This document shows, piece by piece, positions 1 to 64,000 of a DNA stretch of 64,000 nt (the first letter of the stretch is position 1; each line of letters begins with the position of its first letter). Below the pieces are notes generated by a model. The model was not told the DNA's origin and did not search any database. It was given only the letters and a program-made list of their open reading frames with translations. The position numbers and the translations under genes were made by a program. The DNA comes from Elusimicrobium minutum. GTDB lineage: Bacteria > Elusimicrobiota > Elusimicrobia > Elusimicrobiales > UBA9959. The stretch lies in contig DYIF01000004.1 of the NCBI GenBank assembly GCA_020723765.1, positions 74,199 through 138,198 of the forward strand, written 5' to 3'.

Positions 1-330
1 GGGATTCGGGCCTATAAAAACTATATCGTTTTTAGAACAAAGCTTTGAAAACTCGGAATTTTCGGATAGAAAACCGTAACCCGGGTGAACGGCGTCGGCT
101 TTGCTTAAAACAGCGGCGGACAATATTTTATCCATATCCAGATAGCTTAATTTAGCAGGTCCTTCTCCTATGCAATAAGATTCGTCCGCCATTTGAACGT
201 GAAGAGAATTTTTGTCCGCGGTCGAGTAAACCGCTACGGATTTTATCCCCATCTCTCTAAGAGTTCTAATTACTCTTACGGCTATCTCTCCTCTGTTTGC
301 GACAAGAACCTTTTTAAATTCTTTTTTCAC
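1..330 (-). CDS. accC: Biotin carboxylase subunit of acetyl-CoA carboxylase (N-terminal part, cut by window edge)
   Basis: Reading leftward from a GTG at 330, the first 110 codons give [19 protein letters not shown], followed by [14 protein letters not shown] and [14 protein letters not shown], the N-terminal biotin-carboxylase domain signatures. In the family this enzyme carboxylates biotin on the carrier protein AccB using ATP and bicarbonate, the first step of malonyl-CoA synthesis in the cytosol. A strong AGGAGG lies at 335-340, 4 nt before the GTG, and decides this non-ATG start. The start overlaps the stop of the upstream zinc-ribbon gene by 4 nt (GTGA), so the two are translationally coupled. 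The gene continues beyond position 1. Confidence 0.93.
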
Positions 331-1949
331 TTTTCCTCCTTCGAGTTTAACTCTAAAGTTCTATCCCAGAGATTTACTCTGCCGGAGTAATTTTTAACTA
401 CTTCCGGGGTTTTTGAAATCTTTTTTATCTCCGCAAAAACCTCGTATTCGGGACCGATGGCATGTTTACAGGAAAACGAGATATCGTATTTGAATTTAGG
501 ATTTTGAAGTTTTATATTTTTTAAAACGGAGTTAATAAATTCTTCAAATCGCGCATTTTCATATTTATAATTTTTAAAAAATTTCAAAGCTTCTTCGCAC
601 ATAACGCCGTTCATCATCGCTATTCTTTTTTCCGCATCGGTTTTTTCCACACCTTCTCCGCATATCGAAACCGCGCTTGAAAGGTCTTTCAAAGAATTCT
701 CATAATTTTTAATTCTGGCATAGGCGTCGGCCCTCGATAAAAAAACCGAGCATTTGCTTTTAAACGGCGCGTCGACTGCTTGCAATAATTCCCCGAAAAC
801 CTTTACGGCTTCTTCGTTTTTACCCAAAAATTTCAGGCTGTCCGCATAATTAAAACGATACCAGAAGATGTCTTCGTCGGTATAGTATTTTATCGGATAT
901 ATCGAAGAAATTTCAATGGTTCTTTTGCAACTCTCCATGGATTTATCGTAAAGCCTCATAAAATATTCGCTCCAGCAAAGATAACCGGAGGAACGAGGGT
1001 CCAAGGGGTCTATAAGGTAGAGTTTTTGAGACAAAAACAAAGCTTTTGAAAAATCTTTTAAATTAAAAGCCTCGTCTATCTGTTCGAATAGATTCCAGAC
1101 ATAAGGCCTTGTCCATATATCGTGTTCCTTTATAAAATTAAGATAATCGTCTTTCCATTCGTTTCCTTCTTTTATTTTATATTTTACGACGCTTTGATTA
1201 TTATCGAAATAATAAATCTTTAAATCTTTGAAATCCCAGCTTCCGACCCGAGAATAATAATCCTCGCTCGTTTTGACATAATCGGTAAACGATATTATGG
1301 TCTTTGAGTTATTGGATAAATAGGAATAAGCCTTTTCATAATCTCTGTTTTTTAAAGCGGAAAGATATTTGTTTGCGGTAAATAGCAGATTGTATCTTGA
1401 AAGACTTTTCCTTATAAAAAGAAAATAAGATAGCAAAAGAGAAACGACAACCGACGAAACGATTACGATTAAAAATCTTTTGTTTTTAAAACTGGATTTT
1501 TCCTTGCACTCCTTCGGCTCTTCTTTTTGTTCCGATTTTTTTGGAATTTGACCCACATATTCGCTAAGGGCTTTCTTCTCTTTTTCGGTTTTTTTTACGT
1601 CTTCTGATACCGGATTTGAATTAAATTCAACTTTCGGTCTGTTATAATTTTTCTTTTCCGAATCTTCTCGAGACATCGTTTCGGTGATGGGCTCAAACTC
1701 TATTTTTATTTTTTTGTTTTCCGGTTTCGTTTCTTCTTTTTCCTTTTCGATATCTATCTTTTTTTGAGGGGTTAAAGCGAGAAGAGCGTCGCACTTATCG
1801 CATCTTACTTTTTCTACGCCGTTTGGGTGTCCGCAGTTTCCGCATATCTTTACTATTTCTCCGCCGCATTTAATACAAACATCGCTCAATATATTAGGTT
1901 CATATCCGCAGCTTTTACAAACTATTTTGCTGGGTTTTATATCCGACAT
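327..1949 (-). CDS. Double zinc-ribbon, single-span membrane protein with TPR-like C-terminus, between accB and accC
   Basis: 540 residues. The N-terminus has four CxxC knuckles (CKSC, CIKC, CGNC, CDKC, residues about 12-54), a tandem zinc ribbon. A charged, probably disordered Lys/Glu-rich linker follows, then one membrane segment ([20 protein letters not shown], about 158-178). The rest is helical and looks like TPR repeats ([52 protein letters not shown]). The ribbon should be cytoplasmic and the TPR part on the other side of the membrane. It lies 1 nt after accB and overlaps accC by 4 nt, so it is co-expressed with fatty-acid synthesis genes. I do not recognise a named family; a membrane scaffold is a guess. 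Confidence 0.75.
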
Positions 1950-1950
1950 A

Positions 1951-2322
1951 CTATTCCAATATGAAAAGAAGTTGAGCGTACTCTACGACATCTCCTTCGT
2001 TAACGCATATGACTTTTATTTTTCCGTCTATCGGAGAAACCACTTCCGTTTCCTTATTCATAATCTTCACATAACCCAAAACATCTCCTTTTTTCACGGA
2101 GCTTCCCTCTTTAACGGTAACGGATTTCCCTTTTTTGGTAAAATTAAAAACGCCTATCTCTGGAGAAACGACGCTTGTAAGGTTGGAAGATATTTTCGTG
2201 CTTCCCCTATTTTCCCCTTCTTTTACGAGAGATATTTTGTAATTTCCTCTTTTAAATTCAAGTTCCACAAGCTCGGATTCCTTAAACCATTTGTTTATAT
2301 CGTTCATTTCTTGCATTTTCAT
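1951..2322 (-). CDS. accB: Biotin carboxyl carrier protein homologue with the biotin-accepting lysine replaced
   Basis: 123 residues. The C-terminal half (about 50-123) is a clear biotinyl domain: SPEIGVFNF, VKKGDVLGYV, IMNKETEVVSPIDGKI, NEGDVVEYAQLLFIL. In BCCPs the central turn is EAMKM with Lys as biotin acceptor. An ungapped alignment over the 18 residues from Val to the conserved Gly places Asn89 at that Lys, with a Lys one position later (Lys90). The codons read atg aat aag. Either Lys90 is used, or this is a non-biotinylated paralogue like plant BADC proteins. The N-terminal 45 residues resemble the usual BCCP helix and linker. GGAGG sits 4 nt before ATG. It stands just upstream of the zinc-ribbon gene and accC. 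Confidence 0.85.
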   Translation of the reverse strand: MKMQEMNDINKWFKESELVELEFKRGNYKISLVKEGENRGSTKISSNLTSVVSPEIGVFNFTKKGKSVTVKEGSSVKKGDVLGYVKIMNKETEVVSPIDGKIKVICVNEGDVVEYAQLLFILE

Positions 2323-2337
2323 AACACCTCCGAAAAA

Positions 2338-2754
2338 TTACAGGCCGGCTTTTTGAGGATCAAAAGGTTTATAAAGAAGCTTTGAAACTTTTATGACGTT
2401 AATTTTTTCCTTGTTTTTTTCTATCGGGTGATAGTCGACGCAGATAATGTTTGAATTTTTATCCGCAAACTCCAGTATTACCTGCCGGCAAGCCCCGCAC
2501 GGGGTAGCGGATTTTGCTACTACGCAAACGTCTTTTATTTGTTTTTCACCGTTGGATATCGCTTTAAATATGGCCACTCTCTCCGCGCATATTGAAAGGC
2601 CGAAGGAAGCGTTTTCTATGTTGGTTCCCGTATAAATCTTTCCGCTTGAGCCCACTACGCTTGCTCCGACGGGATAGCGAGAATAAGGAGAATAGGAGTT
2701 TTTTTGAGCTTTTTTAGCAAGCTCTATAAGTTTTTTCATTGTTTTTTTATCCAT
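2338..2754 (-). CDS. cdd: Cytidine deaminase
   Basis: 138 residues, normal for the homotetrameric class. The catalytic zinc motifs are present: CAERVAIFKAIS (Cys ligand and proton-shuttling Glu) and PCGACRQVILEF (two Cys ligands). The substrate motif NIENASFG is also present. It deaminates cytidine and deoxycytidine to uridines in pyrimidine salvage. It starts 5 nt after the mtnP stop, so the two salvage genes probably share a transcript that runs on into accB. No clear ribosome site is visible before the ATG, consistent with translational coupling. Confidence 0.95.
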   Translation of the reverse strand: MDKKTMKKLIELAKKAQKNSYSPYSRYPVGASVVGSSGKIYTGTNIENASFGLSICAERVAIFKAISNGEKQIKDVCVVAKSATPCGACRQVILEFADKNSNIICVDYHPIEKNKEKINVIKVSKLLYKPFDPQKAGL

Positions 2755-2759
2755 AACGA

Positions 2760-3614
2760 TTAGCCTATTATAAGCTTTAATCTGGAAAGAGCTTGTTTAG
2801 ATATTTTATCTCTGGACGTCAAAAGAGAAGTCTTCATAACATTCTCGCAATGACATTTGGGTTTGATTTTTGAAATTTCCGGGATAACCAAAACCAAAAG
2901 TTTCTTTATGTTTTCGACATTTTTATGCAAAGTTTCCAAAACTTTATCCTGGCTTACCTCGTCTTCTTCTTTCCAGCAATCGTAATCGGTAACCAGAGAA
3001 ACAGGAGTATAATGGAGTCCCGCCTCTTTGGCGACCTTGCACTCGGTAGCTACGGTCATGCCTATTACCGAATACCCCTGTCTCCTATGATACTCGCTTT
3101 CCGCTTTGGTCGAAAACTGAGGACCCTCCATACATACGTAAACCCCGCCAAAATGAGATTTTATTCCCAATTTTTTCGCTTTATCGTACATAAACTTAGA
3201 ATAATCCATGCAGAAAGGATGAGCCATAGGCACATGAGCTACGGCGCCTTCTCCAAAAAAAGTGGATTTTCTTAACTTTGTCTCGTCTACAAACTGATCC
3301 GGAAAAACGAAATGAGACGGAGCAAGCTCCTCTTTAAGCGAACCGACGGCGCTTACCGATATGACAGTTTTAACGCCTAAAGATTTCAAAGCCCACATAT
3401 TGGCCTGGTGAGGTATCTCGGTAGGAAGTATGGTGTGAGCCCTGCCGTGCCTTGGAACGAAAATAACGGAAACTCCGGATATCTCGCCGTACATAAGCTT
3501 ATCGCTTGTTTTACCAAAAGGCGTTTTTATATTCAGTTCTTTTTTATTTTTCAATTCTTCTATATTATAAAGGCCGCTCCCGCCTATTACGCCTATTTCG
3601 GCTTTTAATTTCAT
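2760..3614 (-). CDS. mtnP: 5'-Methylthioadenosine phosphorylase (purine nucleoside phosphorylase family)
   Basis: 284 residues. Family II phosphorylase motifs are visible: IGVIGGSGLY at the N-terminus (phosphate loop), VPRHGRAHTILPTEIPH, CMEGPQFSTKAES, and VTDYDCW. The Asp residues of TDYD, rather than Asn, indicate a 6-aminopurine (adenine) substrate. It cleaves methylthioadenosine, a by-product of polyamine or S-adenosylmethionine use, into adenine and methylthioribose-1-phosphate. GGAGG stands 4 nt before ATG. A 139-bp gap separates it from macB. The Cys-rich tail (KPKCHCENV) matches the long bacterial form. Confidence 0.92.
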   Translation of the reverse strand: MKLKAEIGVIGGSGLYNIEELKNKKELNIKTPFGKTSDKLMYGEISGVSVIFVPRHGRAHTILPTEIPHQANMWALKSLGVKTVISVSAVGSLKEELAPSHFVFPDQFVDETKLRKSTFFGEGAVAHVPMAHPFCMDYSKFMYDKAKKLGIKSHFGGVYVCMEGPQFSTKAESEYHRRQGYSVIGMTVATECKVAKEAGLHYTPVSLVTDYDCWKEEDEVSQDKVLETLHKNVENIKKLLVLVIPEISKIKPKCHCENVMKTSLLTSRDKISKQALSRLKLIIG

Positions 3615-3753
3615 AAATCCTCCGTCATTAATACTAAAAAAGCGTTAAAGTATATTTTATAAAAAATTTAGGTATTATAATCATTATTTTCAAACGACCG
3701 TTCTTTTAATCTTATAAACGCAGGAACGTTTGTTTTATTAAAAGATTTTTATA

Positions 3754-5697
3754 TCACTCGTATCTTAAAGCCTCTATCGGCTCAAGAGCGCTCGCTTTCT
3801 TGGCCGGCCAGAACCCGAACACGATTCCGACGATAGCGGAAAACGAAAAAGACATTATAACCGCGATAGGCGGGATATATACGCTCCAGCCGGTAAATTT
3901 CCCCAATATTAAAGCTATACCGCTACCTATGCCTATTCCTATCACTCCGCCGAAAACCGAAACTATTACGGCTTCTATTAAAAACTGCCATAAAACCGCT
4001 CTGTTTGTGGCTCCTATCGCCTTTCTCAAACCTATCTCCTTCGTTCTTTCAACTACGCTAACCAGCATTATATTCATTATTCCTATACCGCCGACTATAA
4101 GCGATATCCCCGCTATGATACCTAAAAGCAAACTAAAAGTTTTAGTGGTCTGAGTAAGCATATTCTTTATATCCGAAAGGTTAAAAACGCTAACCGGATC
4201 TTCCTTAAAAGAAGGAACGTTCATTATGTCTCTCATTGTCTTCGGAATATCTTCCATAGCCTTGTCCACATAATCCGAACTTTCGACTTCAACCCATATC
4301 TGGTCCACATAATCCTTACCGAAAATAACCTTCATCGCCGTATTTACGGGAACGATTATGACATCGTCCTGGTCTCTCATTCCCGCCGCGCCTTTCATAG
4401 GAAGAACTCCTATGACCGTAAAATTTTTTCTGTTTATTTTTATTTGTTTTCCTACCGGATCTTCATCTCCGAATAAATCGTTTACCACGGTCTGACCGAT
4501 GACGCAAACCTTTTTTAATTCTTTATTTTCCTCCTCGGTGAAAAATCTTCCGTAATAAGGGAAAGCGTTTCTCATAGCAGGATAGTTAACCGTGGTTCCC
4601 GTAACCGAGGTCCTCGTATTTTTTTCTCTATAAACCGCCTGAACGTTTCCGACTACGTTTAAATCGTAATTCGTTATGTAAGGAAGTCTGGCCTTTAGCG
4701 TTTTGGCATACTCGGGTCTTAGCCTGGAAACATCCCCTCTGCCCGAACTTATGCCTCCGCTTGTCATCTGGCCCGGGAATATCATTAAAAGATTCGCTCC
4801 TAAAGAAGACATACTTTGCTGTATAACTTTTTGAGCCCCGTAACCTACCGCCAACATCGCGATTAGAGACGCTACGCCTATTATTATGCCTAACATCGTA
4901 AGAAAAGATCTTACCTTATTGGATATTATGGATTTAAAAGAAGATTTGATATTTTCAAAAAACTCCTGTATATTGAATTTGGAGTTTCCTAAATCGACAT
5001 CGGAACAATCCTTAGCCTCGTTCTTTTTCTCTTTAGAGTTATCTATATCTTCGTAAATTTTACCGTCTTTTATTTTTATTATTCTTTTTGCGTATGAAGC
5101 TATATCCGGCTCGTGAGTCACTATTATTACGGTTTTGCCTTCCTCGTTAAGCTTGGTAAAAATATTCATTATTTCTTCGGACTGGTCGCTTGCAAGATTT
5201 CCCGTAGGCTCGTCCGCCAAAACAACGAGAGGATCGTTTACCAGGGCTCTTGCTATGGCGACCCTTTGCTGTTGTCCTCCGGATAGCTGATTGGGCTTAT
5301 GATGCATTCTATCGCCAAGCCCGACCTTTTCCAGAAGCCTCTTCCCCTTTTCGTAATCCACATCTTTCAAATAAATTTGAGGAAGACACACGTTTTCAAG
5401 AGCCGTCATTTTGGAAAGCAGGTTAAACTGCTGAAAAACAAACCCAATTACTCTCGACCTTAAATACGCCAATTCGCTATCCCCCAAATCAGTAACATCT
5501 TTGCCGCATATAAAATATCTTCCGGTAGTGGGTCTATCGAGAAAACCTATTATATGCATAAGAGTGGATTTTCCCGATCCCGAAGGCCCCATTATCGCCA
5601 CAAACTCACCCTGTTTTATACTTAAATCCACTCCTTTTAAAACTTCCAGGTCCTCGCCCATCTTATAAACTTTTCTAATTTTAGATAACTCTATCAT
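3754..5697 (-). CDS. macB: MacB-type ABC exporter: ATPase fused to FtsX-like permease
   Basis: 647 residues, normal MacB length. Residues about 1-225 form the ATPase: Walker A GPSGSGKST, signature LSGGQQQRVAIARAL, Walker B VVLADEPTGNL, switch His in VTHEPD. A charged linker follows, then the first membrane helix (IISNKVRSFLTMLGIIIGVASLI), a large extracytoplasmic MacB_PCD domain (about 300-500) and three C-terminal FtsX helices containing VVERTKEIGLRKAIGA. MacB works with a periplasmic adaptor and an outer membrane channel as a mechanotransmission pump for peptides, lipids or drugs. It is the last gene of a three-gene operon. Substrate is unknown. Confidence 0.93.
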   Translation of the reverse strand: MIELSKIRKVYKMGEDLEVLKGVDLSIKQGEFVAIMGPSGSGKSTLMHIIGFLDRPTTGRYFICGKDVTDLGDSELAYLRSRVIGFVFQQFNLLSKMTALENVCLPQIYLKDVDYEKGKRLLEKVGLGDRMHHKPNQLSGGQQQRVAIARALVNDPLVVLADEPTGNLASDQSEEIMNIFTKLNEEGKTVIIVTHEPDIASYAKRIIKIKDGKIYEDIDNSKEKKNEAKDCSDVDLGNSKFNIQEFFENIKSSFKSIISNKVRSFLTMLGIIIGVASLIAMLAVGYGAQKVIQQSMSSLGANLLMIFPGQMTSGGISSGRGDVSRLRPEYAKTLKARLPYITNYDLNVVGNVQAVYREKNTRTSVTGTTVNYPAMRNAFPYYGRFFTEEENKELKKVCVIGQTVVNDLFGDEDPVGKQIKINRKNFTVIGVLPMKGAAGMRDQDDVIIVPVNTAMKVIFGKDYVDQIWVEVESSDYVDKAMEDIPKTMRDIMNVPSFKEDPVSVFNLSDIKNMLTQTTKTFSLLLGIIAGISLIVGGIGIMNIMLVSVVERTKEIGLRKAIGATNRAVLWQFLIEAVIVSVFGGVIGIGIGSGIALILGKFTGWSVYIPPIAVIMSFSFSAIVGIVFGFWPAKKASALEPIEALRYE

Positions 5698-5735
5698 TTA
5701 ATCTCCCTTACTTGCTTTTCGATTAATCTTCGGTT

Positions 5736-6710
5736 TTACAGTCTTCTCATTACCTGCCTTTGTTGTTGAGGACGTCTCTGAGGCATGAAAGGATTAGCTC
5801 CCTGGTCCATAGACTGCTTTGAGTATTTTTTCATTTTAACATAAACTTTTTCACCTTCTTCCAATCCTTTTCTTATCTCAACCAGATTATCGTAATCCTT
5901 TCCTACCGAAACCTCTTTTTTTACCGGCGTTTTTTTAGAGTCAAACCCGGTTATGACATAAACTTTACCATCCTTTGAGTATTCTAAAGCCGTTAAAGGA
6001 AGAGCTAAAATTCTTCTTCTGGCTATCATTATTTTAATATTGGAAGTCATTTGAGATTTTAAAAAAGACGGAATATTTTCAAGCTTTATTTTTACTTTAT
6101 ATATTATAACGTTACTTACATTTTTGCCTTCGTCCAATATTTGAAATATTTTGCCTTTTATTAAAGTTTCCGGGTAAGAATCCAGGGTTATAAAAGCGCT
6201 CTGTCCGACTTTGACTTTTCCTATATCGGATTCGTCTACGCTTGCGACCGCAATAAGAGTATCCGACATAGCGAATAAAACGGTGGAACCTCCAACGGTC
6301 TGGCCTTCCACGATGTTTCTGAGAATTATTCTTCCGGTTATCGGAGCTAAAACCTTTATGGGCTTATAGCTATCTTCCCATTTCTTATACTCCTCCTCGC
6401 TAATCGACCTTGCGGCGTCCATTATTGCGACTCTATCCGAAGAGGACATAAGACACAAAACATCTCCGGCCTTAACCACCGCTCCTTCTTCTACGAATAT
6501 CTTTTCTATTCTCCCGCTTGAAGGCGGAAGTATTTCGACTCTATTAAGCGGCTCGATCTGTCCGGTAACCTCGACATAATCGTTTATATCGCTCATTTTG
6601 ACTTCTATCTGTTTATATGTAAATTCTTCTTTGGAGTCTTTCTTTCTGGTAAAATAATAAACTCCCGCGGCTACGATCAATATTAATGCGGCTATTATCG
6701 TCTTTTTCAT
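5736..6710 (-). CDS. macA: MacA-like periplasmic adaptor (membrane fusion protein) with very short hairpin
   Basis: 324 residues. An N-terminal anchor (IIAALILIVAAGVYYFTR) is followed by split lipoyl halves (RVEILPPSSGRIEKIFVEEG; IKVLAPITGRIILRNIVEGQ), a beta-barrel domain and a membrane-proximal domain with RRRILALPLTALEY. Between the lipoyl halves only about 35 residues are left for the helical hairpin, far less than in E. coli MacA, where the hairpin reaches the outer membrane channel. The C-terminus is Gln/Arg/Pro-rich (PFMPQRRPQQQRQ). It overlaps the outer-membrane gene by 4 nt and precedes macB by 38 nt, so all three form one pump. Confidence 0.88.
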   Translation of the reverse strand: MKKTIIAALILIVAAGVYYFTRKKDSKEEFTYKQIEVKMSDINDYVEVTGQIEPLNRVEILPPSSGRIEKIFVEEGAVVKAGDVLCLMSSSDRVAIMDAARSISEEEYKKWEDSYKPIKVLAPITGRIILRNIVEGQTVGGSTVLFAMSDTLIAVASVDESDIGKVKVGQSAFITLDSYPETLIKGKIFQILDEGKNVSNVIIYKVKIKLENIPSFLKSQMTSNIKIMIARRRILALPLTALEYSKDGKVYVITGFDSKKTPVKKEVSVGKDYDNLVEIRKGLEEGEKVYVKMKKYSKQSMDQGANPFMPQRRPQQQRQVMRRL

Positions 6711-7981
6711 TTTTCCTCCGATAAATAAGTATTTTTTGAAAGCGGTTTAGACATCAAAGCTTCCAGATTCACTTTTTTAATATAAACGTTTTTTATGTAT
6801 TCTGTATAATTTTGTCTTGAATCTATAAGATTTTGTTCCATATTTTCAAGGTCTATATAACTCATTTTTCCGGCCATATATTTAACAACCGCCTCGTTAT
6901 ACCTTTCTTCGTTAGCTTCCAGAAGTATTTTATAAGTTTTAGCGCTATCTACGGCGTTTTGATAATCTTTATACGCGTTTAATATGTCAGATTCCAGCGA
7001 TATAAGAAAAGAATTAAACTTTTCTTTCGTCGAATTAAGAGCTTCTTTTAGCATAGCTACGTTATTTTTTCTGTAAGTAACGCCGGAAGAAAAAATAGGA
7101 AGGCTTAAGTTAAGCCCAAAAGACCAGCTTTTTCTATCCGGAAACTCTCTGTCTCCGCTGAGTCCAGCGGAGGCGGAAAAAGTAAGCTTCGGAAGCCAAT
7201 CGTACTCGCCGTTTTTTAACTTTTCTTCGGCTAAAAGAACGGTCTTCTCGTAATTTTTGTACTGAGGATTCGATTTTATATAATCGGCTATCTTATTTTC
7301 GTCAAAACCGAAAACGGGCATAGAAATATCGGCTTTTGCGTATACGATTTCTTTAGTGTTTATGCCTATAACCGACTTTAAGGAGTTGGAAGCGATTTCA
7401 AGTTGGCGCTTTGATTTTTCGAGATTAAGCTTCGACATTTCATACTGAGCCTTTGCGTAAAGCATGTTTCCCTTGGACTCAAACCCGCTTTGGTATTTAA
7501 GATTTATAAGGTCGGAGTTTGATTTTCTTATCTGAACTATTTTTTCGTTTACCTTTAAGCTCTCCTGAGCGAAAAGCAGGTTATAAAAAGCGTTATATAA
7601 AGATTTTCTCAAATCCACGAGATAACTTTGATAATTTATCTCGGCTATTTCGTAATTTATTTTTGAACTTCTTATTGAATATATGGAGCCGTAATCGAAT
7701 AGATTCTGGCTTAAGCTTGCGGAAGCCGAAAAACTATTGGAAGGGGTTTTATTGTCTCCGCCGGACCTTGAAAAACCGTGAGAAAGGTTTATTTTTGGAA
7801 GGTATGTGTTAATGGAAGAGTAATAAGAATATCTGGCCGATTCCAGATCGTTTAATTTGGATTTAAGAGTAGGATTGTTTTCAAAAGCGAGTTTTACGCA
7901 ATCATCAAGAGTAAAATCGGCAGAAATTAAAAAAATCGGAATAAAAACCGAAAAAAGAAATATCGTTATTTTCTTATTCAT
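6707..7981 (-). CDS. TolC-family outer membrane efflux channel
   Basis: 424 residues with a signal peptide (KKITIFLFSVFIPIFLISA). Two outer-membrane-factor repeats are recognisable: TLDDCVKLAFENNPTLKSKLNDLESAR near the N-terminus, and a second half around LEANEERYNEAVVKYMAGKMSYIDLENMEQNL. Long amphipathic helices and beta-strand pairs (INLSHGFSRSGG; WSFGLNLSLPIFSSG) fit the trimeric channel-tunnel fold. AGGGAG precedes the ATG. As first gene of the operon it supplies the outer membrane exit duct for MacAB. Its promoter carries a perfect inverted repeat (8059-8076), implying repression by a TetR-type regulator encoded elsewhere. Confidence 0.9.
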   Translation of the reverse strand: MNKKITIFLFSVFIPIFLISADFTLDDCVKLAFENNPTLKSKLNDLESARYSYYSSINTYLPKINLSHGFSRSGGDNKTPSNSFSASASLSQNLFDYGSIYSIRSSKINYEIAEINYQSYLVDLRKSLYNAFYNLLFAQESLKVNEKIVQIRKSNSDLINLKYQSGFESKGNMLYAKAQYEMSKLNLEKSKRQLEIASNSLKSVIGINTKEIVYAKADISMPVFGFDENKIADYIKSNPQYKNYEKTVLLAEEKLKNGEYDWLPKLTFSASAGLSGDREFPDRKSWSFGLNLSLPIFSSGVTYRKNNVAMLKEALNSTKEKFNSFLISLESDILNAYKDYQNAVDSAKTYKILLEANEERYNEAVVKYMAGKMSYIDLENMEQNLIDSRQNYTEYIKNVYIKKVNLEALMSKPLSKNTYLSEEK

Positions 7982-8058
7982 ATATTCTCCCTTATCTCGT
8001 CTATCGCCATACTTCCAATATTATTAACGAAAAATTCTCAATTTTATTGCATCAAATA

Positions 8059-8107
8059 ACTTACCTACCGGTAAGTAAATTATATAATATCCTAACCCGA
8101 AAAACAA
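8059..8107 (-). promoter_or_regulatory. Promoter of the efflux operon with TetR-type operator
   Basis: On the minus strand TTGTTT (8102-8107) and TATAAT (8079-8084) are 17 bp apart, a good sigma-70 promoter. Just downstream, covering the expected start site, is the perfect inverted repeat ACTTACC-TACC-GGTAAGT (8059-8076), 7-bp arms with a 4-bp spacer. Operators of this size and position are typical of TetR/AcrR repressors of efflux pumps. No such repressor gene is in the window, so the regulator assignment is inference. Confidence 0.7.
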
Positions 8108-8124
8108 GAAACCCCGTTAGTTTT

Positions 8125-8593
8125 GATGAGTAGATGTATGGAAGTATAGCTCTATAGACGATTGGAAGATTGGACGAAATTAGATGTATAGAGGTATAGA
8201 GGCGTAGATGTGTAGATGCGTGGATGCGTAGAGAATTGGAGTAATTAGATGTATAGAGGCATAGATGTGTGGATGTGTGGAAGATTAGATTAATGGGTGA
8301 CTGGATGATTGGTAAATCTAAATCAACTTAAAACTTTGAATTTCAAACATAGAACTCATATCCTTTGTTTGCTATTCCCTATTCTCTAACCCCTCCTCTC
8401 TATTCTCTAACCCCTATTCTCTGTAATATGACCTTAAACTTTGAACTTTTTATTCCTGTCGTGCAACTTTAAACTTTAAACATGTAACTTATAGTCTCTA
8501 TCCCCTATTCTCTCCTCTCTATTCTCTTTCTTATGACTTTGAACTTGTAACTTTAAACATTAAACTTTGAACATTGAACATTGAACATTAAAC
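8125..8593 (+). repeat. Composite word-repeat element R1 (octamer array, then heptamer arrays with CT-rich blocks)
   Basis: This fills most of the 648-bp gap between the divergent efflux operon and the HAD gene. From 8125 to 8315 the sequence is a degenerate array with 8-bp period, units such as TATAGAGG, CGTAGATG, TGTAGATG, CGTGGATG, ATTGGAAG (consensus NNTRGANG). From about 8324 to 8593 it changes to 7-bp units TTTAAAC, TTTGAAC, ATTGAAC, ATTAAAC (consensus WTTRAAC). Two CT-rich blocks built on TATTCTCT and AACCCC interrupt it (about 8368-8421 and 8496-8531). No convincing gene lies in it. The same order recurs at 16.4, 53.8 and 60.7 kb. Confidence 0.85.
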
Positions 8594-8612
8594 TGTTTTC
8601 AGGCTGAAAGGT

Positions 8613-8621
8613 TGGTATAAT
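8613..8621 (+). promoter_or_regulatory. Extended -10 promoter 8 nt before the HAD gene
   Basis: TGGTATAAT is an extended -10 element; the ATG at 8630 is only 8 nt downstream and there is no Shine-Dalgarno sequence close to it. A transcript from here would be leaderless or nearly so. Confidence 0.55.
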
Positions 8622-8629
8622 ATAAATAT

Positions 8630-9310
8630 ATGAATATAAAATATATTTTTTTCGATTACGGCGGAACGATAGATTCCAACGGAAGGCACTGGAGAGAAAG
8701 ATTCTACGATATATACAAAAAAAACGGCATAGAAATATCATACGAGGATTTTTCAAAGGCCTTTTTCGACTCGGACGATAACCTTCCTTTAAGACATAAC
8801 CTTAAAGATAAAGGGTTTGAGGAAACGGTTATTCTTCAGGTAAAAGACGTTTTTAATTATCTTAAAATAAACGACGAAAAAAAGATTTCCGAAATAGCCC
8901 AAACTTTTATAAACGAATCTAAAAAACAAATAAACGAAAACATAAAAGTGTTTAACGAACTTAAGAAAAAAGGAATAAAACTCGCAATAATTTCCAATTT
9001 TTACGGAAATCTCAACTCCGTCCTTTATTCGCTCGGCATATTAAATTATTTCGACTCGGTGGCAGACTCCGGAGTAATCGGACACATAAAACCCGAAAAA
9101 GAAATATTCGATTGGGCCTTAAAAAGCCTAAACGCAAAGACGGAGTCGTCGGCTATGGTCGGAGATGCGGCTCACAGAGACATAAAAGGCGCTCACGACA
9201 TCGGCATGATACATTTTTATTTGACCTCCAAAAAAGAAAACGAGATAAAAAAATGTTGCGAAAAACTGATAATAATAAAAGAATTGAAGGATTTAATTGG
9301 TTATGTCTGA
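8630..9310 (+). CDS. HAD-superfamily hydrolase
   Basis: 226 residues. HAD motif I is FFDYGGTID (nucleophile Asp9), motif II IISNFYG, motif III Lys in IGHIKPEKEIFDWAL, and motif IV AMVGDAAHRDIKGAHDIGM. The Asp normally found two residues after the nucleophile (general acid) is Gly11, as in the DxGGT subgroup, so phosphatase activity is not certain. A helical cap domain fits residues about 16-85. The gene overlaps a nucleotidyltransferase by 8 nt, so the two likely act on one pathway, for example making a nucleotide-activated small molecule. The substrate cannot be read from sequence. Confidence 0.85.
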   Translation: MNIKYIFFDYGGTIDSNGRHWRERFYDIYKKNGIEISYEDFSKAFFDSDDNLPLRHNLKDKGFEETVILQVKDVFNYLKINDEKKISEIAQTFINESKKQINENIKVFNELKKKGIKLAIISNFYGNLNSVLYSLGILNYFDSVADSGVIGHIKPEKEIFDWALKSLNAKTESSAMVGDAAHRDIKGAHDIGMIHFYLTSKKENEIKKCCEKLIIIKELKDLIGYV

Positions 9311-9995
9311 TATAATAGCGGGAATATTCGCCGCCGGAAAAGGCGAAAGATTAAAAAAAGACTTTCCCGATACCCCAAAACCCTTAATCAAAGTCGGCGA
9401 AAAAACTTTAATAGAATACGCCTTGGACAATCTCTTAAAACTAAGTCCTAAAGAATTTGGAATACTTCTAAATCCGGAAAGCGGACCGGAAATAATCAAA
9501 TATCTGAAAGAAAAAAAATATTCTTTTAAATATGTTATGTTCGACTCCAAAACCTCTTTCGAAAGTTTCTATACATTATCCAACTTTTTAAAAGAAAAGG
9601 ACAAAACGGTTATATTATCCACGGTGGATACGATATTAAATCATAAAGACCTGAAGGAACTTATCGAAACTCATATAAAAAACAAATCTTATATGACCCT
9701 CGGCATAACCGAGGAAATAAACGACGAAAAACCATTACTTGTGGAAATAGATGAAAACAACAAAACGATAAAATCCATAGGCAAATCGGGAGATTGCGCC
9801 ACAAATGGAATATACGTTTTAAGCTATCGGGCCGTAAACGATATAAAACCTCAGAAATTTAAAGCCTTAAGGGAATTTCTTTCTTCCATAGATTTTGAGA
9901 AACTGAAGGTAACCTACCATATAATTAAAGAAAGCTTAGACATAGACGACATATCCGATATAGAGCTTGCTTTTAAAAAAATAGACAAATTTTAA
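9303..9995 (+). CDS. MobA-like/sugar-nucleotidyltransferase family protein
   Basis: About 230 residues. The N-terminal nucleotide-binding motif is IIAGIFAAGKGERL, followed by PKPLIKVGEKTLIEYALDNL, typical of NTP_transf_3 enzymes that transfer NMP to a phosphorylated sugar, alcohol or cofactor. The metal-binding Asp region is VILSTVDTIL, a weak version of the usual xD motif. ATG at 9303 overlaps the HAD gene; a TTG at 9297 is an alternative and is 5 nt from GAAGGA (9286-9291). It converges on the minus-strand S41 gene with no gap. Substrate unknown; pairing with a HAD enzyme suggests phospho-substrate turnover. Confidence 0.8.
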   Translation: MSDIIAGIFAAGKGERLKKDFPDTPKPLIKVGEKTLIEYALDNLLKLSPKEFGILLNPESGPEIIKYLKEKKYSFKYVMFDSKTSFESFYTLSNFLKEKDKTVILSTVDTILNHKDLKELIETHIKNKSYMTLGITEEINDEKPLLVEIDENNKTIKSIGKSGDCATNGIYVLSYRAVNDIKPQKFKALREFLSSIDFEKLKVTYHIIKESLDIDDISDIELAFKKIDKF

Positions 9996-11084
9996 TTACA
10001 ACATTTCGGCGGCTTTTGAGATAACGCTATCGCAATTTATAACATAAGTCAAACCCATTTTAGAATAATCGTAGTTTGATTGGTAGTCCGGAGTTATTCC
10101 ATCGTCTAAATCTTTTCCGGAGGGCGGATATAATTTCGCTATTGTTAAAACGGCGGATGTATCGTTTCCGACTTTAAAAAGCCTTGTTATATAAACTTCT
10201 CCCTTTGTTTTTTCGCCTACAACCAAAGCTCCGGTTTCTTTTAAAGACGCCGCTATTACTTCGCCTAAAAGAGCGGTGTTTTTATTGACAAGAACCGCCA
10301 ATTTCATATCGGCGAAAGGATTTTCTTCTATTTTAAAATCTTTAGAATATCCCTTTTTTGACGATTTTATATAATAGGTCTTTTTATCTTTTGAAAAATA
10401 TCCTATTATCTTTGCGGCCTCTTCATAATTGCCGCTTGAAACGTCTCTAAAATCCAATATTAGTTTTTTAATCCCTCTTTTTTTAAGGTTTGTTATATTA
10501 TTTTTAAAATAATTTGCGGAATTTGCGCTTAAGCTTAAGATATTTACATAAGCCGCATTATCGTTTAAAACGACGCTCCAGACAAAAGGAAAAGCCGAAA
10601 TTTCTTTTTTTACGTTTATGGACCAGTCTCCTTTGCCGTCGTTAAACGAAAGAGAAACTTCGCCCAAATCTTTTATTTCTTTTTCCAGTTTGCAAGGTTC
10701 GTAGCCGGATATATCTTTGTTATTTACCGATTTTAAAATCCCCGGTTTTAAACCCGCCTCGTACGCTATTGAATAATCGAAAACTTTTAATATCAAATAA
10801 GAATTATTGTCTTTTTTCAATATAAAAGGATAGTAGAATTCCTTGTTCGGCTTAGAATCTTTCTTTCTAACCCTTTTGCCTTTAATGGACAAAATCTCAA
10901 ATTTTTTATCTATTTTTTTTAATTCCTCGGGTCCTTTTTTTAAATGCTCTTTAATATCTTTTTCGGAGTACTCGTTATAAGAATGATTGACAAAAGCTTT
11001 TATAAGTTCCTGTTCGTTATATTCTTTTTTATGGCAGGAAGAAAAAAAAGAAGATATAAAAACCAAAAATATAAAATATCTCAT
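9996..11084 (-). CDS. S41 (C-terminal processing) peptidase homologue, lipoprotein, catalytic Ser missing
   Basis: 362 residues. The lipobox (SSFFSSC, Cys17) makes it a lipoprotein. A PDZ-like part (about 100-155, YSIAYEAGLKPGILKSVN) precedes an S41 core: VWSVVLNDNAAYVNILSLS, GIKKLILDFRDVSSGNYEEA, LAVLVNKNTALLGEVIAASLKE, GALVVGEKTKGE and DDGITPDY. In active members the motif is TASASE, with Ser as nucleophile and a Lys about 25 residues later. Here the Ser position is Leu272 (TALLGE), and the Lys region is one residue shorter. It therefore looks like an inactive scaffold or binding protein. A TATAAT ends 6 nt before the ATG and no ribosome site is visible. Confidence 0.82.
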   Translation of the reverse strand: MRYFIFLVFISSFFSSCHKKEYNEQELIKAFVNHSYNEYSEKDIKEHLKKGPEELKKIDKKFEILSIKGKRVRKKDSKPNKEFYYPFILKKDNNSYLILKVFDYSIAYEAGLKPGILKSVNNKDISGYEPCKLEKEIKDLGEVSLSFNDGKGDWSINVKKEISAFPFVWSVVLNDNAAYVNILSLSANSANYFKNNITNLKKRGIKKLILDFRDVSSGNYEEAAKIIGYFSKDKKTYYIKSSKKGYSKDFKIEENPFADMKLAVLVNKNTALLGEVIAASLKETGALVVGEKTKGEVYITRLFKVGNDTSAVLTIAKLYPPSGKDLDDGITPDYQSNYDYSKMGLTYVINCDSVISKAAEML

Positions 11085-11090
11085 ATCTAA

Positions 11091-11096
11091 ATTATA
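11091..11096 (-). promoter_or_regulatory. -10 box 6 nt upstream of the S41-like gene
   Basis: TATAAT on the minus strand followed by TTAGAT and then ATG; no Shine-Dalgarno. The -35 (about TTTTTC at 17 bp) is weak. It suggests a leaderless transcript. Confidence 0.5.
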
Positions 11097-11124
11097 ACAA
11101 ATACTTAGTATTAGAAAAATCTAA

Positions 11125-12417
11125 CTAAACGAAATAAACGTCGCTCGGGCATCCGTCGTTGCCGGGCAGAGTACACATCCCCGCATCCGGTATCTCGCAG
11201 CCCAATATCTTTCCGCTATCCGGATCGAAAATTTGTATCGTTCCGTCGCTTCCAGTGACTCTTATATAACCGTATTCGTCGGTGGTGACATTGCTTATTC
11301 CGCTTCCCAAATCCGGCTCCGAAGATGGAGACTGAACCACCTTGCCGTCCGGGCTTGTGGCGGTTTTGGGATTTGAAGCGCTTACGCTATAAGATTTTTG
11401 ATCTATTTCTTCGTCGGTCTCTTCGCCTTTCATATTAAAATTAAACATGGGATTTAAAGAAGCCATACTGTTTTGATCTTTTTTTTCTTCCTTTTCAAAA
11501 TCGCTTTTAAATTTATCTATGTCTATATCCATTCCTTTCTTATCCTCATCGGAAGAAAGGCCGGGTACGTCGGAAGGTTTCAACGATTTTATGCTTTCCA
11601 TATCAAGATTAGGGTCTTTTAAAAACGCGGGTATAGAATTGGGGTTTATTCTATCCAATTTGGCCCTTAATTTTTCGTCATATTCTATGGTATCCTTTAC
11701 CTCTGGATTTAAATCGAAAGCTTTTGCCGTCCAGGACCTGGCCGTATCGTTTGAAGCGTCCCTGGCGGCGAATATAGTAGCTTTGTAAGTGCTTTTTAAA
11801 AGGTCCATTGCGGAGGTATTGTTTTTAGCTCTTGCGGTTGCTGAAACCACTTTGGAAGCGGTAGAGCCCAATCTGACATTGGCTTTAGAGCCGGTATCGA
11901 AAGCGGAAACCGAAGTTTGAGACTGACCGCCCGATGCATAAGATCCCGGCGAAGAAAGTTCCGGTTTAAAAGATTCGGTATTCGTTTTTTGACCGCTTTG
12001 ATAAAAGGAAACTCCCTCGTTTTGAGAAGAAGAGGAAGAAGACGAACCGCTCCCCGAAGATTTTGAAGAGCCGTCCAAAGCTTTTCCCTCGGACAAACCT
12101 TCATCTTCAATATCTTTTTTATTCTCATCCAATTCGGTATTTTTGGCTTCCGTTATTTCTTTATTTTCGTTTGAGAAGAAATACTTTATTTTTTCTATAA
12201 GAGTATATCTGGGCGAAGCGGAATTGGAAGACAATTCGTTATATCTGGAACCGCCTATCAACTTGGAGGCCTGGTCGGATAAAAGAAAAAAAGAAGAAAC
12301 TCCTATTAAAAGCAAAAATACTACCAGCATCAAAAGATTATATCTGAAAACTTTCCTGAAAGAAAAATTTTCAAAAGCCGAAAATCTATTATTTTCTTTT
12401 TTATTATCCTCGGACAT
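11125..12417 (-). CDS. Unknown membrane-anchored protein with Ser-rich linker and Cys-containing C-terminus
   Basis: 430 residues, no family recognised. A cytoplasmic N-terminus (about 27 residues) precedes one membrane segment (YNLLMLVVFLLLIGVSSFFLL). The rest should be periplasmic or surface-exposed: a low-complexity linker (SSKSSGSGSSSSSSSQ), several Ser/Thr/Asp-rich stretches, and a compact end with FDPDSGKILGCEI, AGMCTLPGNDGC (three Cys), possibly disulfide-linked. It is in its own unit with a promoter (12490-12517) and a GGAGG site 4 nt before ATG. Composition suggests a flexible envelope protein; function unknown. Confidence 0.7.
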   Translation of the reverse strand: MSEDNKKENNRFSAFENFSFRKVFRYNLLMLVVFLLLIGVSSFFLLSDQASKLIGGSRYNELSSNSASPRYTLIEKIKYFFSNENKEITEAKNTELDENKKDIEDEGLSEGKALDGSSKSSGSGSSSSSSSQNEGVSFYQSGQKTNTESFKPELSSPGSYASGGQSQTSVSAFDTGSKANVRLGSTASKVVSATARAKNNTSAMDLLKSTYKATIFAARDASNDTARSWTAKAFDLNPEVKDTIEYDEKLRAKLDRINPNSIPAFLKDPNLDMESIKSLKPSDVPGLSSDEDKKGMDIDIDKFKSDFEKEEKKDQNSMASLNPMFNFNMKGEETDEEIDQKSYSVSASNPKTATSPDGKVVQSPSSEPDLGSGISNVTTDEYGYIRVTGSDGTIQIFDPDSGKILGCEIPDAGMCTLPGNDGCPSDVYFV

Positions 12418-12489
12418 AAGCCCTCCGATTTAAACACATAAAAACCTCCGGCATATTCAAACCGAAACCGGTTGTAATGCCTTAATTAT

Positions 12490-12517
12490 GTTATAGCAGA
12501 AATTTAATAAAAATCAA
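12490..12517 (-). promoter_or_regulatory. Sigma-70 promoter of the Ser-rich membrane protein gene
   Basis: Minus strand TTGATT (12512-12517), 16-bp spacer, TATAAC (12490-12495). A leader of about 65 nt follows, containing the palindrome AACCGGTT and the GGAGG ribosome site. Confidence 0.6.
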
Positions 12518-12543
12518 CCCCCGAATTATCTCAACAAGAAAAT

Positions 12544-13746
12544 TTATTTATTGGAGAAAATGGATGCCTTTATCATCTCGTCCCAATAAGTATCTTTAGC
12601 AAAACTCAAAAACTCATATTTTTTATTATAGTTCAAATAATAAAAAGGAAAATGTATAGAAACTCCGTAAGCGTCTTTCGATTTGTATCCTTTTGCGGCG
12701 TTTAATATTACGAATTTTTCGGCTAAAAAGACCATTAAATTTTTCGCCGCAACTCTGGTCTTATCGTTTTTTGAGTTTTCATAATACATAAGAGCGACCT
12801 GATAAAGATCTCTCGCATCTTCGTCTTCAAAGCTTCTAAGAGAAAATCTTTTATCGTTATATAATTTAATATCGGAATCTTTTCCGAGAACCTCGATCGC
12901 AAGCCGGTTTATTTTGTCCGAAAGCTCTTCTATAAATTGAATGTTTACAGCAGAAACAGTTATGGAACGTTGTTTTTGCTCGAAATGAGTATAAACGTAA
13001 CTTTTTATTATGGAACTTATCAAATCGTTATCGTTGTTGGAAGACGAAGCGATTTTTGAGAAAGTGACGGAATAATCGTATCCTTCCCCCGGAGTGGACT
13101 CTTGAGAAGCTATTACATATTTCGCTACTCCTTTAAGTTCGTATAAAAATTCTACGGTCTGCATAAGACACGCGTCAAAAACGACTATATCCGCCCCGCC
13201 CGATTCTTTTAAAGCTTTCGCAAACTCTTCGGGAGAAATATGATTTTTAGACAAATCGTCGTAAGCTATGCCCTTATTGGACGGCTCTTTAACTCCTCTC
13301 CATCCCGAACCGTGCCCCCCGACTATAAGGATATATTTTTTAGCCGGGAAATTTTTTTTGCTCCATTTTATAAAATCCATAAGACGAGTCCAATTACCCA
13401 TATCGGCGTTTTCGTCGTATGAAAGAACTTCGGAGTTAACCTTTTCTTTGTCCGAATCCTTTTTTATCAATATTCTCCTCGAACCGGTCCAATCGTTTTG
13501 AGGAGGAAGAGGAGGAGGATTTCCGAAAGGATTAAAAACATTCTCGCCTTTTATTCTTCCAAGCTCCGCTACAAAATTTACCCTATCGTCCGAACCCACG
13601 GTTTCCATTTCGTTTATATCGTTTAAAGCCTCAAGAGCCAGATTATTCCTTGCGGATATGTAAACCATAACCGTCAAATCCTTCTTAAACTCAGCGAAAG
13701 AAAATTCTGAAATAAAACATAAAAGAAACGAAACGATAAGTTTCAT
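12544..13746 (-). CDS. Clostripain-like (C11) secreted cysteine peptidase
   Basis: 400 residues with signal peptide (LIVSFLLCFISEFSFA). The caspase-like fold of C11 peptidases is shown by KYILIVGGHGSGW (catalytic His145) and ADIVVFDACLMQTVEFLYEL (catalytic Cys193), with YVIASQESTPGEGYDYS as the substrate loop. Family members cut after Arg or Lys and often self-process. The start ATG has no ribosome site; TATAAA lies 8 nt upstream (13755-13760). With the trypsin-like zymogen at 44.6 kb, this is a second secreted endopeptidase, suggesting extracellular protein degradation or processing. Confidence 0.9.
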   Translation of the reverse strand: MKLIVSFLLCFISEFSFAEFKKDLTVMVYISARNNLALEALNDINEMETVGSDDRVNFVAELGRIKGENVFNPFGNPPPLPPQNDWTGSRRILIKKDSDKEKVNSEVLSYDENADMGNWTRLMDFIKWSKKNFPAKKYILIVGGHGSGWRGVKEPSNKGIAYDDLSKNHISPEEFAKALKESGGADIVVFDACLMQTVEFLYELKGVAKYVIASQESTPGEGYDYSVTFSKIASSSNNDNDLISSIIKSYVYTHFEQKQRSITVSAVNIQFIEELSDKINRLAIEVLGKDSDIKLYNDKRFSLRSFEDEDARDLYQVALMYYENSKNDKTRVAAKNLMVFLAEKFVILNAAKGYKSKDAYGVSIHFPFYYLNYNKKYEFLSFAKDTYWDEMIKASIFSNK

Positions 13747-13754
13747 AATTAAAG

Positions 13755-13760
13755 TTTATA
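13755..13760 (-). promoter_or_regulatory. -10 box 8 nt upstream of the C11 peptidase gene
   Basis: TATAAA on the minus strand, then 8 nt, then ATG at 13746, with no ribosome-binding site. No convincing -35. Confidence 0.4.
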
Positions 13761-13786
13761 ACATTATCGGATTTTTTATAAGTGAA

Positions 13787-13802
13787 AAAGGACCCATCCT
13801 TT
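13787..13802 (-). terminator. Hairpin terminator after mutS
   Basis: On the minus strand AAAGGA-TGGG-TCCTTT is followed directly by more T (TTCAC). A second small hairpin (TGGGAA-TATCG-TTCCCC) lies just before it at about 13805-13820. Together they would end the mutS transcript. Stem is only 6 bp, so strength is modest. Confidence 0.5.
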
Positions 13803-13827
13803 AGGGGAACGATATTCCCACTAAAGT

Positions 13828-16371
13828 TTAAACTTCTTTTTTAAGTTCGTTTAATATGTTTAGAGCTTCTATGGGAGTAAGATTATTTACGTCTATCATT
13901 CTTATTTTATCTATTACGGGATTTGAAGAAAAAATGGGGAGCATATCGGAAGACGATTTAATATCTATGTTTCTTGTTTCAAGCTCGTTGAGTATCTCCT
14001 TCGCCCTTTTTACGCATTCCTCGGGAATTCCCGCAATCTGAGCCACATGAACCCCGTAAGATTTATCCGCCGAGCCCTCGACCACTTTATGAAGAAACGA
14101 AATTTCGGTTTTGCCCTTGGAATTTACCCATTCTTTGACGGATATGTTGAAGTTTTTAATTCCGGGATATTTTTCGGCAAGTTCGGTTATTTCAAAAAAA
14201 TGAGTAGCGAACAAAACCTTGGCGCCTATTTTTTTATGTATGTATTCCAAAACGGCGTAAGCTATGGATATTCCGTCGAATGTGGAGGTTCCTCTTCCGA
14301 CCTCGTCCAAAAGTATCAGACTCTTACTTGTGGCCAGCTTTAGAATATTGCTCGTTTCTTTCATCTCCACCATAAATGTGGATTCCCCTTTTACAAGCCT
14401 ATCGTGAGCGCCTATTCTCGTCATTATTCTATCCACAAGTCCTATTTTGGCCTTGTCGCAGGGAACAAAAGACCCCAAATGGGCCATTATTACTATCAAA
14501 GCGTTTTGTCTCAAATAAACGCTTTTACCGCTCATATTGGGACCGGTCAATATTATGCTTCTTGTTTTTTCGTTGAGGCTTATATCGTTTGGAACAAAAG
14601 AGCCGGGGGTCAAAAATTTTTCTACCACGGGATGCCTTGCGTTTTCCAGCTCCAACACATCCTCGCTTACTATCTCGGGCTTTACATAATTATTGACCCT
14701 TGCTGCTTCTGCCAAAGATGCTATGGCGTCAATATAAGCGACGGACCACGCAAATCCGTTTATATCTTCAAGATAAGAAGCCACTTCTTTTTTTATTTCG
14801 GCAAAAAGATATGTTTCCAATTTTTTTATCTTTTCGCTGGCTCCCAGAATTTTTTCCTCGATTTCTTTTAACTTAGGGGTTATAAATCTTTCGGAAGAGG
14901 TAAGCGTTTGTTTTCTTATGTAATGGGAAGGAACTTTAGATATATGAGTTTTTGTTACTTCTATGAAATAACCGAAGTTTGAGTTATATCCTATCTTGAG
15001 CGAAGGAATCTGGGTCGCCTCTTTTTCTTCGGCTTCCATATTCAAAATAACGCTTTGAGAATCGTCTATCAAATTTTTTAATTCGTCGTATTCGGCGTTG
15101 TATCCCTTTTTAAAAAGGTCGCCATCTCCGGCTTTAAGCGAAGAATTTTCGTCTATGCTTTTATTTAAAAGCTCTTCCAATTTTTTTAATTTATCCAAAG
15201 AATTTATTTTTCTTACAACCTCCGGAATAACAGAGACGAAATCCGCTTCGGCCAATATTTTTTTTATCGAGTCTATGTTTGTTATCGCGTTTTTAATCCC
15301 TACGGCGTCCGCCGGGGTAATCGTAAAATTTATTATCCTTCCGCAGGCTCTTTCTATATCCGGAATTTTTTCTATAACTTTCCACAATTTATTCGCTATT
15401 TCCTCGTTTTTATAAAAATATTCCACCGCGTTTAAGCGATTGTTTATCAAAAACAAATCGCATAAAGGATTTAATATCCACTTCTTTATAAGCCTTGAGC
15501 CCATGGAGGTTTTCGAAAGGTCTAAAACGTTGAAAAGAGAATATCCGCCTTCGTAATCCGATTCCACAAGCTCCAGCGTTTTTATGGCGCTATCGTCCAA
15601 TTTAAGAGTAAGATTATCGTCGTAATAAACCGGTTTAATCTCCGCGGTCATATCCGGCTGAACCGATTTTAAATAAGAAAGAGCCAGAACCGAAGCCTTT
15701 AAAGCCAGTTTGTTGTTTTGCCATACTCTCTCCGAGCTCCACACAGGCTCGTTTTTAAACTCGAAATCGTAAACCGAAAGCTTATCGCCGAAAAAATTTA
15801 TTTTATTCTCGTTTAGATATTTGAAAGTTTTCAAATCCGTAACGAATTCGGAAGGAGATATCCTTGAAATCAAAGAAAGAAAATGATTAAGGTTCTTATC
15901 GTCCAATTTATTTATGGCGTAAAACTCTCCCGTCGATACGTCTATCCAGCTGACCCCCCAACCGACTATATCCATCAAAAAAGCGCATAAGTAATTGGAA
16001 GATTTTGAGTTAAGCAAATTTTCTTCTATTACCGTGCCCGGAGTTATAACTCTTACGACTTTTCTTTTAAACAATTTTGTTTTTTTATCCTCGTCTCCGA
16101 CCTGTTCGCATATCGCGACTTTAAAACCCGATTTTATAAGTTTGGATATGTAATTTACCGAAGAATGGTAAGGAACCCCGCACATCGGAACATTATGCCT
16201 TTTGGTAAGCATAAGCCCCAAAACCCTCGAAGCGACTCTGGCATCTTCGTCGAACATCTCGTAAAAATCTCCCAACCTAAAAAAAAGTATGGAGTCTTTA
16301 TATTCCGATTTGATGCTTCTGTATTGATTCATCAAAGGAGTGTCCGCATCGGGTATCGTTTTGTTTATCAT
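13828..16371 (-). CDS. mutS: DNA mismatch repair protein MutS
   Basis: 847 residues, full-length MutS. The mismatch-contact motif is FYE at 36-38 (FFRLGDFYEMF). The connector, lever and clamp domains follow, then the ATPase with Walker A TGPNMSGKSVYLRQ, Walker B SLILLDEVGRGTSTFDG, and VLFATHFFE. The C-terminal helix-turn-helix region (AQIAGIPEECVKRAKEIL) is intact. MutS recognises mispairs and starts methyl-independent or MutL-driven repair. No ribosome site precedes the ATG; TATAAT ends 6 nt upstream, so the mRNA is probably leaderless. Confidence 0.97.
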   Translation of the reverse strand: MINKTIPDADTPLMNQYRSIKSEYKDSILFFRLGDFYEMFDEDARVASRVLGLMLTKRHNVPMCGVPYHSSVNYISKLIKSGFKVAICEQVGDEDKKTKLFKRKVVRVITPGTVIEENLLNSKSSNYLCAFLMDIVGWGVSWIDVSTGEFYAINKLDDKNLNHFLSLISRISPSEFVTDLKTFKYLNENKINFFGDKLSVYDFEFKNEPVWSSERVWQNNKLALKASVLALSYLKSVQPDMTAEIKPVYYDDNLTLKLDDSAIKTLELVESDYEGGYSLFNVLDLSKTSMGSRLIKKWILNPLCDLFLINNRLNAVEYFYKNEEIANKLWKVIEKIPDIERACGRIINFTITPADAVGIKNAITNIDSIKKILAEADFVSVIPEVVRKINSLDKLKKLEELLNKSIDENSSLKAGDGDLFKKGYNAEYDELKNLIDDSQSVILNMEAEEKEATQIPSLKIGYNSNFGYFIEVTKTHISKVPSHYIRKQTLTSSERFITPKLKEIEEKILGASEKIKKLETYLFAEIKKEVASYLEDINGFAWSVAYIDAIASLAEAARVNNYVKPEIVSEDVLELENARHPVVEKFLTPGSFVPNDISLNEKTRSIILTGPNMSGKSVYLRQNALIVIMAHLGSFVPCDKAKIGLVDRIMTRIGAHDRLVKGESTFMVEMKETSNILKLATSKSLILLDEVGRGTSTFDGISIAYAVLEYIHKKIGAKVLFATHFFEITELAEKYPGIKNFNISVKEWVNSKGKTEISFLHKVVEGSADKSYGVHVAQIAGIPEECVKRAKEILNELETRNIDIKSSSDMLPIFSSNPVIDKIRMIDVNNLTPIEALNILNELKKEV

Positions 16372-16377
16372 AATAAT

Positions 16378-16405
16378 ATTATACTAAAGTATACATAACG
16401 GTAAA
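16378..16405 (-). promoter_or_regulatory. mutS promoter placing the start site at the ATG
   Basis: Minus strand TTTACC (16400-16405), 16-bp spacer, TATAAT (16378-16383), then ATTATT and the ATG at 16371. No Shine-Dalgarno sequence. Confidence 0.6.
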
Positions 16406-16410
16406 GGAGA

Positions 16411-16595
16411 AGTATAGATGTGTGGATGTATAGATGTATAGAGGTATAGATACGTAGATGTATTGAAGTTTGGAGGAGTGGATGATTGGAAGAATAGATG
16501 ATTGGCTGTTTAAATAAACTTAAAACTTCCAACTTTAAACATTAAACATTGAACTTTGAACTTTCAACATTAAACTTTAAGAGCTTGTAACTTTT
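16411..16595 (+). repeat. Composite word-repeat element R2
   Basis: Between mutS and the ankyrin gene. From 16411 to 16508 there are about twelve in-register 8-bp units (TATAGATG, TGTGGATG, TATAGAGG, CGTAGATG, AGTGGATG, ATTGGAAG, AATAGATG). From about 16518 to 16595 there are 7-bp units (TTTAAAC, ATTAAAC, ATTGAAC, TTTGAAC, TTTCAAC). Same order and orientation as R1. It directly abuts the 3' end of the ankyrin gene. No gene is seen in it. Confidence 0.85.
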
Positions 16596-16596
16596 A

Positions 16597-17223
16597 TCAG
16601 TCGCATTTTCCAAGGACCTTTAAAGCTTCTGGAAAATCTTTGTTTCTGGCTATATCGCATGCGGTAAAACCTTCTACGTTTTTAAGCCTTTTATCGGCCC
16701 CGTATGAAAGAATTATTTGTATGGTAGTTTTATGACCATGCCAGGCGGCGAGTATCAAAGGAGTGTTTTTATCTATGTCTCTCACGTTTACATTCGCCCC
16801 GTTTTCAAGCAAAATCTTTACTATCTCGTCTCTTCCTCTCAAAGACGCCCACATAAGCGGGGTCCAGCTAAGCCAGTCCCTCGCCTCCAAAAACGCTCCG
16901 TTTTTAATCAAATATTCTACCACTTCCTTTTTTCCCCACCTCGAAGCTATATGAAGAGGGGTTTGACCTTTATAATTTCTTTTGTTTATATCCGCCCCTT
17001 TTTTTAAAAGTATTTCGGTAAGCTCAACGTTAGTTCTTAAAACGGATATCATAATCGGAGTCCAGTGTTTGTTCTCGGGATTTAAGTCGATACCGCTATC
17101 GACTATCTCGCTTACCTTTTTGGCGTCGTTTCTTCTTATGGCGTCGTAAAGCTCGTCATAAGGGTCTTTCGGAATATTGCAAGACAAAAAAACAAAAAAT
17201 ATTAAACCTAAAATCCCCTTCAT
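16597..17223 (-). CDS. Ankyrin-repeat lipoprotein
   Basis: 208 residues. An N-terminal signal with lipobox (FFVFLSC) predicts a lipid-anchored periplasmic or outer membrane protein. At least five ankyrin repeats follow, for example TPIMISVLRTNVELTEILLKKGADINKRN, GQTPLHIASRWGKKEVVEYLIKNGA, TPLMWASLRGRDEIVKILLENGANVNV and TPLILAAWHGHKTTIQIILSYGAD. Ankyrin arrays bind proteins; bacterial secreted examples protect or inhibit partner enzymes. The partner is unknown. TATAAT (17231-17236) ends 7 nt before ATG with no ribosome site, although addB ends only 29 bp upstream. Confidence 0.88.
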   Translation of the reverse strand: MKGILGLIFFVFLSCNIPKDPYDELYDAIRRNDAKKVSEIVDSGIDLNPENKHWTPIMISVLRTNVELTEILLKKGADINKRNYKGQTPLHIASRWGKKEVVEYLIKNGAFLEARDWLSWTPLMWASLRGRDEIVKILLENGANVNVRDIDKNTPLILAAWHGHKTTIQIILSYGADKRLKNVEGFTACDIARNKDFPEALKVLGKCD

Positions 17224-17230
17224 AATAAAG

Positions 17231-17236
17231 ATTATA
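17231..17236 (-). promoter_or_regulatory. -10 box 7 nt upstream of the ankyrin gene
   Basis: TATAAT on the minus strand, then CTTTATT and ATG at 17223; no Shine-Dalgarno, and no strong -35 at 16-18 bp. Confidence 0.45.
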
Positions 17237-17252
17237 TAAAATTAATTGTCTG

Positions 17253-19955
17253 CTATTTATAACAAATGTCTTTAAATTCGCAGTTTTGACAACTCAATTT
17301 TTCCGCGGGCTCAAAAAAATCTTTTTCTATCATTTCCAATATTATTTCTTGTATGGCTAATTCCGCTTTTTTTTGATATTTTTTAAAATCGTATTTATCA
17401 TAACAAAAAACTTCCGATATTTCTTTTAAACCGAGGACTATTATAGAGGCGTTCGAAACCGAATAAATATCGCTAAAAATTTTTATATAGAAAGGTAGTT
17501 GCACGGAGTTTATTTCTTTATATTCCTCCAAATCCAATTTTTTAAATCTGGGTATGTAATCCTCTGCGGAGGAAGAGGTTTTAAAATCTACGACGAAATA
17601 TCGGCCTTCTTTTTCGGTTATCATATCGGCTTTGGCCGTTATTTTGATTTTATGTTTTCCGCCAACCATCCAGATTCCGTTTATCTTTTTCTCGCAGGAT
17701 ATTATTTTATGTTCGTATTTGTTTTTCAAGAAATAACCATAAATATCTTTCAATCTTTTTTTTATCTGCCTTTTTATAAAATGGAAATCGTAAGATTTCT
17801 CGTCTAAATATTTTTTAACGGCCGTATCGGCGGAGTTTTCTATTAACAATTCATCATTTCGTATCGCGTTAATTTTTTTACCAAGCCAGTTATTAAAAAA
17901 AATCTCTATGGCCGAATGCGCCATGCTTCCGTAATCGGCATAACAAAGCCCCTCTTCCAGAGTTTCGGGTTTGGAAAGCCCCAAAACATATCTATAATAA
18001 AACTCCAGCTCGCACCGCAAATAAGTTTCTACGGAAGATGAGGAATGAGTCATATCCTTTATAAGATTCTTAATCTCCGTTTTTTTGGGTATTTTTTGAG
18101 GATAATAAGGCTTAAAAGAAATTTCGAGATTATCCTCCATTTTATCGTCTATTTTTATTTTGTTTTTCTCGCAAAACCAGACTATTCTCTCGACTAACGG
18201 GCTTCTTGAATTTTTGTCGTTATCTGTATGGAAAATCCATACGTTTGAAGCCGAAAAAACGAGATTTTCGAAATAATATCTATAGATATCGTTATCGAAA
18301 GCGCCGGCCGGTATGCCCAAATTTTTCCTTAAATAATCCGATAAAAAACTGACTTGTTTTTCTTTTGAGGGAATTATCCCATCGTTTACATCTATGAAAT
18401 ACAAATTTTTAAATTTAAGCCCTCTGGATTCCAAAAAACCTATGCACTGAAGCCCTTCTATCGGGGTTCCTATAAAAGGAGCTCTGGTTTTATCTAAAAC
18501 AAAATCCAGAAAATTAAAATAATATTTTTTTTCTTTGAATTTTAAACCGGCTATTTTCTTTTTAGCCATATTTTCTATCTCGCCGATTCCGGTTTCAAAA
18601 ACGTTTTTCCAGTAAGGATGGGAAGACAAAGAGGATTTTCTTATAATATAACCCAAAGCCGCCGATATTTTTTTAAGAAAATCTTCTATGTTTTTTATCT
18701 CTTCGAAAGGTTTTAAAACGGTTTCGTTAAAAACTTTAATATCCCCGGATTTTTCCTCTATTTCCGATAGTTTTATAAATCCCAAAAAGCTTTCGGAATA
18801 TCTTTTTTTAACTTCCGATATTTCATTTTTAATATCGCCTATGGATTTTATATAAGGATGGGATACGAGTTTTATATAAGAAGAGTAAAGATATAGAAAC
18901 CGATTGTCTTCGACAATAGCGCCGTCTACGGTTTCTTTCAATAATTCCACTACCGAGTAAATCGGCGAATATTTAAAAGGAAAACCGGCGGAGATGTTAA
19001 ATTTTTTAACGTCGTATAATATGATTTCTATAAGAGGAACAATCATGGAAGAATCCGGAGTTATGACGGCCGTATCGCTATCGAATTCAAGCCGGTCTTT
19101 GGAAAGAGAAGAATTTTTAAGATTATTTTTAAGCGAAAAAATTTCATGATGTCTGTTTAAAGTTCTTCTTATTTTAAGATTTGGAATCTTTATCTCGTTT
19201 TTTATTTCAATATTCGAATCCAGAAAGGAAATTTTATCCTTTAGCAAAGGATGTTCGGTAAAAACAAAACTCGTTTTGTTCATCTTGTAAAAAGATGAAA
19301 AAATATTTTTCTCCGTTCTATTAAAAGCGAAAAAGCCGGCGAATATTATCTTATCCCACTCAAATTCCATATCGTAAACGACTTTGGAAAATCTTTCGTA
19401 AGAAAGGGCTCTTGAATATTTTTTTCCTTTTAAAAGATATTCGTAAAATTCGCCGTATAATTTTGAAAATCTTTCATATTCTTTTAAAGATCCGGCTTTT
19501 TTTAAGTTTATACCGTCTTTTATTAAAAAATCGTAAATTTTAATATCGCCAGGCAAAACCCCGTTTATTTTAAGCTCTTCGAAATCTTTTATGATTATTT
19601 TCCCCCACCCCCAGAACTCGTCGAAATCCATATCCTTTAAAAAGAACTCGTCTATTTCTTTTTTGAAATTGGAATAAAGCAGATATAACATATCCGTATC
19701 GTCTACGCTTTCAAAAATTTCGCGGTCCAGAAGTTTTTTGGCGATAAAATCGTCTATGCTTAAAACGTCGCAGACCTCCGATTCTTTTCCCTTTAATTCG
19801 AATATTCTTTTTTTAAGGTAATAACCCGGCCTGATATTAGGAAAAACGACGAGGATTTGGGAAAGATTTTCCAAATTATAAATATCTTTAGCTATAAAAT
19901 CTATAAGGGAATTTTCTCTTTCTATTATCTCAATTTTTTTCATAAACCTTTTCAA
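17253..19955 (-). CDS. addB: AddB-like helicase/nuclease subunit with PD-(D/E)xK nuclease and Fe-S staple
   Basis: 900 residues. The N-terminal part is a degenerate UvrD-like helicase (VVFPNIRPGYYLKKRIFELKG where an active P-loop would be, so probably ATPase-dead). The C-terminal third is a RecB-type nuclease: SSSVETYLRCELEFYYRYVLGL, YFVVDFKTSSS and VQLPFYIKIF. One Cys in the first motif plus CQNCEFKDICYK at the C-terminus match the C...CxxCx5C iron-sulfur staple of AddB. With AddA it resects double-strand breaks for RecA loading. It overlaps addA by 26 nt. At 900 residues it is shorter than the Bacillus protein. Confidence 0.85.
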   Translation of the reverse strand: MKRFMKKIEIIERENSLIDFIAKDIYNLENLSQILVVFPNIRPGYYLKKRIFELKGKESEVCDVLSIDDFIAKKLLDREIFESVDDTDMLYLLYSNFKKEIDEFFLKDMDFDEFWGWGKIIIKDFEELKINGVLPGDIKIYDFLIKDGINLKKAGSLKEYERFSKLYGEFYEYLLKGKKYSRALSYERFSKVVYDMEFEWDKIIFAGFFAFNRTEKNIFSSFYKMNKTSFVFTEHPLLKDKISFLDSNIEIKNEIKIPNLKIRRTLNRHHEIFSLKNNLKNSSLSKDRLEFDSDTAVITPDSSMIVPLIEIILYDVKKFNISAGFPFKYSPIYSVVELLKETVDGAIVEDNRFLYLYSSYIKLVSHPYIKSIGDIKNEISEVKKRYSESFLGFIKLSEIEEKSGDIKVFNETVLKPFEEIKNIEDFLKKISAALGYIIRKSSLSSHPYWKNVFETGIGEIENMAKKKIAGLKFKEKKYYFNFLDFVLDKTRAPFIGTPIEGLQCIGFLESRGLKFKNLYFIDVNDGIIPSKEKQVSFLSDYLRKNLGIPAGAFDNDIYRYYFENLVFSASNVWIFHTDNDKNSRSPLVERIVWFCEKNKIKIDDKMEDNLEISFKPYYPQKIPKKTEIKNLIKDMTHSSSSVETYLRCELEFYYRYVLGLSKPETLEEGLCYADYGSMAHSAIEIFFNNWLGKKINAIRNDELLIENSADTAVKKYLDEKSYDFHFIKRQIKKRLKDIYGYFLKNKYEHKIISCEKKINGIWMVGGKHKIKITAKADMITEKEGRYFVVDFKTSSSAEDYIPRFKKLDLEEYKEINSVQLPFYIKIFSDIYSVSNASIIVLGLKEISEVFCYDKYDFKKYQKKAELAIQEIILEMIEKDFFEPAEKLSCQNCEFKDICYK

Positions 19956-22900
19956 TTAATCCTTTATCTATATAGCATAAATAACCGATAGTTTTTTTAA
20001 AATAAATATTTCGTACCGTGTCGACATATTTTTTAATTTGATTTAAGTAACTCTCGTCTTTTTCTCCGGTTTTAAAATCTATTAGATGTATATACTCGTC
20101 CATTACTATCCTATCCGGTCTCAATATCTCTCCGTTTTTCGATACGAATTCTTTTTCTATTAATATTTCCCTTCCCGGCTTTTTTTGGAAAAATACCATA
20201 ATCTCCCGGTTTTTAAACAAATCGGTTATTTTAAGCTTTATTTCTTTCAAAAAATTTTCATCGGCAAAAACCGATTCCAAAGAACAGGCCTTTAAAACTA
20301 TGTTATCGAGATTATTTAATTCATCGGAATATGTTATCATAGAAATAACTTTATGATATACCCTTCCCCTGATCTCAACCTCATTTTCCAAATCGGGCTT
20401 TTTTAAGAAAGGATAAATGGGATGGCGCAACCTTGGCAGGGATATAACCATATGTTCCGGCTTAAATTCCTCGGTTTTAATCTCTCCGCTAACCCCTCCC
20501 TCCGACTCTTCGAATACCGAGAGAATATCTTTATCTTTCGGTTCTACCACTATGTTAAAAAGCTCGGTTTTAGCTCTTGTCAAAGCCACGTAAACCGCGT
20601 TTATTTCGGCTATATTTTCTTTTATCTTATTTTCGGCATAAACCTTATTTATAGGATTGTTTTTCGCTTCCGACGAAGCCTCTCCTAAATTCTTATTTAT
20701 TTTTAATACGTTAACTCCATCTCCGTCTTTTAAAAAATACATATTATCCGAAACCGTTTTTCTTCCTTTCCAGAAAAGGTTTATGACACCCTCAAACTGA
20801 AGCCCTTTGGCTTTATGAAAGGTCATTATGTTTACCGCGTTTAAATGCTGGCTTATCTCTATCGAAAAACTTTCGTCTTCGCTTTCCGATGAAACATCCG
20901 AAATAAAATTAGAAAGGGAATAAGATTTTTCCGACAATGTTTTTTCAAATACAGCTTCCAAAAACTTTAGAAGAAAAGCTCCGTGTTCTCTAAATCTTTC
21001 AAAAAGCCCGAGTCTTCTATATATGAGATTTACGATTTCATAAACCCCTAAATATCCGTAAGCCGACATAAAGATTTCCAGGTTTTCTTTATAAACTAAA
21101 GGTTTAATTTCTTTTAAAACCGACCAGGCGGGTTTTTTCTCAATCTTCGATTTTACAAAAATGTTTTCTATCTCTTGGTCTGATACTTCTGTTAAAACTC
21201 CGCAATTCAAAAACTCATACAACGAAAGATTATCCTCGTTGTTTTCCAAAAACTTTAACAAACCTATCACTCCCTTTACTATCTTGTTTTTTCTCGAGTC
21301 AAGCGAACTGTAAGAGGCTAATGGATAGCCGAGCTCGTTTACCCAGCCCGCTATTTTTTCAACCGTATCGTTTTTATAAGACAGAACCGCCACATTGGAA
21401 TATCCGTATCTTAAAACCATATCCTTTAAAGCTTTTATAAAAACGGATTTTACTTTTTCTTCTATATCTTCTTCCCCTCTTTTTTCTATTATTAAAGTCT
21501 TAAAACGGCCGGAAGTTTTTCGGTAAGCTTTATGTTTTACTTTATAGTTTTTATAAAATTCTTTAAGCCCGTTTTCTTCGCAAAAAAACTTAAATTTTTC
21601 GGAATTTAAAACTTTATTTACGTAATCGAGAATCTCCTTTGAGCTTCTGTAATTTATGTCTATGTCGAACCTCTCTATCCCATTTTCAAGCGAAGATAAT
21701 TCCATATAGGAATTATCGGACTTCGGTTTTTTTATAAACTCGTTTATTATTCTATAATCCGCGTCTCTAAACATATATATGGCCTGTTTTATGTCGCCTA
21801 TAAAAAAACCGCTTCCCTGGGCCGATACCGCCTCCTCTATCAAAGGCCTTATCACGGACCACTGAGAATATGAGGTATCCTGAAACTCGTCTATTAAAAA
21901 ATGTCTCAAAAAGCTCGATAGTTTTATGTATATGTCTATTATCTTTTCTTCGCTTAAATCTTTTAAATACTCCCCGACTTCTCTGGTTAATCCCGAAAGA
22001 ACCGCGGAGGATGAGTTTTTTTTCATATATATTTTGAAATCGTCTCTAAATCTGCGGTATATTTTAACATAAGGATGATAAAAGCTTAAAGATTCCAGTA
22101 TTAGATATTTCGCGCAAAGCTTAAAAATTTTATCCGATTTTAAAGCGATTTCTTCGTCTATATTCTCGTCTTTTTTTTTCAAAATCTTACCCTTTTCAAA
22201 TATTTTATCCGCCATTAGGGATATGTTTTTTTGTTTATACCCCTCGATTATGTCCGTATAAACATCCTTATGCTCCACCTTGGACAACAAATCTTTAGCC
22301 AATGCCCATATCTCCTCTCTTAATCTCATTTTTTCGTTAAATATTTTATTATCCGCATCGGATATTTCGGAAAGCAACAAATCTTCTTTTTTTATAAATT
22401 TTTCAAAGTTTTCTTTTATCTTTTCGATCGGATTTATAAAAAATCTTTTTTCGGTAATATCCATAAAATCTATAGCCGACTCTATTTCGCTCATCAAATA
22501 AGGATCTTTTAAAACTTTATGCATAAAATAAGAAAAAGATTCGTCCATCAAATCGGAATATTCGAAACTTAAATCGAATTCGCAGGGATAATTTAATTTT
22601 TTTAACGAGGCTTCGAATATTTTTAAAACGAAAGAATCTATCGTGGATATATTAAAAAAATTATAATTATCGAGTATCTCTTCTATTTTTTCCTCGGATT
22701 TTTTGGTTAAATATTTACTCGAACCGCCTATATATTTTTCTATTCTTTTTAAAGTTTCTTCGTCTTCCAAAGCCAATTTTTTTAAAATATTTATTATTCT
22801 GTTTTTCATTTCTTTGGCGGAGTTCTCGGTAAAAGTTACCGCCAAAAGGTTGGATATGGAGTTTTTGGGGATTTTATCGGAAAGTATAAATTGTATGTAC

Positions 22901-23004
22901 CTGTAAGCTAAATTTTCCGTTTTACCCGAGCCCGCCGAAGAGTGTATTAAAAAGATATGAGGAAACTTTAACTCCGAATCCTTTAACGGCCATCTTTTTA
23001 CCAT
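19930..23004 (-). CDS. addA: AddA-like ATP-dependent helicase/nuclease
   Basis: 1024 residues. UvrD-type motifs are complete: Walker A HSSAGSGKTENLAYRYIQF near residue 20, motif Ia LLAVTFTENSAKEMKNRI, Walker B FLIDEFQDTSYSQW, motif III GFFIGDIKQAIYMFRDAD, motif V VNIMTFHKAKGLQFEGVI and motif VI AVYVALTRAKTELFNI. The C-terminus carries a RecB-family nuclease (RPDRIVMDEYIHLIDFKTGEKDESYLNQIKKY). It unwinds and cuts DNA ends with AddB. It is shorter than typical AddA (about 1200). It is followed by addB in overlap, the order addA-addB on the minus strand. Confidence 0.9.
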   Translation of the reverse strand: MVKRWPLKDSELKFPHIFLIHSSAGSGKTENLAYRYIQFILSDKIPKNSISNLLAVTFTENSAKEMKNRIINILKKLALEDEETLKRIEKYIGGSSKYLTKKSEEKIEEILDNYNFFNISTIDSFVLKIFEASLKKLNYPCEFDLSFEYSDLMDESFSYFMHKVLKDPYLMSEIESAIDFMDITEKRFFINPIEKIKENFEKFIKKEDLLLSEISDADNKIFNEKMRLREEIWALAKDLLSKVEHKDVYTDIIEGYKQKNISLMADKIFEKGKILKKKDENIDEEIALKSDKIFKLCAKYLILESLSFYHPYVKIYRRFRDDFKIYMKKNSSSAVLSGLTREVGEYLKDLSEEKIIDIYIKLSSFLRHFLIDEFQDTSYSQWSVIRPLIEEAVSAQGSGFFIGDIKQAIYMFRDADYRIINEFIKKPKSDNSYMELSSLENGIERFDIDINYRSSKEILDYVNKVLNSEKFKFFCEENGLKEFYKNYKVKHKAYRKTSGRFKTLIIEKRGEEDIEEKVKSVFIKALKDMVLRYGYSNVAVLSYKNDTVEKIAGWVNELGYPLASYSSLDSRKNKIVKGVIGLLKFLENNEDNLSLYEFLNCGVLTEVSDQEIENIFVKSKIEKKPAWSVLKEIKPLVYKENLEIFMSAYGYLGVYEIVNLIYRRLGLFERFREHGAFLLKFLEAVFEKTLSEKSYSLSNFISDVSSESEDESFSIEISQHLNAVNIMTFHKAKGLQFEGVINLFWKGRKTVSDNMYFLKDGDGVNVLKINKNLGEASSEAKNNPINKVYAENKIKENIAEINAVYVALTRAKTELFNIVVEPKDKDILSVFEESEGGVSGEIKTEEFKPEHMVISLPRLRHPIYPFLKKPDLENEVEIRGRVYHKVISMITYSDELNNLDNIVLKACSLESVFADENFLKEIKLKITDLFKNREIMVFFQKKPGREILIEKEFVSKNGEILRPDRIVMDEYIHLIDFKTGEKDESYLNQIKKYVDTVRNIYFKKTIGYLCYIDKGLIEKVYEKN

Positions 23005-23013
23005 AAAAAGCGA

Positions 23014-23781
23014 CTATTGAATCTGTTTGAGTTCTATTTTATCGTATCCCTTTGGAATTTTTATGACGGAATAAAAATTTCTTTGAGAATCCGGGTTGTC
23101 CTCGGCTATTTCTAAAACGTTTACTCTATATTTTACGATTATATTTTTTTCCTTTTTTTCGAAAGAATCTATATTAAAAATACCCGGCGACAATTCGGAT
23201 TTGGATACTATTATCAAGATATTTTCTTTTTTGAAATCGGTATCGGGTTTATCCTTTACTTTGTTATGAGCCAGAAAAGCGTTCCACTCAGACGAGCTTT
23301 TAAATACCTTGTAATCGCAAGGGGCGTAGACAGGCGTTAAGCTGGAAACCTCTTTTCCCATTTCGGGAACGACGATAGTATTTATTTTTTCGCTTTTTTT
23401 GATATTATCGTATAAATTTATTTTTTTGTTAAGATCTTTTTCGCTAAGATTGACATAAACTTTATTCTTGCTTCTGGCAAGCTCCGCTAACTGAGTCATC
23501 GGATCCACCGGCTTTTCGCTTACTTCCACGAAGTTTTTATTTTTTACAAGTTTTATCGCTTGAGTTTCATAAACCTCTACGGTATCGGTATCGACTTTGG
23601 GAATATCGGGCTTAACGCTGGACATGGCTTCTTGAGCCTGTTTCAAAGCCACTGCCGCATAGTCTTTATCCAGAGGCTCGACTACGGTTTTGGACGAATA
23701 TTTATTTTCAATGAAATAATAAACTCCGATTATCAAAACAAATAAAACAAGCGATATTAGATATATCTTTTTATATTTCAT
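23014..23781 (-). CDS. Membrane-anchored protein with PrcB_C-like domain
   Basis: 255 residues. One N-terminal membrane segment (IYLISLVLFVLIIGVYYFIE) is followed by a Lys/Asp-rich extracytoplasmic stalk. The C-terminal 100 residues (KVFKSSSEWNAFLAHN, DFKKENILIIVSKSELSPGIFNIDSFEKKEKNIIVKYRV, RNFYSVIKIP) resemble the PrcB_C fold found in treponemal dentilisin subunits and many lipoproteins, with the usual Gly-Gly-Tyr turn replaced by SPGIF. It is located between lepA and addA, 9 nt upstream of addA's end of the cluster. Domain match is moderate; function unknown. Confidence 0.6.
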   Translation of the reverse strand: MKYKKIYLISLVLFVLIIGVYYFIENKYSSKTVVEPLDKDYAAVALKQAQEAMSSVKPDIPKVDTDTVEVYETQAIKLVKNKNFVEVSEKPVDPMTQLAELARSKNKVYVNLSEKDLNKKINLYDNIKKSEKINTIVVPEMGKEVSSLTPVYAPCDYKVFKSSSEWNAFLAHNKVKDKPDTDFKKENILIIVSKSELSPGIFNIDSFEKKEKNIIVKYRVNVLEIAEDNPDSQRNFYSVIKIPKGYDKIELKQIQ

Positions 23782-23805
23782 AACTTATTTTATTTTATAA
23801 CATTT

Positions 23806-25626
23806 TTAATCTTTTTTATTATCGGTCTTTAAAACGTTTATAAAAGCTTCCTGCGGTATCTCCACATTTCCCACAAGCTTCATTCTTCTTTTCCCCTCTT
23901 TTTGTTTTTCCAAAAGTTTTCTTTTTCTCGTTATATCTCCGCCGTAACATTTAGCCAAAACGTCTTTTCTCAAAGCGCTTATGCTTTCTCTCGCTATTAC
24001 TCTTCCGTCGACTCTGGCCTGTATGGCCACTTCGAATAGGTGCCTGGGTATTATTTTTTTAAGCCTTTCGCATATCTCCCTTGACGCAAATTGCGCTTTT
24101 GACCTATGAACCATAAAAGACAAAGCATCTACAACCTCGCCGTGTATAAGTATCTCTACTTTTACTATGTCGCTGGATTTATACTCGCTATATTCGTAAT
24201 CGAAAGAAGCATAACCTTTGGAAGAAGATTTTAATTTGTCGTAAAAATCCATTATTATTTCGCTCAAAGGAAGTTCGTATTCTAAAACTACTCTTTTTGA
24301 AGATATGTAATCTATTTTTTTATGTATTCCTCTCTTATCCTTTAAAAGTATTATTACGCTCTCCATAAACTCAAGCGGTGTTATTATCCTTGCGTTTACA
24401 TAAGGCTCGAAAACTTCCAGCACTTCTCCATAATGAGGAAATTCCGAAGGATTTCTTACCTCGACTAATTTAGTTTCTTTCGAGTTAAGATTAACTTTGG
24501 ATTTTACTTTATATATGACGTTCGGGTTAGTGACTATAAGAGGAACATTAAATTCTCTTTCTATCCTCTGTCTTATTATGTCCAGATGCAAAAGCCCCAT
24601 AAATCCTACTCTAAATCCAAATCCCAAAGCTTTTGAGACCTCACCCTGATAAGTAAAAGATGAGTCCGTGAGATTTAATTTTTCTATGGCCGCTTTTAGC
24701 TGATTATAATCGGATGTGTTAACCGGAAATATTCCGGCAAAAACTACCGGCTTTACGTCTTTAAAACCTTCAAGCGGAGTTATGTTTTTGTCTTTATGAA
24801 AAATGGTATCGCCTATTTTTATGTCGTGTATATCCTTTATCCCGGCTATTATATAGCCGACTTCTCCGGCATAAAGTGAGTCGGATTGTTTCATATCCGG
24901 AGTAAGATACCCAATTTCTTCGACTTTATAATTTTTAGATGTGGAATAAAGAGTTATAATATCTCCCTTTTTTATTTTTCCGTCAAACATTCTCACATAA
25001 ACTATTACTCCCTTATAAGAATCGTATACAGAATCAAAAACCAATGCTCTTAACTCGTTATTTACCCCGCCCTGCGGGTGAGGAATTTCTTTTACTATTC
25101 TTTCTAGTAGTTCGTCCACATTTTTGCCGGTTTTAGCGCTTACCAGAGTACAATCGACGGGATTTTTAAGAATCTCCCAGATCTGTTCCTGAGTAGTTTC
25201 TACATCGGAGTGTTCCAGATCCACTTTATTTATTACAGGTATTATTTTAAGGCCCAAAGAAATGGCTAAATGAGCATGTGCAAGCGTCTGAGCTTCTACT
25301 CCTTGAGTTGCATCTACCAACAATATAACTCCTTCACAGGCGTAAAGAGCCCTTGAAACTTCATAGGAAAAATCAACATGTCCGGGGGTATCTATCAGAT
25401 TAAAAAGATATTCGGTTCCGTTTTTAGCTTTATACCCCATTCTAACCGCTTTTGCCTTTATAGTTATCCCTCTTTCTCTTTCAAGCTCCATGGCATCTAA
25501 AAACTGTTCTTTCATTTCTCTTTGAGGAATAGCTTTTGTTATTTCTATAACACGGTCTGCAAGAGTTGATTTTCCGTGGTCTATATGAGCTATAATCGAA
25601 AAATTTCTTATTTTTTTAATTTCCAT
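23806..25626 (-). CDS. lepA: Elongation factor 4 (LepA), ribosomal back-translocase GTPase
   Basis: 606 residues. GTPase motifs: G1 AHIDHGKSTLADRVIE, G2 region RERGITIKAKAVR, G3 DTPGHVDFSYEV, G4 NKVDL, G5 VSAKTG. LepA-specific C-terminal features are present (PHYGEVLEVFEPYVNARI, KSSSKGYASFDYEYSEYKSSD, and the basic tail KCYGGDITRKRKLLEKQKEGKRRMK). It acts on stalled or mistranslocated ribosomes, often at the membrane or under stress. Its start overlaps ptsI by 11 nt, making it the last gene of the PTS operon. Confidence 0.97.
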   Translation of the reverse strand: MEIKKIRNFSIIAHIDHGKSTLADRVIEITKAIPQREMKEQFLDAMELERERGITIKAKAVRMGYKAKNGTEYLFNLIDTPGHVDFSYEVSRALYACEGVILLVDATQGVEAQTLAHAHLAISLGLKIIPVINKVDLEHSDVETTQEQIWEILKNPVDCTLVSAKTGKNVDELLERIVKEIPHPQGGVNNELRALVFDSVYDSYKGVIVYVRMFDGKIKKGDIITLYSTSKNYKVEEIGYLTPDMKQSDSLYAGEVGYIIAGIKDIHDIKIGDTIFHKDKNITPLEGFKDVKPVVFAGIFPVNTSDYNQLKAAIEKLNLTDSSFTYQGEVSKALGFGFRVGFMGLLHLDIIRQRIEREFNVPLIVTNPNVIYKVKSKVNLNSKETKLVEVRNPSEFPHYGEVLEVFEPYVNARIITPLEFMESVIILLKDKRGIHKKIDYISSKRVVLEYELPLSEIIMDFYDKLKSSSKGYASFDYEYSEYKSSDIVKVEILIHGEVVDALSFMVHRSKAQFASREICERLKKIIPRHLFEVAIQARVDGRVIARESISALRKDVLAKCYGGDITRKRKLLEKQKEGKRRMKLVGNVEIPQEAFINVLKTDNKKD

Positions 25627-27355
25627 GATGCGTTATCTCGCTTTGAAGAATCTCTATTATGGTGGAAGAGTTATCGGAATTAAGTATTTTTGTTGAAAGA
25701 TTCAAAAGCCTTTCATAATTTAAATTTCTTATATGTTGCTTCGTTTTTAAAAACATTTTTATAGGAACGGAAAGGCTGTCAACCACCAAAGAAATCAAAA
25801 CCATCGCTCCCAAGGGATCTGAGGCCATTTCTCCACAAACCGATACTTTTTTGCCTTTTTTATGTGCGGTTTGAAATATGAGATTTAGAATTCTTAAAAC
25901 GGCCGGATGAAAAGGATCGTACATATTACTCACATACTGATTAACTCTGTCTACGGCAAGAAGATACTGTATTAAATCATTGGTTCCAACAGATATAAAA
26001 TCGACATGATCGAGTATATGATCTATGATTATCGCGCTTGAAGGAACCTCTACCATAACTCCTAATGGAATATTCGGATTAAAATCAATGTTTTTTTGAG
26101 ACAATTCTCTTTTAATATCTTCAACTATACTTCTAACCTGAATTATTTCATCTAACGAAGTTACCATCGGTATCATTATGCTTGCGTTTGCTTGGAAAGA
26201 GGCTCTGTATATGGCTTTAATCTGACTCTTTAAAAGGTCCGGATATCTTAAAAAAAGTCTTATTCCTCTAAAACCCATAAAAGGATTGGTTTCATTCCCT
26301 ATATCTTTTATTCCGACATTTGAAACCTTATCTGCTCCTATATCCGCGGTTCTTATCACAACTGGAAGATTAGGCGTAGAGTTAAGGACCTTTTTATATA
26401 CCTCAACTTGTTCGTCTTCTCCGGGGATATTATCCCGGTTTAGATATAAAAACTCGGTTCTAAAAAGACCTATGCCGTCCGAATTTATCGAAACGTATTC
26501 TTCAAGGCTGTCGTGGCTATCTAAATTTATCATTAAATTTATTTTTTTATTATCTCTTGTAATTGTCGGAAGTTTTTTTATCTTGGAAAGATAAATTTCG
26601 TTTTTATGAAGCTGCTCTTTTCTTTTTTTATAGGTATCTATCATCTCGGGAGTTGGTGAAATTATAACACTACCCTCTTCGCCGTTAACTATTATATTAT
26701 CGTTTTCCTTTACTATTTTGGTTATATCCCCAAGGCCTACAACTGCTGGTATCCCCATATTTTGAGCAAATATCGCAGTGTGACTTGTTTTTGATCCCAA
26801 ATTTGTACAAAAAGCCAGTATATTCGGAGATTTTCTTATATTTAAAAGATCGGAGGGATAAATGTTATTTGCGACTATTATAATCGGTTCTTTGGTTTCT
26901 TTTAAAAAACTTCTGGATATGTTTGTAAGGTTAAATATTATCCTTCTTGAAACGTCTATTATTTCGTTTTTTCTTTCCACAAAAAACGTATCGTTTATCT
27001 TATCAAATTTTTTTATTGTTTCTTCTATCTTTACTGAAAGCGCATACTCCGCGTTATATTTTTCATTTATTATAAGATTTATTACATCCTTGTTTATAAG
27101 AGGATCTTTTAATATCATCGAATGAGCGTCTATTAGTTTGGCATGCTGTTTTCCAAGAGCCGCCAGTATCTGAGTTTTTATTACCTCTATCTCATCTCTG
27201 GTTTTAGATAAAGCGTTTTTGTATCTTAAAACCTCTTCTTTTACTTTATCTTTGGGTAAAATCTTTTTTTCTATAACCACGTTTTCGTCTCTTACCACAT
27301 AAGCCTTACCTATGGCTATTCCTATGTTTACCCCTATTCCTCTCTTGATTATCAT
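25616..27355 (-). CDS. ptsI: PTS enzyme I (phosphoenolpyruvate-protein phosphotransferase)
   Basis: About 580 residues. The phospho-His motif is LGSKTSHTAIFAQNMGIPAVVG. The PEP-binding barrel has GIGLFRTEFLYLNRDNIPGEDEQ, MGFRGIRLFL, FISVGTNDLIQYLLAVDR and the catalytic Cys in VSVCGEMASDP. It takes phosphate from PEP and gives it to HPr His15. I choose the ATG at 27355 (MIIKRGIG...) because GAGGA lies 5 nt upstream and the gene then starts 2 nt after the ptsH stop. A start at 27382 would sit inside ptsH. Confidence 0.96.
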   Translation of the reverse strand: MIIKRGIGVNIGIAIGKAYVVRDENVVIEKKILPKDKVKEEVLRYKNALSKTRDEIEVIKTQILAALGKQHAKLIDAHSMILKDPLINKDVINLIINEKYNAEYALSVKIEETIKKFDKINDTFFVERKNEIIDVSRRIIFNLTNISRSFLKETKEPIIIVANNIYPSDLLNIRKSPNILAFCTNLGSKTSHTAIFAQNMGIPAVVGLGDITKIVKENDNIIVNGEEGSVIISPTPEMIDTYKKRKEQLHKNEIYLSKIKKLPTITRDNKKINLMINLDSHDSLEEYVSINSDGIGLFRTEFLYLNRDNIPGEDEQVEVYKKVLNSTPNLPVVIRTADIGADKVSNVGIKDIGNETNPFMGFRGIRLFLRYPDLLKSQIKAIYRASFQANASIMIPMVTSLDEIIQVRSIVEDIKRELSQKNIDFNPNIPLGVMVEVPSSAIIIDHILDHVDFISVGTNDLIQYLLAVDRVNQYVSNMYDPFHPAVLRILNLIFQTAHKKGKKVSVCGEMASDPLGAMVLISLVVDSLSVPIKMFLKTKQHIRNLNYERLLNLSTKILNSDNSSTIIEILQSEITHHGN

Positions 27356-27356
27356 A

Positions 27357-27623
27357 TCATTCCTCGTCGAATTTGGACTCAAAAAGCTTTTCTATTTCCT
27401 CCACCGCCTTTTCCTCGTCCCTACCGACCGCTATTAGAGTTATCTTCGAACCTTTTGAAGCGGCCAGAGTCAACAAACCCATAACACTTTTTGCGTTAAC
27501 CTCGTAACCCTCTTTTATTATCTTTATCTCGCTTTCAAATCTCATAGCGGTATTTGAAAGCATGCCGCAGGGCCTTGCGTGAAGCCCCTGTTCGTTTTTT
27601 ACGGTTATTTCTTTTTTTATCAT
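27357..27623 (-). CDS. ptsH: HPr phosphocarrier protein
   Basis: 88 residues. GLHARPCGML contains the EI-phosphorylated His15, and NAKSVMGLLTLAASKG contains Ser46, the target of HPr kinase. The matching kinase gene hprK is about 5 kb upstream in the same operon, so both phosphorylation modes should operate. It overlaps the EIID gene by 4 nt and is followed directly by ptsI. Confidence 0.97.
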   Translation of the reverse strand: MIKKEITVKNEQGLHARPCGMLSNTAMRFESEIKIIKEGYEVNAKSVMGLLTLAASKGSKITLIAVGRDEEKAVEEIEKLFESKFDEE

Positions 27624-28405
27624 AAAAAAAGCCCCATAACAATTGAAATTAAAACCATTGCGGATATTGGATAAAAGATATTTTTTTTATCCCTTCTAAA
27701 ATACCTCTGAATATAAAAAGCGATCGGCAAAATCAGAATGTAAATCAAAACCTCTTTTTTGGAACCGTAGTCTATATAAAAAAATCCGTAAAGGAATATG
27801 GTCATTACGAAAAGTATTATGGTCAAGAAAAACGAAACCCGGCTCATCATCCTGATCATTTTATTCCAATTAAAACTATCTAAGGCGCAGTTTCTCGTTC
27901 CTCCGCATTTCCACGAATAATCCAAACCTACGTATCTAATATATACGGTATAAAAAGAATAAAATATCGTAGGGACAAAAATAGCCACCATTACGCTCTC
28001 TACGGTACCGGTTTTATAACAACACAAATGCAATATTACGAATATGAAAAAAGTAAACTCTCCGACTATAACTCTAAGTCGAGACCAGAATATTCTGTCT
28101 CCAATGGAAGCGTACGCGCAGGCTAAAGCTTGCTTTATGTTTTTTATCTCTTTTTCGTCCTTTTTTTCCGATTCCATTTTAAGAACGTTTCCGGCTACAA
28201 ACCCCACCATATAGGGTTGAGTATTAAATATCTCCAAGTGTCTTTTGACCGATTTTTTCAAAGACTCGTTATCTTTGAATATCTTTTTTAAAAAAGGCAT
28301 AATGGTAAAAACAAAACCTATGTTTTGAAAACTTTGATAATTGAAAACCGACTGAAGAAAGAAACTTCTAAATACCAGAATAATTTTATCTTTAAAACTA
28401 ATCAT
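27620..28405 (-). CDS. PTS mannose-family EIID membrane component
   Basis: 261 residues. Mannose-class IID signatures: FLKKIFKDNESLKKSVKRHLEIFNTQPYMVGFVAGNVLKME and ALACAYASIGDRIFWSRLRV (family: NTHPYFAG and GIGDPLFW). Four or five hydrophobic segments fill the C-terminal half. With EIIC it forms the sugar channel. The Gly-Asp-Pro of the family is Gly-Asp-Arg here, and length is slightly short (usual 270-300). Overlaps EIIC by 8 nt and HPr by 4 nt. Confidence 0.88.
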   Translation of the reverse strand: MISFKDKIILVFRSFFLQSVFNYQSFQNIGFVFTIMPFLKKIFKDNESLKKSVKRHLEIFNTQPYMVGFVAGNVLKMESEKKDEKEIKNIKQALACAYASIGDRIFWSRLRVIVGEFTFFIFVILHLCCYKTGTVESVMVAIFVPTIFYSFYTVYIRYVGLDYSWKCGGTRNCALDSFNWNKMIRMMSRVSFFLTIILFVMTIFLYGFFYIDYGSKKEVLIYILILPIAFYIQRYFRRDKKNIFYPISAMVLISIVMGLFL

Positions 28406-28994
28406 TTTTACCGACCTGAGTTTTAAATTTAAAATAAAGCGAAGTAAGCGTTATAAAAACCGTTCCTATCAAAGCCATTTGGGATACTTTAAAAACATAA
28501 TCGGTATTTAATTTAATAGCGAAAAAAGAAAGAATATAAACCGAAATAAGGGAATATAAGGAAAAAACAATAACATCCAAAATCATTGATAAAGCTATTA
28601 TCTTCCATAAATTAAAATCGTATCTCTCTATCATATTTTCGCATATCGAATTAAATCGGTTTCTAAAACCTCTCAAATATTTTTCCACATAAGAATAACC
28701 CTCTCCGGCTATAAGCCCCAAAAAGAAGGCCAGATAAGGATTGGTTTTAGGAAGAAGCAGAACCGAGACTATAACCGCCACCGTTCCATTCGGTATAGTG
28801 ACCCCGCCGACCGGAGTAAAATCCAATATCACAAGCTCCAAAAGCATTCCGATTAAAAAGCCCTGAACGGGATATCCCGAAAGATATCCTATTACCGCCC
28901 CCGCAAAAGACGGCCTTGAAACTAAAAACTGAAATGCGCTTACGTTATCTAAATTCAAAAGACCGGCCAGTATTACGAGAAAGATTTCTTTCAT
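28398..28994 (-). CDS. PTS mannose/sorbose-family EIIC component, shortened
   Basis: 198 residues against about 250-270 for E. coli-type IIC. The N-terminal two thirds match: SRPSFAGAVIGYLSGYPVQGFLIGMLLELVIL, PVGGVTIPNGTVAVIVSVLLL, LGLIAGEGYSYVEKYLRGFRNRFN. The last helices of the family appear to be missing or replaced. Short IIC proteins of this kind occur in PTS blocks next to hprK and rapZ in delta-proteobacteria, where transport versus regulation is uncertain. Overlaps GH57 by 4 nt. Confidence 0.87.
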   Translation of the reverse strand: MKEIFLVILAGLLNLDNVSAFQFLVSRPSFAGAVIGYLSGYPVQGFLIGMLLELVILDFTPVGGVTIPNGTVAVIVSVLLLPKTNPYLAFFLGLIAGEGYSYVEKYLRGFRNRFNSICENMIERYDFNLWKIIALSMILDVIVFSLYSLISVYILSFFAIKLNTDYVFKVSQMALIGTVFITLTSLYFKFKTQVGKND

Positions 28995-30952
28995 ACGATT
29001 TCCAGATCTATTAAAAACTCAAACTCTTCCTTGGCTTCGAATTTTTTATCTATCTTAACTCCGACTACCGAACCCTGATAAGTTTTTTCAATTCCGCTTT
29101 CCGAGTTGGAAACTGTTTCTAAAGGAATAATCCATAATTTTATCGGTATTGAAAAGGAAAGCTTAATTTTTCCTCTTACTGGATCGTTAAAAATATATTC
29201 TCTTACATCCTTTTCTTCTTTAAAAGGCGCCAAAGCTAAGGAAGAAAAGAAAAAAGGAAATTCCGAAACAAAATTTACAAATCCCTCCGTCTCGGATTCG
29301 TTTTTTATTAAATATTTAACGGATAAACCGTCTTTTTCTTTATCTATTAAAACTTTTTTAAAAATAGAAAAATTAAGTTTTCTATTAACGTCCCAAACAA
29401 CTCCGGACCTTTTAAAACCCAACTCCGCTTCTGAATCGGAAAACTTTAAATCGTAATAATAATGTTGGGGAATAAAATCTCCTTGTTCCCCATATCTCGC
29501 TTTTGAAAAATCGGCCAACGAGTTTGAAGGATGAACAAAATGATCCAAAAGCATAACCCTATTATGCCAATCATAAAAATAATCAAAGTTTTTATTAATA
29601 TCGTTTCCGTTTATATCCTTCGGGGGTTTTAAATGATAAGATTCTTCTTTCCTTTCCATAACGCAAGAATAATTGACAAATTTATTTTTGGATGAAAATT
29701 CCGTTATTGAACCTCCGTAAGAAGGAGAAAAAATAAAAAAGTTATTTTTGGTTTCAATCATTATTTCCTCGTTTCCGTCTAAGTCTATATCAGATATATC
29801 TATTTTTATATTATCCGAGGATTTATCAAAAACTATTTTTTGAGCTTTTAATAGATTTTCATATATGGCAGCTCTTATATGGGGAAGATATACCCCGCCG
29901 AAAACCCCGTGCCACCATCCACAGTTGCACTGAGCCATATGCAAGAAGTTTTCAGCGCAAGAATCGTAACTTTTAGCCACCAACTCGCTTACTAAATAAC
30001 TTCTTTTGTGTATTAAATTGGATTGTCTGTATTTTGTAAAAAAATTTTCGAAAAAACCACCTCTTATAAATTTTTTTAAATCAGTCGGAGCGTTTTTTCT
30101 GAACTCTTCTATTTTGTTCCCATCATTGGGACTCAAAGACCACTGAGAAAGCTCGAAATAAGAAGTATTTGGCACATAAACGAGTTTTTTGGGCCTTCTA
30201 TCCAAAACATCCATGAATCTAACCATATCTATATCGGAGTTTTTGATAGTTTCAAAAAAATTATAAAGCCATTTTTCATCATAGACCAATTTATAGCTCT
30301 GGGGCCAAAGCCCAAACTTCTCACCATCATCGGCCATAACGAATATCCCTTCTTTAAAAGAATTTATATATTCTACTGTTTTGTAAGGCTCTTTATAAGG
30401 AATTAAGTATCTTAAATTATGGTTTATCGTAAAAATCTTAATTTTTTTGCTCTCATATTCAGTAACAAAACAATCGTTAACCTCCGATTCATCAACTCCA
30501 GAGGTTAAAAGATGAGTATCGTCTATAACCAGATATTTCATACCGCAATCGTATAAGGTTTTCGGGATAGTCGGGTTAAAAACTCTTTCGGTAAGCCATA
30601 TCCCCTTGGGTGAAAAATTAAATTTTTTATTTATATAGTCGTTTAGCTTTTTTATCTGGGAAATTCTATCCCGTTCCGGGATAACGCCAAGGATCGGCTC
30701 GTAATATCCTCCAGAAAGTATTTCTATTTGATTTCTAAAAACCATTTCCTTAATCTTATCTAAATAATATGGTTCGTTTTTTTCAAGCCAATCGTAGAGT
30801 ATTCCAGAAAAATGAAAACAAACTTTGGGATATTTCAAATCAAAAACAAGATCTATAAAAGGTTTATAACTTTTTTCAAAAGCTTCTCTTATGACATAAT
30901 CAAAATTGCCTACAGGCTGATGATTATGAACAGTAAAAATTATTTTTTTCAT
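28991..30952 (-). CDS. GH57 alpha-glucan enzyme (4-alpha-glucanotransferase/alpha-amylase type)
   Basis: 653 residues from ATG 30952, close to the archaeal GH57 4-alpha-glucanotransferases. GH57 regions are clear: FTVHNHQPVGNF (region 1), SGGYYEPIL (2), GIWLTERVFNPTIP with the Glu122 nucleophile (3), and FVMADDGEKFGLWPQSY with the Asp208/209 acid (4). C-terminal DUF1925/DUF1926-like beta domains follow (ERKEESYHLKPP, LDHFVHPSN). There is no signal peptide, so it acts on cytoplasmic glycogen or maltodextrin. I chose this start because its ATGA overlaps the EIIB stop; the 31045 start lies in another frame of EIIB. A GH57 gene inside a PTS operon is unusual. Confidence 0.9.
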   Translation of the reverse strand: MKKIIFTVHNHQPVGNFDYVIREAFEKSYKPFIDLVFDLKYPKVCFHFSGILYDWLEKNEPYYLDKIKEMVFRNQIEILSGGYYEPILGVIPERDRISQIKKLNDYINKKFNFSPKGIWLTERVFNPTIPKTLYDCGMKYLVIDDTHLLTSGVDESEVNDCFVTEYESKKIKIFTINHNLRYLIPYKEPYKTVEYINSFKEGIFVMADDGEKFGLWPQSYKLVYDEKWLYNFFETIKNSDIDMVRFMDVLDRRPKKLVYVPNTSYFELSQWSLSPNDGNKIEEFRKNAPTDLKKFIRGGFFENFFTKYRQSNLIHKRSYLVSELVAKSYDSCAENFLHMAQCNCGWWHGVFGGVYLPHIRAAIYENLLKAQKIVFDKSSDNIKIDISDIDLDGNEEIMIETKNNFFIFSPSYGGSITEFSSKNKFVNYSCVMERKEESYHLKPPKDINGNDINKNFDYFYDWHNRVMLLDHFVHPSNSLADFSKARYGEQGDFIPQHYYYDLKFSDSEAELGFKRSGVVWDVNRKLNFSIFKKVLIDKEKDGLSVKYLIKNESETEGFVNFVSEFPFFFSSLALAPFKEEKDVREYIFNDPVRGKIKLSFSIPIKLWIIPLETVSNSESGIEKTYQGSVVGVKIDKKFEAKEEFEFLIDLEIV

Positions 30953-31410
30953 ATATCCGTGCCAACTTTTACCCCATCTTCCTGTGGTATGGCTTGCATA
31001 TAAATATCTATACCTCTGGAAACAAGTTCTCTTAGAACGGCGCACTCGCTATCGCTTAGAAATATAGCCTTGCCTAAAGAAAAATTTCTACCTTTTGCAT
31101 AATGGATACCACCCAAATTTAATTTTTCTATTTTTAAACCAGATTTTACGGCGCTCAAAACATCTTCAAGAGTTTCAAAAAGAACAATGTAGTTTTTATC
31201 CTCGTTAAAAATAAAATTTGAAATACTAGAAACGTCTAAGAAATCAAGTTCTATATTTTCCGGAGTAGAAAACCTCATAATGTTCCTTCTAAGCTCATCT
31301 TTTTTTACTCCATCATTTACTACCAAAATATGTTTTATGTTAAACGTTCCTAACCAGTTTTCTACAACCTGGCCGTGAATAAGTCTGTCATCGACTCTGA
31401 AAATAATCAT
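30949..31410 (-). CDS. PTS mannose/sorbose-family EIIB component
   Basis: 153 residues. The phosphorylated His12 lies in RVDDRLIHGQVVENW, the family signature. NLGGIHYAKGRNFSLGKAIFLSD matches the IIB core. It receives phosphate from EIIA and passes it to sugar. It is a free-standing cytosolic domain, 6 nt after EIIA, and overlaps GH57 by 4 nt. Confidence 0.93.
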   Translation of the reverse strand: MIIFRVDDRLIHGQVVENWLGTFNIKHILVVNDGVKKDELRRNIMRFSTPENIELDFLDVSSISNFIFNEDKNYIVLFETLEDVLSAVKSGLKIEKLNLGGIHYAKGRNFSLGKAIFLSDSECAVLRELVSRGIDIYMQAIPQEDGVKVGTDI

Positions 31411-31416
31411 AACAAA

Positions 31417-31827
31417 TCAGTCTCTTTTAGAAAGTATAGATTTAACCTCACATATGGATTTTTTGCCGTCTATTATTATTTTTTCCAAAAGAGGGTCAAA
31501 ATCCATAATATCCTTAAGGTTTAAAGCGGATATCAGCATAGACATATTAACCCCGCATATAACCGCGGATTTTTCTATATCTTTTGCGAAAGGCAAAACA
31601 ACATTCATCGGAGTTCCGCCCGGGATATCTACGAAATAAATCACGCTATCGCATTTGGTTCTGATATCGTCGGTAACTCTTTTGACGTTGGATTTTATGT
31701 CGTCTATGGACATTCTTGCGTTTATTGAAATAGAAACTACGTTTTCTTTTTGACCTACAACATGCTCTGAGGCTTCTATCAAATAAGCCCCGAAATCGCT
31801 ATGCGTGACCACTATTATACCTATCAT
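31417..31827 (-). CDS. PTS mannose-family EIIA component
   Basis: 136 residues. His9 in IIVVTHSDFGAYLIEASEHVVG is the phospho-acceptor; VIYFVDIPGGTPMNVVLPFA matches the flavodoxin-like IIA fold (DLFGGSP in E. coli ManX). It links HPr-P to EIIB and may also serve a regulatory role, as in truncated PTS. It shares one base with rapZ's end and lies 6 nt before EIIB. Confidence 0.93.
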   Translation of the reverse strand: MIGIIVVTHSDFGAYLIEASEHVVGQKENVVSISINARMSIDDIKSNVKRVTDDIRTKCDSVIYFVDIPGGTPMNVVLPFAKDIEKSAVICGVNMSMLISALNLKDIMDFDPLLEKIIIDGKKSICEVKSILSKRD

Positions 31828-32675
31828 TATTTCCTCATATCCCTATGAAATTTGCTTACATCATACCCCGAACTCAAAAGCGCCGCGGATATTTCTTCCG
31901 AAACTGCCACACTTCTATGCTTTCCCCCAGTACATCCTACTGCTATTGTCAAATAGGATTTTCCCTCTTTTATATAAAGCGGTATAAGTTTTTTAATCTG
32001 ATTAAACCACTCATTTATAAACCTTTTATATATCTTTTGTCTGGCCAGATATTTTTTAACCTCAAAATCTGTTCCAGTCTTGTTTTTTAAAGATTTAACA
32101 TAGAAAGGATTTGGAAGGAATCTTACATCCATAACAATGTCGGCATCTAATGGTATACCGTATTTATAACCGAAAGAAAGCATATTTATTTTAAAATCCC
32201 TTACGCTTTTAAGATTTACGAAAGAAGATAATATTTCTTTCAGCTCCCCCAGCGTAAGCTTTGTCGTATCTATGGTTTTATCCGCCTTTTCTTTAAGAGG
32301 ATCCAAAATTTTTCTTTCCTTTTTTATGGCAACAGACAAATTTTCACCTAAAGGATGGCGGTGTCTGGTTTCAGAAAACCTCTGAAAAAGAACCTTATCT
32401 TCGCAATCGAGAAAAAGTATTTTATATTGTAAATTAAATTCATTAAAACAAGAAAGATAATCGCTAAAATTTTTAGAAAACTTCGCTTCTCTTATATCTA
32501 TACCCAAAGCAACATTTTTTAAGTACTCCTCTTTTTTTATAAGGCCGGCAAGATATGGAAGAAGTTTTACCGGAATATTGTCTATGCAATGGAAACCGAA
32601 ATCCTCGAAACATTTAAGAGCCTGACTTTTCCCGGAACCGCTTGTACCTGTTATTATAAATACTTTTCTGCTCAT
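31827..32675 (-). CDS. rapZ: RapZ-family nucleotide-binding regulator
   Basis: 282 residues, normal length. Walker A GTSGSGKS at 8-15, the conserved GENLSVAIKKERKIL region, and the C-terminal hallmark TIAVGCTGGKHRSVAVSEEIS. E. coli RapZ binds GlcN6P and directs RNase E to the small RNA GlmZ; in other phyla the role is unclear and cyclic-nucleotide or RNA binding has been reported. Its place between hprK and EIIA ties it to PTS or cell-wall amino sugar control. Overlaps hprK by 4 nt. Confidence 0.93.
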   Translation of the reverse strand: MSRKVFIITGTSGSGKSQALKCFEDFGFHCIDNIPVKLLPYLAGLIKKEEYLKNVALGIDIREAKFSKNFSDYLSCFNEFNLQYKILFLDCEDKVLFQRFSETRHRHPLGENLSVAIKKERKILDPLKEKADKTIDTTKLTLGELKEILSSFVNLKSVRDFKINMLSFGYKYGIPLDADIVMDVRFLPNPFYVKSLKNKTGTDFEVKKYLARQKIYKRFINEWFNQIKKLIPLYIKEGKSYLTIAVGCTGGKHRSVAVSEEISAALLSSGYDVSKFHRDMRK

Positions 32676-33619
32676 TTGTTTTTTTTCATCTCTTTTATAA
32701 CCATATCGTTAAGTTTTTTCGCCGCAAAATATCCCGTATTTTTTAACCTTTGATTTAAAGAAGCTATTTCGATTAAAACGGCTAAATTTCTTCCCGGAGT
32801 AACTGGTATGTTTAAAGAAGGGATATCCACGTCCAAAATCTTTACTGTCTTGTCTATAAGTCCGGTTCTATCATATCTTGTTAGATCCAGTCCCTGAGCA
32901 GATTGCAAATAAACCACAAGTTCTATTACTGAGCTTGGGAGTATGGCGCCAACACCAAAAAGCATCTCCACATCTACTATCCCTATTCCCCTTACTTCCA
33001 TAAAATTTTTTATGGTTTTCGGAGAGGACCCCACGAGTATATGCCCTATTCTTCTCTTTACCTCTATAACATCGTCGCTTATCAATATATGACCTCTTTT
33101 TAAAAGCTCTATAGCGCATTCGGATTTTCCTATGCCAGGGTCTCCTTGTATTAAAACTCCAAGTCCGTACACGTTAACCAGAACTCCGTGAAGAGTAATG
33201 GAAGGAGAAAGTTTGTCATCTAAATACATGGTTAATTCTCTTACAAGATCCGCCGAGTCTAATGGTGTGGATATTAAAGGGATATTATTGTTTTGAGCGG
33301 CCTGAATTATGGGTTTGGTTGGTTTAAATCCGCCGGTTATTATAACGCAAGGGATATCCTTGTTTGAAAACATTTTGTTAAGGTTTGAAAATATTTTATT
33401 GTAAGGTCTCGTGGTACAATAGAAATATTCTCCTCTACCTATTATCTGTATTCTTTCGGACCTGAACTGGTCCAAAAAACCCGTAACGGCTAACCCCGGT
33501 CTATTTACTTCGCTTACAATTATCTTCCTATCCAGAAATTCTCTACCGAAAACAACTTTTAACTTAAAATCAGCAGATTTTTCTTTCAGAAGCTGCTTTA
33601 CGGTAATCTGTTTATTCAT
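32672..33619 (-). CDS. hprK: HPr kinase/phosphorylase
   Basis: 315 residues. N-terminal regulatory domain (SEVNRPGLAVTGFLDQF) and C-terminal kinase domain with LHGVLVNVYGLGVLIQGDPGIGKSE (His144 and P-loop 159-166), ISDDVIEVKR and the HprK signature MEVRGIGIVDVEMLFGVGAI. It phosphorylates Ser46 of HPr with ATP and removes it by phosphorolysis, coupling PTS activity to metabolic state. It follows hpf by 6 nt and overlaps rapZ by 4 nt. Confidence 0.96.
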   Translation of the reverse strand: MNKQITVKQLLKEKSADFKLKVVFGREFLDRKIIVSEVNRPGLAVTGFLDQFRSERIQIIGRGEYFYCTTRPYNKIFSNLNKMFSNKDIPCVIITGGFKPTKPIIQAAQNNNIPLISTPLDSADLVRELTMYLDDKLSPSITLHGVLVNVYGLGVLIQGDPGIGKSECAIELLKRGHILISDDVIEVKRRIGHILVGSSPKTIKNFMEVRGIGIVDVEMLFGVGAILPSSVIELVVYLQSAQGLDLTRYDRTGLIDKTVKILDVDIPSLNIPVTPGRNLAVLIEIASLNQRLKNTGYFAAKKLNDMVIKEMKKNK

Positions 33620-33625
33620 TTAAAA

Positions 33626-34144
33626 TTATTTCTTTACCGGCATAAGTATTCCGTATGTGGAATCCAACCTTTTAAAAACGACCTGGGTTTGTTTAGAGTC
33701 TTTATCTACAAATAACCAAAAATTAAAACCCAGTTTTTCCATTTCTATGACAGCTTCTTCTCTCGTCATAGGTTTTACCGGAACGTTCTTTATGACCGAA
33801 AATCTTATATCTGAAACTATAACAGGAGATGTAAAATCAACTTCCCCGGATTCTTTTCTCATATCTTCATTTTTCTCTTTATATTTTTTGGCTTGTTTTT
33901 CTATTTTATCCAAAACAAGATCTACAGCGGAATAAAGGTCGTCCGATATGCCAGTGGCTTTCAAGGTTTGATGGCCGACATGGGCAACTATCTCTGCAAA
34001 ATGTTGTTTTTTATCTACACCAACCACAACCTGAACCCATACTATGTTATGAATATAACCTAAAACATTGGTTACTTTTTCTTCTATGAAATTTTTTATG
34101 GGATCCGTTAATTTTATTTTTCTTCCTACTATGTTTATTTTCAT
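33626..34144 (-). CDS. hpf: Ribosome hibernation promoting factor, long form
   Basis: 172 residues from ATG 34144; GGAGG 4 nt upstream fixes this start, and the in-frame TTG at 34156 would cover the ribosome site. The N-terminal S30AE domain (INIVGRKIKLTDPIKNFIEEKV, QHFAEIVAHVGHQTLKATG, DDLYSAVDLVLDKIEKQ) binds the decoding centre. The C-terminal dimerisation domain (VKPMTREEAVIEMEKLGFNFWLFVDKD) makes 100S dimers directly. It opens the hprK-rapZ-PTS block, the same order as in delta-proteobacteria, where rpoN usually precedes it. Confidence 0.95.
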   Translation of the reverse strand: MKINIVGRKIKLTDPIKNFIEEKVTNVLGYIHNIVWVQVVVGVDKKQHFAEIVAHVGHQTLKATGISDDLYSAVDLVLDKIEKQAKKYKEKNEDMRKESGEVDFTSPVIVSDIRFSVIKNVPVKPMTREEAVIEMEKLGFNFWLFVDKDSKQTQVVFKRLDSTYGILMPVKK

Positions 34145-34172
34145 ATTTTCCTCCAAAAAACAAATAAGAAAA

Positions 34173-34191
34173 ACGATATTAACAATATCGT
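34173..34191 (-). terminator. Inverted repeat with T-run: terminator of the cyclase operon or hpf leader hairpin
   Basis: ACGATATT-GTT-AATATCGT is a perfect 8-bp inverted repeat; on the minus strand TTTTTCTT follows. It lies 40 nt after the diguanylate cyclase stop and 28 nt before hpf. A possible -10 (TATAAT, 34207-34212) just upstream means it could also be an operator or leader attenuator for hpf. Confidence 0.5.
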
Positions 34192-34233
34192 AGTTTCCTA
34201 TAAATAATTATACAATAATTTAATAATAAAAAT

Positions 34234-35388
34234 CTAAATATTACCGTAATCTACAACCCTGTTTCTCCCAGATTCTTTGGCCATGTAAAGAGCCTTGTCG
34301 GCTTTTTCTATTAATTCGCTTTTATTTAAAGCATCCTGAGGGTAATAAGATATTCCGATAGATATGGTCACTCTTATGTCCACAAGACCTATTTTAAACT
34401 TTTCCTTCTCTACGCTTTCCCTGATAAAATTCGCCTTTCTAAAGCTTCCATCCCTTTCGGCTCTTGGCATTATTACGACAAACTCCTCTCCGCCGTATCT
34501 TGCGACAAAGTCTGTCTCATAAACGCAACTTCTTATAACCCTGGCAACCCCTTTAAGTATCTCGTCTCCCGCCTGATGGCCGTACGTATCGTTTATGTGC
34601 TTAAAATGGTCTATGTCTATCATCATAAGTCCGAGAGTATGTTTAAAGTTTCTGGCTCTAACTATTTCTTCGTCTATTTTTTCGTTAAATATACCTCGTC
34701 TATAAAGACCCGTAAGACCGTCTTTCAAAGACAAAGAATCTATTTTATTAAACAAATATATTCTTTTTATCAACGGAGATATTTCAAAAATTATATCCGT
34801 AGCTTCGCTTTTTATTTTTGGATCTACCGAGTCTATTATAAAATAACAATAAACCTCTCCGTCGGAAACGGGGATTACCGTTTTCCCATCTTTTTCTTTT
34901 ACCTCTTTTACCCCGAAATCCTCGAATTTAAAACCGTAAATAGGCAAAAAACCTTCTTCGGATTTTATATATAAAGAAGTTTTTGCGCCCAACGACTCGT
35001 TTAAATATTTTTCTATCGATTTAAGAGAGGAAAGATCCACGGCCTGAGAAAGTATGTTAAAAATGGAATATATGTTTTGGTTTTTTTTGTCGTAGTTTAA
35101 AAGGACCTCGGTTTCCTTTTTTAATTCGTTTAGAACCTTTTCGAGTTTTGCCTTTTCTTCCAGAGCTTCGGAAATCTTATCTTTCTTATTTTTATCGTTT
35201 TTATCCGAAAAAATGATAATTAAAGCGGAAGAGAGTACTGCGTAAGCTCCCACATAAACTTCTACGCCTTTTAAAAAGAAAAAAACGACGGACAGCAAAG
35301 CCGAAATTAAACCCAAATAATAATTAAGCCTCTTTAAAAAATAAACTATAAAAAAATAAAACATTCCCAAAATATTAATCTCATTCAT
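34234..35388 (-). CDS. Membrane diguanylate cyclase (GGDEF) without I-site
   Basis: 384 residues. Several N-terminal hydrophobic stretches (ILGMFYFFIVYFL, LGLISALLSVVFFFL, YAVLSSALIIIF) precede a coiled coil, a GAF-like region (about 105-215), and a GGDEF domain with DGLTGLYRRGIFNEKIDEE, MIDIDHFKHINDTYGHQAGDEIL and RYGGEEFVVIMPRAE. GGEEF is an active signature, so it should make c-di-GMP from two GTP. The RxxD inhibitory site five residues before GGEEF is YETD, so feedback inhibition is probably lost. It overlaps the next cyclase by 8 nt. Confidence 0.92.
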   Translation of the reverse strand: MNEINILGMFYFFIVYFLKRLNYYLGLISALLSVVFFFLKGVEVYVGAYAVLSSALIIIFSDKNDKNKKDKISEALEEKAKLEKVLNELKKETEVLLNYDKKNQNIYSIFNILSQAVDLSSLKSIEKYLNESLGAKTSLYIKSEEGFLPIYGFKFEDFGVKEVKEKDGKTVIPVSDGEVYCYFIIDSVDPKIKSEATDIIFEISPLIKRIYLFNKIDSLSLKDGLTGLYRRGIFNEKIDEEIVRARNFKHTLGLMMIDIDHFKHINDTYGHQAGDEILKGVARVIRSCVYETDFVARYGGEEFVVIMPRAERDGSFRKANFIRESVEKEKFKIGLVDIRVTISIGISYYPQDALNKSELIEKADKALYMAKESGRNRVVDYGNI

Positions 35389-36712
35389 ATATTATTCTAT
35401 CCCTTCCGTCTTTTTTTGCCTTATAAAGCCTTTCGTCGCTTACTCTTATTATCTGATTTTTACTCGTGGCTTCCATGGGAAATTCTCCGACTCCCATACT
35501 TAAGGTTATGCCAAATCTTTGGTTGCCCGAATAAAACTCCATAGATCTGACTTTGTTTCTTATATCGTTAAGTATATTCAGCGCGTCTTTTTTGGAAATT
35601 TGGGGCATAATAACTGCAAACTCTTCGCCGCCGTATCTTGCAACGAAATCCACCTCTCTTACGTTTATCGAAATAACCTCAGCCAATTTTTTAAGGACAT
35701 CATCCCCAGACTGATGACCGTAATTGTCGTTTATTTTTTTGAAATGATCTATATCCAGTATGGCCAGAGAAAGCGGTTTTTTGGTTCTAGCCGAGACCAA
35801 TATTTCTTCATCCAATTTATCCTGAAAACTTCTGTGAGTAAAAAGTCCGGTAAGAGGATCTTTTCTGGCAAGCTCTTCCGTCGTCATATAAAGAGAAAGA
35901 TTCTCCATGGCTATAGAGGCTGTCGTAGCAAAAATCTCAAGAACTCTAAAATCCTCTACGGAAAAATAATCTTCTTTATCTGAATAAACCTTAACTACGG
36001 CCAAGCATCTGGAAAAAGCGGAGATAGGAAGATAAACCGAGGAGCGCTCTTCGGTGGAAAAATCAGAATAATTATATCTCGTTTCTTTGGAAACTGAAGG
36101 AACATATATAGAAGTCAGAGTTTTAAAAACATCTTCAACTATTTTCGAATGTTTTGGCGAGATAATAAATTCGGATTTCGAACCGGGAAAAAGAAGAAGA
36201 ATTGATTTCATTAAATTTGAAGCTATCTCATCGTTTGAAAGAGATGTTTGTATTTCTTTAAGACAGGATATAACCTTTTGTTTAGAACTCAAGTTTATGG
36301 TAACTTTTTCTCTATATTTTTTATAAAAATCTATCTTTGATTTAATATCATCGGTTTCTTTTTTTATTTCAATTAATTTCAATTTGCTTTTCTCTTTTTC
36401 TTCCATATCTTTCTTATCCCGAAAACTTTTTAAAACAGAAAAAGAAAAAACCGAGATGAAAGCTATTAAATTATAAACGAAAAACTCGGCTTTTTCGGTA
36501 TGGAAAACTTTATTTACGACGAAGGAGAGAAAAAAAACGAAGGATAACAAAAAAAATCTCAATTCAAAGTCCTTATATTCAAGCAACGAAAGAGGAATGA
36601 CAAAAAAAGGAATTATTAAATAAGAGATATTATGTTTGATTATCACAAGGTAAGAAATCAATATGAAAACAAAAGAAAATAGCAAAACCCTGTATCTTGA
36701 GATCGATATCAT
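35381..36712 (-). CDS. Membrane diguanylate cyclase with GAF domain and intact I-site
   Basis: 443 residues. Four to five N-terminal membrane helices (YRVLLFSFVFILISYLVII, FFLLSFVFFLSFVV), a coiled coil, a GAF-like domain (about 150-270, SSVYLPISAFSRCLAVVKVYS, FATTASIAMENLSLYM), and GGDEF: DPLTGLFTHRSFQDKLDEE, ILDIDHFKKINDNYGHQSGDDVL, RYGGEEFAVIMPQ. REVD at the I-site predicts product inhibition, unlike its neighbour. TATAAA (36722-36727) is 9 nt before the ATG and no ribosome site is present. The pair looks like a tandem duplication that diverged in regulation. Confidence 0.92.
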   Translation of the reverse strand: MISISRYRVLLFSFVFILISYLVIIKHNISYLIIPFFVIPLSLLEYKDFELRFFLLSFVFFLSFVVNKVFHTEKAEFFVYNLIAFISVFSFSVLKSFRDKKDMEEKEKSKLKLIEIKKETDDIKSKIDFYKKYREKVTINLSSKQKVISCLKEIQTSLSNDEIASNLMKSILLLFPGSKSEFIISPKHSKIVEDVFKTLTSIYVPSVSKETRYNYSDFSTEERSSVYLPISAFSRCLAVVKVYSDKEDYFSVEDFRVLEIFATTASIAMENLSLYMTTEELARKDPLTGLFTHRSFQDKLDEEILVSARTKKPLSLAILDIDHFKKINDNYGHQSGDDVLKKLAEVISINVREVDFVARYGGEEFAVIMPQISKKDALNILNDIRNKVRSMEFYSGNQRFGITLSMGVGEFPMEATSKNQIIRVSDERLYKAKKDGRDRIIYE

Positions 36713-36792
36713 ATACTACATTTTATATTTTTGAAATCTTTTTTCATAATCGAATATGTAAAAAATTATTTTAAAAATGCTAAACTTTATTT

Positions 36793-37611
36793 ATGAAATA
36801 CTTAAAAATAATAATATGCGGTCTTACTATATTTTCTTTTTCCTGTCAGAATAAACAACAGAAATCCAAGATTCTGGCAAAAGTCGGCAATACCTACATA
36901 ACCGAAGATTATATGAACGAAAAGATAATGGAGATAGGAGAATTCGATTATCTAAAAACTAAAATAGGTAAAAAACAGTTTTTAGACATACTCATAAACG
37001 AAAGGCTGGTAAAGATAGCTTCGGAAAATAGCGAACTTAAAAATTCCAAAGAATACAAAGAGAATCTGGATAAAATAGAAAAAGAACTAAAAAAAAGACT
37101 GGAAGAATATAAAGAAGTGATGCTAACAAAAATGTGGATAGAAAAAGTTAGAGAAAATGAGCTTAAAACAACCGAAGATGAAATATCCAAATATATCAGA
37201 GAAAATAATTCTACCGTTTCATTCGATCAGGTCATAACCACCGATTATGAAACTGCTCAGAGCATAATATCCGAACTGAAAAAGGGCGTGAGCGTCGAAA
37301 AAATCTCTCAGAAATATAAGGACAGTGAAAATGTGGTAATCAACAAAATACCGCCGGTAATGAAAGGAGAACTTATGCCGGAGTTGGAGGATATGATTTT
37401 TAAAATGAAAATAGGGGAGATTGGCGGAATAATAAAAACAAAATTGGGCTATCATATCATAAAGAAAAACTCTCAAAATCTCATAGATCCCAACAACATT
37501 CAGATAAAAGAAAGAGCGAAAAGAATTTTAGAAAAAAAGAAATTCGATTCGTATATGGAGAAACTGCAATCTAAATACAAGGTGGAGGTGTTAGATGAGG
37601 AGTTTAAGTAA
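36793..37611 (+). CDS. Parvulin-type peptidyl-prolyl isomerase lipoprotein (PrsA-like)
   Basis: 272 residues. Lipobox FSFSC makes it a lipoprotein. A SurA/PrsA-type N-terminal chaperone helix bundle (LAKVGNTYITEDYMNEKIMEIGEF, KKQFLDILINERLVKIASEN) is followed by a shortened parvulin domain (DYETAQSIISELKKGVSVEKISQKY, ELEDMIFKMKIGEIGGIIKTKLGYHIIKK). The usual HIL strand is replaced by FDQVITT. It likely helps fold outer membrane or secreted proteins. No ribosome site is present; TAAACT sits 6 nt before ATG. The end overlaps the next gene by 17 nt. Confidence 0.85.
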   Translation: MKYLKIIICGLTIFSFSCQNKQQKSKILAKVGNTYITEDYMNEKIMEIGEFDYLKTKIGKKQFLDILINERLVKIASENSELKNSKEYKENLDKIEKELKKRLEEYKEVMLTKMWIEKVRENELKTTEDEISKYIRENNSTVSFDQVITTDYETAQSIISELKKGVSVEKISQKYKDSENVVINKIPPVMKGELMPELEDMIFKMKIGEIGGIIKTKLGYHIIKKNSQNLIDPNNIQIKERAKRILEKKKFDSYMEKLQSKYKVEVLDEEFK

Positions 37612-38683
37612 GATATTAACCGTTTTGGTTTTGGGGTGTTTATGCTCTTATTCCCAAACCAAAGAGGATGTGGTCGCAAAAATAAACGGAGAAGCGATAC
37701 TAAGGTCGGAATTGGATAAAGCCGAATCGGCCATAGTCGAACAATACTCCGAATTGTCTCCGGATTTTCTAACAAATTCGGATTCTAAAAAACAGATAAA
37801 GAAAATGGCATTCGACAAAATAGAAAGCGAAACATTGATAAAACAAGAGGCCGCTAAGTTAAACATAAAGGTTAGCGAAAGAGAAATTGACAACGGAATA
37901 TCGGAAATAAAATCGAGATTTTCCATAGACTCGAAAGGAAACAGACTTAACGAACAGCAAACAGAAAAATATTTTATGGAAGAATTAAAAAGGCAAAACA
38001 TAAGCTTCGACGAGTTTAGAGCCAGAATAAGAAAAGACCTTATGGCGAGAAAGTTGATAGATCAGACCATTAAGCCGAAGATAAATCCGCCAAATCATGA
38101 GGAGCTTAAAAAATTCTACGACAATTTAATGCTTGTGGTAAACGGAGATACTCAGTCTTTAAAAGCAAGCAAAGAAGAAATGGAAGATTACTTAAATATA
38201 GCCAATAAACTAAAGGAGATGTTTTCGGAAAGGATAAGATTAAGGCATATACTTATAAAACCTCAATCTCAGGATTTAGCCTCAAAAACAAAAGCATTTG
38301 AAAAAGCTAAAAACATAAGACAAAAGCTTTTAAAAGGAGAGGATTTTGAGGAAATCGCTCAAAAAGAGTCGGAGGATAAGGAAAGCGCCAAAAGAGGCGG
38401 AGATATCGGATATGCCATTAAAGGAATGCTTCCGGAGCAGATGGAAAAAACGGCTTTTTCGATAAACCCGGGAGAAATATCGGACATAATCGAAACCCCT
38501 TTCGGCTATCACATAATCCAGGTAACCGAGAAAAAGATAGCGCAAAAAATCAAATTCGAGCTGGTAAAAGACGACATATCCAACATAATGATGCAACAGA
38601 AATTTGCGGATGAACTTCAAAAGTACGTAGAGGAATTAAAAAAGAAAGCAAAGATAGAAATATTCGATCCTTCGCTTAAATGA
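37595..38683 (+). CDS. SurA-like periplasmic peptidyl-prolyl isomerase
   Basis: 362 residues with signal peptide (ILTVLVLGCLCSYSQ). SurA_N-type chaperone region (VVAKINGEAILRSELDKAESAI, EEELKRQNISFDEFRARIRKDLMARKLIDQTI) and one complete parvulin domain: RLRHILIKPQS, ILKGEDFEEIAQKESED-type helix, AKRGGDIGYAIKGMLPEQMEKTAF, IIETPFGYHIIQVTEK. It escorts outer membrane proteins through the periplasm. The preceding lipoprotein is a divergent paralogue; together they may form a chaperone pair. GGAGG inside the upstream gene serves as ribosome site. Confidence 0.9.
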   Translation: MRSLSKILTVLVLGCLCSYSQTKEDVVAKINGEAILRSELDKAESAIVEQYSELSPDFLTNSDSKKQIKKMAFDKIESETLIKQEAAKLNIKVSEREIDNGISEIKSRFSIDSKGNRLNEQQTEKYFMEELKRQNISFDEFRARIRKDLMARKLIDQTIKPKINPPNHEELKKFYDNLMLVVNGDTQSLKASKEEMEDYLNIANKLKEMFSERIRLRHILIKPQSQDLASKTKAFEKAKNIRQKLLKGEDFEEIAQKESEDKESAKRGGDIGYAIKGMLPEQMEKTAFSINPGEISDIIETPFGYHIIQVTEKKIAQKIKFELVKDDISNIMMQQKFADELQKYVEELKKKAKIEIFDPSLK

Positions 38684-39597
38684 AAGTTTTAATAACTCAA
38701 GGAGACCCCAAGGGGATAGGTCCGGAAGTAATAGTAAAAGCTTTAAAAAGATTACCCACGAATAAAAGAAGAAAAATAATACTCGTCGGCGACAAAAAAA
38801 CCTTCGAAAGATTCGGTTGGGATTCTAACCTCTGTCCATTGATAGCGATATCTTATTTAAACCCTTATAAAAAACAAGCAATAAGCTTTAAAGAGGCCGG
38901 AGAAATATCATTTAAAGCCTTAGAGTTATCCATAAAGCTTATAGAAAAAAACAAGAAATTGGCTCTTGTAACGGCTCCTATATCCAAAAAATCCTGGAAT
39001 ATTGCCGGCATTAAATACCTTGGACACACCGATTATTTCAGAAAAAGATTCAAAAAAGAACTTTTAATGTGTTTTTCAAAACAAAATATAAATACAGCTC
39101 TTATAACCGAACATATCCCTTTAAAAGAGGTTCATAAACATATCAAGAAAAGAAATATCCTATCCAAGTCGTTGATTTTTTTAGATATGATAAAAAAAGA
39201 AAAAAGAAAGCCCAAGATTTTGTTTGCCGGATTAAATCCTCATTGCGGAGAGACCGGGTTACTTGGAAAAGAAGAAATAAGCGAACTAATACCGGCCATT
39301 AATTTTTTAAAAAAGAAAGGAATAAAAGCCAAAGGCCCTTTTAATCCCGAAGATATATTTTCAATTTATAACAAAGAAAAAGCGGCCGGAGCGATTTTTA
39401 TGTACCACGATCAGCTTATACCTTTAATTAAAACGATTAACAAAATAAACGATATAGTTCATATAACCTGGGGATTAGGGTTTATAAGAACATCTCCGAC
39501 ACACGGAACCGCTTTCGATATATCCGGCAGAAATATCGCCGACGAAACATCGATGTTAAACGCGATAGAAAAAGCTATTAGTTTGTCTAAAGATTAA
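38680..39597 (+). CDS. pdxA: 4-Hydroxythreonine-4-phosphate dehydrogenase (PdxA)
   Basis: 305 residues. Motifs: ITQGDPKGIGPEVIVKAL, TAPISKKSWNIAGIKYLGHTDYF (metal and substrate His), GLNPHCGETGLLGKEE, MYHDQLIPLIKTI and LGFIRTSPTHGTAFDISGRNIAD. It oxidises 4-phosphohydroxythreonine in the DXP-dependent pyridoxal phosphate route. ATGA overlap with the SurA-like gene; E. coli also has surA next to pdxA, so the order is conserved. Confidence 0.96.
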   Translation: MKVLITQGDPKGIGPEVIVKALKRLPTNKRRKIILVGDKKTFERFGWDSNLCPLIAISYLNPYKKQAISFKEAGEISFKALELSIKLIEKNKKLALVTAPISKKSWNIAGIKYLGHTDYFRKRFKKELLMCFSKQNINTALITEHIPLKEVHKHIKKRNILSKSLIFLDMIKKEKRKPKILFAGLNPHCGETGLLGKEEISELIPAINFLKKKGIKAKGPFNPEDIFSIYNKEKAAGAIFMYHDQLIPLIKTINKINDIVHITWGLGFIRTSPTHGTAFDISGRNIADETSMLNAIEKAISLSKD

Positions 39598-40373
39598 CTG
39601 TTCGCTTCTATAACAAAGGGATATTTTAAAAGCAGACTTGTTTTATCGATAGGAATTAATCCGTTTATTTTAAGGACGGTAAATCTGTATTTTTTATCGT
39701 TAGATATTATCTCAAGATCGTTTTTAACAAAACCGTACTCAGAAAGTTTTGAAACGAACTTATCGGAAAAAACCACTATGTCCCTGTTATTTGGAACTCT
39801 GACAAAAAGCGTAACCGGAGAAAGCGGAGCGGTTATTTCCCTTTTGGAAAGAGATATTTTATCTAAGTTTTTTATCTTGGAAACTTCGTTGAAATATTTT
39901 TCCTCAACCCAGCCGAATATCGTCAACGTATCTTTGGATTTATCTATAAAGTTTTCCTCTCCGGCATAAATGAAACCGTATTTAGATAAAGAAGAAATAA
40001 CGGAAGAATAAACTTTTTTGGAAATAGTTATATCTAATAAAATATAAGATTTAACCTTATTTTGAGATTCCGAAGGTTTTAATACATAAGACGAAATGGA
40101 CCCGGAAGTATTTTGTTTTTTTATATCGTAATGAAGAGGCAAAGCCGTATAATCCGCCTGATGCAAAAGAGTATAGGTTATCAAAGAGTTTTTGGACGAA
40201 AACTCTGTTTTAATGTCAGTAGAAACCGTAGAAACGGGGCTGTTTCTAAAATCGTTTTGTTTCATATACCCGTACTGAGTTTCAAAATATCTCTGAATCT
40301 CTGGATCTACAGCCTTAGCCTGAGAAAACAATAAAGAATTTACGAAAAACAAAACCGCATATAATACTAACAT
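39594..40373 (-). CDS. Secreted protein of unknown function
   Basis: 259 residues from ATG 40373, chosen because AAGGAAG lies about 6 nt upstream; an ATG at 40400 would add nine residues. A signal peptide (MLVLYAVLFFVNSLLFSQAKA) leads a mature protein without Cys and without membrane segments. Two similar parts can be seen, each with Lys-Tyr-Gly-Phe (SSLSKYGFIYAGEENF; SKLSEYGFVKNDLEII), preceded by hydrophobic beta strands, suggesting an internal duplication. I recognise no family. Its stop overlaps the convergent pdxA stop. Confidence 0.65.
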   Translation of the reverse strand: MLVLYAVLFFVNSLLFSQAKAVDPEIQRYFETQYGYMKQNDFRNSPVSTVSTDIKTEFSSKNSLITYTLLHQADYTALPLHYDIKKQNTSGSISSYVLKPSESQNKVKSYILLDITISKKVYSSVISSLSKYGFIYAGEENFIDKSKDTLTIFGWVEEKYFNEVSKIKNLDKISLSKREITAPLSPVTLFVRVPNNRDIVVFSDKFVSKLSEYGFVKNDLEIISNDKKYRFTVLKINGLIPIDKTSLLLKYPFVIEANS

Positions 40374-40507
40374 AACTTTTTCTTCCTTGCTAAAAATCAT
40401 CTAAATAAATTTTAATAAGAAATTTTAAAAATAAAAAGGGACTTTGGTTTAATTTTATAAAAGTTTTTAGCCCTATTTTTTTTTGGGACCTAAGGGAATT
40501 TAAAATT

Positions 40508-40549
40508 ATGACCTATGTCATTTGTTTTTTAAAATTGAAAGAATATAAT
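40508..40549 (+). promoter_or_regulatory. CRP/FNR-like class II activated promoter
   Basis: ATGAC-CTAT-GTCAT (40508-40521) is a perfect inverted repeat with 4-bp centre, like FNR/CRP-family sites. Its centre (40514.5) lies about 41.5 bp before the start site predicted from TATAAT (40544-40549), exactly the class II activator position, with a poor -35 (TTGTTT, 40522-40527). The regulator is not in the window. Confidence 0.55.
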
Positions 40550-40556
40550 ATTAAAT

Positions 40557-40715
40557 ATGGTTAGTCGGAATAAAAAAATAAACCCCGATTCGGTATTGAA
40601 AAATACGGTTACCAAGTTGAAAATAATATCTTTCATATTAAAAAAACAAAAAAACAAAAAAGCTAAAAAAATAGAATATATAGCGAAAAAATTGGAAGAA
40701 GAATTAAAGCCGTAA
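40557..40715 (+). CDS. Possible 52-residue basic small protein
   Basis: An ATG 7 nt after the TATAAT opens a 52-codon frame (start MVSRNKKINPDSVL, end IEYIAKKLEEELKP). It is Lys-rich and helical, with no signal peptide or membrane segment. No ribosome site, so it would be leaderless. It fills most of the space between a CRP/FNR-like promoter and the promoter of the response regulator. Nothing is recognised; it may be a real small protein or only part of a leader. Confidence 0.4.
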   Translation: MVSRNKKINPDSVLKNTVTKLKIISFILKKQKNKKAKKIEYIAKKLEEELKP

Positions 40716-40731
40716 TGTAACCTTTTAAACA

Positions 40732-40760
40732 TTGACAAAAATCAGTTTTTCTGTTAAATA
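40732..40760 (+). promoter_or_regulatory. Promoter of the lone response regulator
   Basis: Perfect TTGACA (40732-40737), 17-bp spacer, TAAATA (40755-40760). The expected start is near 40767, giving a leader of about 57 nt with a hairpin. Confidence 0.65.
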
Positions 40761-40782
40761 ATTATAAAGGGGCATAAATAAA

Positions 40783-40806
40783 GATTAGAGTTTAAAACTC
40801 TTAATC
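40783..40806 (+). other. Hairpin in the response-regulator leader
   Basis: GATTAGAGTTT pairs with AAACTCTTAATC, an 11-bp helix with one bulged base, immediately before the ribosome site (AGAAGGCGG, 40811-40819) and GTG start. It could modulate translation or be an operator. Confidence 0.5.
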
Positions 40807-40823
40807 TCAAAGAAGGCGGTTTT

Positions 40824-41177
40824 GTGGTTAAAAACATACTTATAATAGAAGACGAAGAAGAGCTTTTAGGTCTGTTGCAATACTCTTTTGAAATTTTAGG
40901 CTATTCCGTTAAAACCGCAAAAAACATAAATGAAGCCAAAAACATATTAAAAGACAAAAAAACCGATTTGATAATATCCGACATATTCATATCCGACAAA
41001 AACATTATGGAAGAAATAGTAAAAATAAGAGAAATAAACCCTAAGATAAAATTCATAATAACCACGGCTTTCGATGAGGTTGAAAGCGAGATTAAGAAAA
41101 ACAAATTCGATTATTTTATTAAACCCTATAAAATAGAAAAAATAGTTTCAAAAATAAAATCATTCTCCGATAATTAA
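40824..41177 (+). CDS. Stand-alone receiver-domain response regulator
   Basis: 117 residues, GTG start behind AAGGCGG. Receiver motifs: acidic pair ILIIEDEEELL, phospho-Asp in DLIISDIFIS, Thr in FIITTAFDE and Lys in DYFIKPYKIEKI. There is no output domain, so it is CheY/Spo0F-like and relays phosphate or acts by protein contact. No histidine kinase is nearby. Its end overlaps the convergent GYF_2 gene by 18 nt. Confidence 0.9.
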   Translation: MVKNILIIEDEEELLGLLQYSFEILGYSVKTAKNINEAKNILKDKKTDLIISDIFISDKNIMEEIVKIREINPKIKFIITTAFDEVESEIKKNKFDYFIKPYKIEKIVSKIKSFSDN

Positions 41178-43088
41178 ATACTCTTCCTCTTTTTCATCGT
41201 TATCGGCATTTTTCTCTTGCGGTTTTTCCGTTTTCAAATTCCCATCTTCTTTAGACGCTTGATTTGAAACGGAAGTGTTTTTTTGCGGTTGTTTTGAGGC
41301 AATTTTTTGAGTTCGCTTCGGCTTATCGATTTTAGAATCTCCGCTCATCATCATTTTAAGAGTATTTACCGAAAGTGTATTGAGAGGTTTTAAAATTCGA
41401 GTTTTTGGTTCGTACTCGAATTTAAATAAAATTTCTTTATTTTGAGCGGTTCCCTTTACGGTAATAGAATAACCTGATTGGGTTTCTTCGCAAAACCAGG
41501 AAACAGAGCCCGGATTCCCTTTTCTCGATTTTATTATATCGGAAATGGTATTTTCAAGGTTTTTATCAGTATTTATTTTATATTCCCTGACCTCGTCTAT
41601 TATGAAATCATATCTATTTTGTGGATGATTTGGTAAGGAAACAGAAATAGTACTTTGTTGAATAGTATTTTCAGCTATAGGCGGATTTGTGGAAGGCTGG
41701 ACGGAAGGCTCAACCGGGGTTTGAGTAGAAACAACGGCATTTAAATCGACGGGACCTTTTGGAGGCTTGGAAATTTCGGGTTTAGGAAAATCCTCTTTTT
41801 TAGATATGAATTTTGTAAAATCGAATATACCGAATTGCTTTAAAGCAAAACCAACGCTTATAACAACAAGGATTAAAAGTATCAAATAAACTATTGGTTT
41901 TAAAAATTTGCCTATATCCAAAGATTTTTTTTCTTTTACGGGTTCCTCTTTTTTTATAACCACCGTTTTGTCCGGAGCAGGTTTTACATCCGATATTTTA
42001 TCTTTATTCGGCTCAATGTTTTCTTTTTCCAAAACCTGTTCCTTTATCTTGTTCATATCAGAAATATTTTTTTCCATTATTTCAAGTCTCGCCTTAAGAT
42101 CCCTCACCTCTATATCCAAATGATTTACCACTTCCAAATTGGATACGGCCGGCAAAGAATCCAATCTTTCCGAAACATATTTCTTTATCTCTTCTCTAAA
42201 AACATCGAATTCTTCTTTGGAAACGGCGTTTTGTGTTAGCGAGGAAATCTTTTTGTCCAAATCTTTTATTAAATCTTCTTTTAAAACCGAGAGATCCGGC
42301 TGTAGAGATTCTTTTTGAAAAACTTCTTTTTTTTCGTTTTCTTCCGTATTTTTAAAATCTTTGTCGGACGGCTTAGTTTGGGCTACTTCTTCTTTAAACT
42401 CCTCGACTACCGGTTTAGCTTCGACAGTCTCGCTTTTAAATTCTTCTACCTCCGCTTTAAATTCTTTGGGCTCTTCTTTTATTTCTGGTATATCGTAAGA
42501 TTTCAAAAAATCTCCGGTTTCAGATTGTTTTTCTCGATTTTGAGACCCCAATATCGAGTCGGTATCGGGGAGATCGATGTTAAAGGGGTTATCGTTAGGA
42601 TTTATATCTGCCGAAACCGGCTCATCGTTTTTGGGTGGTATTGGATTTGAGTTTTCCACATTTTCTTCTTTATCGTCTGAAGCATTCGATTGATTCGAAG
42701 ATTCCGGAATTATTCTTTGACTTACAACTTCTTCTCTTCTTCTTATCTGGGAAAGCGAAAGCGGGTCGGTGCTTGAAAACTTTGATTCCCCCGTATCGAC
42801 GCTCGGCGTAAAAAGATTATTAACGCTAAATCTTTCTATCATTATATCTTCTTTTTTTAAAGAAACGTCCAAAGATAAAGCCTCCGGGGCATCTTTTGAT
42901 GAAGAAGGGGTATCGTTTTGAATCGCAAGCTCCGGGAAATTGGACGCTTCCTTCCATTCTTTGGTCTCCTCTTCAACCGGAGATTGAGGACAAACAAGGG
43001 TGGAGTTATTAAAACCTTCTATTTTTAAAAGTTCTTCTTTTTCGAAAGGCCCTTTGATTTCGTTATTTATATATGCCCAGTACTTCAT
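41160..43088 (-). CDS. GYF_2-domain membrane protein with long disordered linker
   Basis: 642 residues. The N-terminal 50 residues (YWAYINNEIKGPFEKEELLKIEGF, CPQSPVEEETKEWKEASNFPEL) match the GYF_2 domain, a small putative protein-binding module. Then comes a Glu/Pro/Lys-rich disordered region (about 60-280), a coiled coil (about 280-375, EEFDVFREEIKKYVSERLDSL, LDIEVRDLKARLEIMEKNI), one membrane helix (FLKPIVYLILLILVVISVGFAL), a Pro/Thr-rich stalk and a small C-terminal domain (about 490-575). It probably links a cytoplasmic partner to the envelope. Function unknown. A perfect palindrome overlaps its ribosome site. Confidence 0.75.
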   Translation of the reverse strand: MKYWAYINNEIKGPFEKEELLKIEGFNNSTLVCPQSPVEEETKEWKEASNFPELAIQNDTPSSSKDAPEALSLDVSLKKEDIMIERFSVNNLFTPSVDTGESKFSSTDPLSLSQIRRREEVVSQRIIPESSNQSNASDDKEENVENSNPIPPKNDEPVSADINPNDNPFNIDLPDTDSILGSQNREKQSETGDFLKSYDIPEIKEEPKEFKAEVEEFKSETVEAKPVVEEFKEEVAQTKPSDKDFKNTEENEKKEVFQKESLQPDLSVLKEDLIKDLDKKISSLTQNAVSKEEFDVFREEIKKYVSERLDSLPAVSNLEVVNHLDIEVRDLKARLEIMEKNISDMNKIKEQVLEKENIEPNKDKISDVKPAPDKTVVIKKEEPVKEKKSLDIGKFLKPIVYLILLILVVISVGFALKQFGIFDFTKFISKKEDFPKPEISKPPKGPVDLNAVVSTQTPVEPSVQPSTNPPIAENTIQQSTISVSLPNHPQNRYDFIIDEVREYKINTDKNLENTISDIIKSRKGNPGSVSWFCEETQSGYSITVKGTAQNKEILFKFEYEPKTRILKPLNTLSVNTLKMMMSGDSKIDKPKRTQKIASKQPQKNTSVSNQASKEDGNLKTEKPQEKNADNDEKEEEYLIIGE

Positions 43089-43095
43089 AAAACCT

Positions 43096-43117
43096 CTTAA
43101 GAAAATATTTTCTTAAG
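43096..43117 (-). promoter_or_regulatory. 22-bp perfect palindrome touching the ribosome site of the GYF_2 gene
   Basis: Arms CTTAAGAAAAT and ATTTTCTTAAG are exact complements. On the minus strand the second arm ends in AAG, which together with the next bases makes AAGAGG, 4 nt before the ATG at 43088. It could be an operator or an mRNA hairpin that hides the ribosome site. Confidence 0.6.
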
Positions 43118-43164
43118 TTATTTTAACAAAAGCTTGTTACAAAAATAATACAAATAAATTACGT

Positions 43165-44397
43165 TTATTTTATCTTGCCTATGGAGCTTAAAAACACTTT
43201 GGCGTCGCTTATTATATTGGATATATAACACCACTCGTTCGGCTGATGAGCGGATTCGTTAAGTTTAGAATAAACCACCGTAGGAAGATTTAACCTTCTA
43301 AAAAAAGCGGCCACCGTTCCTCCACCTATGCCGTAGACCTTCGGTTTTACTCCTAAAACTTCTTTTATCGATTTTTTTAAAGCTATCACTATATCGCTTT
43401 GGGGATCGGTAGGCGGGGCGGCCTGAGACTTTTGAAGATACTCGAAAGATATCTTAACGTTATATTTTTTTTCGACCTCATCGGCCATTTTTCTAAGCTC
43501 TTCTTCTACTTCTTCTAACTTATAAACCGGCATTACCCTCATGTCTATATAAAAAACATCCTCGCCGGGAATCGTGTTTACGTTTGGAACGTTGGCTTCC
43601 TTCTTGGTGGGCTCGAAAGTGGAAATAGGCGGCTCATAAAGCCTATCCTTATGTTTAAAAATTTTATAAAGCTTTTCAACCTTACAAACCAATTCGCTTG
43701 CGGCTTTAAAAGCGTTTATTCCTATCTGAGGTCTTGAGGCGTGACACTGCTTACCCACTGTTTTTACTTTAAGCCATAATATAGATTTTTCGGCTATCTC
43801 TATCATCGAACCGTCCTCTACCCCGCTATCCGGAACAAAAAACATATCCTTAGGTCCGAACAAATCTTTTCGCTTCTCCACAACCCAATCGGCCCCGAAA
43901 CCCGATCCGGTTTCCTCGTCGGCGCAAAACAATAGCCCCAAATTATAATCTGGCCTAATATTATTATCCATCAAAACTTTCGCCACAATAAGCGAAGACA
44001 CTATTGCTTGTTGATTATCCTCTACGCCTCTTCCTATTAACTTATCTCCCTCGACCACAAGCTCGTATGGATTCGATTTCCACATACTCATTTCGCCCGG
44101 TGGAACTATATCTAAATGAGACATAATCCATACTGTTTTATCTGTATTTAATCCATTGTATATCGCAACTATATTGGGTCTTACTCCGTTTTTAGCTTTT
44201 GGGTCGTCCGCGTTTACTTCTTCAATTCTGTCAAATTTATATTTTTTTAACTCTTCTTTAAGCCACATCGCTTTATCATACTCTCCTTCTCCTCCGCTTA
44301 AAGGAGAAATAGCCGGTCTTTTTGTTAACTCTCTTTGAAGATAAATGATATAATCTTTATAACCGTCAATTAAAGGCAAAAGTTTTTTAATATTCAT
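43165..44397 (-). CDS. M20-family metallopeptidase (dipeptidase/deacylase)
   Basis: 410 residues. Dinuclear zinc ligands are in order: His in WIMSHLDIVPPGE, Asp in GRGVEDNQQA, Glu pair in FCADEETGSGFGADW, Asp in FFVPDSG, and His in NESAHQPNEW. The dimerisation insert (about 210-330) is present with the substrate His in GKQCHASRPQIGINAF. Members cut dipeptides, acyl-amino acids or succinyl-DAP. The aminotransferase DapL at 47 kb means succinyl-DAP desuccinylase is not needed for lysine synthesis, so a peptidase role is more likely. AAGGAGG precedes the start. Confidence 0.88.
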   Translation of the reverse strand: MNIKKLLPLIDGYKDYIIYLQRELTKRPAISPLSGGEGEYDKAMWLKEELKKYKFDRIEEVNADDPKAKNGVRPNIVAIYNGLNTDKTVWIMSHLDIVPPGEMSMWKSNPYELVVEGDKLIGRGVEDNQQAIVSSLIVAKVLMDNNIRPDYNLGLLFCADEETGSGFGADWVVEKRKDLFGPKDMFFVPDSGVEDGSMIEIAEKSILWLKVKTVGKQCHASRPQIGINAFKAASELVCKVEKLYKIFKHKDRLYEPPISTFEPTKKEANVPNVNTIPGEDVFYIDMRVMPVYKLEEVEEELRKMADEVEKKYNVKISFEYLQKSQAAPPTDPQSDIVIALKKSIKEVLGVKPKVYGIGGGTVAAFFRRLNLPTVVYSKLNESAHQPNEWCYISNIISDAKVFLSSIGKIK

Positions 44398-44455
44398 AAT
44401 TCCTCCTTAATAAATTATACATAAATAATAAACGAGCAAACCAAAACGCCCAAAC

Positions 44456-44498
44456 ACTATTGACAGCGCAAGTGCCATAAAATCTATCGGTCAATAGT
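44456..44498. promoter_or_regulatory. Inverted repeat between the M20 peptidase and trypsin genes
   Basis: ACTATTGAC (44456-44464) and GTCAATAGT (44490-44498) are perfect 9-bp arms 25 bp apart, located between the divergent genes and just upstream of the trypsin promoter. It could be a paired operator. Regulator unknown. Confidence 0.5.
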
Positions 44499-44514
44499 AG
44501 ATATTTACTTGAAG

Positions 44515-44542
44515 TTTAACAATCAAAAAAATAAAATATAAT
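44515..44542 (+). promoter_or_regulatory. Promoter of the trypsin-like protease gene
   Basis: TTTAAC (44515-44520), 16-bp spacer, TATAAT (44537-44542); alternative TTGAAG (44509-44514) with TAAAAT (44532-44537) at 17 bp. GAGGAGG (44558-44564) is 5 nt before ATG. Confidence 0.6.
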
Positions 44543-44569
44543 ACAACGTTATTTTTCGAGGAGGAAAAG

Positions 44570-45478
44570 ATGAAGTTATTGACGATGATGTTGATTATCG
44601 GATTGTCAATTAACGCGAAAGCGTTTGATTTCGACAATCCCAAAACCGACATAAAAAACGAAATAAAGGATATTGAGGTAAGCGTAAAAAACATATTCCC
44701 TAAAACTACCCCGGTTATGCCTCAGTATAGCATAAAAGAGGGTCTTGATAAGATAGTGGGCGGAGTAACCGCGACCGAAGGCGAATTTCCGTTTATAGTA
44801 TCTCTGCAGGCGAAAAGCTGGTATTCGGCGAATTTCAGCCATTTCTGCGGCGGCTCTTTAATAAAAGAAGACTGGGTTTTAACCGCGGCTCATTGCGTTG
44901 ATGGGGGATACTTAAACGGCGGAAGAATAGTAGCCGGGCTTTATCAACTAAAAAACGACTCAAACGCGGAAAAATTTACTCCGGTTAAGATAATAAAACA
45001 TCCCAACTGGAACTCAAGCACCATGGATTACGACTACGCTTTAGTCAAACTGGACAAAAAATCCTCATATACTCCGATAAAGCTTAATACCATTCCTTCT
45101 ACCACCGAAAAGGAAGGAGTAACCTACACGGTAGCGGGATGGGGAACCACATCCGAAAACGGATCCATTTCAAACACGCTTATGAAAGTGGATGTTCCTT
45201 TTGTAAACAAAGAAACCTGCAAAGCGGCTTATGCCGAGGACAAAATAGACATAACCGACAGAATGTTATGCGCTGGTTTTGAACAGGGCGGAAAAGACTC
45301 CTGTCAGGGAGATAGCGGAGGACCGCTTGTTTATAAAACAAAATCCTCAGGGAATTATTATCTCGTAGGCGTGGTAAGCTGGGGAATAGGTTGCGCAAGA
45401 CCTCACAAATACGGGGTATATTCCAAAGTAAGCGAAATGCTTAAATGGATAGACGATACCATAAAAGCAAATCAATAA
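44570..45478 (+). CDS. Secreted trypsin-like serine protease (S1A) with zymogen propeptide
   Basis: 302 residues. Signal peptide (LLTMMLIIGLSINAKA), propeptide to Lys61, then IVGGVTATEGEFPFIVSLQ. Catalytic triad His108 (LTAAHCV), Asp155 (DYDYALVKL), Ser249 (SCQGDSGGPL). Asp243, six residues before the Ser, is the trypsin S1-pocket Asp189, predicting cleavage after Arg/Lys. Cys pairs 93/109, 217/234 and 245/275 match the three core disulfides. Lys61-Ile62 would be cut to activate it, perhaps by itself or by the C11 peptidase at 12.5 kb. Such animal-like trypsins are sporadic in bacteria. It has its own promoter and terminator. Confidence 0.96.
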   Translation: MKLLTMMLIIGLSINAKAFDFDNPKTDIKNEIKDIEVSVKNIFPKTTPVMPQYSIKEGLDKIVGGVTATEGEFPFIVSLQAKSWYSANFSHFCGGSLIKEDWVLTAAHCVDGGYLNGGRIVAGLYQLKNDSNAEKFTPVKIIKHPNWNSSTMDYDYALVKLDKKSSYTPIKLNTIPSTTEKEGVTYTVAGWGTTSENGSISNTLMKVDVPFVNKETCKAAYAEDKIDITDRMLCAGFEQGGKDSCQGDSGGPLVYKTKSSGNYYLVGVVSWGIGCARPHKYGVYSKVSEMLKWIDDTIKANQ

Positions 45479-45499
45479 ATAATCGATATAAAATTAAAA

Positions 45500-45529
45500 C
45501 CCGTCGCGTTTTAACGCGGCGGGTTTTTT
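45500..45529. terminator. Strong intrinsic terminator, usable in both directions
   Basis: CCCGTCGCGT-TTTA-ACGCGGCGGG is a 10-bp GC-rich stem (one G-T pair) followed by six T. A-rich sequence on the other side lets it also stop the convergent hydrolase transcript, whose stop codon overlaps it. Confidence 0.9.
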
Positions 45530-46331
45530 ATTTTCCGGATAAATTTATCAGGGCCTGGCTCAAAGCGTTTGAAAAACTTTTACCTTCGGTTAATTCTATG
45601 TTTGTTTTATAATCCGATTTTACGCAATCAAACAAATGCTTATCTTTGGGATCGGTTATTACCGCTACCGGGAAAGAAAAACTCGTTATTTTATCGTTTA
45701 TTTTGATATTTTTGCTTTTAATATATTTTTTAATAAAAAATTCCGGTAAAAAAGGTATTGAAAATTTTTGGGAAACCGATTTAATAAAATAATAATAATC
45801 CGTAACCGGTTTAAAAAGCACGACCCCGTCTATTTTTTCCATACCATTATTCAGTTTTGATACCGTAATACTCGAAAATGAAGGGGCGTAGACGAATATT
45901 TTTTTTGAAAATTCTTCTCTAAATTTCTTTAAAAACTCAACCGCCCCTAAAACATCTTTCGTTTCATATATTCCGAAAGACGAAATATTACCTTTGCTTT
46001 CCCCATAAGCTCTAAAATCGAAATAAAAAAGATTAAAATTATCCGATAAAAAAATCGTGTCTTTTAGCATATCCGATTTGTTTTGATTAAACTCATGACA
46101 TATTATAACGGTATTTTCGCAAAAGTTTTTAGAAGGGACAAACCACCCGCTAAGGTCAAGCCCGTCTTCCGATTTAAAAAAAATAGGCTCATAAACAAGC
46201 TTATAATCCTCCGGAGTCGCTCCCGTTCCCTTTTTTGCGGATAAAAACAAAATCGATATTTTGGAGTCGAGCCATTTGTAGAAAAGATATAAAACTATCG
46301 CCAATCCCGATAAAACATAAATAAAAATCAT
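45528..46331 (-). CDS. Membrane-anchored alpha/beta hydrolase-like protein
   Basis: 267 residues from ATG 46331 (GGAGG 4 nt upstream). An N-terminal membrane helix (FIYVLSGLAIVLYLFYKWL) precedes an alpha/beta-hydrolase core: DGLDLSGWFVPSKNF, VIICHEFNQNKSDML (oxyanion His-Glu), FYFDFRAYGESKGN, nucleophile elbow VYAPSFSS, FPVAVITDPKDKHLF with catalytic Asp. The elbow is AxSxS instead of GxSxG, and the expected catalytic His near the end is not obvious, so activity is uncertain. Overlaps dapL by 4 nt. Confidence 0.75.
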   Translation of the reverse strand: MIFIYVLSGLAIVLYLFYKWLDSKISILFLSAKKGTGATPEDYKLVYEPIFFKSEDGLDLSGWFVPSKNFCENTVIICHEFNQNKSDMLKDTIFLSDNFNLFYFDFRAYGESKGNISSFGIYETKDVLGAVEFLKKFREEFSKKIFVYAPSFSSITVSKLNNGMEKIDGVVLFKPVTDYYYFIKSVSQKFSIPFLPEFFIKKYIKSKNIKINDKITSFSFPVAVITDPKDKHLFDCVKSDYKTNIELTEGKSFSNALSQALINLSGK

Positions 46332-47494
46332 ATTTTCCTCCAATCTATCGAACTTATTTTAACGGCCGCTTTTTTAATAATTTCTTCTTTTTCGGTAGTA
46401 GAAATCCTAACATACCCTTCGCCGTATTTTCCAAAACCCGAGCCTGGCGCCAATAGAACTCCGGTTTTATTAAGAATATAATCGCACGCCTTTATGGAAT
46501 CCATATCTACGGGAGGTTTTGCCCATATAAAACATGTGCCATCGGGTCTTTTAAACCTCCAGCCAGATTTTGAAAGAGCTAAAGAAAAAGTATCTGCTCT
46601 TTTTTTAAAAGTCTCTCTTATTTTAGGAACTATTTTCTCGTGATTATCTAAAGCATATGCACATGCGTTTTGAATGGCGTTAAACTGACCGGAGTCTATG
46701 TTTTCCTTTACGGTATTTAAAGCGCAAACCGCATCGCTATTTCCGCAAACCCACCCGGCGCGCCACCCGGCCATGGAATAAGTTTTGGATACCGAATAAA
46801 ACTCAACAGCTATATCTTTTGCTCCGTCTATTTCAAATATGGAACTCGTCGGTTTGTCGAAATACATCTCAGCGTATGCGCAGTCCAAAGCCAAAAATAC
46901 ATTTCTTTTTCTCGCCCATTTTACAAGCTCTTTCATATAATACTTATCCATATAAGCGCCCGTAGGGTTATTTGGATAGTTTAAAAAGAAAAGTTTAGTT
47001 TTCTTTATAATTTTTTCCGGTATTTTGGAAAGATCCGGCAGGAAGTTGTTTTTTTCCATAAGAGGTACATAATGTATTTTGCCGCCTACCATCCAAACTC
47101 CGGTTCTATAAGTCGGGTATGTGGGATCGGGTATTAAACAATAATCCCCCTCGTTCATTAAAACAAGCGGAAGATGAGCTATTCCTTCTTTAGAACCTAT
47201 AAGTATGCTAATCTCCTTATCGTAGTCCAGATTTATGCCGTGTCTTCTTTTATGCCAGTATGAAACGGCTTTCCTGAAGACCTCGTTTCCTTTGGTATTG
47301 GGGTATCTGTGATTTGCCGGATTTTTAATTTCTTCTACGGCTTTTTTTACTATCCCCGAGTCGGTCGGAATATCCGGGTCTCCAATTGCGAGATTAATAA
47401 CGTCCACTCCTTTCTTTCTAAAATAACCCGCTTTTCTATAAAGCTCTTCAAAGAGATAAGGCTTAAAAAGTTTCATAAAATTGGAAAGTTTCAT
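46328..47494 (-). CDS. dapL: LL-diaminopimelate aminotransferase (class I PLP aminotransferase)
   Basis: 388 residues. PLP motifs: VINLAIGDPDIPTDSGIVKKAV, NYPNNPTGAY, LALDCAYAEMYFD and the PLP Lys in FYSVSKTYSMAGWRAGW, with LLAPGSGFGKYGEGYVRIS at the end. dapB lies directly upstream, 10 nt away, which supports the DapL role: tetrahydrodipicolinate to LL-diaminopimelate in one step, bypassing acylated intermediates. By sequence alone, another DapL/AspC-type aminotransferase is possible. Confidence 0.85.
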   Translation of the reverse strand: MKLSNFMKLFKPYLFEELYRKAGYFRKKGVDVINLAIGDPDIPTDSGIVKKAVEEIKNPANHRYPNTKGNEVFRKAVSYWHKRRHGINLDYDKEISILIGSKEGIAHLPLVLMNEGDYCLIPDPTYPTYRTGVWMVGGKIHYVPLMEKNNFLPDLSKIPEKIIKKTKLFFLNYPNNPTGAYMDKYYMKELVKWARKRNVFLALDCAYAEMYFDKPTSSIFEIDGAKDIAVEFYSVSKTYSMAGWRAGWVCGNSDAVCALNTVKENIDSGQFNAIQNACAYALDNHEKIVPKIRETFKKRADTFSLALSKSGWRFKRPDGTCFIWAKPPVDMDSIKACDYILNKTGVLLAPGSGFGKYGEGYVRISTTEKEEIIKKAAVKISSIDWRKI

Positions 47495-47504
47495 CTGTTC
47501 TCCT

Positions 47505-48182
47505 TTAAAAATTTAACATATCCTTAAAATTATAAAATCCGCTCTTTTTTTTCAAAACCCATTTCGCTGCTTCTATCGCGCCTTCGGCGAATATTTCTCT
47601 GGAATAGGCCGTGTGAGATATTACTATCTTCTCTCCGTTAAGAGCGAAGGTTATATCGTGCTCGCCGGTTATATCCCCGACTCTGGAACTTGTAACGCTT
47701 ACCTTACCGCCGTTTTCCTCTATTATTTTTTTAAACATAACGGCGGTTCCGCTCGGCGTGTCTTTTTTGGCAGTATGATGAGTTTCGTGTATGTGTATAT
47801 CTTTTTTTATTTTTTTAGAAATCATATCCACCAGATAAAAACAAATGTTTACGCCGAGGCTCATATTCGGAGAATAAAAAACGGGAATTTCTTTGGAATA
47901 TTTTTTCATTAAACTCAAAATTTCCTCTCCTAAACCTGTGGTACCTATGACTATCGGCATTTTTTTGTTATAAGCGAAATCTAACGCCTCTTTGGTTCCT
48001 TCGGAAGAAGAGAAATCTATTACCGCATCCGCCCTAACCTCTTCTATTTCTTTAAACGAATGACAATCTTCGGATTTTAACAGATCCACCTTTATTAAAT
48101 TTATATCCTTATATTTCTTTTCGCATAAATTAGATATACTTTTACCCATCTTACCCATCGCGCCATTAAGTATTATATTCAT
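47505..48182 (-). CDS. dapB: 4-Hydroxy-tetrahydrodipicolinate reductase
   Basis: 225 residues. N-terminal NAD(P)-binding motif NIILNGAMGKMGKSI, VIDFSSSEGTKEAL, VIGTTGL, SPNMSLGVNI, and the catalytic signature HIHETHHTAKKDTPSGTA. It reduces the product of DapA in lysine and diaminopimelate synthesis for peptidoglycan. Somewhat shorter than E. coli DapB (273), with the shortening in the N-terminal half. Confidence 0.95.
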   Translation of the reverse strand: MNIILNGAMGKMGKSISNLCEKKYKDINLIKVDLLKSEDCHSFKEIEEVRADAVIDFSSSEGTKEALDFAYNKKMPIVIGTTGLGEEILSLMKKYSKEIPVFYSPNMSLGVNICFYLVDMISKKIKKDIHIHETHHTAKKDTPSGTAVMFKKIIEENGGKVSVTSSRVGDITGEHDITFALNGEKIVISHTAYSREIFAEGAIEAAKWVLKKKSGFYNFKDMLNF

Positions 48183-48195
48183 AAAAACTCCGATT

Positions 48196-49137
48196 CTAAA
48201 TTCTATAAAACTCGCTTGTGGTTTTAGCTATTTTGGCTATAAATTCTTTACCGCTTCTGTAACTCGGAACATCGTCCAATAAAATGGCGAGTATATAATC
48301 GCCTTTGGGAGAAAACACTATTCCGACATCGCTGCAGCTTTTTCTCAAAAGCCCGGTTTTATGTCCGACCTCCCAGGAGATAGGCACCCCTTTTCTTATT
48401 CGAGAATGGCTTTTGTTTCTTTTTAATATATCGAGCATCATATCGCTCATACTCTTTGAAACGGCCTCTTTTCTATATATTTTCTCAAGCAAAAAACCCA
48501 TCTCCCTCGGGGTGGTGTAATTTTCTTTTGAAACTCTGCCCGAAGTAAGATTCATGCCCTCGGGCGTTATGCCCGTGTAAGCGAGTCCTATCTGTCTAAA
48601 ATAACTTTTAAAATATTCCATGCCGAAATAATCTATCAAAAGTTTGGTCGCGGTATTGTCGCTTTCGGTTATCATCCTGTAAACTATTTCCAAAACGCTT
48701 AATCTTGTTCCGTCTCTCGCCCATTTCAAAGAACCGGAACCGTCCATCCTGTCTCTGCCGGTTATTACAAGCTCCGTATCCAAAGAAATCCTTTTTTTCT
48801 CTACCGCATCCATAACCGCTATCATTATGGGAAGCTTAACGAGGCTTGCCGACCTGAAAAGCCTGTCCGCGTTGTACTCCCATGTTTTTGATGTTTTTAA
48901 ATCTTTTAAATAAATACCGACGCCCGATTTATAATTATCGGACATTATCCTTAATTTTTCGCAAAGTTCGGACCATTTGTAATCGTCTATGTAATACCCC
49001 GTTATCTGGGGCTCACTTGAACGAGCTATTTTGGATATTCCCATATCTTCGTCTTTTATAAATCTATGCAAATAATAAGCCAAAACGGCTATAAAAACGA
49101 ACAAAAAAAAGGGAAAGTATCTTTTCATCCGATACAT
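48196..49137 (-). CDS. Class A beta-lactamase-like serine hydrolase, membrane-anchored
   Basis: About 313 residues from ATG 49137 (another ATG at 49128). One N-terminal membrane helix (FPFFLFVFIAVLAYYLH). Penicillin-recognising motifs: SxxK in RSASLVKLPIM, SDN in TESDNTATKLL, KTG in EVGHKTGLLRKSCSD. The omega loop (GITPEGMNLTSGRVSKENYTTP) has no clear Glu166-x-x-Leu-Asn, as the Glu is one residue closer to the Asn than in TEM enzymes. So it may be a peptidase, a DD-peptidase or a weak lactamase. No good ribosome site is seen. Confidence 0.78.
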   Translation of the reverse strand: MYRMKRYFPFFLFVFIAVLAYYLHRFIKDEDMGISKIARSSEPQITGYYIDDYKWSELCEKLRIMSDNYKSGVGIYLKDLKTSKTWEYNADRLFRSASLVKLPIMIAVMDAVEKKRISLDTELVITGRDRMDGSGSLKWARDGTRLSVLEIVYRMITESDNTATKLLIDYFGMEYFKSYFRQIGLAYTGITPEGMNLTSGRVSKENYTTPREMGFLLEKIYRKEAVSKSMSDMMLDILKRNKSHSRIRKGVPISWEVGHKTGLLRKSCSDVGIVFSPKGDYILAILLDDVPSYRSGKEFIAKIAKTTSEFYRI

Positions 49138-49190
49138 TTTAGAACAACCGAAGTCGGTTATATAAATACGGTCCCGAATCGGCAAATAAC

Positions 49191-51707
49191 TTATTTAAGC
49201 GATATATCCAGCTTATCGCCTTCCGAATAATCTAATTTTATTTTAGCGCCGTCTTTAACTTTATTTACCAGCATAAACTCGGAAAGCGGATCCTCGATAT
49301 ACTTCTGTATCGTTCTAAGTAAGGGTCTGGCTCCGTAATTGGGGTCAAAACCCTTAGTGGCTATGAATTCCTTAGCTTTGGACGACATTTCAAGTTTTAT
49401 ATTTCTATCCGATACCTTCTTTTGGACTTTGGCGAAGTTTATATCCAGTATCTTATACATATCGTCCTGAGTCAAAGGCCTGAAAACGACTATCTCGTCT
49501 ATTCTGTTAATAAACTCCGGATTAAAAACTCTTCTGACCTCATCCATAACCGTATCTTTCATTTCTCTGTAATCCCTTTCCTTATCTTCGGAAGGAACAA
49601 ATCCCAATGTTTTTCCTTTTGTTATAAGCCTGGCTCCGATATTGGACGTCATTATAAGTATGGTGTTTTTAAAACTTACTTTGTGACCGAGGCTGTCGGT
49701 AAGTATTCCGTCGTCCATGACCTGCAAAAGTATGTTATAAACGTCGGGATGCGCTTTTTCCATTTCGTCTAAAACCACAACCGAGTAAGGTTTTCTTCTT
49801 ACTGCTTCGGTCAATTTTCCACCTTCTTCGTAACCGACATATCCCGGAGGAGCGCCTATAAGTCTTGAAACCGCAAACTTTTCCATATACTCGGACATAT
49901 CTATTCTAACCATGGCGTCTTCGTTTCCAAACAAATACTCGGCTACGGCTCTGGCAAGCTCGGTTTTACCTACGCCGGTTGGACCCAAAAACAAAAAGTT
50001 TCCTATCGGTTTTTTGGGGTCTTTCATTCCGGTTCTCGAGCGTTTTATCGACTTGGCTATTATCTTAACCGCCTCGTCCTGACCGATAATTCTTTTGTGA
50101 AGTTCGTCTTCCATATGCAAAAGTTTTTCGGCTTCCGACTGGGTAAGTCTGGTAACGGGAATACCGGTCCATTTGGAAGCTATTATCGCTATGTCTTCTT
50201 CGGTTACGGTAGGTTTTTTCTTTTCCCTTTCCTCTCTCCATTTCTTCTTCATATCCTCAAATTCTTTTTTCAGCTGTTTTCTTTTTTCCACAAGCTCGGC
50301 TTTCTTTTCAAGGTCGTTTTTTTCTTCGGCTTCTTTTTCTTTATCTTTTATTTCTTCTATTTCTCTTTCTTTATCCTTGAATTCCGGCGGATAGACGGAC
50401 ATTTTAAGTCTTGCGCTCGAACCCGCTTCGTCCATAAGATCTATGGCTTTGTCGGGAAGGGCTCTATCGGTTATATATTTATCGGAAAGTACCACCGCGG
50501 CTTCTATGGCCTTATCGGTATATACGCACATATGATGAGACTCGTATTTATCTTTAAGTCCTTTTAAAATTTCTATCGTTTCATCTACTGTCGGAGGATC
50601 GACCACAACGGGTTGAAATCTTCTCTCAAGCGCGGGATCGTGTTCTATGTGTTTTCTATATTCGTCGAATGTCGTAGCTCCAATACACTGAAGCTCTCCT
50701 CTGGCCAAAGCCGGTTTTAAAATGTTAGCCGCATCGATGGCTCCTTCGGCGGCTCCGGCGCCTATGACCGTATGAAGCTCGTCTATAAAAATTATTATGG
50801 AATTCTTCGCTTTTCTAATCTCGTCTATTATCGTTTTAAGCCTCTGCTCGAATTCCCCTCTATATTTCGTTCCGGCCACTATCGAAGCCAAATCCAGACT
50901 GACAAGCCTTTTGCCGTTTAAAGTCTCGGGAACGTCTCCGCTTACTATTCTCTGAGCAAGCCCTTCGACTATGGCGGTTTTACCTACCCCCGGCTCTCCG
51001 ACAAGAACCGGATTATTTTTTGTTCTTCTTCCCAAAACCTGTATCACTCTATCCATTTCGTTTTCTCTTCCTATCACAGGGTCTAATTGCCCGTTTTTCG
51101 CCAGATCGGTAAGATCTCTTCCAAACTCGTCCAACGTTTGGGTTTTTACCCTTATCGGTTTATAAGAAGAAGAATGTTTAGATTCTTTTTCTCTATAAAG
51201 AGGCCTTTGAGGCTTTTCATCTTCCTCCTCTTCATATTCTTCCTCTTCATCCTCTCTTCTCATAGCTCCGGCCTCTCCCAAAATCTTCATTATTTCCTGT
51301 TTCAAATTGGAAAATCTTACTCCCATTGTATTCAATATCCTCGCTCCTATCCCTTCCTCGTCTTTGACAAGCGCTAAAATAACGTGTTCGCTGCCTATAT
51401 AATTATGGCCGAATTTCTGGGCCTCTTCCACGGCGTACTCTATTATTTTTTTAGCCTGAATGCTAAGCGGAAGTTCGCCTAAAAGCATCATAGATTGTCC
51501 CACTCCTATAGCGTCTTCTATGTTCATCCTTAACTTTTTAAGATCCACATTTAAATTTTTTAACGCTATGGCCGCAACGCTATCCTCCACATCGGTTATG
51601 GCTAAAAGTATATGTTCGCTTCCCAAATAATCGTGATTCAACCTTTTCGCATGCTCCTGAGCGACCATAAATATTCTCTGAAAATGAGGACTAAATCTTC
51701 CCTGCAT
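49191..51707 (-). CDS. clpC: ClpC-type AAA+ unfoldase (Clp ATPase)
   Basis: 838 residues. Two N-terminal Clp_N repeats (RLNHDYLGSEHILLAITD; KFGHNYIGSEHVILALVKDEEG), first AAA+ module (Walker A GEPGVGKTAIVEGLA, IIIFIDELHTVIGAG), a coiled UVR/middle region (KEREIEEIKDKEKEAEEK), second AAA+ module (FLGPTGVGKTELARAVA, VVVLDEMEKAHPDV), and a C-terminal D2-small domain (NPEFINRIDEIVVF, NYGARPLLRTIQKYIEDPL). It feeds substrates to ClpP for degradation. GGAGG lies 7 nt before ATG. Confidence 0.96.
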   Translation of the reverse strand: MQGRFSPHFQRIFMVAQEHAKRLNHDYLGSEHILLAITDVEDSVAAIALKNLNVDLKKLRMNIEDAIGVGQSMMLLGELPLSIQAKKIIEYAVEEAQKFGHNYIGSEHVILALVKDEEGIGARILNTMGVRFSNLKQEIMKILGEAGAMRREDEEEEYEEEEDEKPQRPLYREKESKHSSSYKPIRVKTQTLDEFGRDLTDLAKNGQLDPVIGRENEMDRVIQVLGRRTKNNPVLVGEPGVGKTAIVEGLAQRIVSGDVPETLNGKRLVSLDLASIVAGTKYRGEFEQRLKTIIDEIRKAKNSIIIFIDELHTVIGAGAAEGAIDAANILKPALARGELQCIGATTFDEYRKHIEHDPALERRFQPVVVDPPTVDETIEILKGLKDKYESHHMCVYTDKAIEAAVVLSDKYITDRALPDKAIDLMDEAGSSARLKMSVYPPEFKDKEREIEEIKDKEKEAEEKNDLEKKAELVEKRKQLKKEFEDMKKKWREEREKKKPTVTEEDIAIIASKWTGIPVTRLTQSEAEKLLHMEDELHKRIIGQDEAVKIIAKSIKRSRTGMKDPKKPIGNFLFLGPTGVGKTELARAVAEYLFGNEDAMVRIDMSEYMEKFAVSRLIGAPPGYVGYEEGGKLTEAVRRKPYSVVVLDEMEKAHPDVYNILLQVMDDGILTDSLGHKVSFKNTILIMTSNIGARLITKGKTLGFVPSEDKERDYREMKDTVMDEVRRVFNPEFINRIDEIVVFRPLTQDDMYKILDINFAKVQKKVSDRNIKLEMSSKAKEFIATKGFDPNYGARPLLRTIQKYIEDPLSEFMLVNKVKDGAKIKLDYSEGDKLDISLK

Positions 51708-51719
51708 ATACTACCTCCG

Positions 51720-53081
51720 TTAATTAACCTTTTTAACCTTCACCGTAAAACCTTCTATCGAAACCACCTCTACCTCTTTATTAGCTTCTATCTCGCCTTC
51801 TACGCTTTCGGCGTCCCACCACTCCCCTTCTATCAATATCTTGCCTTTGGGAGACAAAGCGTATCTGGTAAAATATCTCTTGCCTATCATAGCCTCTTTG
51901 CCGGTCTCGACTTTTCTCAAATGAGATCTAAGAACCACAAAGCCGAGTATAAAAACCACCGCTATAAGACCGATAAGATTTATAGTTAAAAATCCCATAT
52001 CCACTCCTATTCCGCTTATATTCGGAGAGCCTTTGAAAAGCATGGTCGCGCCCAAAAACATTGAAACCACCGCGGCAAAAGTCAAAAGTCCGTAACTCAT
52101 AACTTTTATTTCGACTATCAAAAACAATATTCCCAAAAGTATCAAAACTATCCCGGCAAAATTCGCGCTTAATGTTTGGAAAGCGTAAAGACCGACTACT
52201 AAAGACATAGCCCCAACCACTCCGGGAAGTATTAACCCGGGATTATAAAGCTCTATAAAAATACCTATAGCGCCTATACTCATTAAAAGCATTGCTATGT
52301 TAGGATCGGTTATAGTAGACAAAAAAGATTGTCTTTTCGTTCTTTCGAAATAAACCGTTTCTCTTACGGTATCCGTTTTTATTACCCCGAATTTGTCCAG
52401 ATTAAAATTATGAATTTGTTTAAGCAAATCTTTTTCGTCTTCGGCCACAAATTCTATCACTTTATATTTCAAAGCCTCGTTTGCGGTAACGGAGTCGCTT
52501 TTGGTAACCGCGTTTACCGCCCAATCCACATTTCTGTTTTTATACTGACATATTGATTTGATGTAAGCCTTTGCGTCGTTTAAAACCTTTTCTTCCATCG
52601 CCGAAGATTGTTTTTTGTCTTTATCCTTGTCTTTCTTATTATCAAGATCTATCCCTCCCCCTCCAATCATAACCGGATGGGCCGCTCCTATATTGGTGGA
52701 AGGGCTCATAGCCGCTATATGAGAAGCCACCGTTATAAAAACGCCTGCCGAAGCGGCTCTCGCTCCTTTTGGATAAACATATACGACTATCGGTTTTTTG
52801 GAATCTAACATCTTTTTTATTATCTCTCTCATCGAAGCGTCAAGCCCCCCGGGGGTGTCGAGCCTTAAAATCATCATATCGAAATCTTCAGAGTTCAATC
52901 TATCTATCGCCGAGTTTATATACTCGCTTGCCACCGGTATTATTACGCCGGAGTAAGTGGCTATTAAAACTTTCCTTACGGCATAATCGGAAACTTTCGT
53001 ATTATCTTTTTTAGCATCCGCCGAAAAGCCGGGCGAAACGCATAATAAATATAAAGACAAAATGATTAGTTTTATAAACAT
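51720..53081 (-). CDS. NfeD-type membrane serine protease (ClpP-class)
   Basis: 453 residues with signal peptide. The N-terminal ClpP-class protease domain has LIATYSGVIIPVASEYINSAI, LRLDTPGGLDASMREI, the catalytic Ser111 in KGARAASAGVFI, and a probable catalytic Lys in EEKVLNDAKAYIKS, the NfeD1b arrangement. Four membrane helices follow (about 270-385, for example IAMLLMSIGAIGIFIELYNPG), and a C-terminal OB-fold NfeD domain (EAMIGKRYFTRYALSPKGKILIEGEWW). In many genomes it sits beside a stomatin partner that it cleaves; none is adjacent here. Confidence 0.9.
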   Translation of the reverse strand: MFIKLIILSLYLLCVSPGFSADAKKDNTKVSDYAVRKVLIATYSGVIIPVASEYINSAIDRLNSEDFDMMILRLDTPGGLDASMREIIKKMLDSKKPIVVYVYPKGARAASAGVFITVASHIAAMSPSTNIGAAHPVMIGGGGIDLDNKKDKDKDKKQSSAMEEKVLNDAKAYIKSICQYKNRNVDWAVNAVTKSDSVTANEALKYKVIEFVAEDEKDLLKQIHNFNLDKFGVIKTDTVRETVYFERTKRQSFLSTITDPNIAMLLMSIGAIGIFIELYNPGLILPGVVGAMSLVVGLYAFQTLSANFAGIVLILLGILFLIVEIKVMSYGLLTFAAVVSMFLGATMLFKGSPNISGIGVDMGFLTINLIGLIAVVFILGFVVLRSHLRKVETGKEAMIGKRYFTRYALSPKGKILIEGEWWDAESVEGEIEANKEVEVVSIEGFTVKVKKVN

Positions 53082-53158
53082 AAAATCTCCCGCGCAAATT
53101 ACGCGTAATACTTCTCTATTATAAATTATACATTTTTAAAAATTTATATGAAAATAAA

Positions 53159-53190
53159 AAAGGAGCGAAACTTAAAAGAATCGCTCCTTT
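53159..53190 (-). terminator. Terminator after the SWIB gene
   Basis: On the minus strand AAAGGAGCGA pairs perfectly with TCGCTCCTTT (10 bp, 12-nt loop) and a T-run follows (TTTTTTATTTT). It lies 21 nt after the SWIB stop. Confidence 0.9.
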
Positions 53191-53211
53191 CAATTACGAT
53201 TTAGTCCCGAA

Positions 53212-53481
53212 TTATTTCGTATGTTTTTTTACGTATACGGCTATTTCAAACATGCTTATCTGTTTTTTGCCGCCGAATACTTTTCCCAATTTCTCATCGG
53301 GGTTTATCATTCTTTTATTTTTCTTGTCCTGTAATCCGTTTTTCTTTATGTAGTCCCATATTTTTTTGGTTATCTGAGTTCTCGGAATCGGTTTGGAACC
53401 GACTATTTCGGCAAGAACCTCATCGGGTGTTACAGGGGCCATGAACTTTGCGTTGGGTGTTCTTTTGGTTTTTGATGCCAT
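53212..53481 (-). CDS. SWIB/MDM2-domain protein
   Basis: 89 residues. The whole protein is a SWIB fold: PVTPDEVLAEIVGSKPIPRTQITKKIWDYIKKNGLQDKKNKRMINPDEKLGKVFG in order, ending FEIAVYVKKHTK. SWIB domains belong to eukaryotic chromatin remodellers; single-domain bacterial versions are known from Chlamydiae and some other phyla, where they are linked to DNA topology (in Chlamydiae some are fused to topoisomerase). It is basic and probably binds protein or DNA. It is monocistronic, with a near-consensus promoter, AGGAGG and a strong terminator, implying high expression. Confidence 0.92.
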   Translation of the reverse strand: MASKTKRTPNAKFMAPVTPDEVLAEIVGSKPIPRTQITKKIWDYIKKNGLQDKKNKRMINPDEKLGKVFGGKKQISMFEIAVYVKKHTK

Positions 53482-53513
53482 CTTTCCTCCTAATAATTTA
53501 AATGCATAATATA

Positions 53514-53542
53514 ATAATAGTAATTCCCAATGAATTTGTCAA
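53514..53542 (-). promoter_or_regulatory. Strong promoter of the SWIB gene
   Basis: Minus strand TTGACA (53537-53542), 17-bp spacer, TATTAT (53514-53519); leader of about 26 nt with AGGAGG (53486-53491). Confidence 0.8.
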
Positions 53543-53582
53543 TAGTTTTTTTGATTTTTTCTAAAAAGATACGGCAATTTTT

Positions 53583-53774
53583 TTATATAGCCTTAACTAT
53601 CCTGTTGCTTTTTATGCAGGTTGTGCATACGTAACAGGTAGTAGTTTTGCCATCCAGAACAATCTTCTGCTTCTGAAGATTGGGTTTAAATTTTCTTATA
53701 GAAGCTTTATTGGAGTGGCTGTAGCTTTTGCCGCTCTTAGCAGATTTTCCACATATTTTACATTTATATGCCAT
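53583..53774 (-). CDS. rpmB: 50S ribosomal protein L28
   Basis: 63 residues. [32 protein letters not shown] is the L28 signature, and [16 protein letters not shown] ends it. Two CxxC pairs (CKIC and CYVC, plus CTTC) mark the zinc-binding C+ form. No ribosome site precedes the ATG; the promoter -10 lies 9 nt upstream, so the mRNA is probably leaderless, unusual for a ribosomal protein gene. Confidence 0.96.
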
Positions 53775-53783
53775 AATAAATTA

Positions 53784-53811
53784 ATTATAACATATTTTTA
53801 AATATCGTCAA
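53784..53811 (-). promoter_or_regulatory. rpmB promoter adjacent to the start codon
   Basis: Minus strand TTGACG (53806-53811), 16-bp spacer, TATAAT (53784-53789), then 9 nt to the ATG at 53774. Predicted leader 2-3 nt. Confidence 0.75.
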
Positions 53812-53820
53812 AACAAAGAA

Positions 53821-54000
53821 AGTTCAATGTCTAAAGTTTAATGTTCAAAGTCTAAAGTCGCACGATTGGAAGAAAAAGTTGTACGATTTGAATTTACCAA
53901 TCCTCCAGTCCTCCATTCATCCAATCCTCCACGCTCCCACGCATCTACACATCTACGCCTCTATACCTCTAATTTCTTCCACCCCTTCCATATCTTCTAA
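53821..54000 (-). repeat. Composite word-repeat element R3
   Basis: Reverse-oriented copy between the divergent rpmB and mltA genes. Read on the minus strand, an 8-bp-period array (about 53894-53990: TATAGAGG, CGTAGATG, TGTAGATG, CGTGGAGG, ATTGGATG, AATGGAGG, ACTGGAGG) ends in ATTGGTAA, exactly as in R1. The 7-bp-period array (about 53821-53885: TTTGAAC, ATTAAAC, TTTAGAC, ATTGAAC) follows. No gene is seen in the interval. Confidence 0.85.
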
Positions 54001-54027
54001 ATCTCCAAAATCGTGCCCGAAGGTCCC

Positions 54028-54056
54028 TTGAAAAACAAGCCTATTTTTATTAATAT
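54028..54056 (+). promoter_or_regulatory. mltA promoter adjacent to the GTG start
   Basis: TTGAAA (54028-54033), 17-bp spacer, TAATAT (54051-54056), then 6 nt to GTG at 54063. No Shine-Dalgarno. Confidence 0.65.
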
Positions 54057-54062
54057 TTATTT

Positions 54063-55325
54063 GTGAAGCCGATAATTTGTTACATTTTATCCTGTTTTTT
54101 AAACGCTCAAAACTTAGACACGAAAAATTTTAATAACGAAATTCCAAAAGTTTACCCCAAGTTTGAAACCAAATCGTCCTGTCCTAAAAGTTTTTCCGAC
54201 CTAAGATTAAATATAGAATACTTAGACATAGAAAATCCGGTTAAAGACGTGTCTCTTGGCAGCTGGACATCTTTGAGCGATATGGACGACGACCTGGATA
54301 GAAAAAGCCTTTTAGATTCCATTAAAATAAATATAGAATACTGGAAATCCAAACCATCCTCTTTCTCGGTCAAATTCGGAAAAGATTCGTATACTAAAGA
54401 CCAGATGCTCAAATCTTCGGAAAGATTATATGAAATATTCTCATCCACGCTTTCTTATAAAAACATATTTGAAATATTAAAAAAGGAATTTAAGATATAC
54501 AAAGCGGTTGCGGACGATACGAAGGACGTCACAATAACCGGTTATTATGAAAGCGAGATAGCCGTAAAAAAAGAAAAAGACGAAGATTACAAATACGCAA
54601 TTCATTTCAGACCCCCGGATCTTATCAAGGTAGTCGGACAGGATTTCGACTACGGCAGATACGACGAAAACGGAAATCTTGTTAAATACTACTCTACCGA
54701 AGAGATAAGAAAAGGAGCCATAGACAAACATAATCTTGAAATAGTCTACTCAAATCACCCCTCGCATATAATGCTGGCTCAGATACAGGGCTCTTCCATA
54801 ATAAGATACCCCGACGGTTCATACGACAGAATCGGGTTTGACGGAGCAAACGGATGGAAATTTCAAAGCGTTCAGAAAATACTTATGGATTGCGGAGAAA
54901 TTCCGTCTATGAATTTCAAAGATTTCATAAAATACCTTTCCTCTCAACCCCAGGATAGAGAAGAAAGGCTTGTAAATCTAAACCCTCGATATATATTTTT
55001 TAATCTTAAAGACAAAGAAACTCAAGCGGTCGGCGCCATAGGCAAAGAACTTATACCCCAAAGATCGGTAGCCATAGACCCGGCCTATATACCGTACGGG
55101 ATCTTGGCTTATATAATATCCACAAAACCGGTAAGCGACGAAAACGGTGAAAAGATAATAGAATTTAAAAAATTTTCAAGATTTATATCCTCTCACGATA
55201 CCGGTAGCGCCATAAGAGGAGCGGGAAGAATAGATTTATTCTGGGGTAGCGGTAAAAAAGCCGAAACCGAAGCATCCTCCATGAAGGCTAAAGCGGAGTT
55301 TTATCTATTTGCTCCAAAAAACTGA
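54063..55325 (+). CDS. mltA: MltA-type membrane-bound lytic murein transglycosylase
   Basis: 420 residues, GTG start. A short signal (IICYILSCFLNA; the Cys could be a lipobox) precedes a divergent N-terminal region. The MltA double-psi barrel is clear: VTITGYYESEIAV, HFRPPDLIKV, RYDENGNLVKYYSTEEIRKGAI, VYSNHPSHIMLAQIQGSSIIRYPDGS, NPRYIFFN, IDPAYIPYGILAYI, and the 3D domain SHDTGSAIRGAGRIDLFWGSG with the catalytic Asp in RIDLFWG or SHDTG. It cleaves peptidoglycan to 1,6-anhydro products at the outer membrane. Its end overlaps the convergent dynamin gene by 38 nt. Confidence 0.9.
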   Translation: MKPIICYILSCFLNAQNLDTKNFNNEIPKVYPKFETKSSCPKSFSDLRLNIEYLDIENPVKDVSLGSWTSLSDMDDDLDRKSLLDSIKINIEYWKSKPSSFSVKFGKDSYTKDQMLKSSERLYEIFSSTLSYKNIFEILKKEFKIYKAVADDTKDVTITGYYESEIAVKKEKDEDYKYAIHFRPPDLIKVVGQDFDYGRYDENGNLVKYYSTEEIRKGAIDKHNLEIVYSNHPSHIMLAQIQGSSIIRYPDGSYDRIGFDGANGWKFQSVQKILMDCGEIPSMNFKDFIKYLSSQPQDREERLVNLNPRYIFFNLKDKETQAVGAIGKELIPQRSVAIDPAYIPYGILAYIISTKPVSDENGEKIIEFKKFSRFISSHDTGSAIRGAGRIDLFWGSGKKAETEASSMKAKAEFYLFAPKN

Positions 55326-56907
55326 TATCCTTTTCTATGTCCGATAAATTTATATCGGTTTTATCCAGAACCTTTTTAACCGTAGAAATTCTTTCCTCGG
55401 CTTCTTTTATTATCGCATTCATTTTTTTCTCTATCTCGTTATTCAAAATATCCGCGACCGAAGAGCCTGCTCTCGTAAGATTCTTTTCCACATCGAAAGC
55501 TATTCCTTTTAGAATATGATTTATTACAATTTTCTTTATAAACTTTATTCTTAAAGGTATCAAAAACCATAAAAGCTCTATATGGACGTCAAAAGCCTGG
55601 GTGACGCTTGTTTTTGAAAGTTTTATTTCGATATCGCTTTGTTCTATCGGTATAAAAGGGATATCGGTCTTTAAAACTTTATTAGATTCTTCTATAAAAG
55701 TTTTTATAAAATTGTTGGTCATATCCCCGAACTTTCGTATTATTTTATCCCCCATATTTTTGATTTTCGGAACTTCCGTTTCGCTTAATTCATAAATTTT
55801 TTCCGTTAGAACTTCGGCTAAAATATCTTCGTAACTTTTTGAAATTTCCATAAGATTTTCTTCTCTTTCGGATAATTTTTTGTTTATCGTATTTACGCAA
55901 TACTCCGATATCTCGTACTGTTTTTTCAGAAATAACTTTATCGTTTTATCTTTGTTTTTGGAAAATTCGTTTATCTTAAGCACCTGCAAATCTTTTTTTA
56001 ATTCGTTTATTTTTTCAATATTGTCATATATTTCTTTTTTAAGTTTTTTTATCTCGTCGTCCTTTTTGCAGACCGTATTATAAGCCGCTTTTAAAAAAGA
56101 AATAAGATATTTTCTTATATTTTCGGTTTTATAACCGATAATCTCTTCTTTAACTATTTCCATTTTTTCGTTTAAAGGTTCTATTATATCGTTTAAAATT
56201 TTATTTCTTAAACCCGTGTCTTTAACTGAATATTTCATCACATCAAACTCCCCCAATCTTTTTCTAACAAATTCCAAAACCTTCTCCCCGTCCTCTTCCG
56301 ATATAAGGTCCGTTTTGGTTATCAGTATCAATACCTTGGGGGTATGTTTCTTTAAAATATTTATAAATTCCGCTTCATTTTCGGAGAGTGGCGAATCGAA
56401 ACTAATCGCCACTATGGCAAGCTGGAGACTCGGGAAAAGAGAGAATGTGGCGTCCGAGTGAGTTTTGGAATAATAAAGCCCGGGAGTATCTATAAACCTT
56501 ATTTTTTTAAAATCTTCTGAAATCTTTAATTTTAAATCGACAAGCCTTACTTTAAGAATATTGCCGGGATTTCTCTCTTCGCTTACATAATTTACGACCT
56601 CGTTTATATCGCATATCTTTTTGCTTCCGTCAAAAAAAACTATCTCCGCCGAGTCTTTTTCCGCGTAAGAAACTACGGTTATAACCCCGGTTACCGGCAG
56701 TATTCCGCAGGGAAGAACGTCTCTTGAAATAATGGAATTAATAAAACTGCTTTTACCCGATTTAAATCTGCCGACGATGGCGACATCTATCGTTTTATTT
56801 TCTTGTACTATCGAATATAAATTATCTATGAGGCTTAAGACGTCTTTAAAATCGTACTTTAACGCCAAAGACCCCAGTTCTTTTATCTTATTCTTCGATA
56901 AGTTCAT
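55288..56907 (-). CDS. Bacterial dynamin-like GTPase
   Basis: 539 residues. GTPase motifs: G1 VGRFKSGKSSFINSII, G2 Thr in LPVTGVITVV, G3 RFIDTPGLYYSKTHSD, G4 LITKTDLI. A long helical neck/trunk (about 250-420, KKDDEIKKLKKEIYDNIEKINELKKDL) surrounds a hydrophobic paddle (ELLWFLIPLRIKFIKKIVINHIL, about 445-470). Dynamin-like proteins self-assemble on membranes for fusion, fission or damage repair. It overlaps the antiporter by 20 nt, so membrane integrity and cation balance may be handled together. Confidence 0.88.
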   Translation of the reverse strand: MNLSKNKIKELGSLALKYDFKDVLSLIDNLYSIVQENKTIDVAIVGRFKSGKSSFINSIISRDVLPCGILPVTGVITVVSYAEKDSAEIVFFDGSKKICDINEVVNYVSEERNPGNILKVRLVDLKLKISEDFKKIRFIDTPGLYYSKTHSDATFSLFPSLQLAIVAISFDSPLSENEAEFINILKKHTPKVLILITKTDLISEEDGEKVLEFVRKRLGEFDVMKYSVKDTGLRNKILNDIIEPLNEKMEIVKEEIIGYKTENIRKYLISFLKAAYNTVCKKDDEIKKLKKEIYDNIEKINELKKDLQVLKINEFSKNKDKTIKLFLKKQYEISEYCVNTINKKLSEREENLMEISKSYEDILAEVLTEKIYELSETEVPKIKNMGDKIIRKFGDMTNNFIKTFIEESNKVLKTDIPFIPIEQSDIEIKLSKTSVTQAFDVHIELLWFLIPLRIKFIKKIVINHILKGIAFDVEKNLTRAGSSVADILNNEIEKKMNAIIKEAEERISTVKKVLDKTDINLSDIEKDISFLEQIDKTPL

Positions 56908-58081
56908 CCTTTGTCTCTGTCATATGTTTTTTAGCCGGTATGAGATGCTTTGGCTCAAAGAATAACGTGGCTATCGCCGTCGGTATTACAGCGCTTGCTA
57001 TTACGACCATAACAATCAACGAATACTGGGTCTGATCGATTATGCCGTGAGTATATCCAAAAAGCGCGGATATGGTGCCGAATGTAAGACCGGTCGACAT
57101 TAAAAGAGTGTAATACATTCTCTCATTCTTTTCTTTTCTAAACATGGAAATAAACGGATAAAGCCCGAATATTTTTGACAAAACCTTCGATAGAAAAAGA
57201 AAAATAAATATAAGAGGCGCGGATATTAAGCTTTTAAAAGAAACGAAGCTTCCCGCTCTTAAGAAATAAAAAGGGGTTAAAAAACCTATGGTAAGAGTTC
57301 TCATTCTTAAAATCCAGTTTTTATTTCTAATGCTAAACTCCGCCAAAACCATGCCGGCTATATATGCGGGAAGAACAGGCTCCACATCGGACCTTACGGC
57401 TACAAAACCTAAAAACAAAAGAACCAGCATTACAAACTTCGCTCTTATAGCGGCGGTCCTGTTGCCGTATATGTTGGTGAGATAATCCGTGGCTTTGGGA
57501 AATATAAAAATTACGACGGCTGAAACCAAAATAAAAACTACGGTTTTAAGATTAAAAGGAGAAAAAACAAAACCTAAAGCCAAAACCGTTCCTATATCGT
57601 TTAAAAAACAGGAGGCCAGAATCCCTTTTCCAAATTCCGTGGAATTGAGTCCAGTTTCTATCATAACGGCATAAACTACCGCCATGGAAGTTGTAGAAAG
57701 CGCTATTCCGACCAGAAGAGAAGCGTCGCGGCTCCATCCGACCAGGTATTTGGATACCAGATACCCCCCGATAAAAGGAGCTAAAAAACCTATTGTTCCT
57801 ATTATTAAGGATTCTTTTCTTTTATCTTTGAGGGTTTTAGGGTCGAGCTCTGTACCCGCTAAAAACGTCAAAAGAATCGCCGCAAACGAAGCGAGAACTT
57901 TTATCCATTCGGTATTCGGCTCTAAAATATTTATTCCCGCATATTTTAAAGCGATATTCGCCACTATGGCGCCGACGGTTATTTCTATCAAGGCTATCGA
58001 TATTTTTAGATGATAGGCTATTATTGCGCTTGTTACCGCCAGAGCTATGTATATTGTGGCAAGCTGATATATGTGTTCCAT
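56888..58081 (-). CDS. CPA2-family monovalent cation:proton antiporter (Kef/NapA type)
   Basis: 397 residues, about 11-12 membrane helices and no C-terminal TrkA domain. Family features: LAGTELDPKTLKDKRKESLIIGTIGF, GIALSTTSMAVVYAVMIETGL (ST-rich), LASCFLNDIGTVLALGF with the ND pair of the ion site (Asn-Asp, electroneutral or electrogenic type), VEPVLPAYIAGMVLAEFS. It exchanges Na+, K+ or Li+ for protons. Strong AGGAGG lies 6 nt before ATG. The 5' leader has nested helices (58108-58146) that could regulate it. Confidence 0.9.
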   Translation of the reverse strand: MEHIYQLATIYIALAVTSAIIAYHLKISIALIEITVGAIVANIALKYAGINILEPNTEWIKVLASFAAILLTFLAGTELDPKTLKDKRKESLIIGTIGFLAPFIGGYLVSKYLVGWSRDASLLVGIALSTTSMAVVYAVMIETGLNSTEFGKGILASCFLNDIGTVLALGFVFSPFNLKTVVFILVSAVVIFIFPKATDYLTNIYGNRTAAIRAKFVMLVLLFLGFVAVRSDVEPVLPAYIAGMVLAEFSIRNKNWILRMRTLTIGFLTPFYFLRAGSFVSFKSLISAPLIFIFLFLSKVLSKIFGLYPFISMFRKEKNERMYYTLLMSTGLTFGTISALFGYTHGIIDQTQYSLIVMVVIASAVIPTAIATLFFEPKHLIPAKKHMTETKDELIEE

Positions 58082-58087
58082 AAGATA

Positions 58088-58146
58088 CCTCCTTTTATTT
58101 TAGCTCAGGAGTTATCAGCCGCCAGGGCGGTTTTAAGGAGAACTCC
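58088..58146 (-). promoter_or_regulatory. Structured leader of the antiporter gene (possible cation-responsive element)
   Basis: Minus strand: GGAGTT (58141-58146) pairs with AACTCC (58108-58113) enclosing the hairpin CCGC-CCTG-GCGG (58119-58130). CTCCTT (58135-58140) inside could instead pair with AAGGAG of the ribosome site (AGGAGG, 58088-58093), an exclusive alternative. This is the layout of a translational riboswitch or thermosensor. I cannot match it to a known class. Confidence 0.45.
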
Positions 58147-58240
58147 ATCTCCCAAATATATTTTATCAAATTATAACCGAAATTAACAGGTAATCTATTT
58201 ACAAACAGAGTGGGTACATTTTTCGAATAAGCCCTCTAAA

Positions 58241-59116
58241 TTACTCTTCTAATTTTACCTCTATTTCGTTTCTATAAGGGCACTCGGGTATATAATCCCT
58301 TTTAGTTTTTTTATATAAACTCACGCATAAACCTATAATATAATTTTTTTTCTCATCTTCGGATTGCATAGTAGATTTTTTATACTCAGACAAATCTTTT
58401 ATTGCCTGTTCAAATTTATCAAGTTTTAAATAAACTTTTGCGCGGTCATAATATGAAATGCTTGGCTTTGATGTGTCTGCATTTATAGCTTTTGTAAAAT
58501 AAAATAATCCTTTATTAAAGTCATTTATATCGGTTTCTGAATAACTGTAAATACGCCCTAACATTTCATAAATACTCCATCTAAAAGGCAACCCATCTAT
58601 AGTTGTCTCAGTATCGTTTTTTACATATTTTAAAGATTCATTAAGGTCTTTAATAGCATTTTCACATGCTTTTTTATCTACTTTTGTAAAACATCCTTTT
58701 AAATAAACCCCGGCTCTTTCGTAATATGCATATGGATTAGTTTTATTAATCCCTATTTCTTTAGAAAACAATTTAATAGCAAGTTCCGGCTGATTTTCTT
58801 TAAGCTCTAAAAGAAAATTGGTTGTTTCAAATTTTTCATGAGGATACATATCTTTTTTAATTTTTTTAGGTAAAAGTTCAAACACATAATCTCTAAGTTT
58901 TTTATTCTGGCTCTTATCCATTTTTAACTTATTTTCTGCTTCTCTTAAAATGTCATCAAACTCCTTCGCATCTATATATTCTTTGTTTTTAACATCAACC
59001 ACCGGCCGAACTTTTACCTGCTCCACCGACAATACGCTTTGAGTTGATACATTATCCTGAGCGTTGAGAACAGGCATTACACCAATCCAAACTAAAAAGA
59101 ATAATTTTATCTTCAT
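58241..59116 (-). CDS. Secreted TPR protein, paralogue A
   Basis: 291 residues. Signal peptide (LFFLVWIGVMPVLNA), then about 60 residues ending KLRDYVFE that are identical, also in DNA, to paralogue B (59678-60595). After residue 80 the proteins diverge. The C-terminal part has TPR-like helices (NPYAYYERAGVYLKGCFTKV, ENAIKDLNESLKYVKN, FNKGLFYFTKAINADTSKPS, SYYDRAKVYLKLDKFEQAIKDLSEY). It probably binds proteins in the periplasm or outside. Its promoter has a 14-bp spacer, so it may be weakly expressed in this state. Confidence 0.8.
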   Translation of the reverse strand: MKIKLFFLVWIGVMPVLNAQDNVSTQSVLSVEQVKVRPVVDVKNKEYIDAKEFDDILREAENKLKMDKSQNKKLRDYVFELLPKKIKKDMYPHEKFETTNFLLELKENQPELAIKLFSKEIGINKTNPYAYYERAGVYLKGCFTKVDKKACENAIKDLNESLKYVKNDTETTIDGLPFRWSIYEMLGRIYSYSETDINDFNKGLFYFTKAINADTSKPSISYYDRAKVYLKLDKFEQAIKDLSEYKKSTMQSEDEKKNYIIGLCVSLYKKTKRDYIPECPYRNEIEVKLEE

Positions 59117-59165
59117 TTACCCTCCTAAGTTATTTTATAAAAAAAAATATCTGTCAAGCGTAATA
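58877..59165 (-). repeat. Duplicated 5' cassette, copy A
   Basis: About 289 bp covering promoter, ribosome site and the first 80 codons of TPR gene A. It is identical to 60356-60647 except for a poly-A run of 9 instead of 12. Homology stops sharply at both ends. Direct repeats, 1.48 kb apart. Confidence 0.95.
59132..59157 (-). promoter_or_regulatory. Promoter A with 9-nt homopolymer spacer
   Basis: Minus strand TTGACA (59152-59157) and TAAAAT (59132-59137) are 14 bp apart because the T-run has 9 bases. GGAGG follows 4 nt before ATG. Confidence 0.6.
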
Positions 59166-59249
59166 TCTATGTAAACATGTGGGTCACAACAGATTTTAAA
59201 GCAACAAAATGATAAAATCGGTTCTGAACAGCGTTTTTAAAGCAAATTA

Positions 59250-59657
59250 TTAATTACAAATAGCGTTAGTACATTTTTCTATTATTGTAACAACTTTTGT
59301 TTTTTCATAAGGACAAACTCTTCTAATGCAAGGAGCGTTAAGTTGGGCACTCGCAAACTCAACACATGGCTTATTAGCAACCATACATTCTTTTGGCTCA
59401 TCCGTAGTATTTGTCCTTTCCCAGTTTTTGCATTCTTTGAGATTGCAACTTTCTTTGCAATCATTGGTTTCCTTAGTGTCCTTTGCAGTTACCACATCCC
59501 ATTTATAACAATTGCCATTAGCACTTGCCTTACATATAGTGTCTGTAACTTTTGTATAAGTTATATATTGAATTACTCTGTTTAAACATTCGCTATACAA
59601 AAAAGAGAAAAAAAGGAAAAACATAATTACAAAAAATATCTTTTTACCATTATTCAT
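59250..59657 (-). CDS. Small Cys-rich secreted protein
   Basis: 135 residues from ATG 59657 (GAGG 5-6 nt upstream; an in-frame start 18 nt earlier is less likely). Signal peptide (KKIFFVIMFFLFFSFLYS), then a mature domain of about 115 residues with 12 Cys (for example KESCNLKECKNW, PCIRRVCPYEK, KCTNAICN), an even number that suggests six disulfides. No family recognised; such proteins can be toxins, inhibitors, adhesins or surface-layer parts. It lies 20 nt after TPR gene B, so it is co-transcribed. The 133-bp gap after it holds promoter A and nothing else that I can identify. Confidence 0.7.
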   Translation of the reverse strand: MNNGKKIFFVIMFFLFFSFLYSECLNRVIQYITYTKVTDTICKASANGNCYKWDVVTAKDTKETNDCKESCNLKECKNWERTNTTDEPKECMVANKPCVEFASAQLNAPCIRRVCPYEKTKVVTIIEKCTNAICN

Positions 59658-59677
59658 AACAACCTCACTTATCATAT

Positions 59678-60595
59678 CTATTTTAATAAACCTGCTGATT
59701 TTAAAAATTTATCAAACTCATCCGAATTTTCCAGCAATTTTTTTTCAGCGCATCCAGCAATTACCTCTCCAGTTTTTCTATAAATCCTTCTACATAAATC
59801 GTAAGTCTCACTCATTCTTGTTGCCTCTGATGTAAAATCTCTTTTGAGATATGTTTCTAAATCTTTTTTAGCCTTTTCATAATTGTTTATATCGCAATAA
59901 GCTCTGGCTCTGTTTAAATATTCCTGACTTGGCTGAAATACATCCGATTTTATGGCTTTATTGTAATTGTCAATTGCTTTTTGTAAATCTTTATATATAA
60001 ACCTATAAATATCACCTTTAGAGCTATATATTTTCATTCTGAAGGGAACCCCATAAATATCTAATTCCTTATCGCTTTTAATGTATTTTAAAGCATTATC
60101 CGCATCAACAATATATTTCTCACAATAAGTTTTATCAAAATTCTTATTATTACTGTTTTTTTCAAATTCTTTCATACACAAAGAATAATATACACTTGCT
60201 CTTTCGTAATAAGCGTTTGGATTTGAAGGATTTAACTCTATTTCTTTATCATAAATTTTAATAGCCAATAATGGATATTTTTCTATAAACTCATTCATAT
60301 CCAAAGCCAGTTTCATTTTTTCTTCACCACTCATTTTGTTCTTTATCGGAAGAATTTCAAACACATAATCTCTAAGTTTTTTATTCTGGCTCTTATCCAT
60401 TTTTAACTTATTTTCTGCTTCTCTTAAAATGTCATCAAACTCCTTCGCATCTATATATTCTTTGTTTTTAACATCAACCACCGGCCGAACTTTTACCTGC
60501 TCCACCGACAATACGCTTTGAGTTGATACATTATCCTGAGCGTTGAGAACAGGCATTACACCAATCCAAACTAAAAAGAATAATTTTATCTTCAT
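59678..60595 (-). CDS. Secreted TPR protein, paralogue B
   Basis: 305 residues. The first 80 residues match paralogue A exactly (signal peptide plus N-terminal region). The rest is related but clearly diverged: NPNAYYERASVYYSLCMKEFEKN, DADNALKYIKSDKELDIYGVPF, LQKAIDNYNKAIKSDVFQPS, EYLNRARAYCDINNYEKAKKDLETYL. These look like three TPR units. It leads a small operon with the Cys-rich gene. Its promoter has a 17-bp spacer, the optimum, so it should be the more active copy. Confidence 0.8.
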   Translation of the reverse strand: MKIKLFFLVWIGVMPVLNAQDNVSTQSVLSVEQVKVRPVVDVKNKEYIDAKEFDDILREAENKLKMDKSQNKKLRDYVFEILPIKNKMSGEEKMKLALDMNEFIEKYPLLAIKIYDKEIELNPSNPNAYYERASVYYSLCMKEFEKNSNNKNFDKTYCEKYIVDADNALKYIKSDKELDIYGVPFRMKIYSSKGDIYRFIYKDLQKAIDNYNKAIKSDVFQPSQEYLNRARAYCDINNYEKAKKDLETYLKRDFTSEATRMSETYDLCRRIYRKTGEVIAGCAEKKLLENSDEFDKFLKSAGLLK

Positions 60596-60647
60596 TTACC
60601 CTCCTAAGTTATTTTATAAAAAAAAAAAATATCTGTCAAGCGTAATA
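60356..60647 (-). repeat. Duplicated 5' cassette, copy B
   Basis: About 292 bp identical to copy A apart from a 12-base A run (60618-60629). The outer boundary (CGTAATA) abuts word-repeat element R4. Confidence 0.95.
60611..60639 (-). promoter_or_regulatory. Promoter B with 12-nt homopolymer spacer
   Basis: Minus strand TTGACA (60634-60639) and TAAAAT (60611-60616) are 17 bp apart; the spacer contains T12, a slippage-prone tract. Confidence 0.7.
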
Positions 60648-60890
60648 AAGTTTAATGTTCAATGTTTTATGTTCAATGTCTAAAGTCTAATGACAGAGAA
60701 TAGAGAACAGGGGTTAGAGAATAAAAATTGAGTTTAATGTTTGAAGTTCAAAGTTAAACGACTGGAACGAAATGCTTAAAGTTTTTCAATATTTCTACAC
60801 ATCTATTCATCTAATTCCAATGCATCCACACATCTACACTTCTACGCATCTATACATCCAATTTCCTCTAACGCTCCAATCCTTTAAGCT
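60648..60890 (-). repeat. Composite word-repeat element R4
   Basis: Reverse-oriented copy filling the 324-bp gap between TPR gene B and the nitroreductase. On the minus strand: 8-bp units (about 60784-60882: TATAGATG, CGTAGAAG, TGTAGATG, TGTGGATG, AATAGATG), then 7-bp units (TTTGAAC, ATTAAAC, ATTGAAC) around one CT-rich block (TATTCTCTAACCCC and TATTCTCT, about 60705-60735). No gene is seen in it. Confidence 0.85.
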
Positions 60891-60919
60891 TTCTAATATG
60901 ATAAAATTATTTTAGTAAT

Positions 60920-61450
60920 ATGTTTGAAGAACTTGTCAAAAAAAGAAAAAGCATAAGGAAATTCAAAGAAAACCCGATAGAAAGAGAAAAAATAGAGAAA
61001 ATACTTCAATGCGCAAGGCTTTCTCCATCGGCCTGCAACTCCCAGCCATACAAATTTATAGTTATGAGCGGAGAATATAAAAATAAATTTTGCGACTCCG
61101 TTTTTACGGGAATGTTTTCCTCCTGCTCTTTCGTTAAAAAAGCTCCGTTAATAATAGCCATGATAAGAACAAAAACAAGTTTGAAAATGAAAATAGGCAA
61201 TATGGTATGCGATACCGATTTTTCTTTAATAGACTTAGGTATAGCCGGAGAACATATGGTTTTAGCGGCGACCGATATGGGATTAGGCAGTTTGTGGGTC
61301 GGTTGGTTTGACAGAAAAAAGGCTTTTGAGTTTTTAAATCTAAAAAAAGGCGAAAATATCGAAATAATTATAGCGATAGGAGAAAAGGATGAGGAACCTA
61401 ACGAAAGGAAAAAGAAATCTTTCGAAGATATTGTCGAGTTTAGGAGTTAG
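60920..61450 (+). CDS. Nitroreductase-family flavoprotein
   Basis: 176 residues. FMN-binding motifs: VKKRKSIRKFKENPI at the N-terminus, LSPSACNSQPYKFIVM, DLGIAGEHMVLAATDMGLGSLWVGWF and IIAIGEKDEEP. These NAD(P)H-dependent FMN enzymes reduce nitro groups, quinones or other small molecules; the true substrate is unknown. TAAAAT (60902-60907) is 12 nt upstream and there is no ribosome site. It overlaps the next gene by 62 nt. Confidence 0.88.
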   Translation: MFEELVKKRKSIRKFKENPIEREKIEKILQCARLSPSACNSQPYKFIVMSGEYKNKFCDSVFTGMFSSCSFVKKAPLIIAMIRTKTSLKMKIGNMVCDTDFSLIDLGIAGEHMVLAATDMGLGSLWVGWFDRKKAFEFLNLKKGENIEIIIAIGEKDEEPNERKKKSFEDIVEFRS

Positions 61451-61775
61451 TTTTTTATTATTGAGTTTTTTTTCTGGTTTAATTAACGCCCAATGCGGCC
61501 CCCAGAAAGATAGCTGCTCGTCTAAAAATTTGACATTAAGCGAACTTCTTGAAAAAAAACCTATAGAACAGAAAAAAATCTCAGAGCGAAAGAATCACAT
61601 AATAGCAAAACAAGAGGAGATAATATCCGTCGAAAAAGATTCGGATAAAATTATAGACAACACCCGACAAAGCGAAAAAAAATTGGAAAACCCCGGGGTG
61701 CTTATCGTAGTAATGGCGGGATTTATCGGAATGTATTTTTATTTTAACGATAAGAAAAAGAAAAAAAAGAAATGA
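61389..61775 (+). CDS. Small membrane protein with signal peptide and C-terminal anchor
   Basis: Up to 128 residues. A signal-like segment (SLGVSFLLLSFFSGLINA) precedes a charged stretch with two Cys (QCGPQKDSC) and a Lys/Glu-rich helix, then a membrane helix (PGVLIVVMAGFIGMYFYF) and a poly-Lys tail. The listed ATG lies far inside the nitroreductase gene; a later start near 61430 is possible. It overlaps pyrC by 4 nt. Unknown function. Confidence 0.6.
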   Translation: MRNLTKGKRNLSKILSSLGVSFLLLSFFSGLINAQCGPQKDSCSSKNLTLSELLEKKPIEQKKISERKNHIIAKQEEIISVEKDSDKIIDNTRQSEKKLENPGVLIVVMAGFIGMYFYFNDKKKKKKK

Positions 61776-63037
61776 TATTATTAAAAAACGCATTTCTCAT
61801 AAAAGGCGAAAAATTAGAAAAAAAAGACATACTAATCTCGCAAAACCGAATCGAAAAAATATCGGATAAAATAAATAACAAAAAAACAAAAATCGTAAAC
61901 GCAAAAGGGCTTATAGCTATTCCCTCTTTAATAGATATCCATGTTCATTCTCGAGTTCCGGGCAAAGAAGATGCCGAAGATTTTTTCACGCTTACAAAAG
62001 CGGCTTTAAGCGGAGGAGTCGGAACAGTAGTTCTTATGCCCAATACCGAACCGGCTACCGACAACCCCCAAATATTAAAAACGCTTATAAAAAAATCTAA
62101 AAAAGAATCCTGCCTGAATATTCTCTTTTCTTCCGCGGGCACAAAAAATAGAGAAGGGAAATATATTGTAAATGTGAAAGAAAATTCGAGATATTCGGTT
62201 TCGTTTACCGACGACGGAGCGTGGATAAAAGACTCCTGCGTTATGGAAAAACTTCTTGTACTTTCGGATAAATACGGGAAAAAAGTTTTTTCCCATCCTC
62301 AAACAAATTACGAAGGTTTTATAAACGAAGGAAAGATTTCTAAAAGATTAAACATACCCGGAATAAACAGAAAAACCGAATATATGGCGGTTCTAAGAGA
62401 TTGCATTTTGTCGATAATAACAAACACGCCTTTGCATCTTCAACATATAAGCGTAAAAGAATCGGTCGAAATAATAAAGGAAGCCAAAAAACTAAACCCG
62501 AAAATTACCGCGGAAACCGCCCCTCATTATTTCTGCTTTACCGAAGATAAACTTAAAGATTTAAACGCCGATTTTAAAATGAATCCTCCGCTTAGAACCG
62601 AAGAAGACAGGTTGGCGGTAATAAAAGGCTTAAAAGACAGGACAATAGACGCCATAGCCACCGACCACGCTCCTCATACCGCGGCAGAAAAATCAAAGCC
62701 CATAGATACGGCGCCTTTCGGGGTAATAGGGCTTGAAACTATGCTTTCCGCTTCGATAACCGAACTTTTTATAAAAAACAAATTTTCCCTCTCTCTGGTG
62801 ATATCGCTTATGACATCAAATCCGGCTAAAATTATAAATATAAAAGACAGAGGGATAATAAAAGAAGGGTATATAGCGGACATATCTTTGATAGACATTC
62901 GAAAAAAATGGAATGTAAAATCTTTTTATTCCAAATCAGAAAATTCTCCTTTTAAAAAAATGACTCTAACCGGAAAAAACATAACGAGCATAATAAACGG
63001 AAAAATAAGATATGAAAACGATAGATTTTTTATATAA
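61772..63037 (+). CDS. pyrC: Dihydroorotase
   Basis: 421 residues, type I (long) form. Metal site motifs: LIDIHVHSRVPGKEDAEDF (HxH), VLMPNTEPATDN, FSHPQTN, LHLQHISVKESVEII, and ATDHAPHTAAEKS with the catalytic Asp. It closes carbamoyl-aspartate to dihydroorotate in UMP synthesis. The usual Arg-Glu-Pro-Gly is Arg-Val-Pro-Gly here. pyrD follows with a 26-nt overlap, so two consecutive pyrimidine enzymes are co-expressed. Confidence 0.93.
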   Translation: MILLKNAFLIKGEKLEKKDILISQNRIEKISDKINNKKTKIVNAKGLIAIPSLIDIHVHSRVPGKEDAEDFFTLTKAALSGGVGTVVLMPNTEPATDNPQILKTLIKKSKKESCLNILFSSAGTKNREGKYIVNVKENSRYSVSFTDDGAWIKDSCVMEKLLVLSDKYGKKVFSHPQTNYEGFINEGKISKRLNIPGINRKTEYMAVLRDCILSIITNTPLHLQHISVKESVEIIKEAKKLNPKITAETAPHYFCFTEDKLKDLNADFKMNPPLRTEEDRLAVIKGLKDRTIDAIATDHAPHTAAEKSKPIDTAPFGVIGLETMLSASITELFIKNKFSLSLVISLMTSNPAKIINIKDRGIIKEGYIADISLIDIRKKWNVKSFYSKSENSPFKKMTLTGKNITSIINGKIRYENDRFFI

Positions 63038-64000
63038 AAAAATAGTAAGACCGATAGCTTTTAAAATAGACCCGGAAAAGGTTCACGATATGGCGATTTT
63101 GAAATTTAAAATCGCCTCAAATTTTAACTTTTTTAAAAAGATTGTTTCGAATTATTTTACGGTTAACTCGCCCATTTCTATCTCGGGACTAAATTTTAAA
63201 AATCCAATCGGGCTTTCCGCCGGATTTGATAAAAACGGAGAGGCGTACGATTTTTTAAAATGTTTGGGATTCGGTTTTATAGAAATCGGAAGCGTAACGC
63301 TTAAACCTCAAAAAGGAAATCCAAAGCCAAGACTATGGAGAATTCCGGAAGAAAAAGCTTTGGTAAATCACTTCGGCTTAAACAACATAGGGGCTTATGA
63401 GGTACTAAGAAATATAGAAAAAAAAGGAAAAGAAGAGATCGTTCTCGGCATCAATATATCGAAAAATAACGACACAGAATTTGAAATCGCTCATAAAAAC
63501 ATATCCGAATGTTTTAAAATTTTAAAAGACGCGGGAGATTTTTTTGTTATAAACATAAGCTGTCCCAATGTCAAAGGTTTTACCGAAAGTTTAAAAGATT
63601 ATTCGAAAAAAATAATAGAAAGCGTAAAAGAAATAGACGATAAAAAAATCGTTTTTATAAAAATATCTCCGGACATTTTGGATGAGGATTTAAAAGACAT
63701 ATCCGAACTTTGCGAAAAAACGAAAACCGGAATAGTCGCCTCTAATACCACTAAAAGAAGAGATTTAATTAAAACGAGAAAATTCGATTCTATCGAAGGA
63801 GGATTGAGTGGAAAGCCTCTTAGTAAAATAAACATCGAAACGATAGAAAAAATAAGAAGCTTTGCGCCGAACATACCGGTAATAGCAAGCGGCGGGATAT
63901 TCGATAAAAACGATATTCAATTAAGAAAGAAAGCCGGAGCGAATCTTTTCGAAATATATACTTCCTTTATATACGAAGGCCCTCTTCAGGTAAGAAATCT
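63012..64000 (+). CDS. pyrD: Dihydroorotate dehydrogenase, class 2-like with class 1 catalytic Cys (3' end beyond window)
   Basis: 329 codons visible, no stop. Class 2 (membrane, quinone) architecture: N-terminal helix FLYKKIVRPIAFKIDPEKVHDMAI, GLNFKNPIGLSAGFDKNGEA, EIGSVTLKPQKGNPKPRLWR, NHFGLNNIGA, NTTKRR, GGLSGKPL and IPVIASGGIFDKND. In class 2 the catalytic base is Ser (NxSSPN). Here it is Cys184 in NISCPNV, the residue of soluble class 1 enzymes. It oxidises dihydroorotate to orotate. ATG at 63012 overlaps the pyrC end. Confidence 0.92.
   Translation, partial: MKTIDFLYKKIVRPIAFKIDPEKVHDMAILKFKIASNFNFFKKIVSNYFTVNSPISISGLNFKNPIGLSAGFDKNGEAYDFLKCLGFGFIEIGSVTLKPQKGNPKPRLWRIPEEKALVNHFGLNNIGAYEVLRNIEKKGKEEIVLGINISKNNDTEFEIAHKNISECFKILKDAGDFFVINISCPNVKGFTESLKDYSKKIIESVKEIDDKKIVFIKISPDILDEDLKDISELCEKTKTGIVASNTTKRRDLIKTRKFDSIEGGLSGKPLSKINIETIEKIRSFAPNIPVIASGGIFDKNDIQLRKKAGANLFEIYTSFIYEGPLQVRN

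What the first reader, a model, noticed from the sequence alone, without database searches (positions are those of the whole stretch)
1951..2322. AccB homologue lacking the biotin lysine at the normal position
An ungapped alignment of the biotinyl turn puts Asn89 at the acceptor Lys, with Lys at 90 and Glu-Ala replaced by Lys-Ile. The protein sits in the acc operon. It may be a BADC-like non-biotinylated subunit, or a carrier with a shifted acceptor needing an adapted biotin ligase.
Basis: partly seen in the sequence, partly recalled or inferred. Interest (0 to 1): 0.65.

Follow-up and report, generated by a model that had tools for sequence, protein, structure and literature searches.

The report
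Biotin-less carrier twin beside biotin carboxylase
In one class of the bacterial phylum Elusimicrobiota, the biotin-carrier gene next to biotin carboxylase has lost its biotin attachment site but is kept under strong selection, while a normal carrier elsewhere in the genome remains; this looks like a bacterial counterpart of the biotin-less assembly subunits so far described as unique to plant plastid acetyl-CoA carboxylase.

Summary
Window 1951-2322 (-) encodes a 123-aa AccB homologue with Asn89 at the tip of the biotinyl hairpin (VKIMNKE instead of VEAMKV). It is not a lone oddity: the sister species also has Asn. In Elusimicrobiota two AccB lineages coexist with, as a rule, one AccC. AccB1 (beside pnp) keeps EAMK. 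AccB2 (this gene) lies upstream of accC in 81 of 84 stretches checked. In the 76 genomes without accA, AccB2 never has Met-Lys, shows many residue types besides Lys at the acceptor column, and sometimes has no Lys in the turn. In 27 genomes with accA, AccB2 keeps Met-(Lys/Arg/Gln). AccB2 is under purifying selection (dN/dS about 0.08) and has its own N-terminal signature, WxxxTDLxE (75/76).

Best reading: after AccA/AccD were lost and a PCCB/MmdA-type carboxyltransferase took over, the accC-linked AccB stopped carrying biotin and became a non-biotinylated partner of AccC. It works like plant BADC but is not shown to be a BADC. The shifted-acceptor or adapted-ligase alternative is not supported: the genome has one ordinary BirA-type ligase and one canonical BCCP. 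AccC binding and the assembly role are inferred, not shown.

The parts
1951..2322 (-). accB2: 123-aa AccB homologue without the biotin acceptor Lys
   Evidence: orthologues
2221..2316 (-). N-terminal helix (residues 3-15) and two strands (18-24, 29-34): the presumed AccC-binding part, with the signature WxxxTDLxE (here W12-FKE-S16-E17-L18-V-E20)
   Evidence: AlphaFold2 model, pLDDT about 60-72 there; conservation; weak start-to-start alignment with E. coli BCCP
1957..2178 (-). Biotinyl-type beta barrel, residues 49-122
   Evidence: Pfam PF00364; model and Foldseek match to 1bdo and 4hr7
2056..2058 (-). Codon AAT of Asn89 at the place of the biotinyl Lys; Lys90 follows at 2055-2053
2327..2331 (-). 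Shine-Dalgarno-like GGAGG
   Evidence: read from the sequence
327..1949 (-). 540-aa zinc-ribbon/TPR-like protein between accB2 and accC; homologues at the same place in many related genomes; function unknown
1..330 (-). accC, biotin carboxylase, N-terminal 110 aa (continues beyond the window)
   Evidence: whole gene L009:7162-8529; only AccC of the genome

Best explanation
accB2 is the AccB of the accC operon that has given up carrying biotin. In this organism the acyl-CoA carboxylase would consist of one AccC, one biotin-bearing carrier (AccB1, encoded beside pnp) and one PCCB/MmdA-type carboxyltransferase encoded next to a type-I lipid megasynthase. AccB2 is proposed to bind AccC through its retained N-terminal helix and beta-hairpin and to act as a fixed, non-biotinylated subunit that holds AccC (and perhaps AccB1) in the right assembly, as plant BADC proteins do for plastid ACC. 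Shown here: loss of the acceptor motif across the class, a second canonical carrier, a single AccC in 45 of 46 genomes, linkage to accC, purifying selection, a biotinyl-type fold (predicted), coincidence with absence of AccA. Inferred: no biotin on AccB2, binding to AccC, and an assembly rather than inhibitory effect.
For: Canonical AccB1 in the same genome and in 283/295 phylum genomes by search. AccB1 and AccB2 are separate clades with the hairpin columns left out (SH-aLRT 100). Acceptor column of AccB2: K65 S11 R7 G5 A5 N3 Q2 P2 T V C. 0/76 accA-negative genomes have Met-Lys; 27/27 accA-positive ones keep Met before the acceptor. accC downstream on the same strand in 81/84 stretches. One AccC in 45/46 genomes. 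dN/dS median 0.083 for AccB2, 0.104 for AccB1. N-terminal WxxxTDLxE in 75/76 motif-less AccB2, 0/27 accA-positive AccB2, 0/87 AccB1. Shorter stretch between N-terminus and barrel. Biotinyl-type fold.
Against: 42 of the 76 motif-less AccB2 still have a Lys at the tip, without Met. The link between AccA loss and motif loss is phylogenetically close to one event. The N-terminal similarity to E. coli BCCP is weak (7.5 bits) and modelled at moderate confidence. No interaction or biochemistry was available.
Confidence: 0.68

Rival explanations
1. AccB2 is still a biotin carrier, with biotin on the neighbouring Lys90 (or on the Met-less Lys of other genera), served by a relaxed or adapted BirA.
For: Lys90 is kept in both species of this genus; 42/76 motif-less orthologues have Lys at the tip; a BirA-type ligase is present.
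Against: A canonical carrier exists in the same genome. The acceptor column holds many residue types and the hairpin varies in length. G040 and G215 have no Lys in the turn. The ligase is an ordinary single copy. From general knowledge, biotin ligases need the Lys exactly at the tip.
Confidence: 0.1
2. AccB2 is a non-biotinylated inhibitor or sensor of AccC (competing with AccB1 for AccC) rather than an assembly factor.
For: Same sequence evidence as the best explanation; plant BADC was first seen as an inhibitor (quoted in PMC11926652).
Against: Later plant work favours an assembly role (PMC11926652). Sequence cannot decide; near-universal linkage to the only accC fits a structural part at least as well.
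Confidence: 0.15
3. AccB2 is a decaying relic of the old AccABCD enzyme with no function.
For: Loss of the motif coincides with absence of AccA.
Against: dN/dS about 0.08; a near-invariant N-terminal signature that is new to this group; open frames in all orthologues listed.
Confidence: 0.04
4. AccB2 carries lipoate instead of biotin.
For: Some orthologues read ETGK, which resembles the lipoyl ETDK motif.
Against: The genome has one protein of the BPL/LplA/LipB superfamily, the BirA-type ligase; this genus has no Lys at the tip.
Confidence: 0.03

Closest known systems
Plant BADC proteins (biotin attachment domain-containing, BADC1-3 of Arabidopsis)
   Same: BCCP relative without the biotinylation motif, present beside true BCCP and a biotin carboxylase; BADC aids assembly of BC and BCCP (PMC11926652), as proposed here
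   Different: Bacterial; encoded in an operon with accC; its phylogenetic relation to BADC was not tested; works with a PCCB/MmdA-type carboxyltransferase instead of CT-alpha/CT-beta. PMC11926652 calls BADC unique to the plant enzyme
AccB / BCCP of acetyl-CoA carboxylase (E. coli AccB, 1bdo, 4hr7)
   Same: Biotinyl-type barrel (1bdo TMt 0.88), N-terminal helix and hairpin, linkage to accC
   Different: No acceptor Lys and no AMKM motif; below the TIGR00531 cut-off (44.9 against 115.2 bits, though AccB1 at 95.3 is also below); shorter stretch between N-terminus and barrel
BCCP domain of Chloroflexus aurantiacus BC1 (8HZ4)
   Same: N-terminal BCCP beta-hairpins bridge BC dimers into an active tetramer (PMC11077971); AccB2 keeps a predicted hairpin at that place
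   Different: That BCCP is biotinylated (Lys553) and fused to BC
Non-catalytic subunits of actinobacterial acyl-CoA carboxylases (cited as 'glue' in PMC11926652)
   Same: Small non-catalytic subunit that helps the holoenzyme assemble
   Different: No sequence relation was tested here; known to me and from the citation only

Membership tests
BCCP / AccB (biotin carrier of ACC) | Biotinyl-type barrel | tested here: met
   PF00364 50 bits; Foldseek 1bdo, 4hr7
BCCP / AccB (biotin carrier of ACC) | Acceptor Lys in a Met-Lys motif at the hairpin tip | tested here: not met
   Asn89; 0/76 accA-negative orthologues have Met-Lys
BCCP / AccB (biotin carrier of ACC) | TIGR00531 equivalog cut-off | tested here: not met
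   44.9 bits against 115.2; the canonical AccB1 also falls short at 95.3
BCCP / AccB (biotin carrier of ACC) | Biotin attached in vivo | not testable with these tools
   needs streptavidin blot or mass spectrometry
Plant BADC | BCCP homologue lacking the biotinylation motif, coexisting with true BCCP | tested here: met
Plant BADC | Part of the ACC complex, binds BC and BCCP | not testable with these tools
   only indirect: linkage to accC, N-terminal conservation
Plant BADC | Descent from the plant/plastid BADC lineage | not tested
   no BADC sequence was placed in the tree; AccB2 groups with Elusimicrobiota AccB2 that still have the AMK motif, which suggests an independent origin
Lipoyl domain | ETDK acceptor and a lipoate ligase or transferase in the genome | tested here: not met
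   no Lys at the tip; single PF03099 protein, BirA-type

The most novel reading that the evidence does not exclude
In class Elusimicrobia the ancestral efp-accB-accC carrier turned, after the AccA/AccD carboxyltransferase was replaced by a PCCB/MmdA type, into an obligatory biotin-less AccC subunit: a class-wide bacterial BADC analogue that arose independently of plants.
Probability: 0.55. Interest if true: 0.75.

Novelty: new variant of a known kind. Interest (0 to 1): 0.62.

Why it matters
Biotin-less BCCP relatives have been presented as a plant speciality. A bacterial set with intermediate states (AMK, AMR, AMQ, then none) in one phylum shows how a carrier could become a structural subunit, ties the change to a swap of the carboxyltransferase, and offers small proteins that can be reconstituted in E. 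coli to ask what BADC-type subunits do.

Tried and rejected
Sequencing error restoring the motif: rejected, the sister species also has Asn. Shifted acceptor with special ligase: not supported. Lipoylation: rejected for lack of a lipoate ligase or transferase. Pseudogene: disfavoured by dN/dS and conservation. A genome-contig scan with the single protein found nothing; with the alignment it kept 80 loci, nearly all titled Elusimicrobia/Elusimicrobiota, but it rests on one peptide pattern and says little about other phyla. Paper searches for bacterial non-biotinylated BCCP paralogues, for BADC evolution and for Elusimicrobia BCCP gave nothing on this. Distances to accC were inflated by split matches for some loci and were redone.

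Full report
WHAT IS THERE. The minus strand of 1951-2322 encodes a 123-aa protein with a Biotin_lipoyl domain at residues 51-122, a Shine-Dalgarno-like sequence and the hairpin V85-K-I-M-N89-K90-E. Asn89 is at the place of the biotinyl Lys. The gene is followed by a 540-aa zinc-ribbon/TPR-like gene and then accC, and preceded by cdd and mtnP, all on the same strand. The AlphaFold2 model (mean pLDDT 82.5) gives an N-terminal helix and two strands at moderate confidence and a barrel at high confidence, with the turn at residues 88-89. Foldseek finds the E. coli biotinyl domain first (1bdo TMt 0.88; 4hr7 0.90).

THE REST OF THE ENZYME. The genome (G000, 2.1 Mb, 98% complete) has one AccC, the one next to this gene, and one BPL-superfamily protein, a BirA-type ligase after a nadC-like gene. 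It has a second, canonical AccB (157 aa, CLIEAMKVFNEI) directly after rpsO-pnp. Its only carboxyltransferase is of MmdA/PCCB type (561 aa); the AccA model finds only that same frame. That gene follows a 2898-aa KS-AT-ACP-KR-DH megasynthase and a phosphopantetheinyl transferase, and the only FabD-like match of the genome lies in the megasynthase. Elusimicrobium minutum was reported to have a type R pfaA cluster with PPTase (PMC3098273), and a 2011 survey found an ACC-type BC but no CT-alpha or CT-beta in its one Elusimicrobia genome (PMC3199775).

ORTHOLOGUES. The phylum is Elusimicrobiota by the record titles of related loci. With this protein 249 of 295 phylum genomes match at E <= 1e-5 and with AccB1 283 of 295; weak matches to one query can be the other paralogue, so genes were sorted by sequence. 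Sequences were taken for 103 genomes with AccB2 and 87 with AccB1. AccB1 was picked by its EAMK[VI]xN motif, so '87/87 EAMK' is by construction. The check is the tree: with the hairpin columns left out, AccB1 and AccB2 separate on one branch at SH-aLRT 100, and no sequence without EAMK falls among AccB1.

THE ACCEPTOR. In AccB2 the acceptor column holds K65 S11 R7 G5 A5 N3 Q2 P2 T V C. On the tree the Lys/non-Lys state needs at least 15 changes and the Met-Lys/other state 4. The 56 representative motif-less forms make one group (SH-aLRT 99). Met-Lys survives only where AccA is present: 27/27 accA-positive genomes keep Met at -1 (23 MK, 3 MR, 1 MQ; a further genome, G054, has ETMR), and 0/76 accA-negative genomes have Met-Lys (42 have Lys without Met, 34 have no Lys). 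This is a clean split but, phylogenetically, close to a single event.

KEPT FOR SOMETHING. Within genus g4, median dN/dS is 0.083 for AccB2 (91 pairs) and 0.104 for AccB1 (66 pairs). The hairpin tip has 2.36 bits of mean column entropy in motif-less AccB2 against 0.04 in AccB1 (the latter partly by construction), while the N-terminal positions W12, T16, D17, L18 and E20 are nearly invariant (this protein itself has S16 and E17). WxxxTDLxE, allowing S, E, I and Q, is found in 75/76 motif-less AccB2 and in none of 27 accA-positive AccB2 or 87 AccB1. The stretch between this motif and the barrel is shorter by a rough count (median 35 residues against 49 and 54), which fits a fixed subunit better than a swinging carrier. 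accC follows on the same strand in 81 of 84 stretches, 49 within 200 bases and 32 after 0.7-2.2 kb. For the other three, G211 has 1.2 kb and G274 2.8 kb of downstream sequence held, and in G107 accC lies elsewhere on the same contig. AccC is single in 45/46 genomes.

ORIGIN. In accA-positive lineages elongation factor P lies upstream, giving efp-accB2-accC, in 24/27 stretches; in accA-negative ones it does not (0/57). From general knowledge efp-accB-accC is a common bacterial order, so AccB2 is likely the ancestral accB and AccB1 the second copy beside pnp. The simplest history is that both were carriers, AccA/AccD were lost and replaced by a PCCB/MmdA-type enzyme, AccB1 stayed the carrier and AccB2 kept only its partnership with AccC. 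Lys to Arg or Gln changes in some accA-positive lineages suggest that AccB2 was already drifting that way.

HOW IT WORKS (inferred). The N-terminus aligns start to start with that of E. coli BCCP, weakly (7.5 bits). In Chloroflexus the BCCP N-terminal hairpins join BC dimers into an active tetramer (PMC11077971). Plant BADC lacks the AMKL motif and helps BC and BCCP assemble (PMC11926652). I therefore propose an assembly subunit of AccC. An inhibitory role cannot be told apart from sequence. Biotin on Lys90 is unlikely, but only mass spectrometry can exclude it.

LIMITS. Most genomes are probably metagenome-assembled. Hairpin alignment is uncertain where the length varies. Lys is still common at the tip in several genera. 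Nothing was tested outside the phylum beyond one pattern scan, and no plant BADC was placed in the tree.

Noticed in passing
L306:1330-12383 (G000 contig C24): The genome's only carboxyltransferase gene follows a PPTase gene and a 2898-aa KS-AT-ACP-KR-DH megasynthase (type R pfaA-like), which also holds the only FabD-like match found; malonyl-CoA use may run mainly through this megasynthase.
   Followed up: partly
window 327-1949 (-): A 540-aa protein with an N-terminal zinc ribbon, a likely membrane segment and TPR-like repeats lies between accB2 and accC here; homologues lie in or near that place in many accA-negative genomes. Function unknown.
   Followed up: partly
L010:6652-9520 (-): The canonical accB1 sits directly after rpsO-pnp; pnp was found in the held stretch of 76 of 87 AccB1 loci, an unusual home for a biotin carrier.
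   Followed up: partly
L184, L168, L173, L179, L186: In accA-positive lineages AccB2 has Arg (G002, G004, G009, G054) or Gln (G030) in an otherwise intact motif (EAMR, ETMR, EAMQ): further losses of the acceptor.
   Followed up: partly
genomes G059, G157, G174 (family f5): No AccB2 was found by either query although AccB1 is present; G059 has three fused carboxyltransferases and a more distant AccC.
   Followed up: no
genomes G213 and G229: Three matches to AccB2 per genome; the extra copies were not looked at.
   Followed up: no
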